The notes under the pieces: model-generated
Seen by the model: only the letters and a program-made list of their open reading frames with translations
What the model was told of the DNA's origin: nothing
Databases searched by the model: none
Made by a program: the position numbers and the translations under genes
NCBI RefSeq assembly: GCF_001651865.1
Contig: NZ_LPUX01000061.1
Coordinates: forward strand, 1-64,000
Length of the DNA stretch: 64,000 bases
Origin: Sinorhizobium glycinis
GTDB taxonomy: Bacteria; Pseudomonadota; Alphaproteobacteria; Rhizobiales; Rhizobiaceae
Direction of reading: 5' to 3'
In this document: positions 1 to 64,000 of the stretch, piece by piece
Layout of the letters: each line of letters opens with the position of its first letter
Position numbering within the stretch: the stretch's first letter is position 1

Positions 1-95
1 TCAACGCTCCTCTTTTGCTGCGGGTAACTGGCCGGCATCATAGCGGCAACCGCCGGCGCGGGGGCGTCCACATCATCAAGCTGTTCAGTGCCGAC

Positions 96-992
96 TTAAA
101 GGCCTCCCGGGTTGAGTTCACGCAGGACCCAGTCGCGAAAGGCGCGGATCTTCGGGGCATTGCGGCGGGCATGCGGATAGACAAGCCAATAATCGCGTCC
201 GTCGTTCGCGTGCAGATCGAAGGGTTGGTAGAGCCTTCCAAGCGCGACCTCGTCCGCATAGAACGCCGGCGTTAGGATAGCGACACCCTGACCGGCGACC
301 GCGGCGCGCGCCTCGAATGTTTGAGCGCCAAGTCGGCTGGCGGGTCGGCCGGCAAGGTCCGGATCGTCGACGCCGGCGGCGCGGAACCAGAGGGGCCACC
401 AGGGATCGTTCGGATCGATGATCCTGAGCTTCAGAAGGTCGCGCGGTTCATGCACGCCGCCAATGGTCTCCGCGAGTGCCGGGCTCAGCATCGGGGTAAA
501 CTCGCCCCGCATCAGCGGATGGCCGACAAGGCCGGGCCAGTCTCCTTTACCGTATCGGATGGCGATGTCCGCGGCTTCCTGGGCGAGATCGATGATCTTG
601 TCGCTCGTCGACAGTCGCACCGCGATATTCGGATGCGCGAGATGGAAGGTGCCTATATTGCGAGCCAGCCATTGTGAAGCGAAGGTTGCAGTCGAGTGGA
701 TGCGGAGAGCCGCGCCTATATCCCCGCGCGCCGAGGAAACGGCGTCCTGCAGCAGTTCGAAGGCTTCCGTAACCTTCGGCGCCAGCCGCTGTCCCACTTC
801 GGTCAGCGTCACTTGGCGCGGGCGCCTCAGGAACAGCGGCTCGCCGACATTCTCCTCGATGAGCTTGATCTGATAGCTGACGGCCGTCTGCGTCATGCCG
901 AGTTCCTCGCCGGCCTTGGTGAAGCTGCCGAGCCGGGCGGCCGCCTCGAAGACCCTCAGCGCATTCAACGGGAACTGCTTCGACATCTTCAT
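96..992 (-). CDS. LysR-family transcriptional regulator (GcvA-like)
   Basis: A 298-residue LysR regulator. The N-terminal winged helix-turn-helix (about residues 3-62: LNALRVFEAAARLGSFTKAG, then MTQTAVSYQIKLIEE) is typical of the GcvA subgroup, followed by a periplasmic-binding-like effector domain. I chose the ATG at 992 because an AGAGAG ribosome site lies 7 bases upstream; an ATG two codons later is possible. It faces away from a small plus-strand ORF at 1095 and is separated by a repeat from the xdhA/xdhB genes upstream on the same strand. The ligand cannot be read from sequence; regulation of the neighbouring hydroxylase operon is only a guess. Confidence 0.93.
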   Translation of the reverse strand: MKMSKQFPLNALRVFEAAARLGSFTKAGEELGMTQTAVSYQIKLIEENVGEPLFLRRPRQVTLTEVGQRLAPKVTEAFELLQDAVSSARGDIGAALRIHSTATFASQWLARNIGTFHLAHPNIAVRLSTSDKIIDLAQEAADIAIRYGKGDWPGLVGHPLMRGEFTPMLSPALAETIGGVHEPRDLLKLRIIDPNDPWWPLWFRAAGVDDPDLAGRPASRLGAQTFEARAAVAGQGVAILTPAFYADEVALGRLYQPFDLHANDGRDYWLVYPHARRNAPKIRAFRDWVLRELNPGGL

Positions 993-1094
993 GGATAATC
1001 TCTCTTGATGCATGCAGACGGATGTTCGGTTGGAATTCGAGCATCTTTGCCGGCATGCTGCAAGTCAACTTCACCGCTTCTGAAGAGTGTTAAA

Positions 1095-1298
1095 ATGTCT
1101 TGCGATGTATTGGAATATGCTGACAGAAAGCCGCTTGTGTCGTTCAGCGGCGCGATGCGGCTCGCGGCGTCGGCGCTTCGCCGGATGCGTGGACGGAATT
1201 TGAAACTCGACCTCGACTCCACGTCCGAATACATGAAAAAGGATTTGGGGTTCCTCGACGGGCGCATGCCCCGGCGCGACGATGAGATGCTGCGGTAA
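1095..1298 (+). CDS. Small basic protein, possible DUF1127-like
   Basis: A 67-codon ORF with a GAAGAG ribosome site upstream of ATG 1095. The product has an arginine-rich middle (LRRMRGRN) and a C-terminal SEYMKKDLGFLDGR segment, which resembles the conserved end of small rhizobial DUF1127 proteins (YLLRDIG-type). It is divergent from the LysR gene with about 100 bases between the starts, a usual arrangement for a regulator and its target. The opposite strand also has an open frame here, but it has no recognisable motif. No function is assigned. Confidence 0.5.
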   Translation: MSCDVLEYADRKPLVSFSGAMRLAASALRRMRGRNLKLDLDSTSEYMKKDLGFLDGRMPRRDDEMLR

Positions 1299-1310
1299 GG
1301 TGAGCGTTTG

Positions 1311-1436
1311 CCCCTCATCCGGCCTGCCGGCCACCTTCTCCCCGCAGGCGGGGCGAAGGGGGCTTGCCGCGCCGCCCAGTTCCCTCTCCCCGTCAGAATG
1401 GGGAGAGGGTTAGGGTTAGGGTTAGGGTGAGGGGCT
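1311..1436. repeat. RIME1-type palindromic repeat
   Basis: Two-hairpin mosaic element that starts CCCCTCATCCGG and ends GGGTGAGGGGC, with two inner palindromes of the CTCCCCGC...GCGGGGAG type. It lies downstream of xdhB. Its right end has expanded to four consecutive TTAGGG units (about 1409-1430); most other copies have one or none. Nine related full, partial or chimeric copies occur in this window. The name RIME1 (Rhizobium-specific intergenic mosaic element) is from memory. Confidence 0.85.
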
Positions 1437-1463
1437 ATTTTTCAACCAGTTCCTCGACGCCGC

Positions 1464-3800
1464 TCAGCGTCCCCTGAGACGCTCCACCGCCATCAAGACG
1501 CGCTCCGGCGTCGCCGGCGTGTCGAGGCGGGGGCATTCGCGATAGTCGGCGATGCTGGCGACAGCCATCGACAGCGCCTCGAGCACCGAGATCGGCAGCA
1601 TCAAGGGGGGCTCTCCCACCGCCTTCGAGCGGCCAATCGTTTTTTCGGCATTTTCCGACCATTCGGCGAGGCGCACGTTGAAGATCTTCGGCCGGTCGGA
1701 GGCGAGGGGAATCTTGTAAGTGGAGGGGGCATGGGTCCTCAGCCGCCCCTTCTCGTCCCACCAGAGTTCCTCCGTCGTCAGCCAGCCCATGCCCTGCACG
1801 AAGCCGCCCTCGACCTGGCCGATGTCGATCGCCGGGTTGAGCGAGCGGCCGACGTCGTGAAGCACGTCGACCCGGTCGACCAGATATTCGCCGGTCAGCG
1901 TGTCGATCGACACTTCGGAGACCGCGGCGCCATAGGCGAAATAGTAGAAGGGCGTGCCGCGCCCGGCGGCACGGTCCCAGTGGATTTTCGGCGTCTTGTA
2001 GAAGCCGGCGGCCGACAGTTGCACACGCGCCGCATAGGCCTGGCCGATGAACTCGGCGAAGGGCACGAACTCTTCGCCGATCTTCACGTGGTTCGGGACG
2101 AAGGTGACATTCTCGGGCGTCGTCTGCCAGCGCTCGACGGCGAAGGCGACGAGGCGCGCCTTGATCTGGCGGGCGGCGTCGAAGGCGGCCATGCCGTTCA
2201 AGTCGGAACCCGAGGAAGCGGCGGTGGCGGAGGTGTTCGGCACCTTGCCGGTCGTCGTCGCGGTGATCTTCACCCGGCCGATATCGATCTGGAAACTGTC
2301 GGCCAGAACCTGTGCCACCTTGGTATAGAGACCCTGGCCCATCTCCGTGCCGCCATGATTGAGATGGACCGAGCCGTCATTATAGACGTGGACGAGCGCG
2401 CCCGCCTGGTTGAGATGGGTGAGGGTGAAGGAGATGCCGAACTTCACCGGGGTGAGCGCGATGCCCTTGCGGATCACTCGGCTCGACCGGTTGAACTCGA
2501 CGATCGCCGTCCGCCGCGCCTGGTACTCGGCGCTCGCCTCCAGTTCCTCGACGATCCGGCGGATGATGTTGTCTTCGATCTTCTGGTGGTAGGGAGTAAC
2601 GTTGCGATCGGAATCCTTGTCGCCGTAGAAGTTCAGCTTGCGGATTTCGAGCGGATCCTTGCCGAGCGCATAGGCAACCTCCTCGATGATCCGCTCGCAG
2701 CCGACCATGCCTTGCGGCCCGCCGAAACCGCGAAAGGCGGTGTTGGAAACCGTATTGGTCTTCAGCGGTTGCGAGGTCAGCTTCACATGCGGATAGAAGT
2801 AGGCGTTGTCGGCATGGAAGAGGGCCCGGTCGGTCACCGGTCCGGAAAGATCGGCGGAAAAACCGCAGCGCGCCGCATAGGTCGCCTGAACGGCGAGGAT
2901 TTGCCCCTCATCGTCGAAGCCGACATCGTAGTCGACGAGGAAGTCGTGGCGCTTGCCGGTGGCCACCATGTCGTCGTCGCGGTCTGGTCGGAACTTCACG
3001 GCGCGGCGCAGCTTGCGCGCGGCAACGGCGGCGAGCGCGGCGAACTGGTTGCCTTGCGTCTCCTTGCCGCCGAAGCCGCCGCCCATGCGGCGGACATTCA
3101 CGGTGACGGCGTTCGATGGGACGCCGAGCACCTGCGCGACCATATGCTGGATTTCGCTCGGATGCTGAGTCGAGACCCAGACGGTCACTTCGTCATCCTC
3201 GCCCGGAATGGCGAGCGCGATGTGCCCCTCCAGGTAGAAATGCTCCTGGCCGCCGATCCGCATTTTGCCCTTGAGCCGCCGTGGAGCGCGCTTGAGTTCT
3301 GCCTCCGCATCGCCGCGCTGGAGCGTCAACGGTGGCGTGACGAGTTCGCCGCCTCCGGCCATCGCATCGGCGACATCGATCATGTGGGGCAGGTCGCGAT
3401 AGGTGATCTTCGCGAGCCGTGCGGCACGGCGGGCAATATCGCGAGTCTCGGCGATCACCGCAAAGGCCGGCTGCCCGTGGAACTGCACGCGACCTTCGGC
3501 AAGCACCGGCTCGTCGTGCAGGTGGGTGGGGCTGATGTCGTTCGAATGCGGCATGTCCTTCGCGGTCAGCACTGAGACGACGCCGGGGAGGGCGGCGACC
3601 GCGGAGAGGTCCATGTCAACGATTTCCGCATGGGCACGGTCCGTGAGGCCAAGGGCGCCGTGCAGGGTGCCGGCGGGTTCCGGCATGTCGTCGATATAGT
3701 CGGCGGTTCCGGCGACGTGCTTGTGGGCGCTGTCGTGCCGGAGCTCGTTGTGCATCGGGCCGGTGATGGTTGTGGGCTCTTCGAAGGCGGATTTATCCAT
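1464..3800 (-). CDS. xdhB: Xanthine dehydrogenase, molybdopterin-binding subunit
   Basis: A 778-residue large subunit of the xanthine oxidase family. It should carry the molybdenum cofactor and the hydroxylation site (hypoxanthine/xanthine to urate, if it is a true Xdh). Family signatures are visible: MGGGFGGKET, AFRGFGGPQGM, and the C-terminal GEPPLML carrying the catalytic glutamate. Length matches bacterial XdhB. It follows xdhA on the same strand, with a 165-base gap filled by a repeat. No xdhC insertase gene follows within the window; a LysR gene comes next. Substrate identity inside the family is inferred from the linkage to xdhA and bdhA. Confidence 0.93.
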   Translation of the reverse strand: MDKSAFEEPTTITGPMHNELRHDSAHKHVAGTADYIDDMPEPAGTLHGALGLTDRAHAEIVDMDLSAVAALPGVVSVLTAKDMPHSNDISPTHLHDEPVLAEGRVQFHGQPAFAVIAETRDIARRAARLAKITYRDLPHMIDVADAMAGGGELVTPPLTLQRGDAEAELKRAPRRLKGKMRIGGQEHFYLEGHIALAIPGEDDEVTVWVSTQHPSEIQHMVAQVLGVPSNAVTVNVRRMGGGFGGKETQGNQFAALAAVAARKLRRAVKFRPDRDDDMVATGKRHDFLVDYDVGFDDEGQILAVQATYAARCGFSADLSGPVTDRALFHADNAYFYPHVKLTSQPLKTNTVSNTAFRGFGGPQGMVGCERIIEEVAYALGKDPLEIRKLNFYGDKDSDRNVTPYHQKIEDNIIRRIVEELEASAEYQARRTAIVEFNRSSRVIRKGIALTPVKFGISFTLTHLNQAGALVHVYNDGSVHLNHGGTEMGQGLYTKVAQVLADSFQIDIGRVKITATTTGKVPNTSATAASSGSDLNGMAAFDAARQIKARLVAFAVERWQTTPENVTFVPNHVKIGEEFVPFAEFIGQAYAARVQLSAAGFYKTPKIHWDRAAGRGTPFYYFAYGAAVSEVSIDTLTGEYLVDRVDVLHDVGRSLNPAIDIGQVEGGFVQGMGWLTTEELWWDEKGRLRTHAPSTYKIPLASDRPKIFNVRLAEWSENAEKTIGRSKAVGEPPLMLPISVLEALSMAVASIADYRECPRLDTPATPERVLMAVERLRGR

Positions 3801-3826
3801 GCCGGTGGTCCTTTTCGAAGAAGGCG

Positions 3827-3934
3827 CCCCTCATCCGCCTGCCGGCACCTTCTCCCCGCAAGGCGGGGAGAAGGGATGTTGCGGCACCGGCGTCCCCTCT
3901 CCCCGCGAGCGGGGAGAGGGCTAGGGTGAGGGGC
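3827..3934. repeat. RIME1-type repeat inside the xdhA-xdhB gap
   Basis: A complete copy (CCCCTCATCCGCCTG ... CTAGGGTGAGGGGC) with both hairpins. It sits between the xdhA stop and the xdhB start, so it must be transcribed if the three genes form one operon. Its stem-loops could affect RNA stability or partly terminate transcription. Confidence 0.88.
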
Positions 3935-3965
3935 AACTTCCTAGCGCAGATGTAGAAGCCGGCAT

Positions 3966-5453
3966 TCATGCTACATCCTCGAAGCGCTCGATCTGAGCCT
4001 TCTCCCCCATGCTCTCCAGGAAGAAACGCATCAGCAGGTTCTTCGCTGCCAGCATTCGATAGGCGCCGGTGGCGCGCCAGTCGCTGATCGGTTGAAAATC
4101 CGTCTCGAAGGCCGCCTGCGCTATGCGCACCGTGTCCTCCGTCCAGGGCTGCCGCATCAAGGCCGCCTCGACGGCCTTGGCTCGCTTCGGCGTTGCAGCC
4201 ATGCCGCCGAAGGCGATGCGGGCAGTCTTTACCCGGTCGGCTTCGAGCGAAATACGGAAGGCGCCGAGCAGGGCGGAGATGTCCTCGTCGCGGCGCTTCG
4301 TCACCTTATAGGCGGCGAAGCGGTCGTCCTCGGCCAGCGCCGGAACGAAAATGCTCTCGACGAATTCGCCCGGGCGCCGGTCCTGCTTGCCATAGGCGAT
4401 GAAGAAATTTTCGAGCGGCAGTGAGCGCGTGCCGTCCTTTGAACGCAGGCTGACCGTTGCGCCGAGAGCGATCAGCGGCGGCGGGCTGTCGCCGATCGGC
4501 GAACCGTTGGCGATGTTGCCGCCGATCGTGCCCATGTTGCGCACCTGCTCGCCGCCGAGGCGGTCGAGAAGCCGGCCGAAGCTCGGGTAGGCTGAAGCAA
4601 GGGCTTCGAAGGCGGCCGTGTAGCTGACGCCGGCGCCGATCGCCAGGCCTGTCTTCGAGCTTTCGATCCTCTGCAGTTCCGGGATGGCGTTGATGAACAC
4701 GACGGGATTGAGCGACCGCATCTGCTTCGTCACCCAGAGGCCGACATCGGTGGCCCCCGCGACGATCGTCGCCGTCGGATAGTCGGCAAGCGCCGTTGCG
4801 AGGCCGGCCGTGTCCGCCGGCACGATCAGACAGTCCTCTTCCTTCCGAACAATGATCGTTTCGCTCTGACGGAGCGCCTTCAGCCGGGCCGCTACTGCTT
4901 CCCGCGTGCGGGTGATCGGATCGAAGACGACAGCGGGGCGCTCCTTGGCGGCGGCTTCCGCCGCTCGCAGGATCGGCTCGTAGCCGGTGCAGCGACAGAG
5001 GTTGCCCTGCAGCGCCTTCTCGATCGCAGCACGGCTCGGATTATCGTTCGTCAGCCACAGCGCATAGAGCGACATGACGATACCCGGCGTGCAGAAGCCG
5101 CATTGGGAGCCATGGAAATCCACCATCGCCTGCTGCACCGGATGGAGCGTCCCGTCGCTGCCGGCCAGATGCTCGACGGTGACGACATGCGTGGCGTTCA
5201 TCGAGCCGACAAAGCGGATGCAGGCATTGACGGTTTCGTAGACGAGGCTTTCGCCATCCTTGCTGTCTATGGCGAGCCGACCGACGAGCACGGTGCAGGC
5301 GCCGCAGTCGCCCTCGGCGCAGCCTTCCTTGGTGCCGGTGAGGCGCCGCTCAAGCCTGAGAAAGTCGAGCAGGGTTGCGGTCGGCGCAACGTCGGAAAGG
5401 GCGATCTCCGTGTCGTTCAGGATGAAGCGGATGCTGTCGGATGCCTGTGCCAT
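3966..5453 (-). CDS. xdhA: Xanthine dehydrogenase, FeS/FAD small subunit
   Basis: A 495-residue electron-transfer subunit. The N-terminal ferredoxin-like [2Fe-2S] domain shows GCAEGDCGACTVL. The second [2Fe-2S] domain shows QCGFCTPG and LCRCTGY. The FAD-binding domain follows (IVAGATDVGLWVTK around residue 235), then a CO-dehydrogenase-flavoprotein C-terminal domain. The ATG at 5453 has AAGGA 4 bases upstream; a GTG one codon earlier is too close to that site. The gene begins 21 bases after bdhA. In S. meliloti, as I recall, bdhA is cotranscribed with an xdhA2/xdhB2 pair, which this arrangement reproduces. Confidence 0.93.
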   Translation of the reverse strand: MAQASDSIRFILNDTEIALSDVAPTATLLDFLRLERRLTGTKEGCAEGDCGACTVLVGRLAIDSKDGESLVYETVNACIRFVGSMNATHVVTVEHLAGSDGTLHPVQQAMVDFHGSQCGFCTPGIVMSLYALWLTNDNPSRAAIEKALQGNLCRCTGYEPILRAAEAAAKERPAVVFDPITRTREAVAARLKALRQSETIIVRKEEDCLIVPADTAGLATALADYPTATIVAGATDVGLWVTKQMRSLNPVVFINAIPELQRIESSKTGLAIGAGVSYTAAFEALASAYPSFGRLLDRLGGEQVRNMGTIGGNIANGSPIGDSPPPLIALGATVSLRSKDGTRSLPLENFFIAYGKQDRRPGEFVESIFVPALAEDDRFAAYKVTKRRDEDISALLGAFRISLEADRVKTARIAFGGMAATPKRAKAVEAALMRQPWTEDTVRIAQAAFETDFQPISDWRATGAYRMLAAKNLLMRFFLESMGEKAQIERFEDVA

Positions 5454-5474
5454 CACGTCCTTCCCGATCCCGCT

Positions 5475-6251
5475 CTATTGCGCCGTCCAGCCGCCGTCCA
5501 TCGAGACATGCGTGCCGGTGATCTGGGCGGCATCGTTGCTGGCAAGATAGAGCGCAAGCGAGGCGACCTGCTCGACGGTTATGAACTTCTTGGTCGGCTG
5601 GCCCTTGAGCATCACGTCGTTGATCACCTGTTCCTCGGTGATGCCGCGCGTCCTCGCCTGGTCCGGTATCTGCTTTTCGACGAGCGGCGTCAGCACATAG
5701 CCCGGGCAGATCGAATTCACGGTGATGCCGTTTTCCGCCACCTCGAGCGCGACTGTCTTCGTGAGCCCCATGATACCATGCTTGGCCGCCACATAGGCTG
5801 ACTTGAAGGGCGAGGCGACGAGGCCGTGCGCCGAGGCGATGTTGACGATGCGGCCCCAGCCCTTCTCCTTCATGGCGGGGACCGCCGCCCGGATCGTGTG
5901 GAAGGAGGAGGAGAGATTGATGGCGATGATCCGGTCCCATTGCTCGACCGGAAAATCCTCGATCTTCTCGACGAATTGCACGCCGGCATTGTTGACGAGG
6001 ATATCGGTGCCGCCGAAGCGCGCGGCAGCGGTCGCCATCAGATCGGCGATCTCGGCCGGTTTCGTCATATCGGCGGGGTGATGGAGGACGGCGCCGGCGC
6101 CGAGGCCGGCGACCTCGTCCGTCACCATCCTGATCTCGTCGGCCGCACCGAAACCGTTCAACACGATGTTGGCGCCCGTCTTGGCAAAGGCCTTGGCGAT
6201 CGCCAGCCCGATGCCGCTCGTCGAACCCGTGATGACCGCTGTCTTCGTCAT
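5475..6251 (-). CDS. bdhA: D-3-hydroxybutyrate dehydrogenase
   Basis: A 258-residue classical short-chain dehydrogenase that oxidises 3-hydroxybutyrate to acetoacetate with NAD in the poly-3-hydroxybutyrate cycle. The sequence shows TGSTSGIG at residues 8-15 (nucleotide binding), NNAG at 87-90, and the catalytic triad S140, Y153, K157. The segment MLKGQPTKKFITVEQVA and the C-terminal HVSMDGGWTAQ are typical of bacterial BdhA. It is first in an operon with xdhA and xdhB. Its promoter must lie in the divergent region shared with glpK. Confidence 0.93.
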   Translation of the reverse strand: MTKTAVITGSTSGIGLAIAKAFAKTGANIVLNGFGAADEIRMVTDEVAGLGAGAVLHHPADMTKPAEIADLMATAAARFGGTDILVNNAGVQFVEKIEDFPVEQWDRIIAINLSSSFHTIRAAVPAMKEKGWGRIVNIASAHGLVASPFKSAYVAAKHGIMGLTKTVALEVAENGITVNSICPGYVLTPLVEKQIPDQARTRGITEEQVINDVMLKGQPTKKFITVEQVASLALYLASNDAAQITGTHVSMDGGWTAQ

Positions 6252-6429
6252 TCTCGATCTCTCCCTCGGCGCCGCAGGCGCCGTCCACCCAAAGCACGCG
6301 ACCGTGCCGCTACCGCGCGCTTGTTTTGCAACGCAACAGCCTCAGCCTACGCGCAAAAGAGCGGCGGTGACAATTGTGTTTTTCGGGCCGGCGACGCAGA
6401 GTTTGGTGCCCTTCTGCGCCGGGCAACGA

Positions 6430-6464
6430 GTTGCGTTTTGTTTTCGTTTGACATTCGTTTTCCC
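6430..6464. promoter_or_regulatory. Repeated TTCGTTT motifs upstream of glpK
   Basis: Three near-repeats (GCGTTTTG, TTTTCGTTT, ATTCGTTTT) lie about 10 bases apart, roughly 70-105 bases upstream of the glpK start. Helically phased TTTCG-type repeats are typical targets of DeoR-family repressors, and GlpR, the glycerol regulator, belongs to that family. No glpR gene is in the window, so the assignment is inference. Confidence 0.3.
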
Positions 6465-6535
6465 GTCGTATTGAAGTCTTCCGAAGGCTGTCGCCAGAGG
6501 AAGGGCGGCATCTGTTGCGTGCCGAGGAGGGGCAT

Positions 6536-8029
6536 ATGGGCGGATACATTCTCGCGATCGATCAGGGCACGACGTCCACGCGGGCGATCGTTTTCGACAG
6601 CAAGCAGCAGGTCGCGGGCGTCGGCCAGAGAGAATTCAAGCAACACTTTCCAAAATCCGGCTGGGTGGAGCACGACCCGGAGGAAATCTGGGAAACCGTT
6701 CTTTTCACCATCCGGCAGGCGATCGACAAAGCCGGCATTGCCGCAAGCGATATCGCCGCGATCGGCATCACCAATCAACGCGAGACCGTGGTCGTTTGGG
6801 ATCGCGCCACGGGCAAGCCGATCCACAACGCCATCGTCTGGCAGGATCGCCGCACTGCTTCCTTTTGCGACAAGCTCAAGAAGCAAGGCCTCGAAAAGAC
6901 CTTCACCAGGAAGACCGGGCTGCTGCTCGACCCGTATTTTTCCGGCACGAAGCTCAATTGGCTGCTCACCAATGTAAAGGGAGCGCAGGCGCGTGCCGCC
7001 AGGGGCGAGCTTTGTTTCGGCACCATCGACACCTTCCTCATCTGGCGGCTCACCGGCGGCAAATCCTTCGCCACCGATGCGACCAATGCGTCCCGCACGC
7101 TCGTCTACAATATCGTCGACAATCGCTGGGACGACGAGCTCTCCGACATCCTGCGCATCCCGCGGGCGATGCTGCCGGAGGTGAAGGATTGCGCCGCCGA
7201 CTTCGGCATCACGGACGCCTCCCTTCTCGGTGCGGCGATCCCGATCCTCGGCGTCGCCGGCGACCAGCAGGCGGCAACGATCGGCCAGGCCTGCTTCAAG
7301 CCGGGTATGCTGAAATCGACCTATGGCACCGGCTGCTTCGCGCTGCTGAATACCGGCAAAGACATCGTCCGCTCCAAGAACCGGCTGCTGACCACCATCG
7401 CCTACCGTCTCGATGGCGAGACGACCTATGCGCTCGAAGGCTCGATCTTCGTTGCGGGCGCCGCCGTCCAATGGCTGCGCGACGGGCTGAAGGTCATCAA
7501 GGCGGCGCCCGACACCGGCACGCTTGCCGAGAGCGCCGATCCGACTCAGGACGTCTATCTGGTGCCGGCCTTCACCGGGCTTGGCGCACCGCATTGGGAT
7601 CCCGACGCCCGCGGCGCTATCTACGGGATGACGCGCAACACCGGTCCGGCGGAGTTCGCCCGCGCCGCTCTCGAGTCCGTCTGCTACCAGACGCGCGATC
7701 TGCTCGACGCCATGCACCGGGACTGGCGCAGCAACGGCAAGGACACGGTGCTCCGTGTCGACGGCGGCATGGTTGCCTCCGACTGGACGATGCAGAGGCT
7801 CTCCGATCTCCTCGACGCGCCGGTCGACCGGCCGGTGATCCTCGAAACGACGGCGCTCGGCGTCGCCTGGCTCGCCGGCAGCCGCGCCGGCGTCTGGCCG
7901 AACCAAGAAGAATTCGCCAAGTCCTGGGCCCGCGACCGGCGTTTCGAGCCGAAGATGGACGGAACGACCCGCAAGGGAAAGCTCAAAGGCTGGCGCAGCG
8001 CGGTCAAGCGGACGCTGATGGCGGCGTAG
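6536..8029 (+). CDS. glpK: Glycerol kinase
   Basis: A 497-residue FGGY kinase that phosphorylates glycerol to glycerol-3-phosphate. The N-terminal [12 protein letters not shown] is the ATPase phosphate-1 loop. Other glycerol-kinase blocks are [24 protein letters not shown] and [15 protein letters not shown]; the substrate loop carries KSTYGTGCF. The start at 6536 has AGGAGG 5 bases upstream. It stands alone here, divergent from bdhA and followed by a repeat, with no glpD or transporter genes next to it. Confidence 0.97.
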
Positions 8030-8079
8030 CTGGGCAGCCTTGGATTTTCTCAATACGGCTGGGGATGCTACCGAGATTT

Positions 8080-8214
8080 GCCCCTCTCCTCGGGTTTAAC
8101 CCGAGGACTAAATAGCCCTCTTCCCCGCACGCGGGGAGAGGGGACTGAGGCGGCGCGGCTTGTCCCTTCTCCCCGTCAAAACGGGGAGAAGGTGCCGGCA
8201 GGCGGATGAGGGGC
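8080..8214. repeat. RIME1-type repeat carrying an extra palindrome
   Basis: An inverted-orientation copy ending GGCGGATGAGGGGC. Its left end is modified: the usual CCCCTCACCCTAACCC is interrupted by the 19-base palindrome CCTCGGGTTTAACCCGAGG (8088-8106). The same palindrome sits in the same RIME position at 34400-34418. Confidence 0.82.
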
Positions 8215-8315
8215 AAAAATTCCGCGCCCATTTGAAACGGTGTGTTTCCGAAACCCGCATTTGCGGCCCGCTCGCGCGCCGATTATCTCTGGGCGATCGA
8301 CAACAGGACCCCATC

Positions 8316-9356
8316 ATGGAACTCGGGCTTTATACCTTCGCTGACGTAGACCCCAATGCGGCCGACAAGGGTGCGGAAGGGCGCCGCCGACTTGCCAATC
8401 TGCTGGAGGAGATCGAGCTTGCCGATCAGGTGGGCCTAGATGTCTTCGGGCTCGGCGAGCATCACCGGCCCGATTACGCGGCCTCGGCGCCGGCGGTGAT
8501 CCTCGCAGCGGCGGCGCCGCGCACCAGCCGTATCCGCCTGACGAGCGCGGTGACGGTGCTGAGCTCCGACGACCCGGTCCGCGTCTTCCAGCAGTTCGCG
8601 ACGCTCGACCTTGTCTCGCATGGCCGCGCCGAGATCATGGCCGGGCGCGGCTCCTTCATCGAATCCTTTCCGCTCTTCGGCCAGTCGCTGGACGACTATG
8701 ACCGGCTTTTTGCCGAGAAGCTGGAACTGTTGCTGGCGATCCGCGACAGCGAGAAGGTGACCTGGTCCGGCGAATTGCGGCCGCCGATCGACGGTCGCGG
8801 CGTCTATCCGCGGCCGCTGCAGGAGCCGCTGCCGCTCTGGATCGCCGTCGGCGGCACGCCGCAGTCGGTGGCCCGCGCCGGCGCGCTCGGGCTGCCGATG
8901 GCGCTCGCCATCATCGGCGGCGAGCCGCGGCGGTTCGCGCCGCTCTTCGATCTCTACCGCGAGGCGGCGCGCCGCGCCGGGCAGGATGCATCGAAGCTGA
9001 AGACCAGCATCAATGTGCATGGCTTCATCGCCGACACGACGGAGATGGCGGCCGACCAGTTCTATGGGCCGCAGGCGGAAGTGATGAACCGCATCGGCCG
9101 CGAACGCGGCTGGGGGCCGACGAACCGCGCCCATTTCGACCAGGCACGCAGCCCTACCGGCAACCTCTTCCTGGGGGATCCAGAGACGGTGGCGCAAAAG
9201 ATCGTCGCGCATCAAAAGCTATTCCGCAACGATCGCTTCCTGCTGCAGATGGCGATCGGACCGATGCCGCATGACCGGATCATGCGCGGCATCGAGCTCT
9301 ACGGCACCAAGGTCGCGCCGCGGGTCCGCGAGATATTGGTGGAAGAGAGCAAGTAG
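8316..9356 (+). CDS. LLM-class flavin-dependent oxidoreductase
   Basis: A 346-residue luciferase-like (TIM-barrel, FMN or F420) oxidoreductase. It begins [30 protein letters not shown] near residue 50 is the usual active-site block, and [20 protein letters not shown] follows. [19 protein letters not shown] is the flavin phosphate region. I set the start at 8316, where homology-like sequence begins; the frame is open further upstream only into the repeat. Substrate unknown. Confidence 0.88.
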
Positions 9357-9424
9357 CGGATAACCGCCCGGCACTGGTATCTGCCGCGTCAGCACGCTAC
9401 ATGTGCGCGCGAAAGCGAGACACC

Positions 9425-10174
9425 ATGACCCTCAACAACGACGAAGATCTCGAGCGGCTGAAGGAAATCGGCCGTGTCTGCGCCAATGCGCTCCAGGCGA
9501 TGGGCGAGGCGCTCGAACCCGGCATCACCACGGCGGAACTTGACGCGATCGGCCGGAAGGTGCTCGAGGAGGCGGGCGCGCGCTCGGCGCCGGAGCTCTG
9601 CTACAAGTTTCCCGGGGCGACCTGCATCAGCGTCAACGAGGAAATCGCCCATGGCATTCCGGGCAGCCGGGTGATCCGCGCCGGGGATCTCGTCAACATC
9701 GACGTCTCCGCCGAGAAGGACGGCATCTTCGCCGACACGGGCGCCTCCTTCCCGGTTCCGCCGGTGACGGCCGCGATCGACCGGCTCTGCCGCGACGGCA
9801 AGCGCGCCATGTGGGTGGGCTTGAAGCAGGTGCGGCCGGACCAGCCGCTGGCTTCGATCGGCAACGCCATCGGCGAATTCGCCCGCAGGAACCGTTATTC
9901 GCTCGTGACCAACCTGGCGAGCCACGGCATCGGCCGGTCGCTGCACGAGGAGCCGGCCGAGATCGCCACCTGGCCGGACCCGTCCGAGCGCCGGCGGATG
10001 AAGGAGGGCATGGTCTTCACCGTCGAGCCGTTTCTCTCGATGGGCGCGCACTGGGCCGAGGGCGGGGATGACGACTGGACGCTCTACAGCGAACCGCGCG
10101 CCCCGACGGTGCAATACGAACATACGGTCGTCGTGACGCGCGGCGGACCGCTGGTCGTGACGTTGCCGGGCTGA
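9425..10174 (+). CDS. map: Type I methionine aminopeptidase (second copy type)
   Basis: A 249-residue M24A peptidase that removes N-terminal methionine. All five metal ligands are visible: D93, D104, H167, E201 and E232, in the blocks NIDVSAEKDGIFADTG, ASHGIGRSLHEEP, FTVEPF and QYEHTVVV. The N-terminal SH3-binding extension of some actinobacterial forms is absent. It lies 68 bases after the oxidoreductase gene, not in the ribosomal-protein context of the housekeeping gene, so it is probably an accessory paralogue. Confidence 0.93.
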   Translation: MTLNNDEDLERLKEIGRVCANALQAMGEALEPGITTAELDAIGRKVLEEAGARSAPELCYKFPGATCISVNEEIAHGIPGSRVIRAGDLVNIDVSAEKDGIFADTGASFPVPPVTAAIDRLCRDGKRAMWVGLKQVRPDQPLASIGNAIGEFARRNRYSLVTNLASHGIGRSLHEEPAEIATWPDPSERRRMKEGMVFTVEPFLSMGAHWAEGGDDDWTLYSEPRAPTVQYEHTVVVTRGGPLVVTLPG

Positions 10175-10274
10175 GCAGGCGGGGGTGCCGCCAGGCTGCT
10201 ATCGTTCGATTCCATCAATCGAAGCTTCAATTATAATGATTTGTCGCCTTCTTGCTGCGATGCAATAAGGAGAC

Positions 10275-11573
10275 ATGAACACGCTCCACAGATTGCCGGG
10301 TCGCGACGAAAAGCACGTCAGCACGACCGACGGCACTGATCCGCGTCGAACGGGGCAGGCGGAGGAGCTCTCGCCTTCGGCGCCTCATGCGATTTCAGGC
10401 GGCAGTCTCGCCGCGACGGCGATCGCCGGGGCCCTTGCCATGGCCGTCGCCATGGGCTTCGGCCGCTTCTCCTATACGCCGATCCTGCCGGCAATGATGG
10501 CGGATGCAGGGCTTTCACCGGCGGATGCCGGGCTGATCGCTTCGGCCAATTTCGTCGGCTATCTCACGGGCGCCGTGCTTGCCGCCTATGGCTGGGCGCA
10601 TGGCTACGAGCGCCGGATCGGCCTAGCTGCACTCGGCGCCACGACGCTCTTGCTTGCGGCGATGGGACTGACCTCGTCCGTTCTCGCCCATAGCATCGTC
10701 CGTTTCCTTGCCGGCCTGGCGAGCGCCTTTGCGATGATCTTCGTATCCGGGATCGTGCTGGCGCAGGGGCTGCGCGCGAAATCCGAACATGTGCCGTCGG
10801 TGCATTTCGGCGGCGTCGGTTTCGGCATCGCACTTTCCTCGCTCTGCGTCTGGGCGGCGCCGCTGGCGGGTGTTGCCGGCCTATCCGCGTCGCAGGCGGA
10901 TTGGTTCACCGGCGCGTTCGCCGCGCTTGCGGGGACCGTTCTCGTCGCTGCCCTGCTGCCGGCCAGCCATCACGTCGGGAATGGGGCTGAGCGGGAGGCG
11001 CCGCTTGCCTGGACGCGGCCACTGAGGGTGGTAACGCTCACCTACGGCTTCTTCGGCTTCGGCTATGTGATCACCGCGACCTTCCTTGTCGCCATGGCGC
11101 GTGATGCGAGCGGCGGCCACAGTGTCGAGTTCCTTGCCTGGCTGATCACCGGCGTCAGCGCCGCGCTGTCGGTCTATCTGTGGCGCTTCGCCGTGCCGCG
11201 GCTTGGGCTTGCAGGCGTGTATGCCGCGGGCCTTCTGGTCGAGGCGGCAGGCCTCGTGCTGACAGTTTCCTTGCCTTTGCCCTACGCGCCGCTTGTCGGC
11301 GGGCTGATGCTCGGCGCCACCTTCATGATGGTCACGGCCTATGGCCTGCAGATCGGCCGTCGGCTCGCACCCGAAAGCCCGCGCCGCGCACTCGCCTTCA
11401 TGACCGCCGCCTTCGGCATCGGCCAGATCATCGGGCCGCTCATCGCCGGCTGGATCGCGGAGCGGAGCGGGAGTTTCGCATTGCCGACGCTGGTCGCGGC
11501 TGTCGTTCTGTTCTGCTGCGGTAGTGTCGTGGTGCTGGAACTGCGAAGGATCAGCGCGGCGCTAGGGCGGTGA
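10275..11573 (+). CDS. YbfB/YjiJ-family MFS transporter
   Basis: A 432-residue inner-membrane protein with about 12 hydrophobic helices after a roughly 45-residue hydrophilic N-terminus. The block AMAVAMGFGRFSYTPILPAM in the first helix and the following FVGYLTGAVLAAY are characteristic of the YbfB/YjiJ branch of the major facilitator superfamily. An AAGGAG ribosome site precedes the ATG. Substrate unknown. The next gene, bacA, is 165 bases downstream on the same strand but differs in composition. Confidence 0.85.
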   Translation: MNTLHRLPGRDEKHVSTTDGTDPRRTGQAEELSPSAPHAISGGSLAATAIAGALAMAVAMGFGRFSYTPILPAMMADAGLSPADAGLIASANFVGYLTGAVLAAYGWAHGYERRIGLAALGATTLLLAAMGLTSSVLAHSIVRFLAGLASAFAMIFVSGIVLAQGLRAKSEHVPSVHFGGVGFGIALSSLCVWAAPLAGVAGLSASQADWFTGAFAALAGTVLVAALLPASHHVGNGAEREAPLAWTRPLRVVTLTYGFFGFGYVITATFLVAMARDASGGHSVEFLAWLITGVSAALSVYLWRFAVPRLGLAGVYAAGLLVEAAGLVLTVSLPLPYAPLVGGLMLGATFMMVTAYGLQIGRRLAPESPRRALAFMTAAFGIGQIIGPLIAGWIAERSGSFALPTLVAAVVLFCCGSVVVLELRRISAALGR

Positions 11574-11738
11574 AGCCTTGCGATGTTTCGGGCGCTCGGG
11601 ACGGCATTTTCGGGCGGAGCTTGATGAATTAACAGTAACATTCACAATGCGTAATTGTTGCGACGTGCAATTTGCCCTAGTTTCGGCCGCATCAGGAGGC
11701 AAGTCGTTGTCCTCCAAGAAAATCGAGAGTGCCGTCCC

Positions 11739-13001
11739 TTGTTCCAATCCTTCTTTCCGCAACCCAAGCCGTTCTTCACATCCGCGATAATCTGGACCAT
11801 CGTCACGATCGCGTTCTGGTACACCGTCGGAGCCAATTTGGGCGTCTCGTTCGGCGCCGGGCCAATGGCGGAAGGGACCGAACCGACGGGCGCCGCCTAC
11901 TTCGTGACACCGGACAAGTTGTATTTCTATTTCTATTTTCTCTTGTGTGGGGGCCTATTCGGCGGGGCCTGGAGAATCTACGATCGCGAGCATCGCTGGT
12001 TCAATTGGTCTGTTTGGGGAAGTATATTTATAATATTTTCCACATACTTTGGCGTTTTGGTTTCTCTGGCGGTCAACAACTGGCGGCGCCCGTTCTTCGA
12101 CCTTTTGCAGGCAGCGCTGGAGCACAAGCCGGGAGTCACTGCGGCGGATTTCTACACTCTTCTGATAAAATTCTCGGAAATCGGGGCAATCGCGGTTTTC
12201 GTTTTCGTTATTACGCGGTTCTTCATCAGTCATTACGTATTCCGCTGGCGGACTGCGATGAACGAATTTTACATGTCGCAATGGAGCAGGCTTCGCCATA
12301 TCGAAGGCGCTTCTCAGCGTGTACAGGAAGACACGATGCGCTTTGCCGACATCTCGGAAGGTCTGGGGGTCAATCTCATTGACGCCGTTATGACGCTGGT
12401 TGCGTTCTTGCCACTCCTTCTTTCGCTTTCGAAGCACGTTCCCGACCTTCCCTTTCTGGGTGCAGTCCCATATTCGCTGTTCTGGCTCGCCTTGACATGG
12501 TCGATATTCGGCACTGTTCTGCTGGCGGTCGTGGGCGTTAAGCTTCCTGGAATCGCCTTTCGAAACCAGCGTGTGGAGGCTGCGTATCGTAAGGAACTGG
12601 TTTACGGCGAGGACGACGAGTCGCGAGCTACTCCGCCGACTGTCTCCGATCTTTTCAGTAATGTACGCCGAAATTACTTCAGGATGTACTTCCACTACCT
12701 GTATTTCAATATGGTGAGATCGATTTATAACCAGGCTGACAGTGTCTTTGTATACTTCTTTCTGGTTCCGACGTTTGTTGCTGGAACGATTACGATGGGT
12801 ATCTTGCAGCAGATCCTGACGGCGTTCGGGCAAGTCAGCAGTTCGTTCCAATATCTCGTCAACTCATGGACGACGATAATTGAATTGTTGTCCATCCATA
12901 AGCGCCTGCGCGCCTTCGAATCGATTCTCTATGAAGAGCCGCTGCCGGAGATCGATCAGCAGTTCATCAAAGTCGGCGGCAAGGAAGAACTGGCGCTTTA
13001 G
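11739..13001 (+). CDS. bacA: BacA peptide transporter (SbmA/BacA family)
   Basis: Inner-membrane importer of peptides. In Sinorhizobium it is needed for bacteroids to survive plant NCR peptides and for very-long-chain fatty-acid modification of lipid A. Blocks shared with E. coli SbmA are conspicuous: SHYVFRWRTAMNE, LRHIEGASQRVQEDTMRF, GVKLPGIAF, VEAAYRKELVYGEDD and NSWTTIIELLSI. The family start (FQSFFPKP-like) corresponds here to a TTG codon at 11739, giving 420 residues, the usual BacA length. In-frame sequence continues upstream to an ATG at 11655 but is unlike the family. Composition is more AT-rich than the neighbours. Confidence 0.95.
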   Translation: MFQSFFPQPKPFFTSAIIWTIVTIAFWYTVGANLGVSFGAGPMAEGTEPTGAAYFVTPDKLYFYFYFLLCGGLFGGAWRIYDREHRWFNWSVWGSIFIIFSTYFGVLVSLAVNNWRRPFFDLLQAALEHKPGVTAADFYTLLIKFSEIGAIAVFVFVITRFFISHYVFRWRTAMNEFYMSQWSRLRHIEGASQRVQEDTMRFADISEGLGVNLIDAVMTLVAFLPLLLSLSKHVPDLPFLGAVPYSLFWLALTWSIFGTVLLAVVGVKLPGIAFRNQRVEAAYRKELVYGEDDESRATPPTVSDLFSNVRRNYFRMYFHYLYFNMVRSIYNQADSVFVYFFLVPTFVAGTITMGILQQILTAFGQVSSSFQYLVNSWTTIIELLSIHKRLRAFESILYEEPLPEIDQQFIKVGGKEELAL

Positions 13002-13012
13002 ACGCGCCGCAA

Positions 13013-14017
13013 TCAGAAGGCGGAGCGATCCGCCTTCTTTCTGGCATCCTCGATCATCGGCAAGGCGTCCGCGTAGCTTACGCAGGCGACGTCCGGCTTT
13101 TTGCAGGTTTCCGTCAGGAAGCGATCCAGCGCCCGCCAATAGGCGCCGCCGTTCATCTCGACAAAATGGAAGCCCAGCTGTAGCGGAATGCGCGCGCCGT
13201 CATATTCCTTGCGGAATGCCTCCCGGTAGGCCGCGAGCGTGCGTTCCTCGAAGCGGGCGCTGTCCTTCCGATTTTCGACGCCCATCGAGTGGCGGACGAA
13301 GAGGTTGTAATCCATGCCGATCACCGGCCGATGCGAGGGACCTTCCGGGATGAGCGGCAGGCCGAACCGCGGCATGCCGTCCTGCGCCATGGGCCAGCCC
13401 GGTCCCTTGGTGACGAGGCTTGCATCATAGGTGAACCTGAAGGCTTCGAGCGCCGGCATGAGCCCGTCGCTGAGCGAGAGGTACGGCGCGCGGAACCCCT
13501 TGACGCCGCTGCGGGCGAAGTCTGCCCAGCCTTCCGGTTCGGCCTCCGGCTGGCCGGCCTTTTTCCAGACGTCGACGAGGGCGGTCCGGAAAGCGGTGAA
13601 CTCGCTCTCCCAGTCCGCCTCGCTCCAGCCCTTCCCGTCGAAATGGCCGCAGGCATGGCTGCCGATGTCGTGGCCCTCGAGATGCGCCTCCCAGATATGT
13701 CCGGCACGAACGGCGATCTCCTCGCGGCTCTGGGCGAAGCCGACATTCGAGCGGCCGGCCTTCTGGCCAGGTGCCTGGTAGCTCTGCCTTGCGTCTGCCT
13801 TGGTCATCAGGAAGGTGCAGGAGAGGAAATAGGTGAAGTGGGCCCCGTTGCGCTTTGCCATGGCGAGGCTCTTTTCCCACAGCGCGTTGTCGTGCGCACC
13901 GTCGAAGGAGACGATGACGAGCTGCTTTTCCTTGGCGGGCGGAGGTGCCGCCGGCGGATCGGCGAATGTCGCCGTGGGAAGAAGACAAAGCGAGAGCGCG
14001 AAGATGTTGCGTGGCAT
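13013..14017 (-). CDS. Secreted polysaccharide deacetylase family protein
   Basis: A 334-residue carbohydrate esterase 4/NodB-fold protein with a Sec signal peptide (MPRNIFALSLCLLPTATFA). The metal-binding motif that is usually TFDDGP reads SFDGAHD here. HDIGSHACGHFDGKGW supplies the H-x-x-x-H-type second motif, and FRAPYLS the third. I trimmed the start to 14017 to place the signal peptide at the N-terminus; the longer open frame upstream is not protein-like. Likely periplasmic; substrate unknown. It converges on bacA. Confidence 0.85.
   Translation of the reverse strand: MPRNIFALSLCLLPTATFADPPAAPPPAKEKQLVIVSFDGAHDNALWEKSLAMAKRNGAHFTYFLSCTFLMTKADARQSYQAPGQKAGRSNVGFAQSREEIAVRAGHIWEAHLEGHDIGSHACGHFDGKGWSEADWESEFTAFRTALVDVWKKAGQPEAEPEGWADFARSGVKGFRAPYLSLSDGLMPALEAFRFTYDASLVTKGPGWPMAQDGMPRFGLPLIPEGPSHRPVIGMDYNLFVRHSMGVENRKDSARFEERTLAAYREAFRKEYDGARIPLQLGFHFVEMNGGAYWRALDRFLTETCKKPDVACVSYADALPMIEDARKKADRSAF
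13016..13040 (+). terminator. Rho-independent terminator after bacA
   Basis: A 9-bp perfect stem, GAAGGCGGA / TCCGCCTTC, with a GCGA loop and a short T run, 14 bases after the bacA stop. It overlaps the last codons of the convergent deacetylase gene. Confidence 0.75.
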
Positions 14018-14265
14018 GGGGACGGCTCTGGGAGAATCAGTGGATACGACGAGTGGTTCTCGCCGTCCCTTCTTCAACAATGCGGCAATCCTTTGATCCC
14101 GCTGGAATTTGCAGGGGATATCGTTATGCAAAGGTAAGCAAAGGCATAAAGCGGGATCAGCAAGACTCGAAGCGGGGAAGCGCTTGCATCGCGCGGAGAT
14201 TTGTTGATCGATGGCGTTCGAAATCCGGGTGTCCGGAAGCGGCAAAATCTAGCGGCGGGTGAGTT

Positions 14266-14853
14266 ATGACTTTTTTGGTCCTCGGTATCGTGATCTTCCT
14301 CGGCATGCACCTCGTCCGCGTGGTTGCGCCCGATATTCGCGCCGGCTTCATCAAGAGCAGCGGCAAAGGCGCCTGGATGGGACTCCATGCGCTCGTCAGC
14401 CTCGTCGGCCTCTGTCTTATCATCTACGGTTTCGGCCAGGCGCGCGGCGAAACGGGGATGCTCTACGACCCGCCGGTGTTCCTGCGCCACATTGCCCTTC
14501 TCCTGATGCTGTTTGCCTTTGTCTTTCTTGCCGCGGGCTTCCTGCCGGCGGGGCGCATCGCCGTCGCGGTCAAGCATCCGCAGATCCTGTCGATCAAGAT
14601 CTGGGCACTGGCACACCTGCTTGCGAATGGCGAGGCATCTTCGGTGCTGCTCTTCGGTTCCTTCCTCGCCTGGGCGGTGATCCTGCGCATCTCGTTGAAA
14701 CGACGCGCGCGCGCGGGCGAACCCGTGCTGCCGGTGTTCAAGTCGGCGCGCAACGACGTATTGGCGGTTCTCATCGGTCTCGTCGCCTATGTGCTCTTCA
14801 TCTGGAAGCTGCACGATTGGCTGATCGGCGTCGCTCCGATCGTTATGGGCTAA
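14266..14853 (+). CDS. NnrU family membrane protein
   Basis: A 195-residue integral membrane protein with five or six hydrophobic segments. It begins MTFLVLGIVIFLGMHLVR, which with RAGFIKSSGKGAWMGLHALVSLVGL is typical of NnrU. NnrU was named from denitrification clusters, but its biochemical role is not established, and no denitrification genes are nearby. Confidence 0.88.
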   Translation: MTFLVLGIVIFLGMHLVRVVAPDIRAGFIKSSGKGAWMGLHALVSLVGLCLIIYGFGQARGETGMLYDPPVFLRHIALLLMLFAFVFLAAGFLPAGRIAVAVKHPQILSIKIWALAHLLANGEASSVLLFGSFLAWAVILRISLKRRARAGEPVLPVFKSARNDVLAVLIGLVAYVLFIWKLHDWLIGVAPIVMG

Positions 14854-15039
14854 ATCACGTCCGCCCCCTTACAAGCGGCGCAAAATCGGGTAGAAGGCGC
14901 AAAATCCACAGAGAGCGACGCGCGTCCGGCCGGGCGCGCAACGGATGCTCGAACAGTTTGAGATTGCGCGTATTCTTTCCCGACATCGTTGGCGATCGTC
15001 GGGGCTACGTGCAGCATGCAGGGAAGGCCGGGGCGACAG

Positions 15040-15708
15040 ATGGCAAACCAGGACGACAGCTTTATCCGCGAGGTCAACGAAGAACTCCGCTCGGACCAGA
15101 TGAAGGCCATCTGGACGCGGTTCGGCGGTCTCATCATCGGGATCGCGGCGCTCATCGTCCTCGGCACCGTCGGCAAGGTCGGCTACGACTATTGGCAGGA
15201 GAGTTCCTCGTCGCAGTCGGGGGACGCCTTTCTCGTAGCCCTCGATCTTGCCAAGGAAAACAAATCCGAGGAGGCGCTCGCCGCACTCACGAAGCTGGAG
15301 CAGGAGGGCTACGGCTCCTATCCGGTTCTCGCGCGGCTGCGCACGGCGACGCTCCAGGCTCAGAAGGGCGAAACCGAAGCGGCCGTGGCGGCGTTCTCCG
15401 AGATCGGCAAGGACACACGCATTCCGGCGGCGCTGCGCGACGCGGCGCGGCTGCGCGCGGCTTACCTGCTCATCGATGCCGGCACCTACGATCGGGTCTC
15501 CGCCGAGGTCGAACAACTGGCGGTGCCGCAAAACGCCATGCGCCATTCGGCTCGTGAGGCGCTCGGCCTTGCGGCCTACAAGGCGGGCGATTTCGCCAAA
15601 GCGAAGGGCTGGTTCCAGCAGATCGCCGATGATACCGAAAGCCCGCGCGGCGTCGCCAACCGGGCGCAGATGCTGCTCGACGTGATTGCGGCGAGCGGCA
15701 AAGCTTGA
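15040..15708 (+). CDS. YfgM-like TPR membrane protein
   Basis: A 222-residue protein with a short cytosolic N-terminus, one transmembrane helix (about residues 25-47, [20 protein letters not shown]) and a tetratricopeptide-like periplasmic domain. This is the ancillary SecYEG translocon/YfgM (TPR_21) layout. The [20 protein letters not shown] start fits the family; an ATG 51 bases upstream is less likely. It ends 10 bases before der, an adjacency that echoes the yfgM-bamB-der order of other Proteobacteria, though bamB is missing here. Confidence 0.87.
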
Positions 15709-15718
15709 GGCGGGTAAT

Positions 15719-17149
15719 ATGAGTTTCACCGTCGCCATCGTCGGGCGTCCCAATGTCGGCAAATCGACCTTGTTCAACCGCCTGGTTGGCAAGAAGCTGG
15801 CGCTCGTCGACGACACGCCAGGGGTCACGCGCGACCGTCGGCCCGGCGACGCGAAGCTCGTCGACCTGAAATTCCGCATCATCGACACGGCCGGTCTTGA
15901 GCAATCGGCGCCCGACAGCCTGCAGGGACGGATGTGGGCGCAGACCGAACAGGCGATCGACGAGGCGGATCTGTCGCTGTTCGTCATCGACGCCAAGGCT
16001 GGCCTGACGCCGGCCGACGAGACGCTTGCCGAAATGCTGCGTCGGCGTGGCAAACCCGTCATCGTCGTCGCCAACAAGGCCGAGGCGCGCGGTTCGGAAG
16101 GCGGCTTCTACGATGCCTTCACGCTCGGTCTAGGAGAACCATGCCCGATCTCCGCCGAACATGGCCAGGGCATGCTCGACCTGCGCGATGCCATCGTCGC
16201 TGCGCTCGGCGAGGAAAGGGCCTTTCCCCCGGCCGAGGATGTCGCCGAGACCGATGTCGATATCCGCCCGCCCGGCGCCGGGGAAGGGGAGGACGATGAG
16301 GCGGAACCCGCCTATGACGAAACGAAGCCCCTGCGCGTCGCGATCGTCGGCCGGCCGAACGCCGGCAAGTCGACGCTCATCAACCGCTTTCTCGGTGAAG
16401 ACCGGCTGCTGACCGGCCCCGAGGCCGGCATTACCCGCGACTCCATCTCGGTCGAGTGGCAATGGCGCGGCCGCACGATCAAGATGTTCGACACGGCCGG
16501 CATGCGCCGCAAGGCGAAGGTCCAGGAGAAGCTCGAGAAGCTGTCCGTCGCCGATGCGCTCCGCGCCATCCGTTTTGCCGAGACGGTGGTCATCGTCTTC
16601 GACGCGACGATCCCCTTCGAGAAGCAGGACCTTCAGATCGTGGACCTCGTGCTGCGCGAGGGGCGTGCGGCAGTGCTCGCTTTCAACAAATGGGATCTGG
16701 TGGAGAACTGGCAGGCGGTCCTTCAGGATCTGCGCGAAAAGACCGAACGGCTGCTGCCGCAGGCCCGCGGCATCCGCGCGGTGCCGATCTCCGGTCACAC
16801 GGGCTATGGTCTCGACCGGCTGATGCAGGCGATCATCGAGACCGACAAGATCTGGAACCGGCGCATCTCGACGGCACGCCTCAACCGCTGGCTGGAGTCG
16901 CAGCAGGTGCAGCACCCGCCGCCGGCCGTCTCCGGCCGTCGCCTGAAGCTCAAATACATGACCCAGGTAAAGGCCCGCCCGCCGGGCTTCATGATTTCCT
17001 GCACGCGTCCCGAGGCCGTGCCGGAATCCTATGTTCGTTACCTGATCAACGGCCTGCGCAACGACTTCGACATGCCGGGCGTGCCGATCCGCGTTCATTT
17101 CCGCGCATCGGACAATCCTTACGAATCGAAGGCGCGCAAGAAGCGGTGA
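15719..17149 (+). CDS. der: Ribosome-assembly GTPase Der (EngA)
   Basis: A 476-residue double GTPase for 50S subunit assembly. The first G domain has [18 protein letters not shown] and NKAE; the second has [17 protein letters not shown] and NKWD. They are joined by an acidic linker ([14 protein letters not shown]) and followed by a KH-like C-terminal domain ending in a basic tail. The ATG at 15719 follows GAGGCGGG. As I recall, engA in S. meliloti lies on pSymB within a block transferred from the chromosome; here chromosomal-type genes follow directly. Confidence 0.98.
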
Positions 17150-17171
17150 TCGATTTCTGAGGTCGTGAAGG

Positions 17172-17383
17172 CCCCTCATCCGGCTGCCGCCACCTTCTCC
17201 CCGCACGCGGGGCGAAGGGGACTCGTGGCGCGCTCTCAAGTCCCTCTCCCCGCGAGCGGGGAGAGGGCTAGTGCGGGATGCGCTCACATACGTTCGCGCC
17301 TCCGCTCTAAGCCTTTGTTTTTGCCGCATTTTTGCGACGTCAGGTGATTCCACCTGACTGCAAAATGCTCTAGGGTGAGGGGC
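17172..17383. repeat. RIME1-type repeat with a nested insertion
   Basis: A copy beginning CCCCTCATCCGGCTGC with both hairpins. The terminal CTAGGGTGAGGGGC is split: the element runs to CTAG at 17268-17271, a 98-base foreign segment follows, and CTAG GGTGAGGGGC resumes at 17370-17383. It also separates der from the convergent kdgK. Confidence 0.85.
17272..17373. mobile_element. Short element inserted in the RIME (CTAG duplication)
   Basis: The 98 bases between the two CTAG copies have no coding capacity. They include a small hairpin (CAGGTG ATTC CACCTG, 17341-17356) and end CAAAATGCTCTAG. The flanking CTAG (17268-17271 and 17370-17373) looks like a 4-base target duplication, as expected for a tiny non-autonomous element. 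Confidence 0.5.
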
Positions 17384-17394
17384 GAATCTCCGCT

Positions 17395-18315
17395 CTATTC
17401 CGATATTGGAAGTTTCTCCCGCGCGACCAGTGCTCCATGATGGCCGATCACGGCGGCGGCGACGCGTGCGGCGAAGGCGGCAGCATCGGCCGGGCGGTGG
17501 CCGGCGGCGAGGCGCGCGAGGAAAGAACCGTTGAAGCTGTCCCCGGCGCTGGTGGTGTCGACGATGCGGGAAACCGGCGCGGCGGGTATATGCAGGCGCT
17601 CTCCTTCGCCGAACTGCAGGGTGACGCCATTCGCTCCGTCCTTCACCGCGATGTCTGCGACGCCGAGGTCGCGGTAGCGTTCGATCGTCCCGCCAACGGA
17701 CGCATCGCCGAAATGCGTAGCTTCGTCGTCATAGCTCGGCAGCACCATCGTCGCTGACCGCGCGCCGGCTTCCAGCGTCGCCCGCATCCGTGACGCGTCG
17801 TTCCAAAGGCGCGGGCGGATATTTGGATCGAACACGACGCGCTTGCCGCTCGCCTTCGACCGCCGCAGTTCCGACAGCAAGGTCTCGGCCGCATCCGGAG
17901 CAAGGATTGCGAGCGTGATCCCGGAGAAGAAGACCACGTCCATCTTTTCGATCGCCGCCCGCAGCCGGTCCGGATCGCCGGCGAGCAGCTTGGCGGCGGA
18001 GGTGGAGCGCCAATAGGAGAAGCTGCGCTCGCCATCCTTCAGGTGGATCATGTAGAGCCCCGGCATGCGGCCCTCGATCCTGGCGATATGCGCCGTGCCG
18101 ACCCCGGTGCCTTCGATGAATGACAACATCTCGTCGGACACGACGTCGGTTCCGACGGCGGTCAGATACTCCACGGTCCATCCGGCCGGTGCGAACAGAC
18201 GGGCGTAATAGGCGGTGTTGAAGGTGTCGCCCGCATAGCCCTTGCGCAGCATGCCTCCTTCCGCCTGCATCAGTTCGACCATGCATTCGCCGATTGAAAG
18301 CATGCTGCCGGCCAT
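17395..18315 (-). CDS. kdgK: 2-keto-3-deoxygluconate kinase (PfkB family)
   Basis: A 306-residue ribokinase-family sugar kinase. MLSIGECMVELMQ and GYAGDTFNTAYYARLF are typical KdgK substrate-side blocks. FDPNIRPRLW is the second PfkB region, and DTTSAGDSFNGSFLARL holds the anion hole and catalytic aspartate. The product, KDPG, feeds the Entner-Doudoroff pathway. The start at 18315 has GGAGGAGAAG 5 bases upstream and is preferred to an ATG ten codons earlier. Divergent from the alpha-glucosidase gene. Confidence 0.88.
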   Translation of the reverse strand: MAGSMLSIGECMVELMQAEGGMLRKGYAGDTFNTAYYARLFAPAGWTVEYLTAVGTDVVSDEMLSFIEGTGVGTAHIARIEGRMPGLYMIHLKDGERSFSYWRSTSAAKLLAGDPDRLRAAIEKMDVVFFSGITLAILAPDAAETLLSELRRSKASGKRVVFDPNIRPRLWNDASRMRATLEAGARSATMVLPSYDDEATHFGDASVGGTIERYRDLGVADIAVKDGANGVTLQFGEGERLHIPAAPVSRIVDTTSAGDSFNGSFLARLAAGHRPADAAAFAARVAAAVIGHHGALVAREKLPISE

Positions 18316-18456
18316 TCGTGCTTCTCCTCCATTTGCGTCGTTCATGGGTTAGCGATCTGTCGGCTTCGCAGCAAGCGAATGTTGCGCGCGCCGTTTACTC
18401 GGTGAATTCGCGGCGATACATCTCTCATCGAGCAGTTGGAACGGCGGGGTTTGCGG

Positions 18457-20136
18457 ATGGCGATTGAATCTGGGTCTGGCGACGATTGGTGGCGCGGCGC
18501 GGTGGTCTACCAGGTCTATCCGCGCTCCTTCCAGGATACCGATGGCGACGGCATAGGCGACCTCCGCGGCGTCACCCGGCGTCTGTCGCATATCGCCTCG
18601 CTCGGCGTCGACGCCATCTGGCTGTCACCCTTCTTCAAGTCGCCCCAGGCGGACATGGGCTACGACGTCTCGGATTATTGCGACGTCGATCCGATGTTCG
18701 GCACGCTTGCCGATTTCGACACGATGATGGCGGAGGCGCACCGGACGGGGCTGAAGGTGATCATCGACCAGGTGATCTCGCACACTTCCGACCGCCACCC
18801 CTGGTTCCTCGAGAGCCGCTCGAGCCGCACCAATGCCAAGGCGGACTGGTATGTCTGGGCAGATCCGAAGCCGGACGGGACGGCGCCCAACAACTGGCTT
18901 TCGATCTTCGGCGGCCCTGCCTGGGAATGGGACGGGGTGCGCAGGCAATATTACATGCACAATTTCCTGACGTCGCAGCCGGACCTCAATTTTCATCATC
19001 CGGAGGTTCAGGAGGCGCTGCTTGCGACGGTGCGCTTCTGGCTGGACCGCGGCGTCGACGGCTTCCGGCTCGACACCGTGAACTACTATTTCCATGACCG
19101 GCTTTTGCGGGACAATCCGCCGCTTGTGCCGGACCCCGATGCGACGAGCAGCGATGCGCCGGAGGTCAATCCCTACGGGATGCAGGATCATCTCTACGAC
19201 AAGACCCAGCCGGAGAATATCGCCTTTCTGCAGCGCTTGCGGCGCTTGCTCGACAGATATGGCGGCCGCGCGACGGTCGGCGAGGTCGGCGACGGCGCCC
19301 GTTCGCTGAAGACCGTTGCCGCCTATACGAGCGGCGGCGACAAGCTGCACATGTGCTACACGTTCGATCTGCTCGGCCCGGAATTCTCGGCACGCCATAT
19401 CCGCCGCTGCGTCGAGAATTTCCAGGCGATCGTCACCGATGGCTGGGTCTGCTGGGCCTTCTCCAACCACGACGTCATGCGCCATGTCAGCCGTTTTTCG
19501 CTGCGGGAGGCCGATCGGAAACGGCTGGCGAAACTCGCCATCTCCCTGCTTGCCAGCCTGCGCGGCTCGATCTGCCTCTACCAGGGCGAAGAATTGGGGC
19601 TGGCGGAGGCGGAACTCACCTATGAGGAGCTGCGCGACCCCTATGGCATCCGTTTCTGGCCCGCCTTCAAAGGCCGCGACGGCTGCCGGACGCCGATGGT
19701 CTGGGAACGGGATGAGGCGAATGCCGGCTTTTCCACCGGGTTTCCCTGGCTGCCGGTGCGCGAAGAACAGCGCGCCTTGGCGGTCGATGTCCAGGAGGGG
19801 GTGGCAGGCTCGGTGCTCGAGCATTACCGCGAGACACTCGCTTTCCGCCGCGCGCATGCGGCCCTTCTCGATGGCGACATGGCGTTCCTTGCGACCAATC
19901 AGGATGTACTGGCCTTCACCAGGGAGAAGAACGGCGAACGCCTGCTCTTCGTCTTCAACCTGACGGGAGAGCCGCAGGCGGTGCAGCTCGCCGTCGACAT
20001 GACGGTTGCCGAAGTGTTGCCGATTCCGGGATTTGCGCCCGTCTTCGCGGACAACACGATCAGGCTTGCCGCCTATGACGTTTTCTGCGGGAGGTTGGGT
20101 GAGCGACTTTCTCTCCTCCGTCATCCTCGGCCCTGA
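18457..20136 (+). CDS. Alpha-glucosidase (GH13)
   Basis: A 559-residue GH13 enzyme. The N-terminal WWRGAVVYQVYPRSFQDTDG and GIGDL are standard. Catalytic residues by position are D206 (GFRLD nucleophile), E276 (VGEVGD acid/base) and D339 (NHD). HTSDRHPWF and DLNFHHPEV point to an oligo-1,6-glucosidase/alpha-glucosidase rather than an amylase; AglA of rhizobial alpha-glucoside operons is the closest type I can recall, but no agl transport genes are present. The last residues (LLRHPRP) and the stop codon come from an invading inverted repeat. The start is ATG 18457; a TTG seven codons earlier is possible. Confidence 0.9.
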   Translation: MAIESGSGDDWWRGAVVYQVYPRSFQDTDGDGIGDLRGVTRRLSHIASLGVDAIWLSPFFKSPQADMGYDVSDYCDVDPMFGTLADFDTMMAEAHRTGLKVIIDQVISHTSDRHPWFLESRSSRTNAKADWYVWADPKPDGTAPNNWLSIFGGPAWEWDGVRRQYYMHNFLTSQPDLNFHHPEVQEALLATVRFWLDRGVDGFRLDTVNYYFHDRLLRDNPPLVPDPDATSSDAPEVNPYGMQDHLYDKTQPENIAFLQRLRRLLDRYGGRATVGEVGDGARSLKTVAAYTSGGDKLHMCYTFDLLGPEFSARHIRRCVENFQAIVTDGWVCWAFSNHDVMRHVSRFSLREADRKRLAKLAISLLASLRGSICLYQGEELGLAEAELTYEELRDPYGIRFWPAFKGRDGCRTPMVWERDEANAGFSTGFPWLPVREEQRALAVDVQEGVAGSVLEHYRETLAFRRAHAALLDGDMAFLATNQDVLAFTREKNGERLLFVFNLTGEPQAVQLAVDMTVAEVLPIPGFAPVFADNTIRLAAYDVFCGRLGERLSLLRHPRP

Positions 20137-20277
20137 GCCGAGGATCCAGTCACGAGACCGCAAACCCGAATAGTGGCTCCGAACTTCTCGGACGTGATGT
20201 TGCCGGCGCGCGATCCTCTTGTGTCGCGCGTCAAGACATGCGCCCGGATCCTCGGCTCATGGCCGAGGATGACGGAG
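20116..20277. repeat. Inverted-repeat element (GTCATCCTCGG family), copy 1
   Basis: The outer ends are inverted (CTCCGTCATCCTCGGC ... GCCGAGGATGACGGAG) and each end folds on itself (CCTCGGC...GCCGAGG). The interior is about 100 bases without coding capacity. The left end overlaps the 3' end of the alpha-glucosidase gene. A second copy is at 56576-56718. The structure is that of a small non-autonomous or REP-like element. Confidence 0.8.
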
Positions 20278-20379
20278 CAGGAGGGGAAGGCGGTGCCAGT
20301 CGGCTCAAGGCAGAGGACTGCGGCCGACGAGCGGAGCATCGGCGAAAACGGGGCAAATTGAGCGACGGTCCGGCCGACT

Positions 20380-22077
20380 TCACCCGATCAGCGCGAACTT
20401 GTCGACGTCCACGAGGCCGCGATCCGAAATCTTCAGGTGCGGGATCACCGGCAGCGGCAGGAAGGCGAGCTGCAGGAAAGGCTCTTCCAGCGTCGCTCCG
20501 AGCGCGAAGGCGGCCTGGCGCAGGTGGTGGAGGATGTCGCGCACGCGCTCATAAGGCTCCAGGCTCATCAGTCCGGCGATCGGCAATGCGATTTCGCCGG
20601 TCACCTTGCCATTCTCGACGACGACGAAGCCGCCCCTGATCTGACCGAGGCGATTGGCGGCAACCGCCATGTCCTCCTCGCTCACCCCGACAACGCAGAT
20701 ATTGTGGCTGTCGTGGCCGACGGTGGAGGCGATGGCGCCTTTCTTCAGGCCGAAGCCCTGGACGAAGCCGTTGGCATGATTGCCGTTGACGCCGTGGCGT
20801 TCGATGACGGCGACCTTGATGATGTCACGGTCGAGATCGGGACCAGTCTGGTTGCCCTCGGCCGGCAGGCGAAAGCGCCGGTGCTCGGTGATGATCTTGC
20901 CGGGCAGCACACCGATCACCGAGGTCTCGCCATCGCTGTGGGGCACGGCGAAATCGGCCGCCTTGACCTCACGCGCCTTGACGCTGTCGAGCCCGACCGG
21001 CTCGACCGGTTTGCGCCGGGCAAAGAGGGCGTCGGTCACACGCCTTCCGCCAGAAAAGACCATCTCGGCCTTGCAATTTTCCAAGCTGTCGACGACGACG
21101 AGATCAGCCCGCCAACCCGGCGCAACCAGGCCGCGGTCGCTAAGCCCGAAGGCACGCGCCGCCGAGATCGAGGCGGCGCGATAGACCGCCAGCGGCTCGA
21201 CGCCCGCAGCGATCGCCGTGCGGATCATGTGGTCGAGATGGCCCTGTTCGGCGATGTCGAGCGGATTGCGATCGTCCGTGCAGAGCGCCAGATAGGGCGA
21301 GAGCCGCTCGGTGATGATCGGCATCAGCGCATGCAGGTCTTTCGAGACCGATCCTTCGCGCACGAGGATGTGCATGCCCTTGCGGATCTTTTCGAGCGCT
21401 TCCTCGGCGCTCGTGCATTCGTGGTCGGTGCGGATGCCGGTTGCGAGGTAACCGTTCAGTTCCTTGCCGCGCAAGAGCGGTGCATGGCCATCGATGTGGC
21501 CGCCCTGGAAGGCGTCGAGCTTGGCGAGGCAGACCGGATCCTTGTGGATGACGCCGGGGAAATTCATGAATTCGGCAAGGCCGATCACCTTGGGGTGATG
21601 GCGAAAAGGCGTGAGCCGCTCGATCGGCAGATCGGCGCCGGCCGTCTCCAGATGCGTTGCCGGCACGCAGGAGGAAAGCTGGACGCGGATGTCCATTATC
21701 GTTTCGACCGCCGAGTCCAGGAAGAACTGGATACCCTCGGTGCCGAGCACGTTGGCGATCTCGTGCGGATCGCAGATCGCCGTCGTGATGCCGAGCGGCA
21801 GGACGCAGCGGTCGAATTCGTGCGGGGTGACGAGAGAGGATTCGATGTGCAGATGCGTGTCGATAAAGCCGGGAACGACGATGCGGCCGGAGACGTCGAT
21901 CTCCTCGCGCCCCTCGTAGTCGCCGCAGGTGCCGACGATCCGGTCACCCGACATGGCAATGTCGGATGCGACGAGTTCGCCGGTGGCGAGATCGAAAAAC
22001 TGCCCGCCCTTGAGCACGATGTCGGCCGGTTTTCGGCCGACGCCTTGATCGATTAGCCGTTCCAGCGCATCGGACAT
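20380..22077 (-). CDS. ade: Adenine deaminase
   Basis: A 565-residue amidohydrolase that converts adenine to hypoxanthine and ammonia. The metal-site block [14 protein letters not shown] lies near residue 70. [20 protein letters not shown] and [10 protein letters not shown] are all characteristic of bacterial Ade, as is the C-terminal domain with [15 protein letters not shown]. The product is a substrate for xanthine dehydrogenase, which is also encoded in this window, although the genes are 15 kb apart. Confidence 0.96.
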
Positions 22078-22115
22078 GCCTGCACCTCGCCCCTTGCTGC
22101 TTTGCTGACGACAAT

Positions 22116-22145
22116 AACCCTCTCTCCGCGCGCGGGGAAAGGGTT
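22116..22145. repeat. Partial RIME-type hairpin
   Basis: AACCCTCTCTCCGCGCG facing CGGGGAAAGGGTT forms one hairpin with mismatches, resembling a degenerate half of the RIME elements. It lies between ade and the aminotransferase gene, both on the minus strand. Confidence 0.55.
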
Positions 22146-22167
22146 CGAGAATCGCGAGCGTGAATTC

Positions 22168-23496
22168 TCAGATATTGCTCTTCAGAACGTCGCGCAGCTT
22201 GTCGAAGAGTTCGTCGATCTGGTGTTTCTCGATGATCAACGGCGGCGACAGCGCGATGATATCGCCGGTCGTGCGGATCAAGAGGCCCTTCTCGTAGGCC
22301 TTCAGGAAGGCGGAGAAGGCACGCTTCGTCGGCTCTCCGGCGATCGGCTCGAGCTCGACCGCGCCGATCAGGCCGATGTTGCGGATGTCGATGACGTGCG
22401 GGCAGTCCTTCAGCGAATGCAGCGCCTCTTCCCAATAAGGCGCGAGCTCGGCGGCGCGCGTCAGGAGGCCTTCCGCCTTGTAGGTGTCGAGCGTTCCGAG
22501 TGCTGCGGCCGAGGCGATCGGGTTGCCGGAATAGGTATAGCCGTGGAAGAACTCGATCAGATGCTCCGGCCCGGTCATGAAAGCATCGTGAATTTCCGAG
22601 GTGACGAACACCGCGCCCATCGGGATCACGCCGTTGGTGAGACCCTTGGCGGTGGTGATGATATCGGGCTTCACGTCGAAATATTGCGCCGCGAAGGGCG
22701 TGCCGAGGCGGCCGTAACCGGTGATGACCTCGTCGAAGATCAAGAGGATACCGTGCTTGGTGCAGATCTCGCGCAGCTTCTGGAGATAACCTTTCGGCGG
22801 GATGAGCACGCCGGTGGAGCCGGCGACCGGCTCGACGATGACAGCCGCGATCGTCGAGGCGTCGTGGAGGGTGACGATCCGCTCCAGTTCGCTCGCGAGA
22901 TCGGCGCCGTGCTCGGGCTCGCCGCGGGTAAACGCATTCTTGGCGGGCAGGTGGGTGTGCGGCAGATGGTCGACGCCGGTCAGCAGCGTGCCGAACATCT
23001 TGCGGTTGGCGACGATGCCGCCGACCGAAATGCCGCCGAAATTGACGCCGTGATAGCCGCGCTCGCGGCCGATCAGGCGGAAGCGCGAGCCGTTGCCCTT
23101 GGCACGGTGATAGGCGAGCGCCACCTTCAAGGCGGTGTCGACCGATTCCGAACCGGAATTGGTGTAGAGAACATGGTTCAGCCCCTCAGGCGCGATGTCG
23201 ACAAGCCGGTTGGCAAGTTCGAAAGCCTTTGGATGACCAAGCTGAAAGGCCGGCGCATAGTCGAGTTCGCCCGCCTGTTCGCGGATCGCCTCGGTGATCT
23301 TCGGCCGACAGTGACCCGCATTGACGCACCAGAGCCCGGCCGTTCCATCGAGCACTGTCCGCCCGTCATGGGTGGTGTAGTACATGTCTTTTGCGCCGAC
23401 GAAGAGGCGCGGCTCCTTCTTGAACTGCCGATTGGCGGTGAACGGCATCCAGAAGGCGCTGAGGTCGTTCGGGGTGGTGTTAAGACGGCTCGACAT
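22168..23496 (-). CDS. Class-III omega-amino acid:pyruvate aminotransferase
   Basis: A 442-residue PLP enzyme. The N-terminal FWMPFTANRQFK and GLWCVNAGH are typical of beta-alanine/omega-amino acid:pyruvate transaminases. The cofactor blocks are TNSGSESVDTALK, GYHGVNFGG, FDEVITGYGRLG and TTAKGLTNG (Schiff-base lysine). It is upstream of ade on the same strand with a 90-base gap, so cotranscription is possible but unproven. Exact amino donor not determinable. Confidence 0.88.
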   Translation of the reverse strand: MSSRLNTTPNDLSAFWMPFTANRQFKKEPRLFVGAKDMYYTTHDGRTVLDGTAGLWCVNAGHCRPKITEAIREQAGELDYAPAFQLGHPKAFELANRLVDIAPEGLNHVLYTNSGSESVDTALKVALAYHRAKGNGSRFRLIGRERGYHGVNFGGISVGGIVANRKMFGTLLTGVDHLPHTHLPAKNAFTRGEPEHGADLASELERIVTLHDASTIAAVIVEPVAGSTGVLIPPKGYLQKLREICTKHGILLIFDEVITGYGRLGTPFAAQYFDVKPDIITTAKGLTNGVIPMGAVFVTSEIHDAFMTGPEHLIEFFHGYTYSGNPIASAAALGTLDTYKAEGLLTRAAELAPYWEEALHSLKDCPHVIDIRNIGLIGAVELEPIAGEPTKRAFSAFLKAYEKGLLIRTTGDIIALSPPLIIEKHQIDELFDKLRDVLKSNI

Positions 23497-23643
23497 GTCC
23501 TGTTCTCCTCGTCGGATCTTGTTGCCGCAGGCGTGAGCAGCTGAGCGGATCCGGATTCTTTTACCCGTTGGTCAAATTATCAGCGCCCCTGTGAGCGTCA
23601 AGCCTGCGGAGGCCTTGCGGTGGTTCGCTCTTGCGCAAGAAAT

Positions 23644-23670
23644 AAGCCCCGCGATTGCTCGTCGGGGCTT
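23644..23670. terminator. Hairpin terminator downstream of nolR
   Basis: AAGCCCCG and CGGGGCTT form an 8-bp stem about 33 bases past the nolR stop. The nolR-strand transcript reads into a short T-rich tail after it. Confidence 0.6.
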
Positions 23671-23702
23671 TGGACTTGCAGCTCTTGCCGGCGTCTTGGG
23701 AG

Positions 23703-24059
23703 TCAGGCCGACTTGCGTACGAGGGGCTTTTCTACCACGACGCTCGCGGCGGCGCCGTAGATTTCGGAGAGGGCGCCCAAAATCTTCATGACGGCATCGG
23801 ACGAACTCGAGTAATAGATCGTCTGGGCGTCACGACGGGTGCTAACCAGATTCTGGGCACGCAACTTCGAGAGGTGCTGCGAAAGAGCCGACTGGCTCAG
23901 CCCGACCTTGTTGGCCAATGTGCCTACCGCCATTTCCTCCTTGACCAGAGAGTCGAGAATGAGCAGGCGTTTTGGATTTGCCATGGCCGAGAGGAAACCG
24001 GCTGCGATCTCCGCTTCCTCATGTTTTTCAGGCGAAAGTGGCTGCATTGCGTGCTCCAT
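23703..24059 (-). CDS. nolR: NolR, ArsR-family nodulation regulator
   Basis: A 118-residue winged-helix repressor that controls nod genes and other symbiosis functions in Sinorhizobium. The core (AAGFLSAMANPKRLLILDSL, LSQSALSQHLSKLR, then the wing RRDAQTIYYS) matches my memory of S. meliloti/S. fredii NolR almost residue for residue. It lacks the metal-binding cysteines of metal-sensing ArsR proteins. ATG 24059 is the first in frame; an ATG three codons later has a better-placed GGAG. A NolR-type operator lies 45-60 bases upstream, so autoregulation is expected. Confidence 0.93.
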   Translation of the reverse strand: MEHAMQPLSPEKHEEAEIAAGFLSAMANPKRLLILDSLVKEEMAVGTLANKVGLSQSALSQHLSKLRAQNLVSTRRDAQTIYYSSSSDAVMKILGALSEIYGAAASVVVEKPLVRKSA

Positions 24060-24103
24060 GCGAGGATTACATCACACGTAGTTATATTTTACGAAGCACG
24101 ATA

Positions 24104-24119
24104 ATTAGCCGTGATGCAT
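24104..24119 (-). promoter_or_regulatory. NolR operator (autoregulatory)
   Basis: ATTAG, nine bases, AT: an exact fit to the NolR consensus (A/T)TTAG-N9-A(T/A), in the promoter region of nolR itself. Confidence 0.75.
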
Positions 24120-24166
24120 AAAAGGGCAACTACCCACTGCAAGAATTGGGGGTAGCTAAGTGCCGA

Positions 24167-24910
24167 TTAACCGTTAAGTTTTTTCAAAATTGGCCGCAAC
24201 TGCACCGTGTTTTCGATAACCGCGTCAAATTCCAGACGCTGCAATCTCTCTCCGTCGGAAAGGTCGAGGCCGGCCGCATCGATTCCGACGATCTTCCAGT
24301 CGCCTTCCGCCGCACGGCAGTGAAATGTCGCATAGTGCTTCACGGCGTCTCTGTGATCGGCGTTCATATGCTCGATCGCACTGCCCTCCATCTCGGCGAG
24401 CGCGGCGATCGCGGGCGAAGCAATGACGAGGTCCCTGTCAGTCAGCGCATAGGCGCGGCCGAAGCCGCCATTGAGGCTGGCGCGCAGCGGGGCAAGGCGG
24501 AAAAAGCCGAAATCCGGAAAATCCACATAGAGCCGGGCTTTAGGGTGGCGGCGAAGAAAACGTTCGCGGATGCGGCCATGCGCGGCGCTGTCGCGCGCGA
24601 CCTCTTCGGCCTCGCATTGGATGGTCAGGCGCGGATGGGCGAGGGGATCGCCCTTGCCCGGCTCGCCCGCCAGCAGGGAGGCGCGCGGGTCGGCAATGAG
24701 CGCCTGGGTATGGGTCGAAAGCCGCGAGACGAGAATGACCGGCGCTCCGTCAATGTCGATGCCGATCAACACGCGGCTGACGAAGGGGAAGCCGTTGCCT
24801 TCGGGCTCGAGCACAGCGAGCGCGCCGCTTCGCGCCGAGCGGAGCAACGTGCGGGCAAGCTTGCGTGCCTCGTCGTCGGTCTCACGCAGGACGTTCGGTT
24901 TGTCGCTCAT
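24167..24910 (-). CDS. HugZ/HutZ-family heme-utilisation protein
   Basis: A 247-residue protein. The N-terminal split-barrel FMN-binding-like (pyridoxamine-oxidase-type) domain runs to about residue 150 (ARKLARTLLRSARSGALAVL, FPFVSRVLIGID). The C-terminal domain carries MEGSAIEHMNADHRDAV, the DUF2470/HugZ heme-side block. Family members degrade heme or bind it for iron release. The ATG at 24910 is preferred to one ten codons upstream. It is upstream of nolR on the same strand, with the NolR operator in the gap. Confidence 0.82.
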   Translation of the reverse strand: MSDKPNVLRETDDEARKLARTLLRSARSGALAVLEPEGNGFPFVSRVLIGIDIDGAPVILVSRLSTHTQALIADPRASLLAGEPGKGDPLAHPRLTIQCEAEEVARDSAAHGRIRERFLRRHPKARLYVDFPDFGFFRLAPLRASLNGGFGRAYALTDRDLVIASPAIAALAEMEGSAIEHMNADHRDAVKHYATFHCRAAEGDWKIVGIDAAGLDLSDGERLQRLEFDAVIENTVQLRPILKKLNG

Positions 24911-24937
24911 GATGCGCTTCCTCGCGGTGAGTCCAAA

Positions 24938-24970
24938 CAAAAAAGCCCGGAGCGGCTGCTCCAGGCTTCT
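24938..24970 (-). terminator. Terminator after choV
   Basis: Minus-strand stem AAGCCTGGAGC / GCTCCGGGCTT with one mismatch and a run of six T residues, between the choV stop and the HugZ start. It ends the choline operon transcript. Confidence 0.8.
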
Positions 24971-24993
24971 TTTGAACCGCTCGGTTTACCGCG

Positions 24994-26043
24994 TCAATCT
25001 TTGCTGCGGTGGCGTGTCAGGCCTTCGACGATGTTTTGCGCGTCGATGGTCCCGACCACCGCGCCGTTATCGACGACGCCGATGCTGCCAGGCTGGCGGG
25101 ACATGGCGTCGAGGATGTCGACGAGCGGCGTGGTGGGCTTGGCGGTTGCCGTCACGCCGGCATTGGCAGCGGCTCGCTCGACGCCGGTCTGCATCACGTC
25201 CTTCGCCGTCAGCATGGTGATGGGGTTCATGTGCTGGACGAAATCGGCCACGTATTGGTTGGCGGGGTTCTTGACGATCTCCTGCGGCGTGCCGCACTGG
25301 ATGATTCGCCCGCCCTCCATGATGGCGATGCGATTGCCGATGCGGAAGGCCTCGTCGAGGTCGTGGCTGACGAAGATGATCGTCTTCTTCAGCCGCCGCT
25401 GGAATTCGAGCAGTTCGTCCTGCAGGCGCGTGCGGATCAACGGGTCGAGGGCCGAGAACGGCTCATCCATCAGAAGGATCGGGGCGCCGGTGGCGAAGGC
25501 CCGTGCCAGGCCGACGCGCTGTTGCATGCCGCCCGAAAGCTCGTTCACCTTGCGGTCCGCCCACTTGGTCAGGTTGACGAGTTCAAGCTGCTCGCCGACG
25601 CGCTTCTTCCGCTCGGCGTCGCCCACCCCCGCCAGTTCGAGGCCGAAGCCGACATTGTCGGCCACCGTGCGCCAGGGAAGCAGGGCGAACTGCTGGAACA
25701 CCATCGACACCGTGTGCATGCGGAAGTCCCGCAGAGCCTTGGCGTTGCAACGGTACGGGTTCAGCGATCCGCCCGGAGTCTTGACCTCGACCTCGCCGCG
25801 GACGACAGGGGCAAGCCCGTTGACGGCTCGCAGCAGCGTCGACTTGCCGGAGCCGGACAGGCCCATCAGCACGAGGATCTCGCCTTCGTGGATCGCCAGC
25901 GAGGCGCCGGCAACGCCAAGCACGTGGCCTGTGGCGGCGCCGATCTCGTCGCGGGTCTTGCCCTGATCGACCATCTGCAGGGCAGGCTGCGGGTTCTTGC
26001 CGAAGATGATGTCGACATTCTTGAAAACGACGGCTTCGGTCAT
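24994..26043 (-). CDS. choV: Choline ABC transporter, ATP-binding subunit
   Basis: A 349-residue ProV/OpuAA-type ATPase. Walker A is GLSGSGKST, the Q-loop FQQFALLPWRTV, the signature LSGGMQQRVGLARA, and Walker B ILLMDEPFSALD. A C-terminal CBS-like segment (PLVDILDAM ... GSIGVVDNGAVVGTI) follows, as in osmolyte importers. It starts 4 bases inside choW (overlapping ATGA). With choW and choX it forms the high-affinity choline uptake system of Sinorhizobium. Confidence 0.95.
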   Translation of the reverse strand: MTEAVVFKNVDIIFGKNPQPALQMVDQGKTRDEIGAATGHVLGVAGASLAIHEGEILVLMGLSGSGKSTLLRAVNGLAPVVRGEVEVKTPGGSLNPYRCNAKALRDFRMHTVSMVFQQFALLPWRTVADNVGFGLELAGVGDAERKKRVGEQLELVNLTKWADRKVNELSGGMQQRVGLARAFATGAPILLMDEPFSALDPLIRTRLQDELLEFQRRLKKTIIFVSHDLDEAFRIGNRIAIMEGGRIIQCGTPQEIVKNPANQYVADFVQHMNPITMLTAKDVMQTGVERAAANAGVTATAKPTTPLVDILDAMSRQPGSIGVVDNGAVVGTIDAQNIVEGLTRHRSKD

Positions 26044-26885
26044 GCGCCTTCTCCTTCGTCGGACGTGCGGAAAAGACGGTCGAGAACGATGGCCAGGATG
26101 ACGATACAGAGCCCGGACTCGAACCCCCTGGCGATATTGACCGTGTTCAGCGCCCGAAGGACGGGCACGCCGAGGCCGTCGGCACCGACGAGCGCGGCGA
26201 TGACCACCATCGAGAGCGACAGCATGATCGTCTGCGTCAGCCCGGCCATGATCTGCGGCATGGCGAACGGGATCTCGACCTTGCGCAGCACCTGCCATGG
26301 GGTGGCGCCGAAGGACTCGGCCGCCTCGACCAGCGACGGCGGCGTCGAGATGATGCCGAGACGCGTCAGGCGGATCGGTGCGGGAATGGCGAAAATAACC
26401 GTCGCGATCAGCCCCGGCACCATGCCGAGGCCGAAAAGGATCAGCGCCGGAATGAGATAGACGAAGGTCGGGATCGTCTGCATCAGGTCGAGGATCGGGC
26501 GCATGATCGAGTAGACCCAGGCGCGCCGCGCGGCCACGATGCCGAGCGGCACGCCGACGGCCATGCTGACGAAGCTCGCCGCGAGCACCAGCGCCAGCGT
26601 CTCCGTCGTTTCCTGCCAGTAGCCCTGATTGACGATCAGGAGCAGCCCAAGACAGGTGAATACGGCGATGCCGATCGAGCGGCGAAACCACCACGCAAGT
26701 GCGGTCACGATCGCAATGACGATGAGCGGGTGCGGCGTCTGGAGGATGTAGAGCAGGACCGAGATGATGCCCGAGAGCAGATTTGCGAGCTGGTCGAAGA
26801 ACAGCTCGAAATTCGTCGTCAGCCAGTCGACGAACGCCTTGGCCCAGCCGCCGATCGGGATGCGATTATCAGTCAGAAATTCCAC
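26040..26885 (-). CDS. choW: Choline ABC transporter, permease subunit
   Basis: A 281-residue inner-membrane permease with about six to seven hydrophobic helices. The cytoplasmic coupling loop reads EAAESFGATPWQVLRKVEIP, and PLGIVAARRAWVYSIMRPILDLMQTIP is typical of ProW/ChoW. A terminator-like hairpin separates it from choX. Confidence 0.95.
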   Translation of the reverse strand: MEFLTDNRIPIGGWAKAFVDWLTTNFELFFDQLANLLSGIISVLLYILQTPHPLIVIAIVTALAWWFRRSIGIAVFTCLGLLLIVNQGYWQETTETLALVLAASFVSMAVGVPLGIVAARRAWVYSIMRPILDLMQTIPTFVYLIPALILFGLGMVPGLIATVIFAIPAPIRLTRLGIISTPPSLVEAAESFGATPWQVLRKVEIPFAMPQIMAGLTQTIMLSLSMVVIAALVGADGLGVPVLRALNTVNIARGFESGLCIVILAIVLDRLFRTSDEGEGA

Positions 26886-26936
26886 GAAACTGGATCCCTC
26901 TTGTCAGGGTCAAACACTGATCGCATGAAGCGGTGG

Positions 26937-26961
26937 AAAAGGGCGGGGGAGTTCCCCGCCC
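26937..26961 (-). terminator. Hairpin between choX and choW
   Basis: Read on the minus strand, GGGCGGGG and CCCCGCCC form a strong stem followed by TTTT. Placed just after the binding-protein gene, it would give partial termination or 3'-end protection, keeping ChoX in excess over ChoW and ChoV. Confidence 0.65.
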
Positions 26962-27070
26962 GACTGCATGTTTCCTTCAATCAAAGCCGATCAGAGGACT
27001 GAGGCATGCAGCAATCTTGGAGTGCTGCAGCGACCTTTGCGCGACGAACGGCCGCGCGGCGCTACGGCAA

Positions 27071-28027
27071 TCAGAGACCGAGCTCGGCCTTCACCGCAGC
27101 CAGTCCATCGCCACCATCCTTGGTGGTCACGCCGGCAAGCCAGGGCTCGATGGCGGAGGGGTTGTCCTTCAGCCAGGCTGCAGCGGCCTTCTCCGGATCT
27201 TCGCCGTCGTTCAGGATCTTGCCCATGATCTCGTTTTCCATCTCAAGCGAGAAGTTCAGATTCTTGAGCAAGGCGCCGACATTCGGGCATTCGGTGGTGT
27301 AGCCGGCACGCACATTGGTGTGGACCGTGGCGCCGCCGAAGTTCGGGCCGAAGATGTCATCGCCGCCGGAGAGGTAGGTAAGCTTGAAGTTGGCGTTCAT
27401 CGGATGCGGCTCCCAGCCGAGGAAGACGATCGGCTCGCCATCCTTTTCGGCGCGCGCCACCTGCGCCAGCATGCCCTGTTCGGAGGATTCGACGACCTCG
27501 AAGCCCTTGAGGTCGAACGTACCCTTCTCGACCATGTCGATGATCAGGCGGTTGCCGTCATTGCCGGGCTCGATGCCGTAGATCTTTCCTTCGAGCGCGT
27601 CCTTGTGGGCGGCAATGTCCTTGAAGTCCTTGATGCCGAGCTCGGCACCCTTGGCGTTGGTCGCCAGCGTGTATTTGGCGCCTTCGAGATTCTGGCGGAC
27701 GGTCTCGACCGATTTGTCGTCGCGATAGGGCTTGATGTCGGCTTCCATGGTCGGCATCCAGTTGCCAAGGAAGACGTCGATATCCTTGTTCTTCAGCGAC
27801 GTGTAGGTAACGGGGACCGAAAGCACCTTGACATCCGTCTCATAGCCGAGCGCCTTCAGGATTGTGGTTGCCGTCGCCGTCGTCGCGGTGATGTCCGTCC
27901 AGCCGACGTCGGAGAAGCGGACGGTGCCGCAGCTTTCCGCCTCGGCCGCGGCCGCATTGCCGGCAGTCAGCGCCGCCATGCAGATGGCCCCCGCCAGCAT
28001 GAATTTGAGTGAGAATGTCCTTATCAT
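27071..28027 (-). CDS. choX: Periplasmic choline-binding protein
   Basis: A 318-residue substrate-binding protein with a Sec signal (cut near NAAAA-AE). The mature region has VRFSDVGWTDITATTA, DVFLGNWMPTMEADIKPY and IVFLGWEPHPMN. Their aromatic residues (W in GNWMP, W in GWEPH) correspond to the aromatic box that holds the choline trimethylammonium group. Length and order fit ChoX of S. meliloti. First gene of choXWV; its promoter lies in the 298-base divergent region shared with tdk. Confidence 0.95.
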   Translation of the reverse strand: MIRTFSLKFMLAGAICMAALTAGNAAAAEAESCGTVRFSDVGWTDITATTATATTILKALGYETDVKVLSVPVTYTSLKNKDIDVFLGNWMPTMEADIKPYRDDKSVETVRQNLEGAKYTLATNAKGAELGIKDFKDIAAHKDALEGKIYGIEPGNDGNRLIIDMVEKGTFDLKGFEVVESSEQGMLAQVARAEKDGEPIVFLGWEPHPMNANFKLTYLSGGDDIFGPNFGGATVHTNVRAGYTTECPNVGALLKNLNFSLEMENEIMGKILNDGEDPEKAAAAWLKDNPSAIEPWLAGVTTKDGGDGLAAVKAELGL

Positions 28028-28325
28028 CGTTGTCGTTCCCCTGCCTGTGTTCTTTTTTTAGCCAAACACCAATGCGCCCCGAATTCAAGGCCTTGGCGTT
28101 AAAGGAAGTGTATTGTCTCATTCCATTAAGGGGATGCACAAAACGACGCTGAATGTCGCAATGGCTCCGAAATGACGCTCCACAAACACCGATAGGCTGA
28201 CGCGCGACGCGGGGGGGTGGAACACTTTCCGCCGAGGGCGAAAACCTGTGGGTCGCGCCGACGCGCTCTGGTCATCAGCCATTTGCACGGTCATTTAGCG
28301 GAGACGATGTCTGGAAACCGAGGTC

Positions 28326-28913
28326 ATGGCCAAACTCTATTTCAGCTACGCGACGATGAATGCGGGCAAGAGCACGCTGCTCCTGCAGGCCGCCTACAAC
28401 TATCAGGAGCGCGGCATGCGCGTCGTGATGCTGATTGCCGCCTTCGACGATCGCGCCGGTACGGGACGCATCGCATCGCGCATCGGGCTCCGATCGGATG
28501 GCATCCCGTTCCATGGCGATGACGATCTCTACAGCCTCGTCGAACGTCTTAACAGCGACGGCTCCGGCGCCATCGCCTGCATTTTCGTCGACGAGGCGCA
28601 ATTCCTCGGCGAGAACCAAGTCTGGCAGCTCGCGCGCGTCGCTGACCGCCTCGGCATTCCAGTCATGGCCTATGGCTTGAGAACGGATTTCCAGGGGAAG
28701 CTCTTTCCCGGCTCCATGTCCCTGCTTGCGATTGCGGACGAACTGCGTGAAGTCAGGACGATCTGCCATTGCGGACGCAAGGCGACGATGGTCGTGCGCC
28801 AGGACGGCGACGGCAATGTCGTGCGCGAGGGGGCGCAGGTCGATGTCGGCGGCAACGAGAAATACGTGTCCTACTGCCGTCGCCATTGGGAAGACCAGAT
28901 GCGCGACGGCTGA
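28326..28913 (+). CDS. tdk: Thymidine kinase
   Basis: A 195-residue type-II thymidine kinase. The P-loop is [10 protein letters not shown] (residues 8-17) and the catalytic glutamate is E90 in FVDEAQF. A C-terminal zinc site is formed by CHCGRKA plus a later YCRRHW cysteine. It makes dTMP from salvaged thymidine. Stop and cytochrome start are separated by only 33 bases. Confidence 0.97.
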
Positions 28914-28946
28914 CGAGGGCGTCCAATCTCAACGGGAGTTCCAACG

Positions 28947-29327
28947 ATGCGGTCCGCCTTCTTCGCCACGTGTCTTGTCCTTGTCGCTACACCGGGCCTG
29001 GCGGATGGCGACCCCAAGGCGGGTGCGGCGATCTTCAGGAAATGCAGCGCCTGCCATACGGCCACGGAGCCGGTAAACCGGGTGGGGCCGAGCTTGATGG
29101 GCGTTTTCGGCCGTCCCGTCGCGTCGTACAGCGGCTACGGATACTCCGACGCTATGAGGGCGTTCGGCGCTGAAGGCAAGGTGTGGGACGAGGCGACGCT
29201 CTCGGACTATCTCCTGAGCCCCACGGCCATGGTGAGCGGCACCCGCATGAGTTTTCCAGGATTGAAAAAGCCGGCGGATATCGCCGATGTCATCGCCTAT
29301 CTCAAAAATCCCGTTCCCGGCCCGTGA
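28947..29327 (+). CDS. Cytochrome c family protein (c2-like)
   Basis: A 126-residue exported class-I cytochrome c. A signal peptide ends near GLADGD; heme is attached at CSACH (about residues 33-37). The distal methionine lies in GTRMSFPGLKKPADIADVIAYL, the standard c2/c550 C-terminal helix. Soluble periplasmic electron carrier; partners unknown. It may be cotranscribed with tdk. Confidence 0.9.
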   Translation: MRSAFFATCLVLVATPGLADGDPKAGAAIFRKCSACHTATEPVNRVGPSLMGVFGRPVASYSGYGYSDAMRAFGAEGKVWDEATLSDYLLSPTAMVSGTRMSFPGLKKPADIADVIAYLKNPVPGP

Positions 29328-29468
29328 AAGAACCGTTCCGGCACGTTGAAAAAAGCCCGTCAGCATCTCTTGTCCTGACCTGTTGAACACCCTTTATATA
29401 AGTGCAATCAAGGGCTGAGCAGTTAGGTTCATGGGCACGGATGCCCGGATGGACGAAGGGGATAGGAA

Positions 29469-30557
29469 ATGGCCACTCTCCAGAATTTTGACGCCGAGAT
29501 CGCCAAGACGCGCAGCGTCGTCGACGAGATGCGCGGCAAGCTCGAACAGTCGGGCGTCGTCCTCGAGCAATTCGCCAAGGCCGACACCAAGCTCGGCGAC
29601 GTCAACTTCGACATCGAGAACGCCCGCATCCAGGACGTGCTCAAACAGCAGAAGACGATGGAAGCCAATATCGCCGATCTGATCATCGGCCTCGAAGATG
29701 CGACGAACGTCTTCGGTGCCGAATTCGAGAGCATGAAGAGCTATACCGGCTACGAGAAGTTCATCGGCATCTTCTCCAAGCAGTCGATGCAGCGCATGCG
29801 CACCGACCGGGTACGCAACATGTCGCTTGCCGGCAATCTCCAGGAGCTGCTCGTCAAGTCCGACACCATCGTCGGCATCCTCAAGGAGCAGAAAGCGATC
29901 CTCGACCAGCGCTACAGGACATCCGAGCAGAGCCTCATCCAGGTGATCGAGCGCCGCAAGGGTACGATGGCCGCGCTCGTGGAGACCCAGAAGCGCATCG
30001 AGGAGCTCAATCCGCTGCTGCTCGACATCGAGAACCGAATCGCGGCTTCCACGGATCAGACGACCCGTACCGACCTTGAGGCCGAGCGCTCGCGGCTAGC
30101 AACCGAGTACAACGAGAAGCAGGCCAAGGAACAGGAACTGCTCGCCGAGAGCCAGACGCTCGAGCGCTACACGGCGATGTTCCAGACCTTCGTCGATTCG
30201 CTCAACAATCAGATCGCCGCGCAGAACACGCTGATTAACAAGCTGACGATCGATACCGAGCAGCGCATCGTGCTCTACAAGTCGCTGGAGGATTCGCTGA
30301 AGACGGCGGCACAGCAGGATGTGGCGCACAAGATCAACACGCTCGGCAGCCAGGTCGACACCGCCGCCGAGGAAACGATGGCCGGAATTGGCGCCGCCGC
30401 CCAGCGCCATATCGGCGACCTTCTCGAAATGCATGAAAAGAACATGCTTGCGACGCAGGATATCCAGCGGCGCAAGAAGCTGGCCGACGACGCCTTTGCC
30501 CGTCGCTTCCAGACGGTGATGGACAAGCACAATGCCGCAAACTACGTGAAGCAGTGA
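29469..30557 (+). CDS. Cytosolic coiled-coil protein, first gene of an uncharacterised cluster
   Basis: A 362-residue, largely helical protein with no signal peptide or membrane helix. Long charged heptad-like stretches (about residues 150-260, with IEERKG, LEAERSRLATEYNEKQAKE and similar) predict coiled coil. Its general character recalls TelA/toxic-anion-resistance proteins, but I see no diagnostic motif and do not assert the family. It is the first of five large codirectional genes up to 37147, so it may recruit or scaffold the AAA+ ATPase two genes downstream. Function unknown. Confidence 0.85.
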   Translation: MATLQNFDAEIAKTRSVVDEMRGKLEQSGVVLEQFAKADTKLGDVNFDIENARIQDVLKQQKTMEANIADLIIGLEDATNVFGAEFESMKSYTGYEKFIGIFSKQSMQRMRTDRVRNMSLAGNLQELLVKSDTIVGILKEQKAILDQRYRTSEQSLIQVIERRKGTMAALVETQKRIEELNPLLLDIENRIAASTDQTTRTDLEAERSRLATEYNEKQAKEQELLAESQTLERYTAMFQTFVDSLNNQIAAQNTLINKLTIDTEQRIVLYKSLEDSLKTAAQQDVAHKINTLGSQVDTAAEETMAGIGAAAQRHIGDLLEMHEKNMLATQDIQRRKKLADDAFARRFQTVMDKHNAANYVKQ

Positions 30558-30618
30558 TCGGCAAGGCGACAATGACCAGCCTTCCGACTGCCTTTCGGCA
30601 TTTGCCGGAGGGATTTTC

Positions 30619-31767
30619 ATGAATACCGCCGTATCTCCTGCCGTAAGGCAATATTTCACGTCGATCAGGGCCGCTCTGGCAGGGCTCGAGCTTTTTCTCG
30701 GCGACCGCAATTCGCCGCTTTATCGAGACACCGTCGTCGGCGAAGTCATCGTTCCCTATCTCATGCGGCTGAAGGCATCGGTTGCCTGCTGGGAAAATCG
30801 CATCGGCTTCGTCGAGCACTTCCGCATCTCGCGCGCCGAGAGCGGGTTTCCGGTCTTCCAGAATGTGCTGGAACTCGAGAACGACCGGCAGAGCGCCGAA
30901 AAGCGGCTGGCGAGCATCCCATCCGCCGATTCGCTCCGGGAGGAGATGGTCGATCTCATCCTGCGGCAGAAGGCCTTTCCGGAGGCGCTGCAAGCCCGCA
31001 TGGCGGAGCGGCTCTATCTCGAGCAGATCGGCAAGGGCGACATCTTCTCGCCCTTCATCCTGCCTGAGACGATCCGGGTCGGTGTCAACCCGCAGACGAT
31101 GCGGCCCTATTACGTCGTCGCCTGGGGCGCCTTTGACGGCACGCAGACGCTCCCGATGATCTACATGGCGACGATCGATGATTCTTCGGACAATATCGTC
31201 GAGATGCTGGTGACCGAAGACGGCAAGCTCAACCCGGAGATCGAGATCCCCTTGCCGGTCGGCGGGCTGCTCAACCCGGAGCTTGCCAGCCGTTTCGACG
31301 ATTTCGCCTCGAAGAACAGCGCCTATTCGCTGACGCCGGTGACGATCGCCACCAATCTCGACAAGGATTTCCCGGAACTGCATCCGAAGCAGTTGAGGCG
31401 TATCGTGCTCGGGCCGTTCTATTCGGCCGGAATTACCGAGAACAATGCCCGGATCAACGACATCCTCTCGAAGGTGCGCAAGACGGAGAATGCCTGGCTC
31501 CTGACCTGGACGGTGCAGGAGGTCTTCTCCAAGGCCGAGCGCCCCGCCGAGCGTGGCTTCTGGTCCTCGACGCCGGCTCAGGAGGAATTTCACATCGACA
31601 CCGGCAATCTCGAGGCCGCGCGCATGGGCGTCAGTGCCTATGAGAAACACGCCCTGGTGCCGCACGACGCCTACCAGGCGCTCTACGCGGCCGGCGAGGC
31701 GGCGCAGGTTTTTGGCGACTACAAGGTGCATGTGATCTCCGGCAACCAGGTGGTGAGCGAGGTTTGA
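30619..31767 (+). CDS. Conserved protein of unknown function (AAA cluster)
   Basis: A 382-residue soluble protein with no recognised domain. The N-terminal third is helical; the middle has a beta-rich section (PYYVVAWGAFDGTQTLPMIYMATIDDSSDNIVEMLV). No catalytic motif is apparent. It ends 3 bases before the AAA+ ATPase start, which implies translational coupling and suggests a complex with it. Not recognised; described only by context. Confidence 0.85.
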   Translation: MNTAVSPAVRQYFTSIRAALAGLELFLGDRNSPLYRDTVVGEVIVPYLMRLKASVACWENRIGFVEHFRISRAESGFPVFQNVLELENDRQSAEKRLASIPSADSLREEMVDLILRQKAFPEALQARMAERLYLEQIGKGDIFSPFILPETIRVGVNPQTMRPYYVVAWGAFDGTQTLPMIYMATIDDSSDNIVEMLVTEDGKLNPEIEIPLPVGGLLNPELASRFDDFASKNSAYSLTPVTIATNLDKDFPELHPKQLRRIVLGPFYSAGITENNARINDILSKVRKTENAWLLTWTVQEVFSKAERPAERGFWSSTPAQEEFHIDTGNLEAARMGVSAYEKHALVPHDAYQALYAAGEAAQVFGDYKVHVISGNQVVSEV

Positions 31768-31770
31768 GCG

Positions 31771-33681
31771 ATGACGCTGAATACAGGCCTGACGACGCTG
31801 CATGAGGATGACATCGCCAAGCACCAGGCGGTTGGGCAGAGCCTGGTTACCAAGCTCGTCATTCTCGAGCGGGACGAGCCTTCGGCGGGCACGCCGCTTG
31901 CAGGGACGGGGCGCCGCTTCGTCTCGACCGTCTCGACGGGCGGCCAGCGGCGGACTCGCGAGGTCGAGCTTGCACGCACCATCCAGCGCGGCGCCGATCC
32001 GCTGCTTTCGCCGGCACAGCACGCCGTCCTCTACCGCGTCCGGCGCGGCGTCCAGGTGGCGCTTGCCGTTTCGGACGTGTTCGCCCGGCAGACGAACCTC
32101 GAACAATTGCAGGCGCGCAATGCCGGCACGCCACTTGCCGGTGAGGACGCCAGCCACTTCAAGGCTCTGCTTTCGGCTTCGGCTTACGTCGCCGCCTTTA
32201 CGCTTGCGGCCTATCTCGGCGCGACGCTGCAGGGCGAGGGGGAGCCGGTCGACGATGCCGCCGAACCGGACTTTCTCTTCGACACTCCCCAGGACGCGCT
32301 GAAAAGCATGGTCGCCGCCCTCGATCGCAGCATCGCCGGTGCCCCGGACGATCTTGCCCTGACGGCGCGTTCTCGCGCCTTCTCCCGCGTCGCGATCGAA
32401 GGATTGCTTGCCCGCAAGGCGCGATTCACCGGGCTGCAGAATTTCGAGAACGTCCATATCCGGCTGGACCAGGATGATTTCACGCTCAACGGGTTCGATG
32501 TCGCGCCCGGGCAGAAGCGTAAACCCCTGGTCATGACCTTCAAGAAGCCGGAAGAAATCATCGGCAACCATATCGCCAAGCATCAGGCGCTGAAGCTCGC
32601 CAAGATGCTGATGGCCTACGACTTCGACCGGCAGATGAACCCCTTCGTCGAGCTCGGCGGCTTCCTCTTCACCTTCATCGGCGATGGGATGCCGGGAACC
32701 GGCAAGACGATATTGATCCAGATGCTTGCCGGCATGCTCCATGACTACTGCGGCGTTGCCGGCTACCCCTTCCACTACGAGAATTTCGGCGTCGACCAGA
32801 TCTCCTCTTACCAGGGCAAGTCAGGCCAGAACTGCAAGGAGTTCGTCAACAACGTCATGAACCCGCGGGCGATCGCCTTGGGCACCATCGACGATGTCGA
32901 CCAGGTGGCGGCGAAGCGCTCCGACGATCGCGCTTCCGCCGGCCAGCACGAGGTGACGGCGGTACTGATGGAAAGCTTCGCCGGCGCCTCGACCGTGGTG
33001 CGCGGCAATTGCACCTTCGGCATGTTCTCGAACCATCCGGAGAATGTCGACGACGCGCTGCGCCAACGGGCCGGCGCGCGCTGGCTCGTCGACGGGCCGC
33101 AGACGGAGGCCGACTATATCGACATTTTCGCGCTGCTGGTCGGCAAGAACCACGAGATCCCGCTCGGTCAGCACCAGCTCTATGCCGGGCAGGAGATCAA
33201 GCGCGCCGTTTCGCAATCCTATGCGGCGCATGCGCGGCCGCAGGAGGAGGGGCTCGCCGCCGTCTGGGAGCGCTACGAAAAGGAGAAGGGCAAGATCGCC
33301 TCGCTTGCCGATGTCGGCGCCTATCTGCACATGATCAAGGAAGCCGAGCCGCGCTTCACCGGCCGGGCGATCCGCAACATCACCGACGCGATCAAGATGC
33401 GGGCGATGGACGTCGAACTGCCGGACGACTGGTTCAAGGATGCGGGTTCCTTCATGCACAAGTCCTACGACGAGAAGAAGGGGATGATCGAGGAACTGCG
33501 CGGCCCGATCACCATCGAGATGGTGCTGCAGGAGATCAACCGCTACGCCGACAGCGAGTTCCGCTACACCGACAAATCGGACGACGCCGCCATTGCCGAG
33601 ATCATCCGCCGCGAGCGTCAGCGCGAGAAGGCGATCCGCGAGATCGAGACGATGAAGCGCGAGGGCCGGTGGCAGGGATGA
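31771..33681 (+). CDS. AAA+ ATPase of an uncharacterised cluster
   Basis: A 636-residue protein. The N-terminal 250 residues are unique. One classical AAA module follows: Walker A GDGMPGTGKT at residues 304-313, a Walker B-like GTIDDVDQV at 371-379 with a D-D pair instead of the usual D-E, and the arginine-finger region DDALRQRAGARW around 427-438. The C-terminal part is helical and charged. No membrane helix or protease domain, so it is a remodelling motor rather than an FtsH-type protease. Substrates are presumably the neighbouring products. Confidence 0.87.
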   Translation: MTLNTGLTTLHEDDIAKHQAVGQSLVTKLVILERDEPSAGTPLAGTGRRFVSTVSTGGQRRTREVELARTIQRGADPLLSPAQHAVLYRVRRGVQVALAVSDVFARQTNLEQLQARNAGTPLAGEDASHFKALLSASAYVAAFTLAAYLGATLQGEGEPVDDAAEPDFLFDTPQDALKSMVAALDRSIAGAPDDLALTARSRAFSRVAIEGLLARKARFTGLQNFENVHIRLDQDDFTLNGFDVAPGQKRKPLVMTFKKPEEIIGNHIAKHQALKLAKMLMAYDFDRQMNPFVELGGFLFTFIGDGMPGTGKTILIQMLAGMLHDYCGVAGYPFHYENFGVDQISSYQGKSGQNCKEFVNNVMNPRAIALGTIDDVDQVAAKRSDDRASAGQHEVTAVLMESFAGASTVVRGNCTFGMFSNHPENVDDALRQRAGARWLVDGPQTEADYIDIFALLVGKNHEIPLGQHQLYAGQEIKRAVSQSYAAHARPQEEGLAAVWERYEKEKGKIASLADVGAYLHMIKEAEPRFTGRAIRNITDAIKMRAMDVELPDDWFKDAGSFMHKSYDEKKGMIEELRGPITIEMVLQEINRYADSEFRYTDKSDDAAIAEIIRRERQREKAIREIETMKREGRWQG

Positions 33682-33726
33682 GTGATTACCTTATGGCCTT
33701 GTGCTTTGCCAGCGCCTTGGGCTTTG

Positions 33727-33935
33727 CCCCTCACCCTAACCCTCTCCCCGCACGCGGGGAGAGGGGACGAGGCAGGGAGGGGCAGCGCAGGTTTCTGCCA
33801 CAGATATTCATTTCCTGCTGTAAGGCAGTTCTGCACGAGAGAGCCAATGTGCTTATAGGGATGAAAAGGGGAGAAACGCGAACGCGTACCTCGTCCCCTC
33901 TCCCCGCTTGCGGGGAGAGGGTTAGGGTGAGGGGC
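33727..33935. repeat. Composite inverted-repeat element (RIME ends)
   Basis: The left end (CCCCTCACCCTAACCC... through GAGGGGACGAGG) is the inverse of the right end (CCTCGTCCCCTC... through GTTAGGGTGAGGGG), around a 115-base centre. It behaves as two RIME half-elements head to head, in the gap between the AAA+ gene and the DUF559 gene. Confidence 0.82.
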
Positions 33936-33958
33936 AACGCTCCGGCTGCGAGGCACCA

Positions 33959-34366
33959 ATGAGAGGAGCCAACGAACGCCGGACGCAACGGGCCAGAGAT
34001 CTCAGGCAAGGCGACAACGACGCGGAGTCGATCCTTTGGTCGGAGCTGAGGGACCGGCGCCTCAACGGCTTCAAGTTCGTGCGGCAATATCCTATCGGCG
34101 CCTACTTTGCTGATTTCGCCTGCCGCGATGCACGTCTCGTTATCGAGGTTGACGGCAGTCAAGATGCGGCTAGCGGTAAGGATTCTGTGCGCGACAGGTA
34201 CATGCTCCTGAACGGCTGGAGTGTGGCTCGCTTCTGGAACACGCACATATTCCATGATCGTGCCTCCGTTCTTGAAACAATCGTCGCCATTCTGGACAGG
34301 CGCCTGACGGCTGAGGTGAGGGGAGTGGATTTAACGTTCATTCCGGCGGGTGGAAGAGATGGCTGA
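33959..34366 (+). CDS. DUF559 (Vsr-like) endonuclease
   Basis: A 135-residue protein of the very-short-patch-repair-like DUF559 group. AESILWSELRDRRLNGFKFVRQ, then IGAYFADFACRDARLVIEVDGSQD, hold the nuclease-fold acidic residues (D in ADFAC, E and D in IEVDG). WSVARFWN-HIF near the end is typical. It lies inside the operon-like AAA cluster, bracketed by inverted-repeat elements. It looks like an insertion rather than a cluster member. Biological role of DUF559 proteins is not settled. Confidence 0.87.
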   Translation: MRGANERRTQRARDLRQGDNDAESILWSELRDRRLNGFKFVRQYPIGAYFADFACRDARLVIEVDGSQDAASGKDSVRDRYMLLNGWSVARFWNTHIFHDRASVLETIVAILDRRLTAEVRGVDLTFIPAGGRDG

Positions 34367-34399
34367 CGTATTGAGACATGCCGATCGCTCTGCCCGTCT

Positions 34400-34596
34400 C
34401 CTCGGGTTTAACCCGAGGACTAACCCTCTCCCCGCAGGCGGGGAGAGGGGACAAGGTCGCACCTCCGAACGACACCTCTTAGGCGCCGAGTTGGTCTTTG
34501 ACGATTTGTGGGGGATTTCGTTTCGGCAAACGGGCGCCCTTGAGTATGCCGCCATTCCCTCTCCCCGCGCGCGGGGAGAGGGTCAGGGTGAGGGGC
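34400..34596. repeat. Composite RIME-type element with extra palindrome
   Basis: Starts with the palindrome CCTCGGGTTTAACCCGAGG (34400-34418), followed by CTAACCCTCTCC and a GC-rich hairpin. It ends with a second hairpin and GGTCAGGGTGAGGGGC. About 100 bases lie between the two hairpins. It fills most of the gap between the DUF559 gene and the next cluster gene. Confidence 0.78.
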
Positions 34597-34633
34597 AGAG
34601 CGTGCGCCGCGCCGCGCCCCGGAGAATTGCCGC

Positions 34634-35923
34634 ATGAAGCGTCTCCTCGAAGCGGAACTCATCTACGGGCGGCTGCTCGATATCTCCGAGCCGCACCTCG
34701 TCGCGCGCTACAACAGGGCGCTCGAAGGCTTCGGGTTGAAGCCGACGGCGCTCAAACGCTTCAGCATCGATATGACCGGCTTCTCCCCGGAAATCGCCGA
34801 TGAACTCGGCGACCGCGACTATCTCGACCCGAACCGGGTCAACCGGCGCTTCATCGTCCTGACTCCGGCCCAGGCGGAGCTGCCGGTCGTCCATACAAGC
34901 TTTTCCAATACCGCGGCGCTGATGCACGAGTTCTTCAACGCCAACATGCGCGCGATCAACGCGGTCACGATCAAGGACGCGCTCTATGGCGAGATCGAGG
35001 ATTCCGTGTCGGTGGTCGAGGACATCGACGATCTCTTGTCGATCAACGAGGTCCGCTTCCGGGTGCTCTCCGCCGAGGACATGCTCGGCAAGGCGGCGGA
35101 GCTACGAGAGCTTGTCGACCGGCTGAAGAAGGTCCCGACCGCCTGGTCCGACGACGCGATGCTGAACCGGATGGTGGAACTTGCCAAGCTGACCGGCGAC
35201 ATCCGTCAGAACGCGCTCGTCCCCGAGGAGCTGGTCTTCCGCCACGAGGCTTTCTGGGCCAACCATTTCGGCGGCGTCTACGTGTTCCTCGACGAGAAGA
35301 CGACGACGGTGATCTGCGATCCTTCGGTGCCGGGCTTCCGGCGCTCGCGACCCTGGCAGGTGAGCTACATCGCCATCGGCGATCACGCGCGCATCTACGA
35401 TTTCCTGGCCTCGACCAATCGGCTGCAACTTCCGCAGGCCTCCTGGGTGCAGGAGTCGGGGCTGTTCCAGCACCGGGCCGACATGGTCATCCGCGGGCTG
35501 ATCAACGAGGCCGATCCGGATGCGGATCTCCTCAATGCAGACCGGATCTGGCTGCAGACCTGGATCCATCGCAACGCCGCACTCGTCGCGCGTGACGGGA
35601 GCTATCCCTTCCTTCAGGAAATGTCGCGGGCGATCGCCGCGACCGGCACGATCAAGATGCAGGAGATCGCACCGGAAAACCGGTTCCTGCTTACGAGGGC
35701 GGCCCCCGACCATCCGGACAGATGGCTGGTCAACCAGCTCATTTCGCAGCTCGTGCCGCGCGACTTCGTCTCGCGCTTCGTGTTCGACAAGCAGGGTTTT
35801 TACGGTGCCTACGAGCGCTACAGCGAAAAGTTCCGCGAATATGTTGTGGCGACGTTGACGGGCACATATCTGAAAGACAAGGCCGCCTTCCGCCGCAAGC
35901 TCTACGGTCTCAAAGAGGAATAA
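34634..35923 (+). CDS. Uncharacterised protein of the AAA cluster (possible DUF6638)
   Basis: A 429-residue soluble protein, no signal or membrane segment. Opening MKRLLEAELIYGRLLDISEPHLVARYN; a middle section (FGGVYVFLDEKTTTVICDPSVPGF) of mixed alpha/beta character. I recall the family as DUF6638, unverified. It starts after the repeat-flanked insertion and ends 3 bases before the membrane-protein gene, so those two are surely cotranscribed. Function unknown. Confidence 0.83.
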   Translation: MKRLLEAELIYGRLLDISEPHLVARYNRALEGFGLKPTALKRFSIDMTGFSPEIADELGDRDYLDPNRVNRRFIVLTPAQAELPVVHTSFSNTAALMHEFFNANMRAINAVTIKDALYGEIEDSVSVVEDIDDLLSINEVRFRVLSAEDMLGKAAELRELVDRLKKVPTAWSDDAMLNRMVELAKLTGDIRQNALVPEELVFRHEAFWANHFGGVYVFLDEKTTTVICDPSVPGFRRSRPWQVSYIAIGDHARIYDFLASTNRLQLPQASWVQESGLFQHRADMVIRGLINEADPDADLLNADRIWLQTWIHRNAALVARDGSYPFLQEMSRAIAATGTIKMQEIAPENRFLLTRAAPDHPDRWLVNQLISQLVPRDFVSRFVFDKQGFYGAYERYSEKFREYVVATLTGTYLKDKAAFRRKLYGLKEE

Positions 35924-35926
35924 GAC

Positions 35927-37147
35927 ATGCTCGATCCGATCGTTGTGTTTTTTCAGCGCGTGTTCACGGCGATCGGCCGCGGCATAGGACTGGCGGTCTC
36001 CTGGTTCCTCTGGCCCTTCGTGGCGCTCGCCAACTGGTATCGAGCGAGGAGCTGGATCATCAAGGGCCCGGTCGGCCTCATCCTGCTCGGACTGATCGTC
36101 TTCTACGGCTACTTCGTCTGGCAGACGCAGGCCTGGACCAATTTCGATCCGGACTATGTCGATCGCTACAAGCTTTCCGAGCGCAAGGTGCCGGCCGGCT
36201 CGCCGATCAGCGGTCCCGGCACGACGACGGGACAATCCGGTAGCGCGGCCGCGGCGAGCCAGGCCGCTGCCGTCGCGCCCTCGGACGCATCGACGACCGA
36301 AGCGCTGGATATGGCGCAACTGCCGGCCGGTACGGTCTGCCAGACCTCGGCGGTGGTCGACGTGGCCGCCGATCTCATCGACCTCACCGTCAACCAGAAT
36401 GCCTGGATCTCCTCGATGCTCGCCTACAAGCTCGGACTGTTCGGGCTCGACTGGGACGACACGCCCTGGCTCGACAACAAGGCGTCGTTCCAGCGCGGCA
36501 TCAACCAGGCCGTCCGGCGCACCACCGTCGAGCTGGTCGACTCGCTCGGCCGGGTCCGCGGTACGTCCGGCGTCAACAATGACCTGCAAAGCGCCCGCGG
36601 CAACATCCAGTTCGACGAAGAAACCTGGTATTTCGGGATCAATCCCTTCGGTCCCAAGACCCCGACACCGAGCTTCTATCGCGCCGCCATGCGCGATCTC
36701 AGGAAGTTCAACATCTCGCTCGGCAAGTGCGAGGCGATCTTCGACGGCCGCTCCGACAACATGGTCGAATTCCTCGACCGCATCGCCAACGATCTCGGCA
36801 ACACGTCGGCGATCATCCGCGAACGGTCCGAATTCCACAATGGCGGCTGGTTCGACACGCGCGCCGACGACCGCTTCTGGTTCGCCTTCGGCCAGCTCTA
36901 CGGCTACTACGGCATCCTCTCGGCGGCCGGCGCCGATTTCGAGAACGTCGTCGCCCAGCGCGGCCTCACTCCGATCTACACGGAAACGATGAAGCAGCTT
37001 CGCTCGGCGCTGCGCATCCAGCCGCTGATCATCTCGAACGGCCGCGAGGACGGCTGGATCATGCCGACGCATCTGGCGACAATGGGCTTCTACATTCTTC
37101 GCGTGCGGTCCAACCTCGTGGAGATGCGCGACATCCTTGCCCGTTGA
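35927..37147 (+). CDS. DUF2333-type membrane-anchored protein
   Basis: A 406-residue protein with a hydrophobic N-terminal segment (about residues 12-35), a second helix (GPVGLILLGLIVFYGYFVW, about 47-65), then a Ser/Ala/Thr-rich linker and a large domain. The C-terminal domain (GNIQFDEETWYFGINPFGPKTPTPSFYRAAM, ERSEFHNGGWFDTRADDRFWFAFGQLYGYYGI) matches my recollection of DUF2333. Topology suggests most of the protein is periplasmic. It would tether the cytosolic AAA+ cluster to the inner membrane; this is inference. Confidence 0.82.
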   Translation: MLDPIVVFFQRVFTAIGRGIGLAVSWFLWPFVALANWYRARSWIIKGPVGLILLGLIVFYGYFVWQTQAWTNFDPDYVDRYKLSERKVPAGSPISGPGTTTGQSGSAAAASQAAAVAPSDASTTEALDMAQLPAGTVCQTSAVVDVAADLIDLTVNQNAWISSMLAYKLGLFGLDWDDTPWLDNKASFQRGINQAVRRTTVELVDSLGRVRGTSGVNNDLQSARGNIQFDEETWYFGINPFGPKTPTPSFYRAAMRDLRKFNISLGKCEAIFDGRSDNMVEFLDRIANDLGNTSAIIRERSEFHNGGWFDTRADDRFWFAFGQLYGYYGILSAAGADFENVVAQRGLTPIYTETMKQLRSALRIQPLIISNGREDGWIMPTHLATMGFYILRVRSNLVEMRDILAR

Positions 37148-37290
37148 CGGTGGTCGTGTCAGCGTAAGCACAAGGTAACGAAGCGGCGCATTCCGCGGAG
37201 GAGGCGGAATGCGCGGCTGAAGCGGGATGAGGAAAAGTGTGTACGGTCTTCCGCCCGCATCCCGCAGTCGAACCAAGGAGGGGGAGCAGC

Positions 37291-38970
37291 ATGCCGGAGG
37301 TCATGTCCGATATCGAGATCGCGCGCGCCGCGAAGAAGAAGCCAATCCTTGAGATCGGCGCGAAGCTCGGCATTCCGCCGGAACATCTGCTGCCCTACGG
37401 CCATGACAAGGCGAAGGTGAGCGCCGAATTCATCGCGGCGCAGAAGAACAAGAGAAACGGCCGGCTGATCCTGGTGACGGCGATCAATCCGACGCCGGCC
37501 GGCGAGGGCAAGACGACGACGACCGTCGGCCTCGGCGACGGCCTCAACCGCATCGGCAAGAAGACGATCGTCTGCATCCGCGAAGCCTCGCTCGGCCCCT
37601 GCTTCGGCATCAAGGGCGGAGCGGCAGGCGGCGGCTACGCGCAGGTCGTGCCGATGGAGGATATCAACCTTCATTTCACCGGCGATTTCCATGCCATCAC
37701 CTCGGCCCACAATCTGCTCGCTGCGCTGATCGACAACCACATCTACTGGGGCAACGAGCAGGCGATCGACATCCGCCGCATTGCCTGGAGGCGGGTGATG
37801 GACATGAACGACCGGGCGCTGCGCCAGATCATCGGCTCGCTCGGCGGCGTCGCCAATGGCTATCCGCGCGAGACGGGATTCGACATCACCGTGGCCTCGG
37901 AGGTCATGGCGATCCTGTGTCTTGCCGCCGATATAAGGGACCTGGAAAAGCGTCTCGGCAACATCATCATCGGCTATCGGCGCGACAAGAGCCCCGTCTA
38001 CGCGCGGGACATCAAGGCGGACGGGGCGATGGCGGTCCTACTCAAGGATGCGATGCAGCCGAACCTGGTGCAAACGCTCGAGAACAATCCGGCCTTCGTT
38101 CATGGCGGGCCTTTCGCCAACATCGCGCATGGCTGCAACTCGGTCGTGGCGACGACGACGGCGCTGAAGCTTGCCGATTATGTGGTCACCGAAGCCGGCT
38201 TCGGAGCGGATCTCGGCGCGGAAAAATTCTTCGATATCAAATGCCGCAAGGCCGGCCTTAAGCCGGACGCCGCCGTCGTCGTTGCCACCGTCAGGGCGAT
38301 CAAGATGAATGGCGGGGTGAAAAAGGACGATCTCGGCAAGGAGAATCTCGAGGCGCTCAGAAAAGGATGCGCGAATCTCGGGCGGCATGTGCAGAACGTC
38401 AAGAAATTCGGCGTGCCGGTGCTCGTCGCAATCAACCACTTCACCTCGGACACCGAGGCCGAGATCCAGGCGATCAAGGATTATGTCCGAACGCTCGGGT
38501 CCGACGCGGTCCTTTGCAGGCACTGGGCCGAGGGCTCGACCGGCATCGAGGAACTTGCGCACAAGGTCGTCGATCTCGCCAATGCGGGCCACTCGCAGTT
38601 TTCGCCCCTTTATCCGGACGATATGCCGCTCTTCCACAAGATCGAGACGATCGCCAAGGACATCTATCACGCCAGTGAAGTCATTGCCGACAAGGTGGTG
38701 CGCGACCAGCTCAGGACATGGGAAGACCAGGGCTACGGGCACCTGCCGATCTGCATGGCCAAGACCCAATACTCCTTCTCCACCGACCCCAACTTGCGCG
38801 GCGCTCCGACCGGCCACACGGTGCCGATCCGTGAAGTGCGCCTTGCCGCCGGCGCCGGCTTCGTCGTCGTCATCACAGGCGAGATCATGACGATGCCGGG
38901 CCTGCCGAAGGTACCATCGTCGGAGAAGATCCGCCTCAATGAAGCGGGCTACATTGAGGGCTTGTTCTGA
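37291..38970 (+). CDS. fhs: Formate-tetrahydrofolate ligase
   Basis: A 559-residue ATP-dependent enzyme making 10-formyl-THF from formate. P-loop [15 protein letters not shown] at residues 68-82; other family blocks are [36 protein letters not shown] (split between two active-site strands) and [17 protein letters not shown]. The ATG at 37291 follows AAGGAGGGGG. Monocistronic by context; converges with the DUF1993 gene. Confidence 0.97.
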
Positions 38971-38989
38971 CGGCGCAGCCGCAGCGTCG

Positions 38990-39499
38990 TCATTCGAGGC
39001 TGCCGATGAAGTCCGCCTTGCCGATCGGCACGCCCTTGTGGCGCAGGATGTCGTAGGCGGTGGTCAAATGGAAATAGAAGTTCGGCAGCACGAATTTCAA
39101 GAGGTAGTCCTCGCCGCTGAAGGTCACCTTCAGGGTTGGGAAGCTGAGGGTCACTTCGCGCGTCTCGCTGCCATCGAGGTCTTCGGCCGCCACGGTTTCG
39201 AGGAACGCCACCGTCTTGACGATCCGCGCCTGCAGATCGGCGAAGCTCTTCTCGTCATCGGGAAAACGCGGCACCTCGAGCGTCGTCAGCCGGGCGATCG
39301 CGTTCTTGCTGGTGTCGCTCGCCCGTTGGATCTGGCCTGATAGCGGCAGCATGTCCGGGGCGAGCCGCGCATTGAAGAGCTCGTCGAGCGGCGTTCCCGA
39401 TTCCACCGCAAAGGCCTCGGCCTTGTCGAGGAGCCCACCCAGCGCGGAGAAGCCGCGCTTGAAGGCCGGGATGGAGAGCTTGTACATTGTCAGGGGCAT
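38990..39499 (-). CDS. DUF1993 family protein
   Basis: A 169-residue helical protein. It starts MPLTMYKLSIPAFKRGFSAL, and the C-terminal FYFHLTTAYDILRHKGVPIGKADFIG is characteristic of DUF1993 (DinB-like four-helix fold). The histidines H128-type in FYFHL and in ILRHKG may form a metal site. Function unknown. Its stop lies 19 bases from the fhs stop. Confidence 0.9.
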   Translation of the reverse strand: MPLTMYKLSIPAFKRGFSALGGLLDKAEAFAVESGTPLDELFNARLAPDMLPLSGQIQRASDTSKNAIARLTTLEVPRFPDDEKSFADLQARIVKTVAFLETVAAEDLDGSETREVTLSFPTLKVTFSGEDYLLKFVLPNFYFHLTTAYDILRHKGVPIGKADFIGSLE

Positions 39500-39655
39500 G
39501 GAATTGTTCCTCGATCAATTACGTTGCGGACGGTGCCGCTGATAGATCGTATCGCTCCGCGACGGGTTCAATCGGCAGCGGGAAATCTTTGCCAATCCGA
39601 AAGAGAATTCCTGCTGAGCAGGCGGATGAGGGTCGACCTCCGTAGAAATCCCGCG

Positions 39656-40483
39656 CTAGCGGCAGTAGCGATATCCGTCCTTCCGCTCGATGACGTCGAG
39701 ATGCAGGTGGTCTTTATGCGCTGCATCGCTGCCCGGATCGAGCACGGTCCTGAAATACAGACAGGCGGAGGCGGTGACGGCGCGTTGAAAGGCGCCCGTC
39801 AACGTACCGTCCTCGTCGCGCGGCTGGATCTCGATGGTCTTGCCGTCTCCGAGAGTGAAGGAGGCGATGTCCACCGCATTGCCGCGGGCGTGTTCGGATA
39901 TCTTGCCTATGGTCCCATTGTTCCGTAGCCGGCAGACATAGGTGGAAGCCTGGTTCAGGGCCGAAAGGCTCGCGTCGGGGCCGAACGCCGCCTTCGCCGC
40001 CGGAGTGGCGGTCTCCTTGACCCAACGAGCGAGAACCAAGGCCGTTTCGCAGCGCATCAGGCCCTCGGGCTTGAGGGCGACGCCCGGCAGTATCGAACTG
40101 ACCTGAATCGGCTTGTCGATGCCGCACCCCTTGCCGTCGTCGACGCGAGTAGCCTCCGCAAAGACGCTCCCGAGGTCCTTCAGTGCGGCGAGACAGGAGG
40201 CATAGGCTTTCGGGTCCTCCTTCTCGATCTCGAGAATCATCTCCTCGGGTACAGGGCGGACAGCATCGTCCTTCCAGCCCGGGGGCAAGTCTCGCTGGGA
40301 CTGCTGATCGCTTTGTGCTTTTTGGCTCGCCTGGCGATCGCCTTGGGGTGAAGCGGGCTTCGGCGTTGGCGTCGGCTGCTCGCCTTGACCTGCTGGCCTC
40401 GCCACCGGCAGGGGGCCCTTCTTCGGAAGCGTCGCCCCGGAAAGTACGAGGGCGGACATCAGAATCATTCCAACCGCGCGCAT
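39656..40483 (-). CDS. Extensin-like family protein
   Basis: A 275-residue exported protein. Signal peptide-like start MRAVGMILMSALVLSGA, a proline/glutamine-rich linker, then the extensin-like C-terminal domain with conserved cysteines (GCGID, MRCET, YVCRLR) and the metal-type motif SEHARGNAVDIA ... HKDHLHLD, as in D-Ala-D-Ala carboxypeptidase-like folds. Probably periplasmic with a cell-wall role. The start was trimmed to 40483, with GGAAGG upstream. Divergent from the iron-controlled receptor gene. Confidence 0.88.
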   Translation of the reverse strand: MRAVGMILMSALVLSGATLPKKGPLPVARPAGQGEQPTPTPKPASPQGDRQASQKAQSDQQSQRDLPPGWKDDAVRPVPEEMILEIEKEDPKAYASCLAALKDLGSVFAEATRVDDGKGCGIDKPIQVSSILPGVALKPEGLMRCETALVLARWVKETATPAAKAAFGPDASLSALNQASTYVCRLRNNGTIGKISEHARGNAVDIASFTLGDGKTIEIQPRDEDGTLTGAFQRAVTASACLYFRTVLDPGSDAAHKDHLHLDVIERKDGYRYCR

Positions 40484-40610
40484 GTGGATCCTTCCCGTTT
40501 CCGTTGTGGCCAAACGCACGAGAGGCAATCCTGTTTCAAATTGTGCTGAAACTGAGGAGACGCTCGGGCGGCGCCGAGAAGAGCGCGCTCGCCGGTTCCC
40601 TAAAATTATA

Positions 40611-40639
40611 TTGACTTTTTCAGTCATGTTTTTTATGTG
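40611..40639 (+). promoter_or_regulatory. Promoter with iron-responsive operator (RirA type)
   Basis: -35 TTGACT (40611-40616), 17-base spacer and -10 TATGTG (40634-40639), about 120 bases before the receptor ATG. TGA-N9-TCA at 40612-40626 fits the rhizobial iron-responsive operator and overlaps the -35, the layout for repression by iron-loaded RirA. Confidence 0.7.
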
Positions 40640-40755
40640 GCCTGAATAAGGCGATGGCGTGTCCGTCTTCGTCCGATTCCGACACCTGCCCAGCCAGCCC
40701 CTTGAGTTCGCCGCTCAACAGCAAGCCCGGCCAACGTTTTTCAAAGGACTGGTCC

Positions 40756-42964
40756 ATGTTCACCCGGCATCATCGCCTGGCGCTTCTCGCATGCACGGCA
40801 TTTTTTACCCTGGCGGGCAACGCCGTCTCTTACGCGCAATCCCCCACCGGCACTGCATCGGCCGCTGCCGAGAAACAGGATCGAGCTACGCTATTGAAAA
40901 AGCTCGAGGTCAAGGGAGGGGACAAGGAAGGGGTGACAGACACGCCGCTTGCTTCAGAGGTCACGGAGAAGGAACTCGACGACTATCAGATATCGAGCTT
41001 TGAAGATCTGGGCCGGAGCCTTGAGCCAGGCGTGAACTTCAACCGGACGAATGGCAGCGTCAATATCCGGGGTCTGGAGGGAGCCCGCGTCCTGACGACG
41101 ATCGACGGCATCGCCATCCCCTATCTCGACGATGGTGCCCGCGATGCCGATGGCGGCATCGACAGCTTCGATTTTGCCGCCCTCTCGACGGTCGACATCG
41201 TGCGCGGCGCCGATTCGAGCCGCGCGGGCGGCGGCGCGCTCGGGGGCGCGGTCGTTCTTCGCACCCTCGAACCGGAAGACCTCATCGGCGAAGGCAAGAC
41301 CTGGGGCGGCATATTCAAGTTCGCCTATGACGGCGAAGACAGGAGCCTTGGGGGCTCCGCCGCCGTCGCGGCGCGCTATGACAACACCGCGGTGCTCTTC
41401 CAGGGCGGATACAAGAGGGGCCAGGAGCGGCAGAGCAATGGCGATGTCGGCGGCTATTCCACGACGCGGACCGAGGCGGATCCCGCCGATTACGATCAGA
41501 ACAATCTCCTGTTCAAGGTCCGGCAACATACGGATAGCGGCCATACTTTCGGGCTGACCGCAGAACGATTCGACCGCGACAAGGACATCGACTTCATGTC
41601 CGGCCAGAGCCTCACCGGCAACTACCGGCCGGGCAATTACGACAAGCTCGACAATACCCGGCGCGAGCGCCTGTCCCTCGACTACGACTTCGAGGCCGTC
41701 GACGATGGTGCCTGGTTCGACAGCGCTTCGGCGGTTGTCTATTGGCAGCGGCTGCTGCGCGAAAACGGCGTGGACGCCTACCGCAGCCTGTCGGTGATCG
41801 GCGATTACTCGCGGCTCAACGAAGCCGAGGACGAGAGCTACGGCGCCAGCGGCTACGCCGACAAGTACTTCGAGACCGGCCTGTTGCAGCACAAGGTCAC
41901 GCTCGGTGGTGATTTTGCGATCGGCAAGCTGCACCAGTATTCGTCGGGCGAGGATAGCTGCGACACGACGCCCAGCCCGGCGTGCAACTTCCTTCACACG
42001 AACCAGTCGGATTCGCCCGATGTGGACAGCAAGAAGTTCGGCATCTACCTGCAGGATCGCATTTCGATCGGTGACGGTCCCTTCGCCCTGACCCCCCGGC
42101 ATCCGCTACGACTGGTACGATTACTCGCCCGAGAACACCGCCGCCTATATGCGCAATCCCAATTATGACGGCCTGCCGCCCGGACAGAGCGGCGACGCTC
42201 TCTCGCCGAAGCTGCTTGGGACCTATCAGGCGGCCGAACGGGTGGAGCTCTACGCGCAATGGGCGATGGCCTTCCGGCCGCCGACCGCGCAGGAACTGTA
42301 TTTGAACTACGGCGCGCCGGGTACTTACCTGAGCATCGGTAATCCCGACCTGAAGCCGGAAACGAGCAACGGCTTCGAGATCGGGGCCAATCTCGGCGAC
42401 GAGGAGTTCGGCGGGCGGGTGAGCGCCTTCTACAACAGATACAAGAACTTCATTGACGAACGTATGTCCGCCGATCCGACCGGCACCTATCCGTTCGGCA
42501 TCCGGGAGGCGATAAACCGCGCCAACGTCTCCATTCACGGGATCGAAGTGTCGGGCCACAAGGTCTTCGCCAACGGCTTCCATGTTCGCGCCGCGATCGC
42601 GTACGCACACGGCAAGGATCTCGACACGGACGAGGTGCTAGGCTCGGTGCCGCCGCTGAAGGGAGTGCTGGGTCTGGGCTATGCCACGGAAACCTGGGGC
42701 ACCGACGTCATCCTGACGGCAGCGAAGGCCGTGTCGGACAAGTCGACCAATACCTTCAAAGCACCTGGCTACGGCATCGTCGACGTCACCGCCTGGTGGG
42801 AACCGGAGCAGATGCCGGGGCTGAGGGTAAACGCCGGGGTCTATAACGTCTTCGACAAGACCTATTACGATGCGGTCAACACGCAGAACACCTTCACCCA
42901 GCCGGAAGAATATTATTCGGAACCGGGCCGCACATTCAAGGTGTCGCTGACGCAACGATTCTGA
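40756..42964 (+). pseudogene. shmR: TonB-dependent hemin receptor, frameshifted
   Basis: Outer-membrane receptor with a signal peptide (MFTRHHRLALLACTAFFTLAG), plug domain (NVNIRGLEG-like NGSVNIRGLEGARVL, then DSSRAGGGALGGAV) and a C-terminal barrel ending in VSLTQRF. The reading frame breaks at a run of six C residues (42092-42097). Upstream is 470 residues ending in a foreign tail; downstream the remaining 270 residues continue in the next frame. With five C residues the product would be about 735 residues and read LTPGIRYDWYDYSPEN across the site. The heme-receptor identity is from resemblance to S. meliloti ShmR and its position before trpE(G). Confidence 0.85.
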
Positions 42965-43046
42965 GGAGATTGGGAACGCTCGCTGCAAGGGTGGCCACTC
43001 ATGGCCGCCCTTTTCCCGTGCAATCTCCGGGCCACCCGTTTTCCCG

Positions 43047-43075
43047 CTTGCGCGGCGCCGAAAGGCACGCTAACA
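43047..43075 (+). promoter_or_regulatory. trpL-trpE(G) promoter
   Basis: CTTGCG (43047-43052), 17 bases, CTAACA (43070-43075), close to the alphaproteobacterial consensus. The expected start point falls at about 43082-43085, at the trpL ATG, so the leader message would be leaderless or nearly so. Confidence 0.55.
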
Positions 43076-43084
43076 CTTTCGCCC

Positions 43085-43129
43085 ATGGCAAACACGCAGA
43101 ACATTTCGATCTGGTGGTGGGCTCGCTGA
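43085..43129 (+). CDS. trpL: trp operon leader peptide (peTrpL)
   Basis: A 14-codon [17 protein letters not shown], with three consecutive tryptophan codons. It is identical, as I recall it, to the S. meliloti leader peptide. Ribosome stalling at these codons senses tryptophan shortage and controls attenuation of trpE(G). No Shine-Dalgarno sequence precedes it, in keeping with leaderless translation. In S. meliloti the free peptide also has reported trans roles in antibiotic response. Confidence 0.95.
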
Positions 43130-43164
43130 GGCGGCCTTGACCAGTCATGCGTGATTGAGACATG

Positions 43165-43195
43165 AAGCCGCCCGGAGATTTCGAGGCGGCTTTTT
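43165..43195 (+). terminator. trp attenuator terminator
   Basis: Stem AAGCCGCC / GGCGGCTT followed by a T run, 36 bases after the trpL stop and 49 bases before the trpE(G) start. Confidence 0.88.
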
Positions 43196-43243
43196 CGTAT
43201 TCGGGCCGCGCGGAATGACCGGGCTTTTTACGGAGCGAGACGA

Positions 43244-45433
43244 ATGGCAACGGTAATTCTGGAAGACGGCGCGGAGAGTTACACCACAAACGGCGGCATC
43301 GTCGTGACGCGCAGGCGGCGCGATGCCTCCTACGCCGACGCGATCGCCTCCTATGTGGACAGGCTCGACGAGCGTCGTGGTGCGGTCTTCTCGTCCAACT
43401 ACGAGTATCCGGGCCGTTATACGCGCTGGGATACCGCCGTCGTCGACCCGCCGCTCGCCATCTCCTCCTTCGGTCGTTCGCTCTGGATCGAAGCCTATAA
43501 CGAGCGCGGCGAGGTGGTTCTGGCGCTGATTGCCGAGCATCTGAAAACCGTCGCCGACATCACGCTCGGCGCCTTGACCCGCAGCCGCCTCGATCTCAAC
43601 ATCAATGAGCCCGATCGCGTCTTCACCGAGGAAGAGCGCTCGAAAATGCCGACCGTTTTCACGGTGCTGCGCGCGGTGACGAACCTGTTCCACTCGGAGG
43701 AAGATGCGAGCCTCGGCCTCTACGGCGCCTTCGGCTACGACCTTGCCTTCCAGTTCGATGCGATCGATCTGAAGCTCACCCGGCCGGATGACCAGCGGGA
43801 CATGGTCCTCTTCCTGCCGGACGAAATCCTCGTCGTCGACCACTACGCGGCCAAAGCCTGGATCGATCGTTACGATTTCGCCAGGGACGGCGTCTCCACC
43901 GAGGGTAAGGCGACGGATATCGCTGCCGAGCCGTTCCGCACCGTCGACAGCATCCCGCCGCACGGCGATCACCGGCCGGGCGAATATGCCGAGCTCGTCG
44001 TCAAGGCCAAGGAGAGCTTCCGCCGCGGCGACCTGTTCGAGGTGGTGCCAGGGCAGAAATTCTACGAACGCTGCGAAAGCCGCCCGTCCGAAATCTCCAA
44101 CCGGCTGAAGGCGATCAACCCGTCGCCCTATTCCTTCTTCATCAATCTCGGCAACCAGGAATATCTCGTCGGCGCCTCGCCGGAGATGTTCGTTCGCGTG
44201 TCGGGCCGCCGCATCGAGACCTGCCCGATCTCCGGCACGATCAAGCGCGGCGACGACCCGATCGCCGACAGCGAGCAGATCCTGAAGCTCCTGAACTCGA
44301 AAAAGGACGAGTCCGAGCTCACCATGTGCTCGGACGTCGACCGCAACGACAAGAGCCGCGTCTGCGTGCCGGGTTCGGTGAAGGTGATCGGCCGCCGCCA
44401 GATCGAGATGTATTCGCGGCTGATCCACACGGTCGACCATATCGAGGGGCGGCTGCGCGACGACATGGACGCCTTCGATGGCTTCCTCAGTCATGCCTGG
44501 GCGGTCACGGTCACCGGAGCGCCGAAGCTTTGGGCGATGCGCTTCATCGAGGCCCATGAGAAGAGCCCGCGCGCCTGGTACGGCGGCGCGATCGGCATGG
44601 TCGGCTTCAACGGCGACATGAATACGGGGCTGACGCTGCGCACGATCCGCATCAAGGACGGCATCGCAGAGGTGAGGGCGGGTGCGACGCTACTCTACGA
44701 TTCCAATCCTGAAGAGGAAGAAGCCGAAACCGAACTGAAGGCCTCCGCCATGATTGCAGCCATTCGCGACGCGAAATCCGCCAACAGCGCCAAGGCGGCG
44801 CGCGACGTCGCCCCCGTCGGCGCCGGCGTCAATATCCTGCTGGTCGACCACGAAGACAGCTTCGTCCACACGCTGGCGAATTATTTCCGCCAGACGGGCG
44901 CGACCGTCACCACCGTGCGAACGCCGGTTGCCGAGGAAATCTTCGACCGGGTCAAGCCGGACCTCGTGGTGCTTTCGCCCGGCCCCGGCAGCCCGAAGGA
45001 CTTCGACTGCAAGGCGACGATCAAGAAGGCGCGGGGGCGCAACCTGCCGATCTTCGGGGTCTGCCTGGGCCTGCAGGCGCTCGCCGAAGCCTATGGCGGC
45101 GACCTGCGCCACTTGGCGATCCCGATGCACGGCAAGCCGTCGCGCATCCGAGTGCTGGAACCGGGCACCGTTTTCTCCGGCCTTGGCAGGGAAGTGACGG
45201 TCGGGCGCTATCATTCGATCTTTGCCGATCCGTCGTCCCTGCCGCGCGACTTCATGATCACCGCCGAAAGCGAGGACGGCACGATCATGGGCATCGAACA
45301 CGTCAAGGAGCCGGTGGCGGCCGTGCAGTTCCATCCGGAATCGATCATGACGCTCGGCGGCGACGCCGGCATGCGGATGATCGAGAACGTCGTGGCCCAT
45401 CTGGCAAAAAGGGCGAAGATCAAGGCCGCCTGA
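43244..45433 (+). CDS. trpE(G): Anthranilate synthase, fused TrpE(G)
   Basis: A 729-residue fusion that makes anthranilate from chorismate and glutamine. Residues 1 to about 505 are the chorismate-binding component ([55 protein letters not shown]). After a short Ala-rich linker, residues from about 527 form the class-I glutamine amidotransferase with triad C607 (GVCLGL), H697 and E699 (FHPES). The fusion is characteristic of Rhizobiaceae. Regulated by the trpL attenuator upstream. Confidence 0.98.
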
Positions 45434-45525
45434 CGCCTTCGCAGAACGGCGGCTGGGCAGAAGCGCGAAGTCGCGACCGCACCTTTGACAAGCCGTTGTT
45501 TATCGCCCATATGGTGCAAGAAAAT

Positions 45526-45557
45526 CCGCCTGCGCGAAAACTCGCGCGGGCGGTTTT
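45526..45557 (+). terminator. Terminator after trpE(G)
   Basis: Near-perfect 11-bp stem CCGCCTGCGCG / CGCGCGGGCGG, six-base loop, TTTT tail, about 90 bases after the stop. It separates trpE(G) from the metal exporter gene. Confidence 0.8.
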
Positions 45558-45605
45558 GCGTTTCAATGGGCATGCATTTGCAACTCGTTTGCATCTGCAC
45601 GAGGA

Positions 45606-46535
45606 ATGAAGATGACCGCGTCCGACAATCGAACAGTCCTGAGGCTCGCCTTTTGGGGCATTCCGCTTTCTCTCGGCGTCATGGGGCTGAAGCTGCTTGC
45701 CTGGTGGGTGACGGGGTCGGTCGCATTGCTGTCGGACGGTCTGGAATCCGTAGTCAACGTCGTCGCTGCGGCGATCGCCTATGCGATGATCGGCTACGCG
45801 GCGAAGCCGGCAGACGCCGCCCATCCCTTCGGACATCACAAGGCGGAGTATTTCTCGGCGGTCATCGAGGGTGTCCTGATCGTCGTGGCGGCGCTGTCTA
45901 TCCTATGGGAGGCCGTGCCCGAAATGATGGTACCGTCTTTGCTGAAGGCGCCGGCGCTCGGGCTGGCAATCAACTTCGCTGCCGGTGTCGTCAACGCCAT
46001 CTGGGCCTATGTTCTGATCCGCGCCGGCAGGGCGTATCGCTCGCCGGCGCTGAGTGCCGACGGGCATCACATCCTCTCCGACGTCGTCACTTCGGCGGGG
46101 GTGATCGTCGGCCTTGTTCTTGCCATCGCCACCGGCTATGCGATCCTCGATCCCCTGCTTGCGGTAGTCGTGGCTGGCAATATCCTGTTCCAGGGCTGGA
46201 AGGTCATCTCGCGCTCGATCGACGGGCTGATGGACAGGGCCGTACCGGCGGAGGAAGAGGAAGCGATCAAGCAGGCGATCGCCGCCGCTGCCGGCGGATC
46301 GCTCGGCGTCCATGACTTGAAGACGCGGCAGGCGGGTCCGGCGACCTTCGTGGATTTCCACATGGTCGTGCCGGAGGCGATGCCGGTCGGCGACGCCCAT
46401 GATATTTGCGACCGGATCGAGGATGCGATCCGCGCCGTTCATCCGGGCGCGAGGATCGCCATTCATGTCGAGCCGGAAGGCGAGAAAGCGCACGGCGTGC
46501 GCGTCAAGGTTAGTAGTGGAGCATCACGGAAATGA
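45606..46535 (+). CDS. Cation diffusion facilitator (YiiP-like metal exporter)
   Basis: A 309-residue CDF transporter with six predicted helices and a C-terminal cytosolic domain ([27 protein letters not shown]). The position after trpE(G) matches the S. meliloti CDF protein described as a manganese exporter. Transport-site residues in TM5 read H155-x3-D159 (GHHILSD). In TM2, by my reading, they are E47-x3-N51 (LESVVN) rather than the usual acidic pair. [14 protein letters not shown] is the loop signature. It overlaps queF by 4 bases. Confidence 0.9.
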
Positions 46536-46996
46536 CGAAGACGGACGTATCAGGACTTTCGCAACTCGGAACAAAGGTCGACCTGCCGCAGAGCCCGGAG
46601 GAAGCGGTGCTGGAGAGGGTGCCGAGCGGCCATGAGGGCACGGATTTCGTGGTCCGCTTCACGGCGCCGGAATTCACCTCGCTGTGCCCGATGACCGGAC
46701 AGCCGGACTTTGCCCATATCGTCATCGACTACGTGCCGGATGGCTGGCTGGTCGAATCGAAGTCGCTCAAGCTGTTCCTGCATTCCTTCCGCAACCACGG
46801 CGCTTTCCACGAGGATTGCACGATCGATATCGCCAAGCGGCTGGTGTCGCTGCTTTCCCCGAAGTGGCTGAGAATCGGCGCCTATTGGTATCCGCGCGGC
46901 GGCATTCCGATCGATGTCTTCTGGCAGACCGGCAATCCGCCGGAAGGCGTCTGGCTGCCGGATCAGGGCGTGCCGACCTACCGCGGCCGGGGGTGA
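46532..46996 (+). CDS. queF: NADPH-dependent 7-cyano-7-deazaguanine reductase
   Basis: A 154-residue unimodular QueF of the tunnelling fold that reduces preQ0 to preQ1 for queuosine. Catalytic C52 and D59 are in [10 protein letters not shown]; the QueF motif [21 protein letters not shown] (two blocks) binds NADPH. Translationally coupled to the CDF gene by ATGA overlap, though no functional link is known. Confidence 0.97.
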
Positions 46997-46998
46997 GA

Positions 46999-47014
46999 CG
47001 GCGGGGCCCCGCCG
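46999..47014. terminator. Hairpin between convergent queF and hupE-like genes
   Basis: Perfect palindrome CGGCGGGGCCCCGCCG directly after the queF stop, without a clear T run on either side. Possibly a bidirectional stop signal. Confidence 0.4.
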
Positions 47015-47027
47015 CTCTCTGTGTCCG

Positions 47028-47606
47028 TCAGCCAAGGATCAGCGCTGCACCGCCAAGCGCAGTGACGCCGCCGAGGAGGCGGGTCAGTGTGCCGTTGCTC
47101 GAAAGCCTCGCGAGCGTGATGCCGAGGCCAATACCGGCGACGTGCAACAGCGCTGTCGCGATTGTGAACCCGGCTGCGAATTGCCATGCGCCCGCCGCAC
47201 CCAGTTCACTGCCATGGGCATGGCCGTGGAACAGCGCGAAGGTGCCGACGATCGCAGCGGCAGGCGCTACATCGAGGCGCACGGCGATTGCGACGATCAG
47301 GCCGAGGGCGACGACCGAGGCGAGGATCGCCGGTTCCACGAAGGGGAGGGGAACGGCGGCAAGCGCAAGCCCGAAGCCGACGGCCATCATGGCGACGAAG
47401 GCGCCCGGAACCGCCCACAAGGCGCGGCCGCCGATCTGCGCGGCCCAGAGGCCGACGGCGAGCATCGCAAGAATATGGTCGGCGCCGAAAAACGGATGGA
47501 AAAGGCCCGCCGCCAGCGAGCCGTGCTCGGCCGGATCGAGATGCGCGAAGGCGGGCGCTGCGGAGGCGCCAAGTGCCGCGGTGGCAATGAGCATGCGTGT
47601 CTTCAT
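47028..47606 (-). CDS. HupE/UreJ family membrane protein
   Basis: A 192-residue protein with a cleavable signal (MKTRMLIATAALGASAAPAFAH) followed by about six helices. Histidine-rich motifs HLDPAEHGSLAAGLFHPFFGADHILAML (split across helix 1) and FHGHAHGSEL are the HupE/UreJ metal-binding blocks. Family members import nickel or cobalt for hydrogenase or urease. Neither enzyme is encoded here. The start was trimmed to 47606. Confidence 0.9.
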   Translation of the reverse strand: MKTRMLIATAALGASAAPAFAHLDPAEHGSLAAGLFHPFFGADHILAMLAVGLWAAQIGGRALWAVPGAFVAMMAVGFGLALAAVPLPFVEPAILASVVALGLIVAIAVRLDVAPAAAIVGTFALFHGHAHGSELGAAGAWQFAAGFTIATALLHVAGIGLGITLARLSSNGTLTRLLGGVTALGGAALILG

Positions 47607-47925
47607 TCTGATCCCCACTTCTCGACAGGCTTGGGAAGCGGCCCGTCTCATCCGGATCCCGACCAACCGGATGGGAACGTCCGGCGGTATCGCGATCGCT
47701 TGTCGTCGGTCACGGCGGCGCTCGCAGGGGCGCCTGCGGTTCCACTCTGATGACGCGCTGATCTTATGGGGCTTTTGCACGCTGTCCATACGGCATTTGA
47801 CGGTGGTGGCATTTACCATCGCGCGAGCGCTGGCTGTCCAAACCTTTCTTCACCAACGGTTTGCATTGTCTTCGGCATCGAGTCGCATTATCTGACCGTG
47901 AGACATTTCATGAGGAGTCCGGAGC
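47607..47925. other. Divergent intergenic region, hupE-like / clpP
   Basis: 319 bases between two divergent genes. No convincing ORF, repeat or RNA was found. Composition drops towards AT in the half next to clpP, as expected of a promoter region. No clear operator recognised. Confidence 0.5.
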
Positions 47926-48516
47926 ATGCGGATGAACGACGACGACCAGGAAGAAAAGAAGACCGAGCTGCCGCTGGGCAAGGAAACCGAGGCGAACCTT
48001 TTCAAGTCGCGTTCGATTTTCATCTACGGAACGATCACCCAGGAACTGGCGCAGAAGGTCTGCTCGCAGCTTGTGGCCCTTGCTTCGGCAAGCGACGAAG
48101 ACATCCGCATCTTCGTCAACTCGCCGGGCGGCCACGTCGAATCCGGCGACAGCATTCACGACATGATCAAGTTCGTGAAGCCGAAGGTCTGGACGGTCGG
48201 CACCGGCTGGGTGGCCTCTGCCGGCGCGCTCATCTTCGTCGCTCCGCCGAAGGAGCGGCGCATCTGCCTGCCGAATACCCGCTTCCTGCTGCACCAACCG
48301 TCCGGCGGCACGCGCGGCATGGCCTCGGATATCGAGATCCAGGCGCGTGAAATCATCAAGATGAACGAGCGGCTGAACAAGATCTTCTCGGAAGCCACCG
48401 GCCAGCCGGTCGAGAAGATCGCCAAGGATACGGATCGTGATTACTGGCTCGGCGCCGACGAGGCGAAGTCCTACGGGCTCGTTTCGCGGATCGTCACTTC
48501 GATCGCGGAGATTTGA
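47926..48516 (+). CDS. clpP: ClpP-type serine protease paralogue
   Basis: A 196-residue S14 peptidase. Triad by position is S98 (GWVASAGAL), H123 (LLHQPSGG) and D172 ([12 protein letters not shown]). The nucleophile motif departs from the usual AASMGA. The N-terminus is a charged stretch ([14 protein letters not shown]) without a propeptide. No clpX or tig neighbour, so it is an accessory paralogue; rhizobia carry several. Confidence 0.9.
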
Positions 48517-48534
48517 TGTTGCGATCGGGGCGTG

Positions 48535-48646
48535 CCCCTCATCCGGCTGCCGCCACCTTCTCCCCGTTCTGACGGGGAGAAGGGATCGTGCTGCGCCGCC
48601 TCAGTCCCCTCTCCCCGCCTGCGGGGAGAGGGCTAGGGTGAGGGGC
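48535..48646. repeat. RIME1-type palindromic repeat
   Basis: Complete copy from CCCCTCATCCGGCTGC to CTAGGGTGAGGGGC with both hairpins, directly after clpP. Confidence 0.88.
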
Positions 48647-48690
48647 ATTCAGAGCGAGTGAGCCGTCATCGTGCCACACGCTTCAGCTCC

Positions 48691-48720
48691 CTTGCTCCGC
48701 TTCGCCAAGCCGTGTATAGG
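48691..48720 (+). promoter_or_regulatory. Probable leu leader promoter
   Basis: CTTGCT (48691-48696) and TATAGG (48715-48720) with an 18-base spacer. The expected transcript would begin within a few bases of the leader ATG at 48729, as at trpL. Confidence 0.45.
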
Positions 48721-48728
48721 CTACTCCC

Positions 48729-48854
48729 ATGACCAAGGCTCACGCGCACAAGATCGCAGCGATCTTCTCCGGACACGATCATGATCGTGCCCCGTCGCGT
48801 GCCTTCGCCTCGCTTCTTCTTCTCGGCCTTACTCGCGGTTGCCGGGTCCGGTGA
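48729..48854 (+). CDS. leuL: Putative leucine leader peptide upstream of leuA
   Basis: A 41-codon ORF whose product contains LLLLGL near the end (codons 29-34: four Leu, Gly, Leu). It lies about 150 bases before leuA, with a promoter-like sequence ending just before its ATG. Five leucine codons among six, ahead of the first leucine-biosynthesis gene, is the hallmark of ribosome-mediated attenuation. I could not find an unambiguous terminator; a GC hairpin (CCGGC...GCCGG, about 48863-48887) lacks a T run. Confidence 0.6.
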   Translation: MTKAHAHKIAAIFSGHDHDRAPSRAFASLLLLGLTRGCRVR

Positions 48855-49006
48855 GGGGCGCCCGGCGGCCGAAAAGCCCTGCCGGCGGATTGCTCCTCGA
48901 ACTCCCAAAAACTGAAACAATGGCGTCGGCGTCAGCCTCGCAATATTAGCCGTGATCGGCTATTGCATCAGGCGAGCCACGCTCCAGTGACGAAGAGAAG
49001 CAGTAC

Positions 49007-50716
49007 ATGATAGTGAGATCGCATCCCATAAAGACCGGCATGCCCGAAGCGGCGGCGAAATATCAGCCCTATCCGCAGGTCGCGCTGCCGGATCGCATCT
49101 GGCCCACGAAGACGATCGACAAGGCGCCGATCTGGTGCTCCGTGGACCTGCGCGACGGCAATCAGTCACTTGTCGATCCGATGGGACACGACCGGAAGGC
49201 CCGCATGTTCCATCTGCTCGTGGACATGGGCTTCAAGGAGATCGAAATCGGTTTCCCATCGGCTTCGCAGACCGATTTCGACTTTGCCCGCTGGTGCGTC
49301 GAGGAAGGCAATGTCCCGGCTGACGTTTCGCTGCAAGTGCTGGTGCAGTGCCGGCCGGAACTGATCACCCGCACTTTCGAGGCACTCGACGGCGCTCACA
49401 AGCCGATCGTCCACTTCTATAACTCCACGAGCGAGTTGCAGCGCCGCGTCGTTTTCGCCAAGGATGTCGCCGGCATCAAGCAGATCGCCACCGACGCGGC
49501 CAAGATGATCACCGACATGGCGGCGAAGGTGGGCGGCGGCTATCGTTTCGAATATTCGCCCGAGAGTTTCACCGGCACGGAACTGGAGGTGGCGCTGGAG
49601 ATCTGCAATGCGGTCACCGAGATCGTCAGGCCGACGCCGGACAACAAGCTGATCATCAACCTGCCCTCGACCGTCGAGATGGCGACGCCGAACGTCTATG
49701 CCGACCAGATCGAATGGATGTGCCGCAATCTCGACAACCGCGAGAACCTGATCATCTCGCTGCATCCCCACAACGACCGCGGCACCGGCATCGCCGCCAC
49801 GGAACTCGGCCTGATGGCCGGCGCCGACCGTGTCGAAGGCACGCTCTTCGGCAACGGCGAGCGCACCGGCAATGTCGACGTGGTGACCTTGGCCTTGAAC
49901 ATGTTCACGCAAGGCGTCGATCCGAAGCTGGACTGCTCGGACATCGAGCGGATCAAGGAAGTCTACGAATATTCCAACCAGATGATCATTCCGGAGCGCC
50001 ACCCCTATGTCGGCGAACTGGTCTACACCGCCTTCTCCGGCTCGCACCAGGATGCGATCAACAAGGGCATGAAGGCGTTGAAGCAGGCGAACAAGCCCAC
50101 CTGGGAGGTGCCGTATCTGCCGATCGACCCGCGCGACGTCGGCCGCAGCTACGAGGCGATCATCCGCATCAACTCGCAGTCGGGCAAGGGCGGCATCGCC
50201 TATATCATGCAGGAGGACTACGGCATCAACCTGCCGCGCAACCTGCAGATCGAGTTCCGCGAGGACATCCAGCGGATCACCGACGAGGAAGGCAAGGAAT
50301 TGCCGTCGAAGCGCATTCATCAGCACTTCCTGGAGCGCTATGTGGAGCAGCCCGGCGCGCGAATCAAATTCGTCGATCACCACACCTATCCCGTGGGCGA
50401 CCACAAGGGTCTGCGCGTGGTGGCCGCCGAAATCACCGACCGGGGCGAGGCGAAGCGGATCGAAGGCAAGGGCACCGGTCCGATCGATGGCTTCATCAAC
50501 GCGCTGTCGATCTATCTCGGCGTCGAGCTCTCGGTCGCCGACTATTCCGAGCACTCGCTGCAGCATGGCTCGAACGCCGCCGCGATCGCCTATGTGGAGG
50601 TCGAGCATCCGGGCGGCACGCTGTTCGGCGCCGGCATCAATACCAACATCGTTGCGGCCTCGCTCGAAGCGATCGTTTCGGCCGCAAATCGCGTGTTGGA
50701 GACGAGGGGGAAATAG
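49007..50716 (+). CDS. leuA: 2-isopropylmalate synthase
   Basis: A 569-residue enzyme, the long (LeuA2, actinobacterial-like) form. It condenses 2-oxoisovalerate and acetyl-CoA. N-terminal WCSVDLRDGNQSLVDPM is the catalytic barrel start; HPHNDRGTG supplies metal-binding histidines. The C-terminal regulatory domain (GTGPIDGFINAL ... ADYSEHSLQHG) mediates leucine feedback. The ATG at 49007 follows GAAGAGAAG; an ATG 11 codons on is the alternative. A leucine-rich leader ORF precedes it. Confidence 0.96.
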   Translation: MIVRSHPIKTGMPEAAAKYQPYPQVALPDRIWPTKTIDKAPIWCSVDLRDGNQSLVDPMGHDRKARMFHLLVDMGFKEIEIGFPSASQTDFDFARWCVEEGNVPADVSLQVLVQCRPELITRTFEALDGAHKPIVHFYNSTSELQRRVVFAKDVAGIKQIATDAAKMITDMAAKVGGGYRFEYSPESFTGTELEVALEICNAVTEIVRPTPDNKLIINLPSTVEMATPNVYADQIEWMCRNLDNRENLIISLHPHNDRGTGIAATELGLMAGADRVEGTLFGNGERTGNVDVVTLALNMFTQGVDPKLDCSDIERIKEVYEYSNQMIIPERHPYVGELVYTAFSGSHQDAINKGMKALKQANKPTWEVPYLPIDPRDVGRSYEAIIRINSQSGKGGIAYIMQEDYGINLPRNLQIEFREDIQRITDEEGKELPSKRIHQHFLERYVEQPGARIKFVDHHTYPVGDHKGLRVVAAEITDRGEAKRIEGKGTGPIDGFINALSIYLGVELSVADYSEHSLQHGSNAAAIAYVEVEHPGGTLFGAGINTNIVAASLEAIVSAANRVLETRGK

Positions 50717-50749
50717 CCCTGACCGGGCGCCTTCGCGCGTCTATGGTTG

Positions 50750-50925
50750 CCCCTCATCCCGCTGCCGCGACCTTCTCCCCGTCATGACGGGGAGAAGGGG
50801 CATGCCGCGCCCTCCCATTTCCTTCATTTCATTTGCGGTCCTATTTAAGATGGAAGCGGGACCGTGCCGCTTGTCCCTTCGCCCCGCGTGCGGGGAGAAG
50901 GTGGCCGGCAGGCCGGATGAGGGGC
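50750..50925. repeat. Composite RIME-type element
   Basis: The left part (CCCCTCATCCCGCTGCCGCG ... GGGGAGAAGGGGC) and right part (CCCTTCGCCCCGC ... GGCCGGATGAGGGGC) have inverted ends around a central 60-base stretch with moderate AT content. It fills the gap between leuA and the anti-sigma gene. Confidence 0.82.
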
Positions 50926-50945
50926 CGATATGGACGTGATCGCGA

Positions 50946-51773
50946 TCAGATGACCGCCGCCACCGTATGGGCGAGGTCCTGCAGCCCAGCCGCCGATGAG
51001 GGTCCGACGACGACGAAGGAGGAGCCCTCCTTCTGCCAGGAGACGAATCCCAGGTCGCCGCGGATGGTCTCGCTGAACTCGTTCCCCTGCGTCCCATTGC
51101 CGCCTCTCAGGAAACAGATGGCGAAAATCTCGCCTTCTCGGTCACGGTAGACGAGTTGGGCCACCGGCTTGCCGTTGGCGACCAGCAGCCTTGCGCCTTC
51201 GAAGGCAAGCCCCTTGCGGGTGAGATCGGGAATCTTGAAGGGCACGCCGACGCTCGAGGTCAGCCAGGTTTCTATGTGGGACGCTTGAGAGGCAGGCACC
51301 TCGACGAGATGTGCCTTCTGGCGCGAATAGATGCGATGGTAGTCGGCGATCTCGTCGATCCACGGGCTTGCCACGGTCTCAGCCGCCGGGTCCACGAAAT
51401 TGGCCATGCTGCCGAGGATGAACCCCGCGACGCCTCCGGTAAGCAGCAGGCCTACCGATGCGGCCACCAGGCGCGGCAACACGCGAACGCTTCGTTTCGG
51501 GTGGTTCGACGTCGTCACCCGCTCCAGTTTCGGGCTGATGCCGCCTCCCTGCTTGATCTGCCGCACGAGTGCCAGCGGCACCGGGTCGTGAAGGAAATCC
51601 TCGAACGCCCTGTTGCCGAATGCGCTGCCTGCCTTCAGCTTCTCGAGCAGCGTCCTGGCGTCGTCATCGCGCGCCAGCAGGGCGTCGAGCTCGGACCTTT
51701 CCGCCTCGCCGAGTTCGCCGTCGATATAGGCGGACAACCGCACTTCGAGCGCCAGCCCCTTCGTCTGCTGCAA
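50946..51773 (-). CDS. Membrane anti-sigma factor
   Basis: A 275-residue protein with an N-terminal cytosolic anti-sigma-like segment (VRLSAYIDGELGEAERSELDALL), one transmembrane helix (about residues 102-123, LVAASVGLLLTGGVAGFILG) and a periplasmic sensor domain. It starts 3 bases after the ECF sigma gene stop, so the two are coupled. Typical partner-switch arrangement: it should hold the sigma factor at the membrane until an envelope signal is sensed. No zinc-binding HxxxCxxC motif. Confidence 0.87.
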   Translation of the reverse strand: MQQTKGLALEVRLSAYIDGELGEAERSELDALLARDDDARTLLEKLKAGSAFGNRAFEDFLHDPVPLALVRQIKQGGGISPKLERVTTSNHPKRSVRVLPRLVAASVGLLLTGGVAGFILGSMANFVDPAAETVASPWIDEIADYHRIYSRQKAHLVEVPASQASHIETWLTSSVGVPFKIPDLTRKGLAFEGARLLVANGKPVAQLVYRDREGEIFAICFLRGGNGTQGNEFSETIRGDLGFVSWQKEGSSFVVVGPSSAAGLQDLAHTVAAVI

Positions 51774-51776
51774 TGG

Positions 51777-52295
51777 TCAGGCCCTCCTTTCCGTATCCTC
51801 GGACAACATGGCCGCGAGCCGCAGGCGGGCTGCCGAGAGCCTGCTCATCACCGTGCCGATCGGGATACCGAGGATCGTTGCCGTTTCCCGGTAGCTGTGG
51901 CCCTCGACATTGACCAGCAGGAAGACGCTCGCCAGTCCCTCCGGCATGGAGAGGATCATCTTTTGCAACTGATTGACAAAGACTGCCTTCTCGGCAGCGG
52001 CTTCGACATTCAGTTCGTCCTGGTCGAATATGTCGACCATGCTGCCGGCGCCGCGGACCTTGCGCTTGCGAACCTCGTCCACCCACAGATTGCGGGTCAT
52101 CGTATAGATCCAGCTCTCCAGCCGGCCCTCGCCATTCCACAGGTGGCTGCGATTGATTGCCCGTTCGCAGACCTCCTGGACGAGATCGTCGGCATCATTG
52201 GCATTGCGCGTCAGCGTCATCGCGAAGCGGCGCAATTTGGGCAGCAGGCTGACCAAATCCCGTCTGAAGTCCTTCATCTCTGCCGCTGGGCGCAT
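51777..52295 (-). CDS. ECF-type RNA polymerase sigma factor
   Basis: A 172-residue sigma-70 family ECF protein. Region 2 has NANDADDLVQEVCERAI and LESWIYTMTRNLWVDEVRKRK; region 4 has PEGLASVFLLVNVEGHSYRETATILGIPIGTVMSRLSAAR. ATG 52295 has GGAAGAG a few bases upstream; an ATG six codons later is possible. Coexpressed with its anti-sigma factor. Target promoters not identifiable from the window alone. Confidence 0.94.
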   Translation of the reverse strand: MRPAAEMKDFRRDLVSLLPKLRRFAMTLTRNANDADDLVQEVCERAINRSHLWNGEGRLESWIYTMTRNLWVDEVRKRKVRGAGSMVDIFDQDELNVEAAAEKAVFVNQLQKMILSMPEGLASVFLLVNVEGHSYRETATILGIPIGTVMSRLSAARLRLAAMLSEDTERRA

Positions 52296-52489
52296 TTCTC
52301 TTCCAGTGAGACGTGCCGGATCATCCGTCTATTCGCCGTGCGAACGCACAGATCATGATATGAAACTTGATCCGAAGTCTGCAAGGGAAGAGCCGGATCG
52401 CAAAGAGTTTTTTGCGTTTCGGCTTCGGATTTCCGAGGAGCGCCGCGCCAGTGGCGCGGCGCGCCTCAATAGGAAGATCATTCTCGCCG

Positions 52490-53035
52490 TCAATACTGCC
52501 GAACGCCCCCGAGCGACAGAAGCAGGGCCCTGTATGCCCAGGTGTCTTCGCCGCCCCGGTCGCGGATCTCGACCAGCTGCGCTCTCGCCTCCTCGACCCG
52601 TCCCTGCTCGACCAGCGCCTGCCCCATATAGGAGCGTGCGAGAATGTAGTTCTCGTCGGCCTGAATGGCGCGCTTGTAGTATTGCATGCCGAGTTCCATG
52701 CGTCCGGCCTTGCGGTTGGCATAGCCAAGATAGTTGAAGACGCGGGCGCTCTCTTGCTCCTTCATGGCGCCGAGGACCTTGATCGCATTCTCGTACTGAC
52801 CGGCATAGGCAAGCTCGCGTGCCGCGTCGAACAGGACGTCGTCGCCGAGATCACTCCGCTTCGCATCGACGCATCTGTTCCTCCTGGCGTCCCAGACCTT
52901 GCCGTCCTTGCACTGGGTGGTCGTCTTCGTCTTCTTCGGCGGCGCGCTGTTGTCATCGCCGACGGCAAATGCCGCGTGGCCGGCGAAGGAACTCGCAAAG
53001 GCTGCAAGTGTGAAGAGGATGATCTTCCGGTTCAT
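52490..53035 (-). CDS. Exported TPR protein
   Basis: A 181-residue secreted protein with a signal peptide (MNRKIILFTLAAFASSFAGHAAFA), a short Cys-containing region (QCKDGKVWDARRNRCVD) and two to three tetratricopeptide repeats (ARVFNYLGYANRKAGRMELG, ARSYMGQALVEQGRVEEAR). Probably periplasmic. It is upstream of the ECF sigma gene on the same strand with 194 bases between them; possible regulon member. Confidence 0.87.
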   Translation of the reverse strand: MNRKIILFTLAAFASSFAGHAAFAVGDDNSAPPKKTKTTTQCKDGKVWDARRNRCVDAKRSDLGDDVLFDAARELAYAGQYENAIKVLGAMKEQESARVFNYLGYANRKAGRMELGMQYYKRAIQADENYILARSYMGQALVEQGRVEEARAQLVEIRDRGGEDTWAYRALLLSLGGVRQY

Positions 53036-53192
53036 GGTGCCTTTCTCCTGTGGACATTTCAGCGGCCGGTGACCGGCCGACGCAGATGTCGCCCCGGCGG
53101 CTTTCTGGACCCCGAACCCGACTTAGACGCAGGAGCCCTGCAGATTATTCGACCGGAACAGAAAATTTCCAAGCCAGAGTACCATCCGCCCA

Positions 53193-54101
53193 TCAGGCGT
53201 AGAACTCAGTCGTCTCGGCGAGGGAAACGGTCTTTGCATCCGCGCCGAGCGCGAAGCGCTCTCTCGTCATCTTCCAATCGCCTGGTTCACCGGCGATCGA
53301 AAAGAGGTTGTAGGCGGCGACCGGCTTGCTGCCGCCCGGTCCCTGCGAAGCAGAAGCGATGCCGACGACCGGCACCGACGCGGCGTGCCCCTTCAGCCAA
53401 TAGACGGTATTGAGATGCGTATGGCCGTGGAGCACCAGTTCGGCCCCTCCCGACGAAATGGTCGCGGCGAAGCGGCGGATGCCGATCATGCGCTTGTGCA
53501 TGGATGTCGCGCCGCGGATCGGCGGATGATGGATCATGACGACCCGGAACAGGCCGGCTTCGCCTGCCGCGCGCAAAAGGTTGACGGTGGCGCGCGCCTG
53601 GCGCGGGCCGAAATAGCCGCTGGCCGCAAAGGGGGGCGTGGCGACCGCCGTAGAGCAGCCGATCAATGCCACCGAGCCGCGCACCCGCATATAGGGGAAG
53701 CAGGGATGGTCCTTGAGCCATCCGGAAGGGCCGCTGTCGCCGCGCATGAAAGGATACCAGGCGCGTGCCGTCTTTTCGTAGGCGCCCGGTACGTAGGCGT
53801 CGTGATTGCCCGGAACGACGGAGATGTCCTGCGGGTCGCCCGCCTCGGTGAGCCATTCGGTGACCGCTTCGATCTCCAGAGAGGAGGCGAGATTCACGAG
53901 GTCACCGGTGATCGCCAGATGGTCCGGGTCGCGCTTTTCGATATCGTCCATCAGACATGCGAGCGTGCCCGGAAAGAGATGACGGGCACGGTTCCTGTGC
54001 CAATTGACGAAGCCGGTGATGCGTTTGGAAGCGAGTTCGCGGAACGACAGGTCGGGCAGTGGGCCGAGATGGACGTCTGAAATATGCGCAAGTTTGAACA
54101 T
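53193..54101 (-). CDS. Metallophosphoesterase
   Basis: A 302-residue calcineurin-like phosphoesterase. Motifs in order: HISDVHLGP (residues 6-14), ITGDLVN (about 64-70), PGNHDAYVPG (about 96-105), HHPP (about 192) and LHGHTHLN (about 227-234), giving a complete dinuclear metal centre. The cAMP phosphodiesterase-like class is possible; the substrate is unknown. Confidence 0.92.
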   Translation of the reverse strand: MFKLAHISDVHLGPLPDLSFRELASKRITGFVNWHRNRARHLFPGTLACLMDDIEKRDPDHLAITGDLVNLASSLEIEAVTEWLTEAGDPQDISVVPGNHDAYVPGAYEKTARAWYPFMRGDSGPSGWLKDHPCFPYMRVRGSVALIGCSTAVATPPFAASGYFGPRQARATVNLLRAAGEAGLFRVVMIHHPPIRGATSMHKRMIGIRRFAATISSGGAELVLHGHTHLNTVYWLKGHAASVPVVGIASASQGPGGSKPVAAYNLFSIAGEPGDWKMTRERFALGADAKTVSLAETTEFYA

Positions 54102-54220
54102 CGCCTCGGTCTAGCGCATATTCGGCGACAGGGGAATCACTTGAATGGGTTATCCCGCCGCAGCGGTTCGCGCCGAAAATGGGAGCGACCGCAATACGAG
54201 TTGCCGGGAAGGAGAAACCA

Positions 54221-54709
54221 ATGGACCAGGACCGCCCGCGGGAGGTGCGCATCTGGCTCCGTCCCCTGGCGCGGCTCGCTCACATCTACTTCGCCGTCTC
54301 GCGCGGCATGACGCTCGGAGTGCGGGCGGCCTGCTTCGATGAGCAGGGCCGGGTGTTCCTCGTCAGGCATTCCTACCTGCCCGGATGGCATTTTCCCGGC
54401 GGAGGTGTCGACCGGCGCGAGACCGCGCTCGAGGGGCTGGTTCGCGAACTCAGGGAGGAAGGTAATCTGCAACTGACGAAACCGCCGCTCCTCGTGCAGG
54501 TCTACTACAACCCCGGGACCAGCAAGCGCGATCACGTCGTCTTCTTCCGCTGTGACGCCGTGCGTCAGGAACGGCCGAAAGTTGCAGACCTGGAAATCGC
54601 AGCGGCCCAATTCTTCCCGCTCGACGATCTGCCCGCTGACGCGACGCCGGCGACCCGCCGCAGGCTTGCCGAACTCGCCGGAACGGTCAAGCCGGATACG
54701 TTCTGGTAG
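54221..54709 (+). CDS. NUDIX hydrolase
   Basis: A 162-residue protein. NUDIX box GGVDRRETALEGLVRELREE followed by G fits GX5EX7REUXEEXGU. AAGGAG lies 7 bases before the ATG at 54221. N-terminal MDQDRPREVRIWLRPLARLA is extra. Substrate (nucleotide-sugar, nucleoside diphosphate or other) cannot be assigned. Convergent with the glutathione transferase gene, 5 bases apart. Confidence 0.92.
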   Translation: MDQDRPREVRIWLRPLARLAHIYFAVSRGMTLGVRAACFDEQGRVFLVRHSYLPGWHFPGGGVDRRETALEGLVRELREEGNLQLTKPPLLVQVYYNPGTSKRDHVVFFRCDAVRQERPKVADLEIAAAQFFPLDDLPADATPATRRRLAELAGTVKPDTFW

Positions 54710-54714
54710 GCGCT

Positions 54715-55692
54715 CTACAGCCCGTCGCGCCCGTGCCGCGCCTCGAGATCGAGTTCCGGCCCGATCGGCACAATGCCGGTCGGATTGATCATCCTGTGGC
54801 TGCGGTAATAGTGCTCCTTGATGTGGCGCATGTTGACGGTCTCTGCGACGTCCGGCACCTGATAGAGATCGCGAAGGTAGCCCTGCAGGTTCGGATAGTC
54901 GGCAATGCGGCGGATATTGCACTTGAAATGGCCGACATAGACCGGGTCGAAGCGCAGCAATGTGGTGAACAGCCGCCAGTCCGCCTCGGTCAGGCGGTCG
55001 CCGAAAAGATAGCGTCGCGAGGCGAGGCGGCCTTCCAGTTCGTCCAGCATGGCGAACAGGGCCGTGACGTTTTCCGCATAGGCCTCCTGGCGCGAGGCGA
55101 AACCGGCCTTGTAGACACCGTTGTTGACCTTGTCGTAGACGCGGGCATTCAGCGCATCGATCTCCTCTCGCAGGTCCTCCGGATAGAAATCCGCGGCCGA
55201 GCCGGTGAGGTGGTTGAAGGCGGAATTGAACATACGGATGATTTCGGCGGACTCGTTCGAGACGATCGTGTCCTTCTCTTTGTCCCAGAGGACCGGCACG
55301 GTGACGCGGCCGGAATAGTTGGGATCGGCGCGTGCATAGATCTGCCACAGGGCCTTGGAGCCGAAGAGGTGATCGACGGTGCCGCCATCCTCGCCCTTGA
55401 ATTCCCAGCCGTTTTCCAGCATCAGCGGATCGACGACGGAGAGCGAGACCATGTTCTCGAGCTTTTTGAGCCTGCGGAAGATCAGCGTGCGATGGGCCCA
55501 GGGACAGGCCAGCGACACATAGAGGTGGTAGCGATCGGCCTCGGCCTTGAAGCCGCCTTCGCCCGAGGGGCCGGGCGAACCGTCCGCGGTGACCCAGTTG
55601 CGAAACTGCGACACGCTGCGTTTGAAATGCCCGTCCGTTTCCACGGTATCGTACCAGACATCCTGCCAGACGCCGTCCACCAGCCTGCCCAT
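54715..55692 (-). CDS. Glutathionyl-hydroquinone reductase (Xi-class GST)
   Basis: A 325-residue protein with the family nucleophile C63 in CPWAHRTL. Other Xi-class features are RYHLYVSLACPWAHR, FGSKALWQIYARADPNYSGRVTVPVLWD, and RLTEADWRLFTTLLRFDPVYVGHFKCN. Homologues (YqjG, PcpF) reduce glutathionyl-hydroquinones. Alternative name: omega-like glutathione S-transferase. Confidence 0.93.
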   Translation of the reverse strand: MGRLVDGVWQDVWYDTVETDGHFKRSVSQFRNWVTADGSPGPSGEGGFKAEADRYHLYVSLACPWAHRTLIFRRLKKLENMVSLSVVDPLMLENGWEFKGEDGGTVDHLFGSKALWQIYARADPNYSGRVTVPVLWDKEKDTIVSNESAEIIRMFNSAFNHLTGSAADFYPEDLREEIDALNARVYDKVNNGVYKAGFASRQEAYAENVTALFAMLDELEGRLASRRYLFGDRLTEADWRLFTTLLRFDPVYVGHFKCNIRRIADYPNLQGYLRDLYQVPDVAETVNMRHIKEHYYRSHRMINPTGIVPIGPELDLEARHGRDGL

Positions 55693-55949
55693 GAGCTCGC
55701 TCCTAAGCTGTTCTTTCTCTGTCGATAGATAACGCGCGACCGCCCCGCCGATAGGGGTGAAATGCTGAACAGTGCGTTTTAGGCTTTGACAGGTGGCGAT
55801 TTTCTGCTATCGGCGATGCGGAGTTTTTTCATTTTCGGAAGCGACCGAACCAATGATCCTGTCGGGAAGCCTGCGACGACGCTGATGCTGCAAACGCCCT
55901 TTGGGCGAGCCATCCCTATTGTCCGTTCGCATGCCGGTTCTCGACATCC

Positions 55950-56510
55950 ATGAAAAAGCACGATCTCGTCTATCTGACTGAAGACGCCTCCCACGACGCA
56001 GCGATCGAAATCATCAACGAGGAAGCCTTCGGCCCCGGCCGGTTTGCCCGTGCGGCCGCCCGCATCCGCGAGCAGGGCCCGCACGACCGGTCGCTGTCCT
56101 TCATCTGCACCGACGACGGCGAAACGATCGCATCGGTGCGGATGACCCCGGTAAACGCCGGATCGGTCAAGGGCCACCTGCTCGGCCCGCTCGCCGTCCG
56201 GCCCTCGCACAAGAACCAGGGCATCGGCCGGGAACTGGTGCGGATCGCGGTCGAGGCGGCGCGGCGGAAAGGCTCCGAAGCGGTCATCCTGGTTGGCGAC
56301 CCGCCCTACTACCAGCCGCTCGGCTTCGAGAAGGTCCGGTACGGGGCGCTCGAATTCCCCGGTCCGGTGGATCCCGGCCGGGTGCTGGTCGTGCCGATCG
56401 CAGCCGACGTTCACGCGCGGCTCGAGGGTGTGATTGCCTGGCGGGACGGCAGTGCGGTGCCTGCTGTCGAGATCGTTGCGCAGCCATCGGCCGAAGGCGC
56501 CGCTGCCTGA
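55950..56510 (+). CDS. GNAT-family N-acetyltransferase
   Basis: A 186-residue protein. The acetyl-CoA-binding motif is LGPLAVRPSHKNQGIGRELVRIA (two blocks, about residues 78-100), followed by VILVGDPPYYQPLGFEKV, characteristic of the YhbS-like subgroup. Substrate unknown. The 257 bases upstream hold no other gene. Confidence 0.9.
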   Translation: MKKHDLVYLTEDASHDAAIEIINEEAFGPGRFARAAARIREQGPHDRSLSFICTDDGETIASVRMTPVNAGSVKGHLLGPLAVRPSHKNQGIGRELVRIAVEAARRKGSEAVILVGDPPYYQPLGFEKVRYGALEFPGPVDPGRVLVVPIAADVHARLEGVIAWRDGSAVPAVEIVAQPSAEGAAA

Positions 56511-56575
56511 TTCTGGATGCCGCGTCTGTACGTGGTTGGTAAATTCAGATTTTTTTGGAATTGCCCCTCCCGCTT

Positions 56576-56718
56576 CGTCATCCTCGGGCTTGACCCGAGG
56601 ATCCAAATACAAGCGTCGCGACACCCGAAAGTGCCGGGCCATTGGTGATGCCGCGCAAGCATCGAGCCCCTCAAGTCGCGCCTGCGAATGGATCCTCGGG
56701 TCAAGCCCGAGGATGACG
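56576..56718. repeat. Inverted-repeat element (GTCATCCTCGG family), copy 2
   Basis: Ends are CGTCATCCTCGGGCTTGACC and its inverse (GGTCAAGCCCGAGGATGACG), 143 bases in all; each end is itself a near palindrome. The interior shows patches of similarity to the copy at 20116-20277 (ACCCGAA, GTGATG, CAAG). Non-coding; between the GNAT gene and the MoxR operon. Confidence 0.85.
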
Positions 56719-56834
56719 GCCATAGAGGTTGGCGGCCTCAGAGGAGGTGGGGCTGCTTGAGCGAAGATCCAGCGAAACTCAAATTCCGTAGGTGGCTGCA
56801 AATCGGCGCAGATTCGACACGTGAATGCCGCTTA

Positions 56835-58904
56835 TTACCGCCCTTCGCGATACCACATTGCCGAGATCAACAGAAGTAGGGCGGCGAGGCCGAAGAGGCC
56901 GGCGAACAGCGACAATGAATTCACGCCCTTGAGCACCGTCTCGTCGGTCATGCGCAGTGACAGGCGCTGGTCGTCTGCGACACGCACGGCGCCCCGGACG
57001 GGCAGGATCGAGGGCAGATCGACAGGGCCGTCCGCATCCGCGAGCCGGCGGACGATGCCTTTGGTCTTCTCCGCCCAAGGCTGAAGCTTCTCGCCCGTCG
57101 AGATCGCCGCCTTGAATTCCGGCGCATCGACATTGCCCACATGGACGAGCGTCGTCAGCTCGTCATTGGCGACTTCGAAAAGACCGATTTCGTCGGTCTT
57201 CACCTCAGCCTTGTAGAGGCCGGGTTCGCGTTCGGTGAGCCCTATCTCCTGCGTTCGTCCAGAGGGAGAGGTAAGCGTCGCCTGGCCGGGGTCGCCCTCG
57301 ATCGTCTGCCGGGTGATTTCCAGCGTCCGGCCCAAGGCGCGTGCAGTCAGCGCCTCTTCCTCGAGCGCCGGTTCCTGCATCAGCCAATGGGCGGTGCGCC
57401 GGTAGAGCGAGATATGCGGCCCGCCGCCTTCGAAGCCGCGTGCCCAGAGCCAGCCCTGGTCGGAAAGCAGCATGGCGACGCGGCCCTTGCCGACGCGGTT
57501 GAGGACGAGAAGCGGCTTGCCGTCTGCCGCCTCCATGACCGTCTGGCCGAGCGGCCTGTCGACGTCGACGGTGCGGAACCAGCGTCCCCAGCCGGGCGGC
57601 TCGCTCGAGGCGCCCTCGAGGCCGCGGGTCACCGGGTGTTTCTTTCCTTCCTCCGACAGCCGCGGGAAGAAGGCTTTTTCATTCATGACGCCGGTGGGAT
57701 TTGCTGGCAGGACGGTCGAAAGCGGCGTTGCGGCGATCGAATCGTCGCCGGCATGTTCCGGCCCCGCCGCAATCAGCAGCGCGCCGCCGTTCTGCACGTA
57801 CTGAGCGATGTTGTCGTAATAGAGAATGGGCAGCACGCCGCGGTGCTGGTAGCGGTCGAAGATGATCAGGTCGAACTCGCTGATCTTGTCGACGAAGAGC
57901 TCGCGCGTCGGGAAGGCGATGAGCGAGAGTTCGTTGATCGGCGTGCCGTCCTGCTTTTCCGGCGGCCGCAGAATGGTGAAGTGCACGAGGTCGACGGCGG
58001 CATCGGACTTCAGAAGGTTGCGCCAGGCGCGTTCGCCTGCATGCGGTTCGCCCGAGACGAGGAGGACGCGCAGGTTCTCGCGAATGCCATCCAGCACGTG
58101 AACGGCGCGATTGTTGACCTCCGTCACTTCGCCCCGGATCGGATTGACCGCGAATTCGAGGATGTTGTTGCCCCCGCGCGGCACGGTGAAGCTGAACGGG
58201 ACATCCGTTCCCGGCTCCACATGTTCCGTCGCGATCTCGTTGCCGTTGAGGCGGATGGTGACCTCGGCACTGCCGCCTTCGGCAGCCCCATCGTCCACGA
58301 CCCGGAAGGTCAGTCGCTGCTGCTCGCCGACGATGCCGAAGCGCGGCGCGTTGACGATCTCGATGCGCCGGTCGACCTCATCCGGCTTGCCGGTGATCAA
58401 CCCGTGGATCGGCGCGTCGAAACCGAGCTTCTGGTTGATGTCCGGCACGTCGTGGATCTGGCCGTCGGTGATGAAGATTGCGCCGCCGAGGCGGGCGGGC
58501 GGCACGTCGGCAAGCGCCGTCGCCAACGCGCCGAAGAGCTTTGTCGAGGGCGCCTCGGTCTCCTCGCCATCGGCCGCTTCGACGACCCGTGTCTCGATCT
58601 GCGGGAAGCGGGCGAGCCGCTCCTTGAGATCGGAGAGTGCCTTGTCGGTTTGTTCACGCCGGCCGTCATTGTCCTGGCTCTGGCTGCGGTCGACGACGAC
58701 GGCGACGATGGTCGAGAGGGGTTCGCGTTCCTCCTGGAAAAGCACCGGATTGGCGAGTGCAAGGCAGAATGCCGCAAGCGCCGCGGCCCGGAGCCATGCG
58801 CCGCGCACGCCGCGCCAGATGCCGAACGCCGCCAAGGCGGCCGCAACGAGCGCCAGTGCGGCAAGGTAGGGCCAGGGAAGGAGCGGTGAAAAATCGATCG
58901 TCAT
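56835..58904 (-). CDS. Large membrane protein with GATase1-like domain (last gene of MoxR operon)
   Basis: A 689-residue protein: two N-terminal helices, a von Willebrand A-like region (VAVVVDRSQSQDND, GGAIFITDGQIHD), a beta-rich region, then a class-I-amidotransferase-like section (FDLIIFDRYQHRG, NGGALLIAAGPEH) and a C-terminal helix (SLFAGLFGLAALLLLISAMWY). MIDAS-like DxSxS is present at DRSQS. It starts 7 bases after the DUF4159 gene. Periplasmic role with MoxR and DUF58 partners is likely; function unknown. Confidence 0.86.
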   Translation of the reverse strand: MTIDFSPLLPWPYLAALALVAAALAAFGIWRGVRGAWLRAAALAAFCLALANPVLFQEEREPLSTIVAVVVDRSQSQDNDGRREQTDKALSDLKERLARFPQIETRVVEAADGEETEAPSTKLFGALATALADVPPARLGGAIFITDGQIHDVPDINQKLGFDAPIHGLITGKPDEVDRRIEIVNAPRFGIVGEQQRLTFRVVDDGAAEGGSAEVTIRLNGNEIATEHVEPGTDVPFSFTVPRGGNNILEFAVNPIRGEVTEVNNRAVHVLDGIRENLRVLLVSGEPHAGERAWRNLLKSDAAVDLVHFTILRPPEKQDGTPINELSLIAFPTRELFVDKISEFDLIIFDRYQHRGVLPILYYDNIAQYVQNGGALLIAAGPEHAGDDSIAATPLSTVLPANPTGVMNEKAFFPRLSEEGKKHPVTRGLEGASSEPPGWGRWFRTVDVDRPLGQTVMEAADGKPLLVLNRVGKGRVAMLLSDQGWLWARGFEGGGPHISLYRRTAHWLMQEPALEEEALTARALGRTLEITRQTIEGDPGQATLTSPSGRTQEIGLTEREPGLYKAEVKTDEIGLFEVANDELTTLVHVGNVDAPEFKAAISTGEKLQPWAEKTKGIVRRLADADGPVDLPSILPVRGAVRVADDQRLSLRMTDETVLKGVNSLSLFAGLFGLAALLLLISAMWYREGR

Positions 58905-58911
58905 CGCCGCC

Positions 58912-61725
58912 TCATTGTCCGAGCCGCTCGAGCAGGGCCGGGACGTGTACCTGGTCGGCTTTGTAGTTGCCGGTCAGCATGTACATCATGATGTTGACGC
59001 CGGAGCGGAAGGCATATTCGCGCTGCATCTCGTCCGGCGGGACCGTCGGCAGCAGGGCGACGCCATTGGTGTCCACCGCCCAGGCACCGGCAAAGTCGTT
59101 GCCGGTGATCATGATCGGCGTCACACCGTCGCCCGAACGGGCCGGCCGATTGCTCGGCTCGTCGCGATTTTCGAACTGCGCCTCGATCCAGAGCGGGCTT
59201 CCCGTGTAGCGGCCGGGGAAATTCGTCAGGAGGTAGAAGGCCTTTGTCAGCACGTGGTCGGCAGGCACCGGCTCCAGCGGCGGTATGTCCAGATTGGCCA
59301 ATATGGCCTGCAGCCGTTCCGTGTTCGGGCCCGTGCCGCTCGAGGAGGCGCCGAGCGAGGAGAACTGGTCCCGCGTGTCGAACAGCACGGTGCCGCCGGC
59401 GCGCATATAGGCGTCGATGCGGCTGACGGCTTGCGGGCTCGGCATGGGTGCGCTGGCCGAGACCGGCCAGTAGATGATCGGATAGAGGCTGAGTTCGTCC
59501 CTGATGATGTCGAGTCCGACCGGCGCGCCGGGTTCAAGCGTCGTGCGGTAGGTCAGGAAATCGGTCAACCCGCGAAGGCCGCTCTCCGAAAGCCGATCGA
59601 CCTCGTCCTCGCCGGTGACGACATAGGCGAGATGCGTCGTGTCCAGACGTTCGAGAATACCCTCGTCGCCGGGGCGGGTGTCGTCCGCATGGACCTGTGG
59701 CGGCGTGAAGAGGGCGCTTGCGGCAACCGCGAAGACCAGCACCGATGCGGCGCGCGCCACGCGGTGGCGGGAAAAGGCGCCGCTCATCAAGAGCACGATG
59801 ACGGCGTCGGCAATGAGCAGGAGCAGGGCGAGCGTCAGCAGGGCCGGCTTCAGCGACCAGCTCTCGGCACGCGCGAGCCGCTCGACGGTATGAGGGCCGG
59901 CAAGGGTCATGTCGATCCGCTTGAGTTCCGCGTCGCGCGGCAACAGGTTCAAGGCCGTGAATCCGTCCTCGGAGCCGTAGAGACCGGGCGGGTTGTCGGG
60001 CGTGGTGGCGGGGGTCTTGCCGGGCTGCAGCTCCAGCGGGCGGGAATTGCCGGTTTCCGCGACCAGCACGCCGTCGGCATTGAGAAGCCGGAAGGGCGCC
60101 AGCGTGTGCGCCTGCGCCGCCTTGCTTTCACCGGCAACGCCGCCGCTGCGTGAAAGCTGGACGCTGCGGCGAAGCATCTCGACGAAATGCCCGGAGATCG
60201 GCAGGTTCGACCAGGTCGCCTCGGCGCTGACATGGAAGAGGACGATGCGGCCGGTGCCCCGCGCAGCCGTCGTGACCAGTGGAGTGCCATCGGCGAGGTT
60301 TGCCCAGGTGCGCTCGACGAGATCCGCCGTCGGCTCGGCGAGAACCTGTCGTTTGATGAGAATGTCGCTCGGCCGCGCCATGCCCGCGAAGGGGCTGTTG
60401 GCCGGATAGTCGGCAAGCGGCTGCGGCTCCGACCAGGAAAGCGCGCCGCCGAGCGCCCGCTCCCCTTGCCGGAGCGTGACAGGCACGAGCGGATCGTCCG
60501 CTGGGGCTGCGGCAAGGCGCGGACCGGCGAAGCGGATCAGCATGCCACCGTTCTCGATCCACTTCGCCAGCAGCGGATAGGTTTCCTCGGGCAAGCGGCC
60601 GATGTCGGCCATGATCAGGACGGAGGGGCGCTGCTCCAGGAGTTCGGGAATGGCGACGGCGAGATCGGTCTCGCGCGGTTCGATGAGATCGGCATAGGGG
60701 GCAAGCGCCCGATTGATGTAGTAGAGCGGCGACAACAGCGGCTGCGAGAGGTCACGCGCCTCGCCGCTGAGAAGTGCGACGCGACGCCGGCGGAAACCGT
60801 CGTCGAGCAGATGGGTGGCGCCGGCGGTCGCCGCGCCTTCGATGCCGAGGCGGGCGAAATCGTTGCGCAGTTCGAATGGCGCTTCGATCGTTCCCTTGGC
60901 GATAGCTGCCCCTGGCGCGAAGTCGATCGTGCCGTCGGCGATGGCACGGCCGCGGCTATCATAGGCGACGATCGAAAGAGACCGGCGGTCGTCCGTCTTC
61001 AGGCGGGTTGCCGTCACCGACATGCCGCTCGACTCGTTGGTCGTGCTGGTCAGTGCCACCGCCTGGCCGCCGTCGGCCTCGATCACCCGAACTTCGGCGG
61101 CGCCGATCTCGTTCAGCGCCCCCATGGTCTTGTCATCAGCCGATTCGATGCCATCGGTGACGAAGGCGATCGTCCCGGGCGGGGTGTCCTTGAACGCGGT
61201 CTTGAGCGCCGCAAGCGCCGATCGGCGATCGGCAGGAAGCGGCTCTGGCGCGGCAGCCGCGAGCCGCGTGCGTGCGGTGGCGGCCGATGCCGGCGCCGCG
61301 TCGTGCTGTCGATCGCCGGTGAAAAGGACCGAAACCGCAAGGTCCTTCGCCTCGGCATCGTCGATCATCGCCGAGGCCGCCTCGACCCTTCGCTCCCAAT
61401 CGGGCGCGGTCGCCCAGCTGTTGTCGATCAGGAGCGCCAAAGGACCGGAGGAGGCAAGCGTGTTGCTGCGGGGATTGAAGACCGGGTCCGCGATCGCAAA
61501 GATAACCGCTGCGGCCATCAGCATCCTGAGCAGCGTCAGCCACCAGGGGCTTTTCGACGGCGTCTCCTCACGCTTCATCACCGAGGCGAGGATGCGGAGC
61601 GGCGGAAAGACTTCCGCTGCCGGCCTCGGCGGCATCATGCGCAGGAGCCACCAGATCACCGGCAAGGCCAAAAGCGCTGCCAGTATAGCGGGGTTGGCAA
61701 AGGCGAAGGCGAGGCCCCCGATCAT
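58912..61725 (-). CDS. DUF4159 membrane protein with BatA-like N-terminus
   Basis: A 937-residue protein. The N-terminal aerotolerance/BatA-type segment has two helices (LAALLALPVIWWLLRMMPPRP, WWLTLLRMLMAAAVIFAIADP) and a degenerate vWA (LALLIDNSWATAPDWE). A long beta-rich region follows, then another helix near residue 690 and a DUF4159 C-terminal domain (LSLYPIIYWPV, YMRAGGTVLFDTRDQ). It overlaps the DUF58 gene by 4 bases. Parts of envelope maintenance systems of unclear function. Confidence 0.88.
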   Translation of the reverse strand: MIGGLAFAFANPAILAALLALPVIWWLLRMMPPRPAAEVFPPLRILASVMKREETPSKSPWWLTLLRMLMAAAVIFAIADPVFNPRSNTLASSGPLALLIDNSWATAPDWERRVEAASAMIDDAEAKDLAVSVLFTGDRQHDAAPASAATARTRLAAAAPEPLPADRRSALAALKTAFKDTPPGTIAFVTDGIESADDKTMGALNEIGAAEVRVIEADGGQAVALTSTTNESSGMSVTATRLKTDDRRSLSIVAYDSRGRAIADGTIDFAPGAAIAKGTIEAPFELRNDFARLGIEGAATAGATHLLDDGFRRRRVALLSGEARDLSQPLLSPLYYINRALAPYADLIEPRETDLAVAIPELLEQRPSVLIMADIGRLPEETYPLLAKWIENGGMLIRFAGPRLAAAPADDPLVPVTLRQGERALGGALSWSEPQPLADYPANSPFAGMARPSDILIKRQVLAEPTADLVERTWANLADGTPLVTTAARGTGRIVLFHVSAEATWSNLPISGHFVEMLRRSVQLSRSGGVAGESKAAQAHTLAPFRLLNADGVLVAETGNSRPLELQPGKTPATTPDNPPGLYGSEDGFTALNLLPRDAELKRIDMTLAGPHTVERLARAESWSLKPALLTLALLLLIADAVIVLLMSGAFSRHRVARAASVLVFAVAASALFTPPQVHADDTRPGDEGILERLDTTHLAYVVTGEDEVDRLSESGLRGLTDFLTYRTTLEPGAPVGLDIIRDELSLYPIIYWPVSASAPMPSPQAVSRIDAYMRAGGTVLFDTRDQFSSLGASSSGTGPNTERLQAILANLDIPPLEPVPADHVLTKAFYLLTNFPGRYTGSPLWIEAQFENRDEPSNRPARSGDGVTPIMITGNDFAGAWAVDTNGVALLPTVPPDEMQREYAFRSGVNIMMYMLTGNYKADQVHVPALLERLGQ

Positions 61726-62642
61726 AGCTGACCCCCGTGTGTCGCGCGGGTAGGCAATCCGGAAAGATACATGTGCACGGAAACAAGGGCTTCAGATGCC
61801 GGCCGGTCGGTCCGGTGCGGAATGAAGGTCCAGCCGAGATGGCGAAGACTCGCGCCGATGCCGTCGCGGCGGGCGCGATAGGCACGCTGGTAGTCATCAC
61901 GCAGGATCTCGGCGCGGCCGGCCGTCAGTTTCTCGCCGGTTTCCGGATCGGTGAATTCGGTGCGGCCCGTATAGGGGAAGACCTCTTCGGCCGGGTCGGC
62001 GATTTCGACGACATGGCCGCGCAGTCCCCTGCGGGCAAGCGGGCCGAGACGCTCCATCACCTTGTCGGCCGGATCGAGGAAGTCGCCGATCAGGACCAGA
62101 TCGCTGGCGCCGCGGATCATGCCGGTCTCGGGCAGACCGCCGGCAAGCGGGCTCAACATGATTGCGGCCGCCAGCCGCTCGGCGGCATTGCGGGCAGAAA
62201 CCGGTTCCATCACCCCGGGGCAGCCGATCCGCTCGCCGGAGCGGGCGAGGATTTCGGCAAGCGCCAGCATCAGCACCAGTGCGCGGCTTTCTTTCGAGAC
62301 GGTGCCCAGCGTCGATTTGTACATCATCGAGGGCGAAAGATCGGCCCAGAGCCAGATCGTGTGCGCCGCTTCCCATTCGCGGTCGCGCACATAGGTGTGA
62401 TCGTCGCGGGCGGAGCGGCGCCAGTCGATGCGCGACAGGCTTTCGCCCTGGCTGTAGGGGCGGAACTGCCAGAAATTCTCGCCGATGCCGCGCTTGCGCC
62501 TGCCGTGCCAGCCGGCAATCACTGTGTTCGCAATGCGGCGGGCCTCGACAAGGCAGTCGGGAACAAGCATCGCGCGCTGTTGGGCGCGCGACAGGACTTC
62601 TCCGGAAGGTGTGCGCGCGACTGTCTGCCCGATCGAGGCCAT
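61722..62642 (-). CDS. DUF58 family protein
   Basis: A 306-residue protein with the DUF58 core GIGENFWQFRPYSQGESLSRIDWRRSARDD (two blocks, about residues 52-80) and a degenerate vWA fold (IWLWADLSPSMMYKS). Found almost always next to moxR-type ATPases, as here. It starts 3 bases after the MoxR stop. Confidence 0.93.
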   Translation of the reverse strand: MASIGQTVARTPSGEVLSRAQQRAMLVPDCLVEARRIANTVIAGWHGRRKRGIGENFWQFRPYSQGESLSRIDWRRSARDDHTYVRDREWEAAHTIWLWADLSPSMMYKSTLGTVSKESRALVLMLALAEILARSGERIGCPGVMEPVSARNAAERLAAAIMLSPLAGGLPETGMIRGASDLVLIGDFLDPADKVMERLGPLARRGLRGHVVEIADPAEEVFPYTGRTEFTDPETGEKLTAGRAEILRDDYQRAYRARRDGIGASLRHLGWTFIPHRTDRPASEALVSVHMYLSGLPTRATHGGQL

Positions 62643-62645
62643 GCG

Positions 62646-63659
62646 CTATCCCTTGGCTCGCTTTACCAATTCGGCAATGACATCCCGCACCGTCATGCCT
62701 TCGGCGCGGGCCGCGAAGGTCAGCGCCATGCGGTGCTGCAGCACGGGTTCGGCAAGCGCAAGGACATCATCGATGGAGGGCGCCAGCCGGCCGTCGTAGA
62801 GCGCCCGGGCCCGGGCACAGAGCATCAATGCCTGGCCGGCGCGAGGACCCGGTCCCCAGGCGACGTTCTTGTCGGTGGCCGGATTGCCATTTCCCGGTCG
62901 CGCGGAGCGCACGAGCGCCAGGATGGCGTCTACGACCTTTTCGCCGACGGGCATCTGGCGAATAAGACCCTGGAGCTGCTGCAGGCGCTCGGCATTGATG
63001 ACGGGGCGGGCCTCCGCCTCCGTCACGCCGGTGGTCTCCAGCAGGATCCGCCGTTCGGCGGCGAGCTCCGGATAACCGACATCGACCTGCATCAGGAACC
63101 GGTCGAGCTGGGCTTCGGGCAGGGGATAGGTGCCCTCCTGTTCGAGCGGGTTCTGGGTCGCGAGCACATGGAAGGGCTGCGGCAGGTCCTTGCGGGCGCC
63201 GGCGATGGTGATGTGATATTCCTGCATGGCCTGCAGCAGCGCCGATTGGGTGCGCGGCGAGGCTCGGTTGATCTCGTCCGCCATCAGAAGCTGGGTGAAG
63301 ATCGGACCGGGGATGAACCGGAAGGAGCGATGGCCCGCGGCATCCTGGTCCATCACTTCCGACCCGAGAATGTCCGAGGGCATCAGGTCGGGCGTGAACT
63401 GAATGCGGCTGTTGGCGAGGCCAAGTACCGTGCCGAGGGTGGCGACGAGCTTGGTCTTGGCGAGGCCGGGCACGCCGACGAGCAGGGCATGACCGCCGGA
63501 AAGCACCGCCAGCAGCGTCTGCTCGACGACGCTCTCCTGGCCGAAGATGACTTTGCCGACCTCCGCCCGGATGAGCGCAATTTCCCCGAGAGCCGCTTCC
63601 GCGGCAGCGACGATCGCCTTCTCGTCGGCCGCTTCGGCCGCGCTCTTCATTACACTCAT
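62646..63659 (-). CDS. MoxR-family AAA+ ATPase
   Basis: A 337-residue AAA+ chaperone-like ATPase. Walker A GVPGLAKT at residues 62-69, Walker B LLMADEINRA, sensor ATQNPLEQEGTYPLPEAQLDRF. First gene of a four-gene operon (moxR-DUF58-DUF4159-membrane protein) likely to activate or assemble vWA-type envelope proteins. An ATG three codons downstream is an alternative start. Confidence 0.95.
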   Translation of the reverse strand: MSVMKSAAEAADEKAIVAAAEAALGEIALIRAEVGKVIFGQESVVEQTLLAVLSGGHALLVGVPGLAKTKLVATLGTVLGLANSRIQFTPDLMPSDILGSEVMDQDAAGHRSFRFIPGPIFTQLLMADEINRASPRTQSALLQAMQEYHITIAGARKDLPQPFHVLATQNPLEQEGTYPLPEAQLDRFLMQVDVGYPELAAERRILLETTGVTEAEARPVINAERLQQLQGLIRQMPVGEKVVDAILALVRSARPGNGNPATDKNVAWGPGPRAGQALMLCARARALYDGRLAPSIDDVLALAEPVLQHRMALTFAARAEGMTVRDVIAELVKRAKG

Positions 63660-63923
63660 CGCCTGTCTCCCGCTCGTGCGCGTCGAACCGACACGGCATC
63701 ATCCGTCCGCCGGTTCCCCTTTTTTCAATTTAGACCCTGGCAGACGGCTGACAAGCCGCCGCCAACGCACTATCTCGTGAGCTTCAAGAAGCCTTGAAGC
63801 CTACTGGTGTTTCTCCGCGAAGCGCGAAGCCCGGTCAAGGTGCTCGTAACCGATGACGAACATCCCGAATATAGCGTGGACGCGCTATTTCCTGGAAAGA
63901 TTGGGGCCAAACGGGACAGAACG

Positions 63924-64000
63924 ATGGCAGAAACGAAGATTCAGCAGACGGGCGATGCGGCGGGGCTTGCCGCGCTGATCGCGCGCGCTGCCGGCCAGAC
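63924..64000 (+). CDS. N-terminal fragment of a divergent gene (possible DUF1285 protein)
   Basis: An open frame from ATG 63924 runs off the window end (25 codons). The start MAETKIQQTGDAAGLAALIA agrees with the N-terminus of DUF1285 proteins, which in rhizobia are usually divergent from this moxR operon. Too short for certainty. Confidence 0.45.
   Translation, partial: MAETKIQQTGDAAGLAALIARAAGQ

Follow-up and report, generated by a model that had tools for sequence, protein, structure and literature searches.

The window, a stretch of 64,000 nucleotides from Sinorhizobium glycinis, harbors five genes, termed here A to E, whose positions are collected in Table 1 together with those of a DUF559 insert that does not belong to the core. 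The initial annotation described five codirectional reading frames spaced by 3 to 61 bases except at one gap, and all five are present on the plus strand where it placed them, with 61 bases between A and B, 3 between B and C, 3 between D and E, and 952 in the invaded gap between C and D. Genes A–E are under strong purifying selection (dN/dS 0.03–0.14), comparable to that on the adjoining housekeeping gene fhs, and the DUF559 insert is held more loosely (0.21). A search of Rfam gives no match, and the count of sigma-70-like promoters is not above chance.

Table 1. Features of the A–E locus, in window positions
Feature	Position	Strand	Basis or remark
Gene A, 362 residues, putative coiled-coil protein	29469..30557	+	ORF; no Pfam family
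Gene B, 382 residues, no known family	30619..31767	+	ORF; model pLDDT 88.7
Gene C, 636 residues, AAA+ ATPase	31771..33681	+	Pfam PF00004
Palindromic repeat CCCTCTCCCCGC..GCGGGGAGAGGG of the putative DUF559 cassette	33740..33765		
Further palindrome copies	33896-33921, 34424-34449, 34557-34582		
DUF559 nuclease-like gene, insert in the C-D gap, outside the core	33959..34366	+	Pfam, 8e-33
Gene D, 429 residues, DUF6638	34634..35923	+	Pfam; model pLDDT 90.5
Gene E, 406 residues, DUF2333	35927..37147	+	Pfam; N-terminal membrane helix or helices

C matches the AAA family with 43.6 bits against a cut-off of 21.2 (E 5e-11, Pfam). Its AAA module spans residues ~302–450 and follows an N-terminal region of ~300 residues that belongs to no known family. 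The protein carries a Walker A motif GDGxPGTGKT (G306–T313), a pore-loop tyrosine (Y347), a Walker B motif IDDID, a sensor-1 asparagine (N421), the arginines R431, R433, and R437, and a sensor-2-like FTGR with R532, while the loop SSYQGKSGQ corresponds in alignment to the AFG2 pore-loop region. Key motor residues, including Walker A, N421, and R431/R433/R437, are invariant across 28 aligned C proteins, and most key residues are kept in Vibrio at 39% identity, including Walker A, the asparagine, and ALRQR. The ID-D Walker B pointed out by the initial annotation proves to be a family trait: the motif is of the IDDID type in all members, and its aspartates are invariant in the 28 aligned proteins. 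It does not contain the catalytic glutamate of a DE-type Walker B. Asp375 takes the place of this residue, as it does in Vibrio and all other members, so ATP hydrolysis by C is not assured.

The closest AAA+ relatives of C are 95% identical and occur in S. fredii USDA 205 and its kin. Its best sequence matches to classical AAA ATPases have E values of about 5e-6. Like C, classical AAA proteins (AFG2, PAN/Rpt, i-AAA, and fidgetin) possess Walker A, a pore-loop aromatic-x-Gly, sensor 1, and the arginines; C differs from them in the Walker B aspartate, the sensor-2-like FTGR, the orphan N-terminal 300 residues, and the lack of a protease domain. The zinc peptidase domain of i-AAA/FtsH is absent from C, for which AAA is the sole Pfam match above cut-off. 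BCS1 has an aspartate at the catalytic position, and C is unlike it in having neither a BCS1 domain nor a clear membrane helix. C has a weak match to the TRIP13 profile (TRIP13/Pch2; 1.3e-5, PADLOC), and Pfam finds no HORMA partner family among the other four proteins.

None of the proteins A–D has a clear transmembrane segment. A has no membrane segment and only one proline in 362 residues, which is consistent with an all-helical architecture, and it is probably a coiled-coil protein. No match between A and PspA_IM30 or Snf7 is found in Pfam at E ≤ 1 or among PDB sequences, leaving an origin from PspA/ESCRT proteins unsupported by sequence; TelA (PF05816) was also rejected as an origin, with an hhalign probability of 0.5% obtained from shallow alignments. 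A and B fall into no family of Pfam, NCBIfam, PADLOC, or PHROGs, and neither B nor D has informative homologs. The model of B is helical in its N-terminal half and weakly T-fold-like in its C-terminal half, which retrieves urate oxidase, dihydroneopterin aldolase, and GTP cyclohydrolase chains at Z 3.4–5.3. These matches, the best of which is urate oxidase (Z 5.3, rmsd 3.9, 126 aligned; best Foldseek E only 0.27), weakly point to one consistent superfamily, yet lie below the level at which they would mean much.

D matches DUF6638 over residues 11–428 with 254 bits (cut-off 27, E 3e-75, Pfam). Its model is confident, yet at E ≤ 0.001 neither PDB nor BFVD yields a match, and the best candidate for a known fold, VIA, has a Z of 4.6 over 43 residues, a result that does not by itself prove a new fold. 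E matches DUF2333 in two stretches with 60.5 bits (cut-off 22, E 1.7e-16, Pfam) and has a strong hydrophobic segment at ~42–66, with the basic stretch NWYRARSWIIK ahead of it. Applied to this arrangement, the positive-inside rule would put the large C-terminal domain in the periplasm, a predicted location with which the two invariant cysteines C138 and C268 are consistent, in agreement with the earlier description of E as a DUF2333-type protein with a likely periplasmic domain. DUF6638 and DUF2333 are uncharacterized Pfam families, as is DUF1523, the family of the alternative membrane partner described below; all three proteins are members by curated score. In the literature searched, no paper was found on DUF6638, DUF2333 received one incidental mention, and no grouping of the three families with A, B, and C as one system was found.

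The distribution of the genes within the family was followed in one draw of 81 Rhizobiaceae-type genomes, scored for A, C, D, and E, with B seen in loci long enough to show it; this and the other genome draws are samples. C is present in 48 of the 81 genomes and D in the identical 48. A occurs in those 48 and, as a strongly diverged remnant copy, in two more. E is found in 48/48 genomes with C and D and also in 12 of the 33 without them (Fisher p 3e-11). The order A-B-C-D-E is kept in 80 contig loci, truncated contigs aside, with mostly constant flanks (choX, tdk, fhs). Two of the 48 genomes with C and D (G683, G700) have D-E separated from A-B-C or on a different contig. All complete loci examined conserve the order A-B-C-D. 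The best-conserved member is A, with 80–99% identity in the family and about 39–42% outside it. Conserved order, co-occurrence, and low dN/dS together place the arrangement far beyond chance. A-B-C-D so behave as an all-or-none unit, and E is their constant companion, able to occur alone and not part of the core.

Remnants of the cluster persist in genus g278 and in G623, where C and D were not found, B was undetected at the locus, and A still adjoins a persisting E (L249, L250, L251, L252). The remnant A is fast-diverging, with 24–31% identity, and has lost SLKTAxQQDVAHxIN, its most conserved C-terminal block. As this block disappeared along with C and D, it is a candidate contact site with the lost proteins. 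A relation between A and E that does not depend on the motor is likely.

Outside the Rhizobiaceae, 16 clusters were collected from families f25, f107, f157, and f179 and from one genome outside the class (f197). All 16 keep A-B-C-D without E and have a DUF1523 membrane protein after D; closely read loci have a small hydrophobic protein separating the two. DUF1523 is encoded by exactly one gene per genome in 10 of these genomes searched and was not found in nine Rhizobiaceae-type genomes searched. DUF2333 is absent altogether from four f25 genomes, and G335 and G211 carry it elsewhere in the genome. No conserved neighbor of DUF2333 was found outside the cluster, where the adjoining genes varied (Usp, YkuD, NUDIX, and others). 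Megaplasmids of V. vulnificus and V. parahaemolyticus, known from plasmid records only, also carry A-B-C-D, with identities of 39% for C and A, 27% for B, and 23% for D, and with neither E nor DUF1523 adjoining D. With E found in genomes that lack C and D, and no gene of either membrane family adjoining D in Vibrio, the membrane link is not universal.

A-B-C-D thus adjoin across Rhizobiaceae, other alphaproteobacteria, and Vibrio megaplasmids, and a coincidental cluster, against which the initial annotation had proposed a check of gene neighborhoods, is not what is found. Its five-gene set stands as an A-B-C-D core; E, which is replaced by DUF1523 outside the Rhizobiaceae and also occurs alone, drops out of it. 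In a sample of 398 genomes of the phylum, C occurs in 26, of which 25 belong to the window's taxonomic class. Searches of phage records and viral contigs detected no C, and PHROGs returned AAA matches of C only; a phage or viral origin was rejected on these grounds.

The gap between C and D is an insertion hotspot. With gaps of over 400 bases counted as filled, it is filled in 63 of 114 loci, compared with 6/116 for A-B, 3/116 for B-C, and 0/95 for D-E (Fisher p<1e-17; the loci are not phylogenetically independent). The tree of C requires at least 25 switches between a filled and an empty gap and 38 between cargo classes. The cargo, nearly always codirectional, comprises DUF559 (23 loci), a RelE/ParE-type toxin with an XRE (16) or RHH (7) antitoxin, a PIN toxin with Phd (5), and, singly, AbiJ_NTD4, DUF3825, a phospholipase D gene, and an IS. 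Even among Shinella relatives, the gap holds RHH, XRE, or DUF559 cargo or nothing. In most cases the final toxin-antitoxin gene stops no more than 24 bases from D, and it often shares an ATGA overlap with the D start. What had been noted as an invaded gap is therefore a real hotspot, in which DUF559/palindrome cassettes and toxin-antitoxin types replace one another. Because it is empty in 51 of the 114 loci, we regard it as a joint that tolerates insertions, not as a slot for effectors.

Four palindromic repeats frame the DUF559 gene in the window, between 33740 and 34582. The same palindrome accompanies 18 of 23 DUF559 loci, 0/40 other filled gaps, and 0/51 empty gaps, a recurrent pairing which suggests that gene and palindrome constitute one mobile cassette. 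Two other DUF559 genes lie in the genome, one with a palindrome nearby (L282) and one without (L280).

Individual inserts show further variety. At L116 (4122-4924), the 5′ edge of a PIN/Phd insert in the C-D gap nearly copies the first bases of D and the stop codon of the toxin gene overlaps the start of D, as though insertion had duplicated its target and restored translational coupling. Cargo is rarer at the other joints, where reading frames compared with the pooled Pfam result place a Fic-type protein between B and C in L142 (7194-7997) and one of SPFH/band-7 type between A and B in L145 (5859-6794). The C-D cargo outside the Rhizobiaceae (L151 10462-11484, L152 8305-9126, L240 8058-8813) includes AbiJ_NTD4 and DUF3825 proteins and one protein without a family that is common to L244.

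The reading preferred here, to which we give about an even chance, is that A-B-C-D form one ATP-driven protein-remodelling machine docked at the inner membrane via an exchangeable, periplasm-facing subunit. C would be a motor of the ring-forming AAA+ type that threads its substrate by means of the pore-loop tyrosine. A may be a helical scaffold or polymer, acting either as the substrate of C or as its recruiter, and B and D would serve as adaptor or substrate-recognition subunits. Docking would proceed through the partner encoded downstream, whose large domain would face the periplasm: DUF2333 in Rhizobiaceae and DUF1523, usually with the small hydrophobic protein, in other lineages. The most likely job would be the insertion, extraction, or remodelling of an envelope protein complex upon periplasmic conditions. 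The small cytosolic surface of E and DUF1523 counts against this reading. Of the membrane-tethered machine originally proposed, the cluster is real and the machine plausible; E as its anchor is specific to one lineage.

An ESCRT-III/Vps4-like or PSP-like system, in which A would polymerize on the inner leaflet and be disassembled by C, thereby stabilizing damaged membrane, is an unlikely alternative account of the same parts. It agrees with the position of a helical A next to an AAA+ protein with a pore-loop tyrosine, and it has a precedent in bacteria, where PspA/Snf7 genes adjoin AAA+ genes and ATP-dependent membrane remodelling has been inferred (PMC11237479). Those operons resemble the present cluster in pairing a helical scaffold gene with an AAA+ gene, with a membrane partner near (PMC11237479). 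However, A is not a detectable PspA/Snf7 homolog by the Pfam and PDB comparisons above, B and D have no counterpart there, and Pfam detects no MIT domain in C. The lack of clear transmembrane segments in A–D, the 12 genomes with E alone, and the missing membrane genes next to D in Vibrio would suit a purely cytosolic AAA+ maturation chaperone of CbbX/MoxR-like logic, acting on a cytosolic enzyme, with E and DUF1523 merely co-transcribed. This is quite unlikely, given that two unrelated families supply a membrane partner, whose domain is predicted to be periplasmic, downstream of D in the alphaproteobacterial clusters, and that remnant A remains next to E once C and D are lost.

The DUF559, RelE/ParE with XRE or RHH, PIN with Phd, AbiJ_NTD4, and other cargo would be expected of a biological-conflict (anti-phage) system with an A–D core and the C-D slot as an interchangeable effector, as might the weak PADLOC matches of C to TRIP13 and IetA. 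Such a role is very unlikely: the slot is often empty, as counted above, the locus retains its chromosomal neighbors, purifying selection is strong, A, B, D, and E have no PADLOC match, and C is in no phage record or viral contig searched. A known defence system was likewise rejected, PADLOC having given weak AAA matches only. Returning to the docked remodelling machine, it is conceivable, if doubtful, that it represents a class of AAA+ envelope machines not described before in bacteria, in which a conserved four-protein motor core would connect to the periplasm by way of unrelated membrane subunits that can be exchanged, and whose operon takes up toxin-antitoxin modules at one joint, the cassette possibly protecting the operon from loss.

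In S. meliloti, a DNA fragment bound by ChvI lies inside SMc02733 (PMC3687685), and shmR is SMc02726 (PMC8343143). Judged by tag order, SMc02733 probably lies in the cluster orthologous to A–E; if it does, the cluster would be tied to envelope-stress control. Three uncharacterized Pfam families, two unnamed proteins, and an AAA+ motor come together as one testable system, which occurs in nitrogen-fixing symbionts and other alphaproteobacteria. The natural swap of its membrane subunit predicts which interfaces must exist, and the C-D gap is a defined joint of the operon at which closely related species gain and lose toxin-antitoxin modules.
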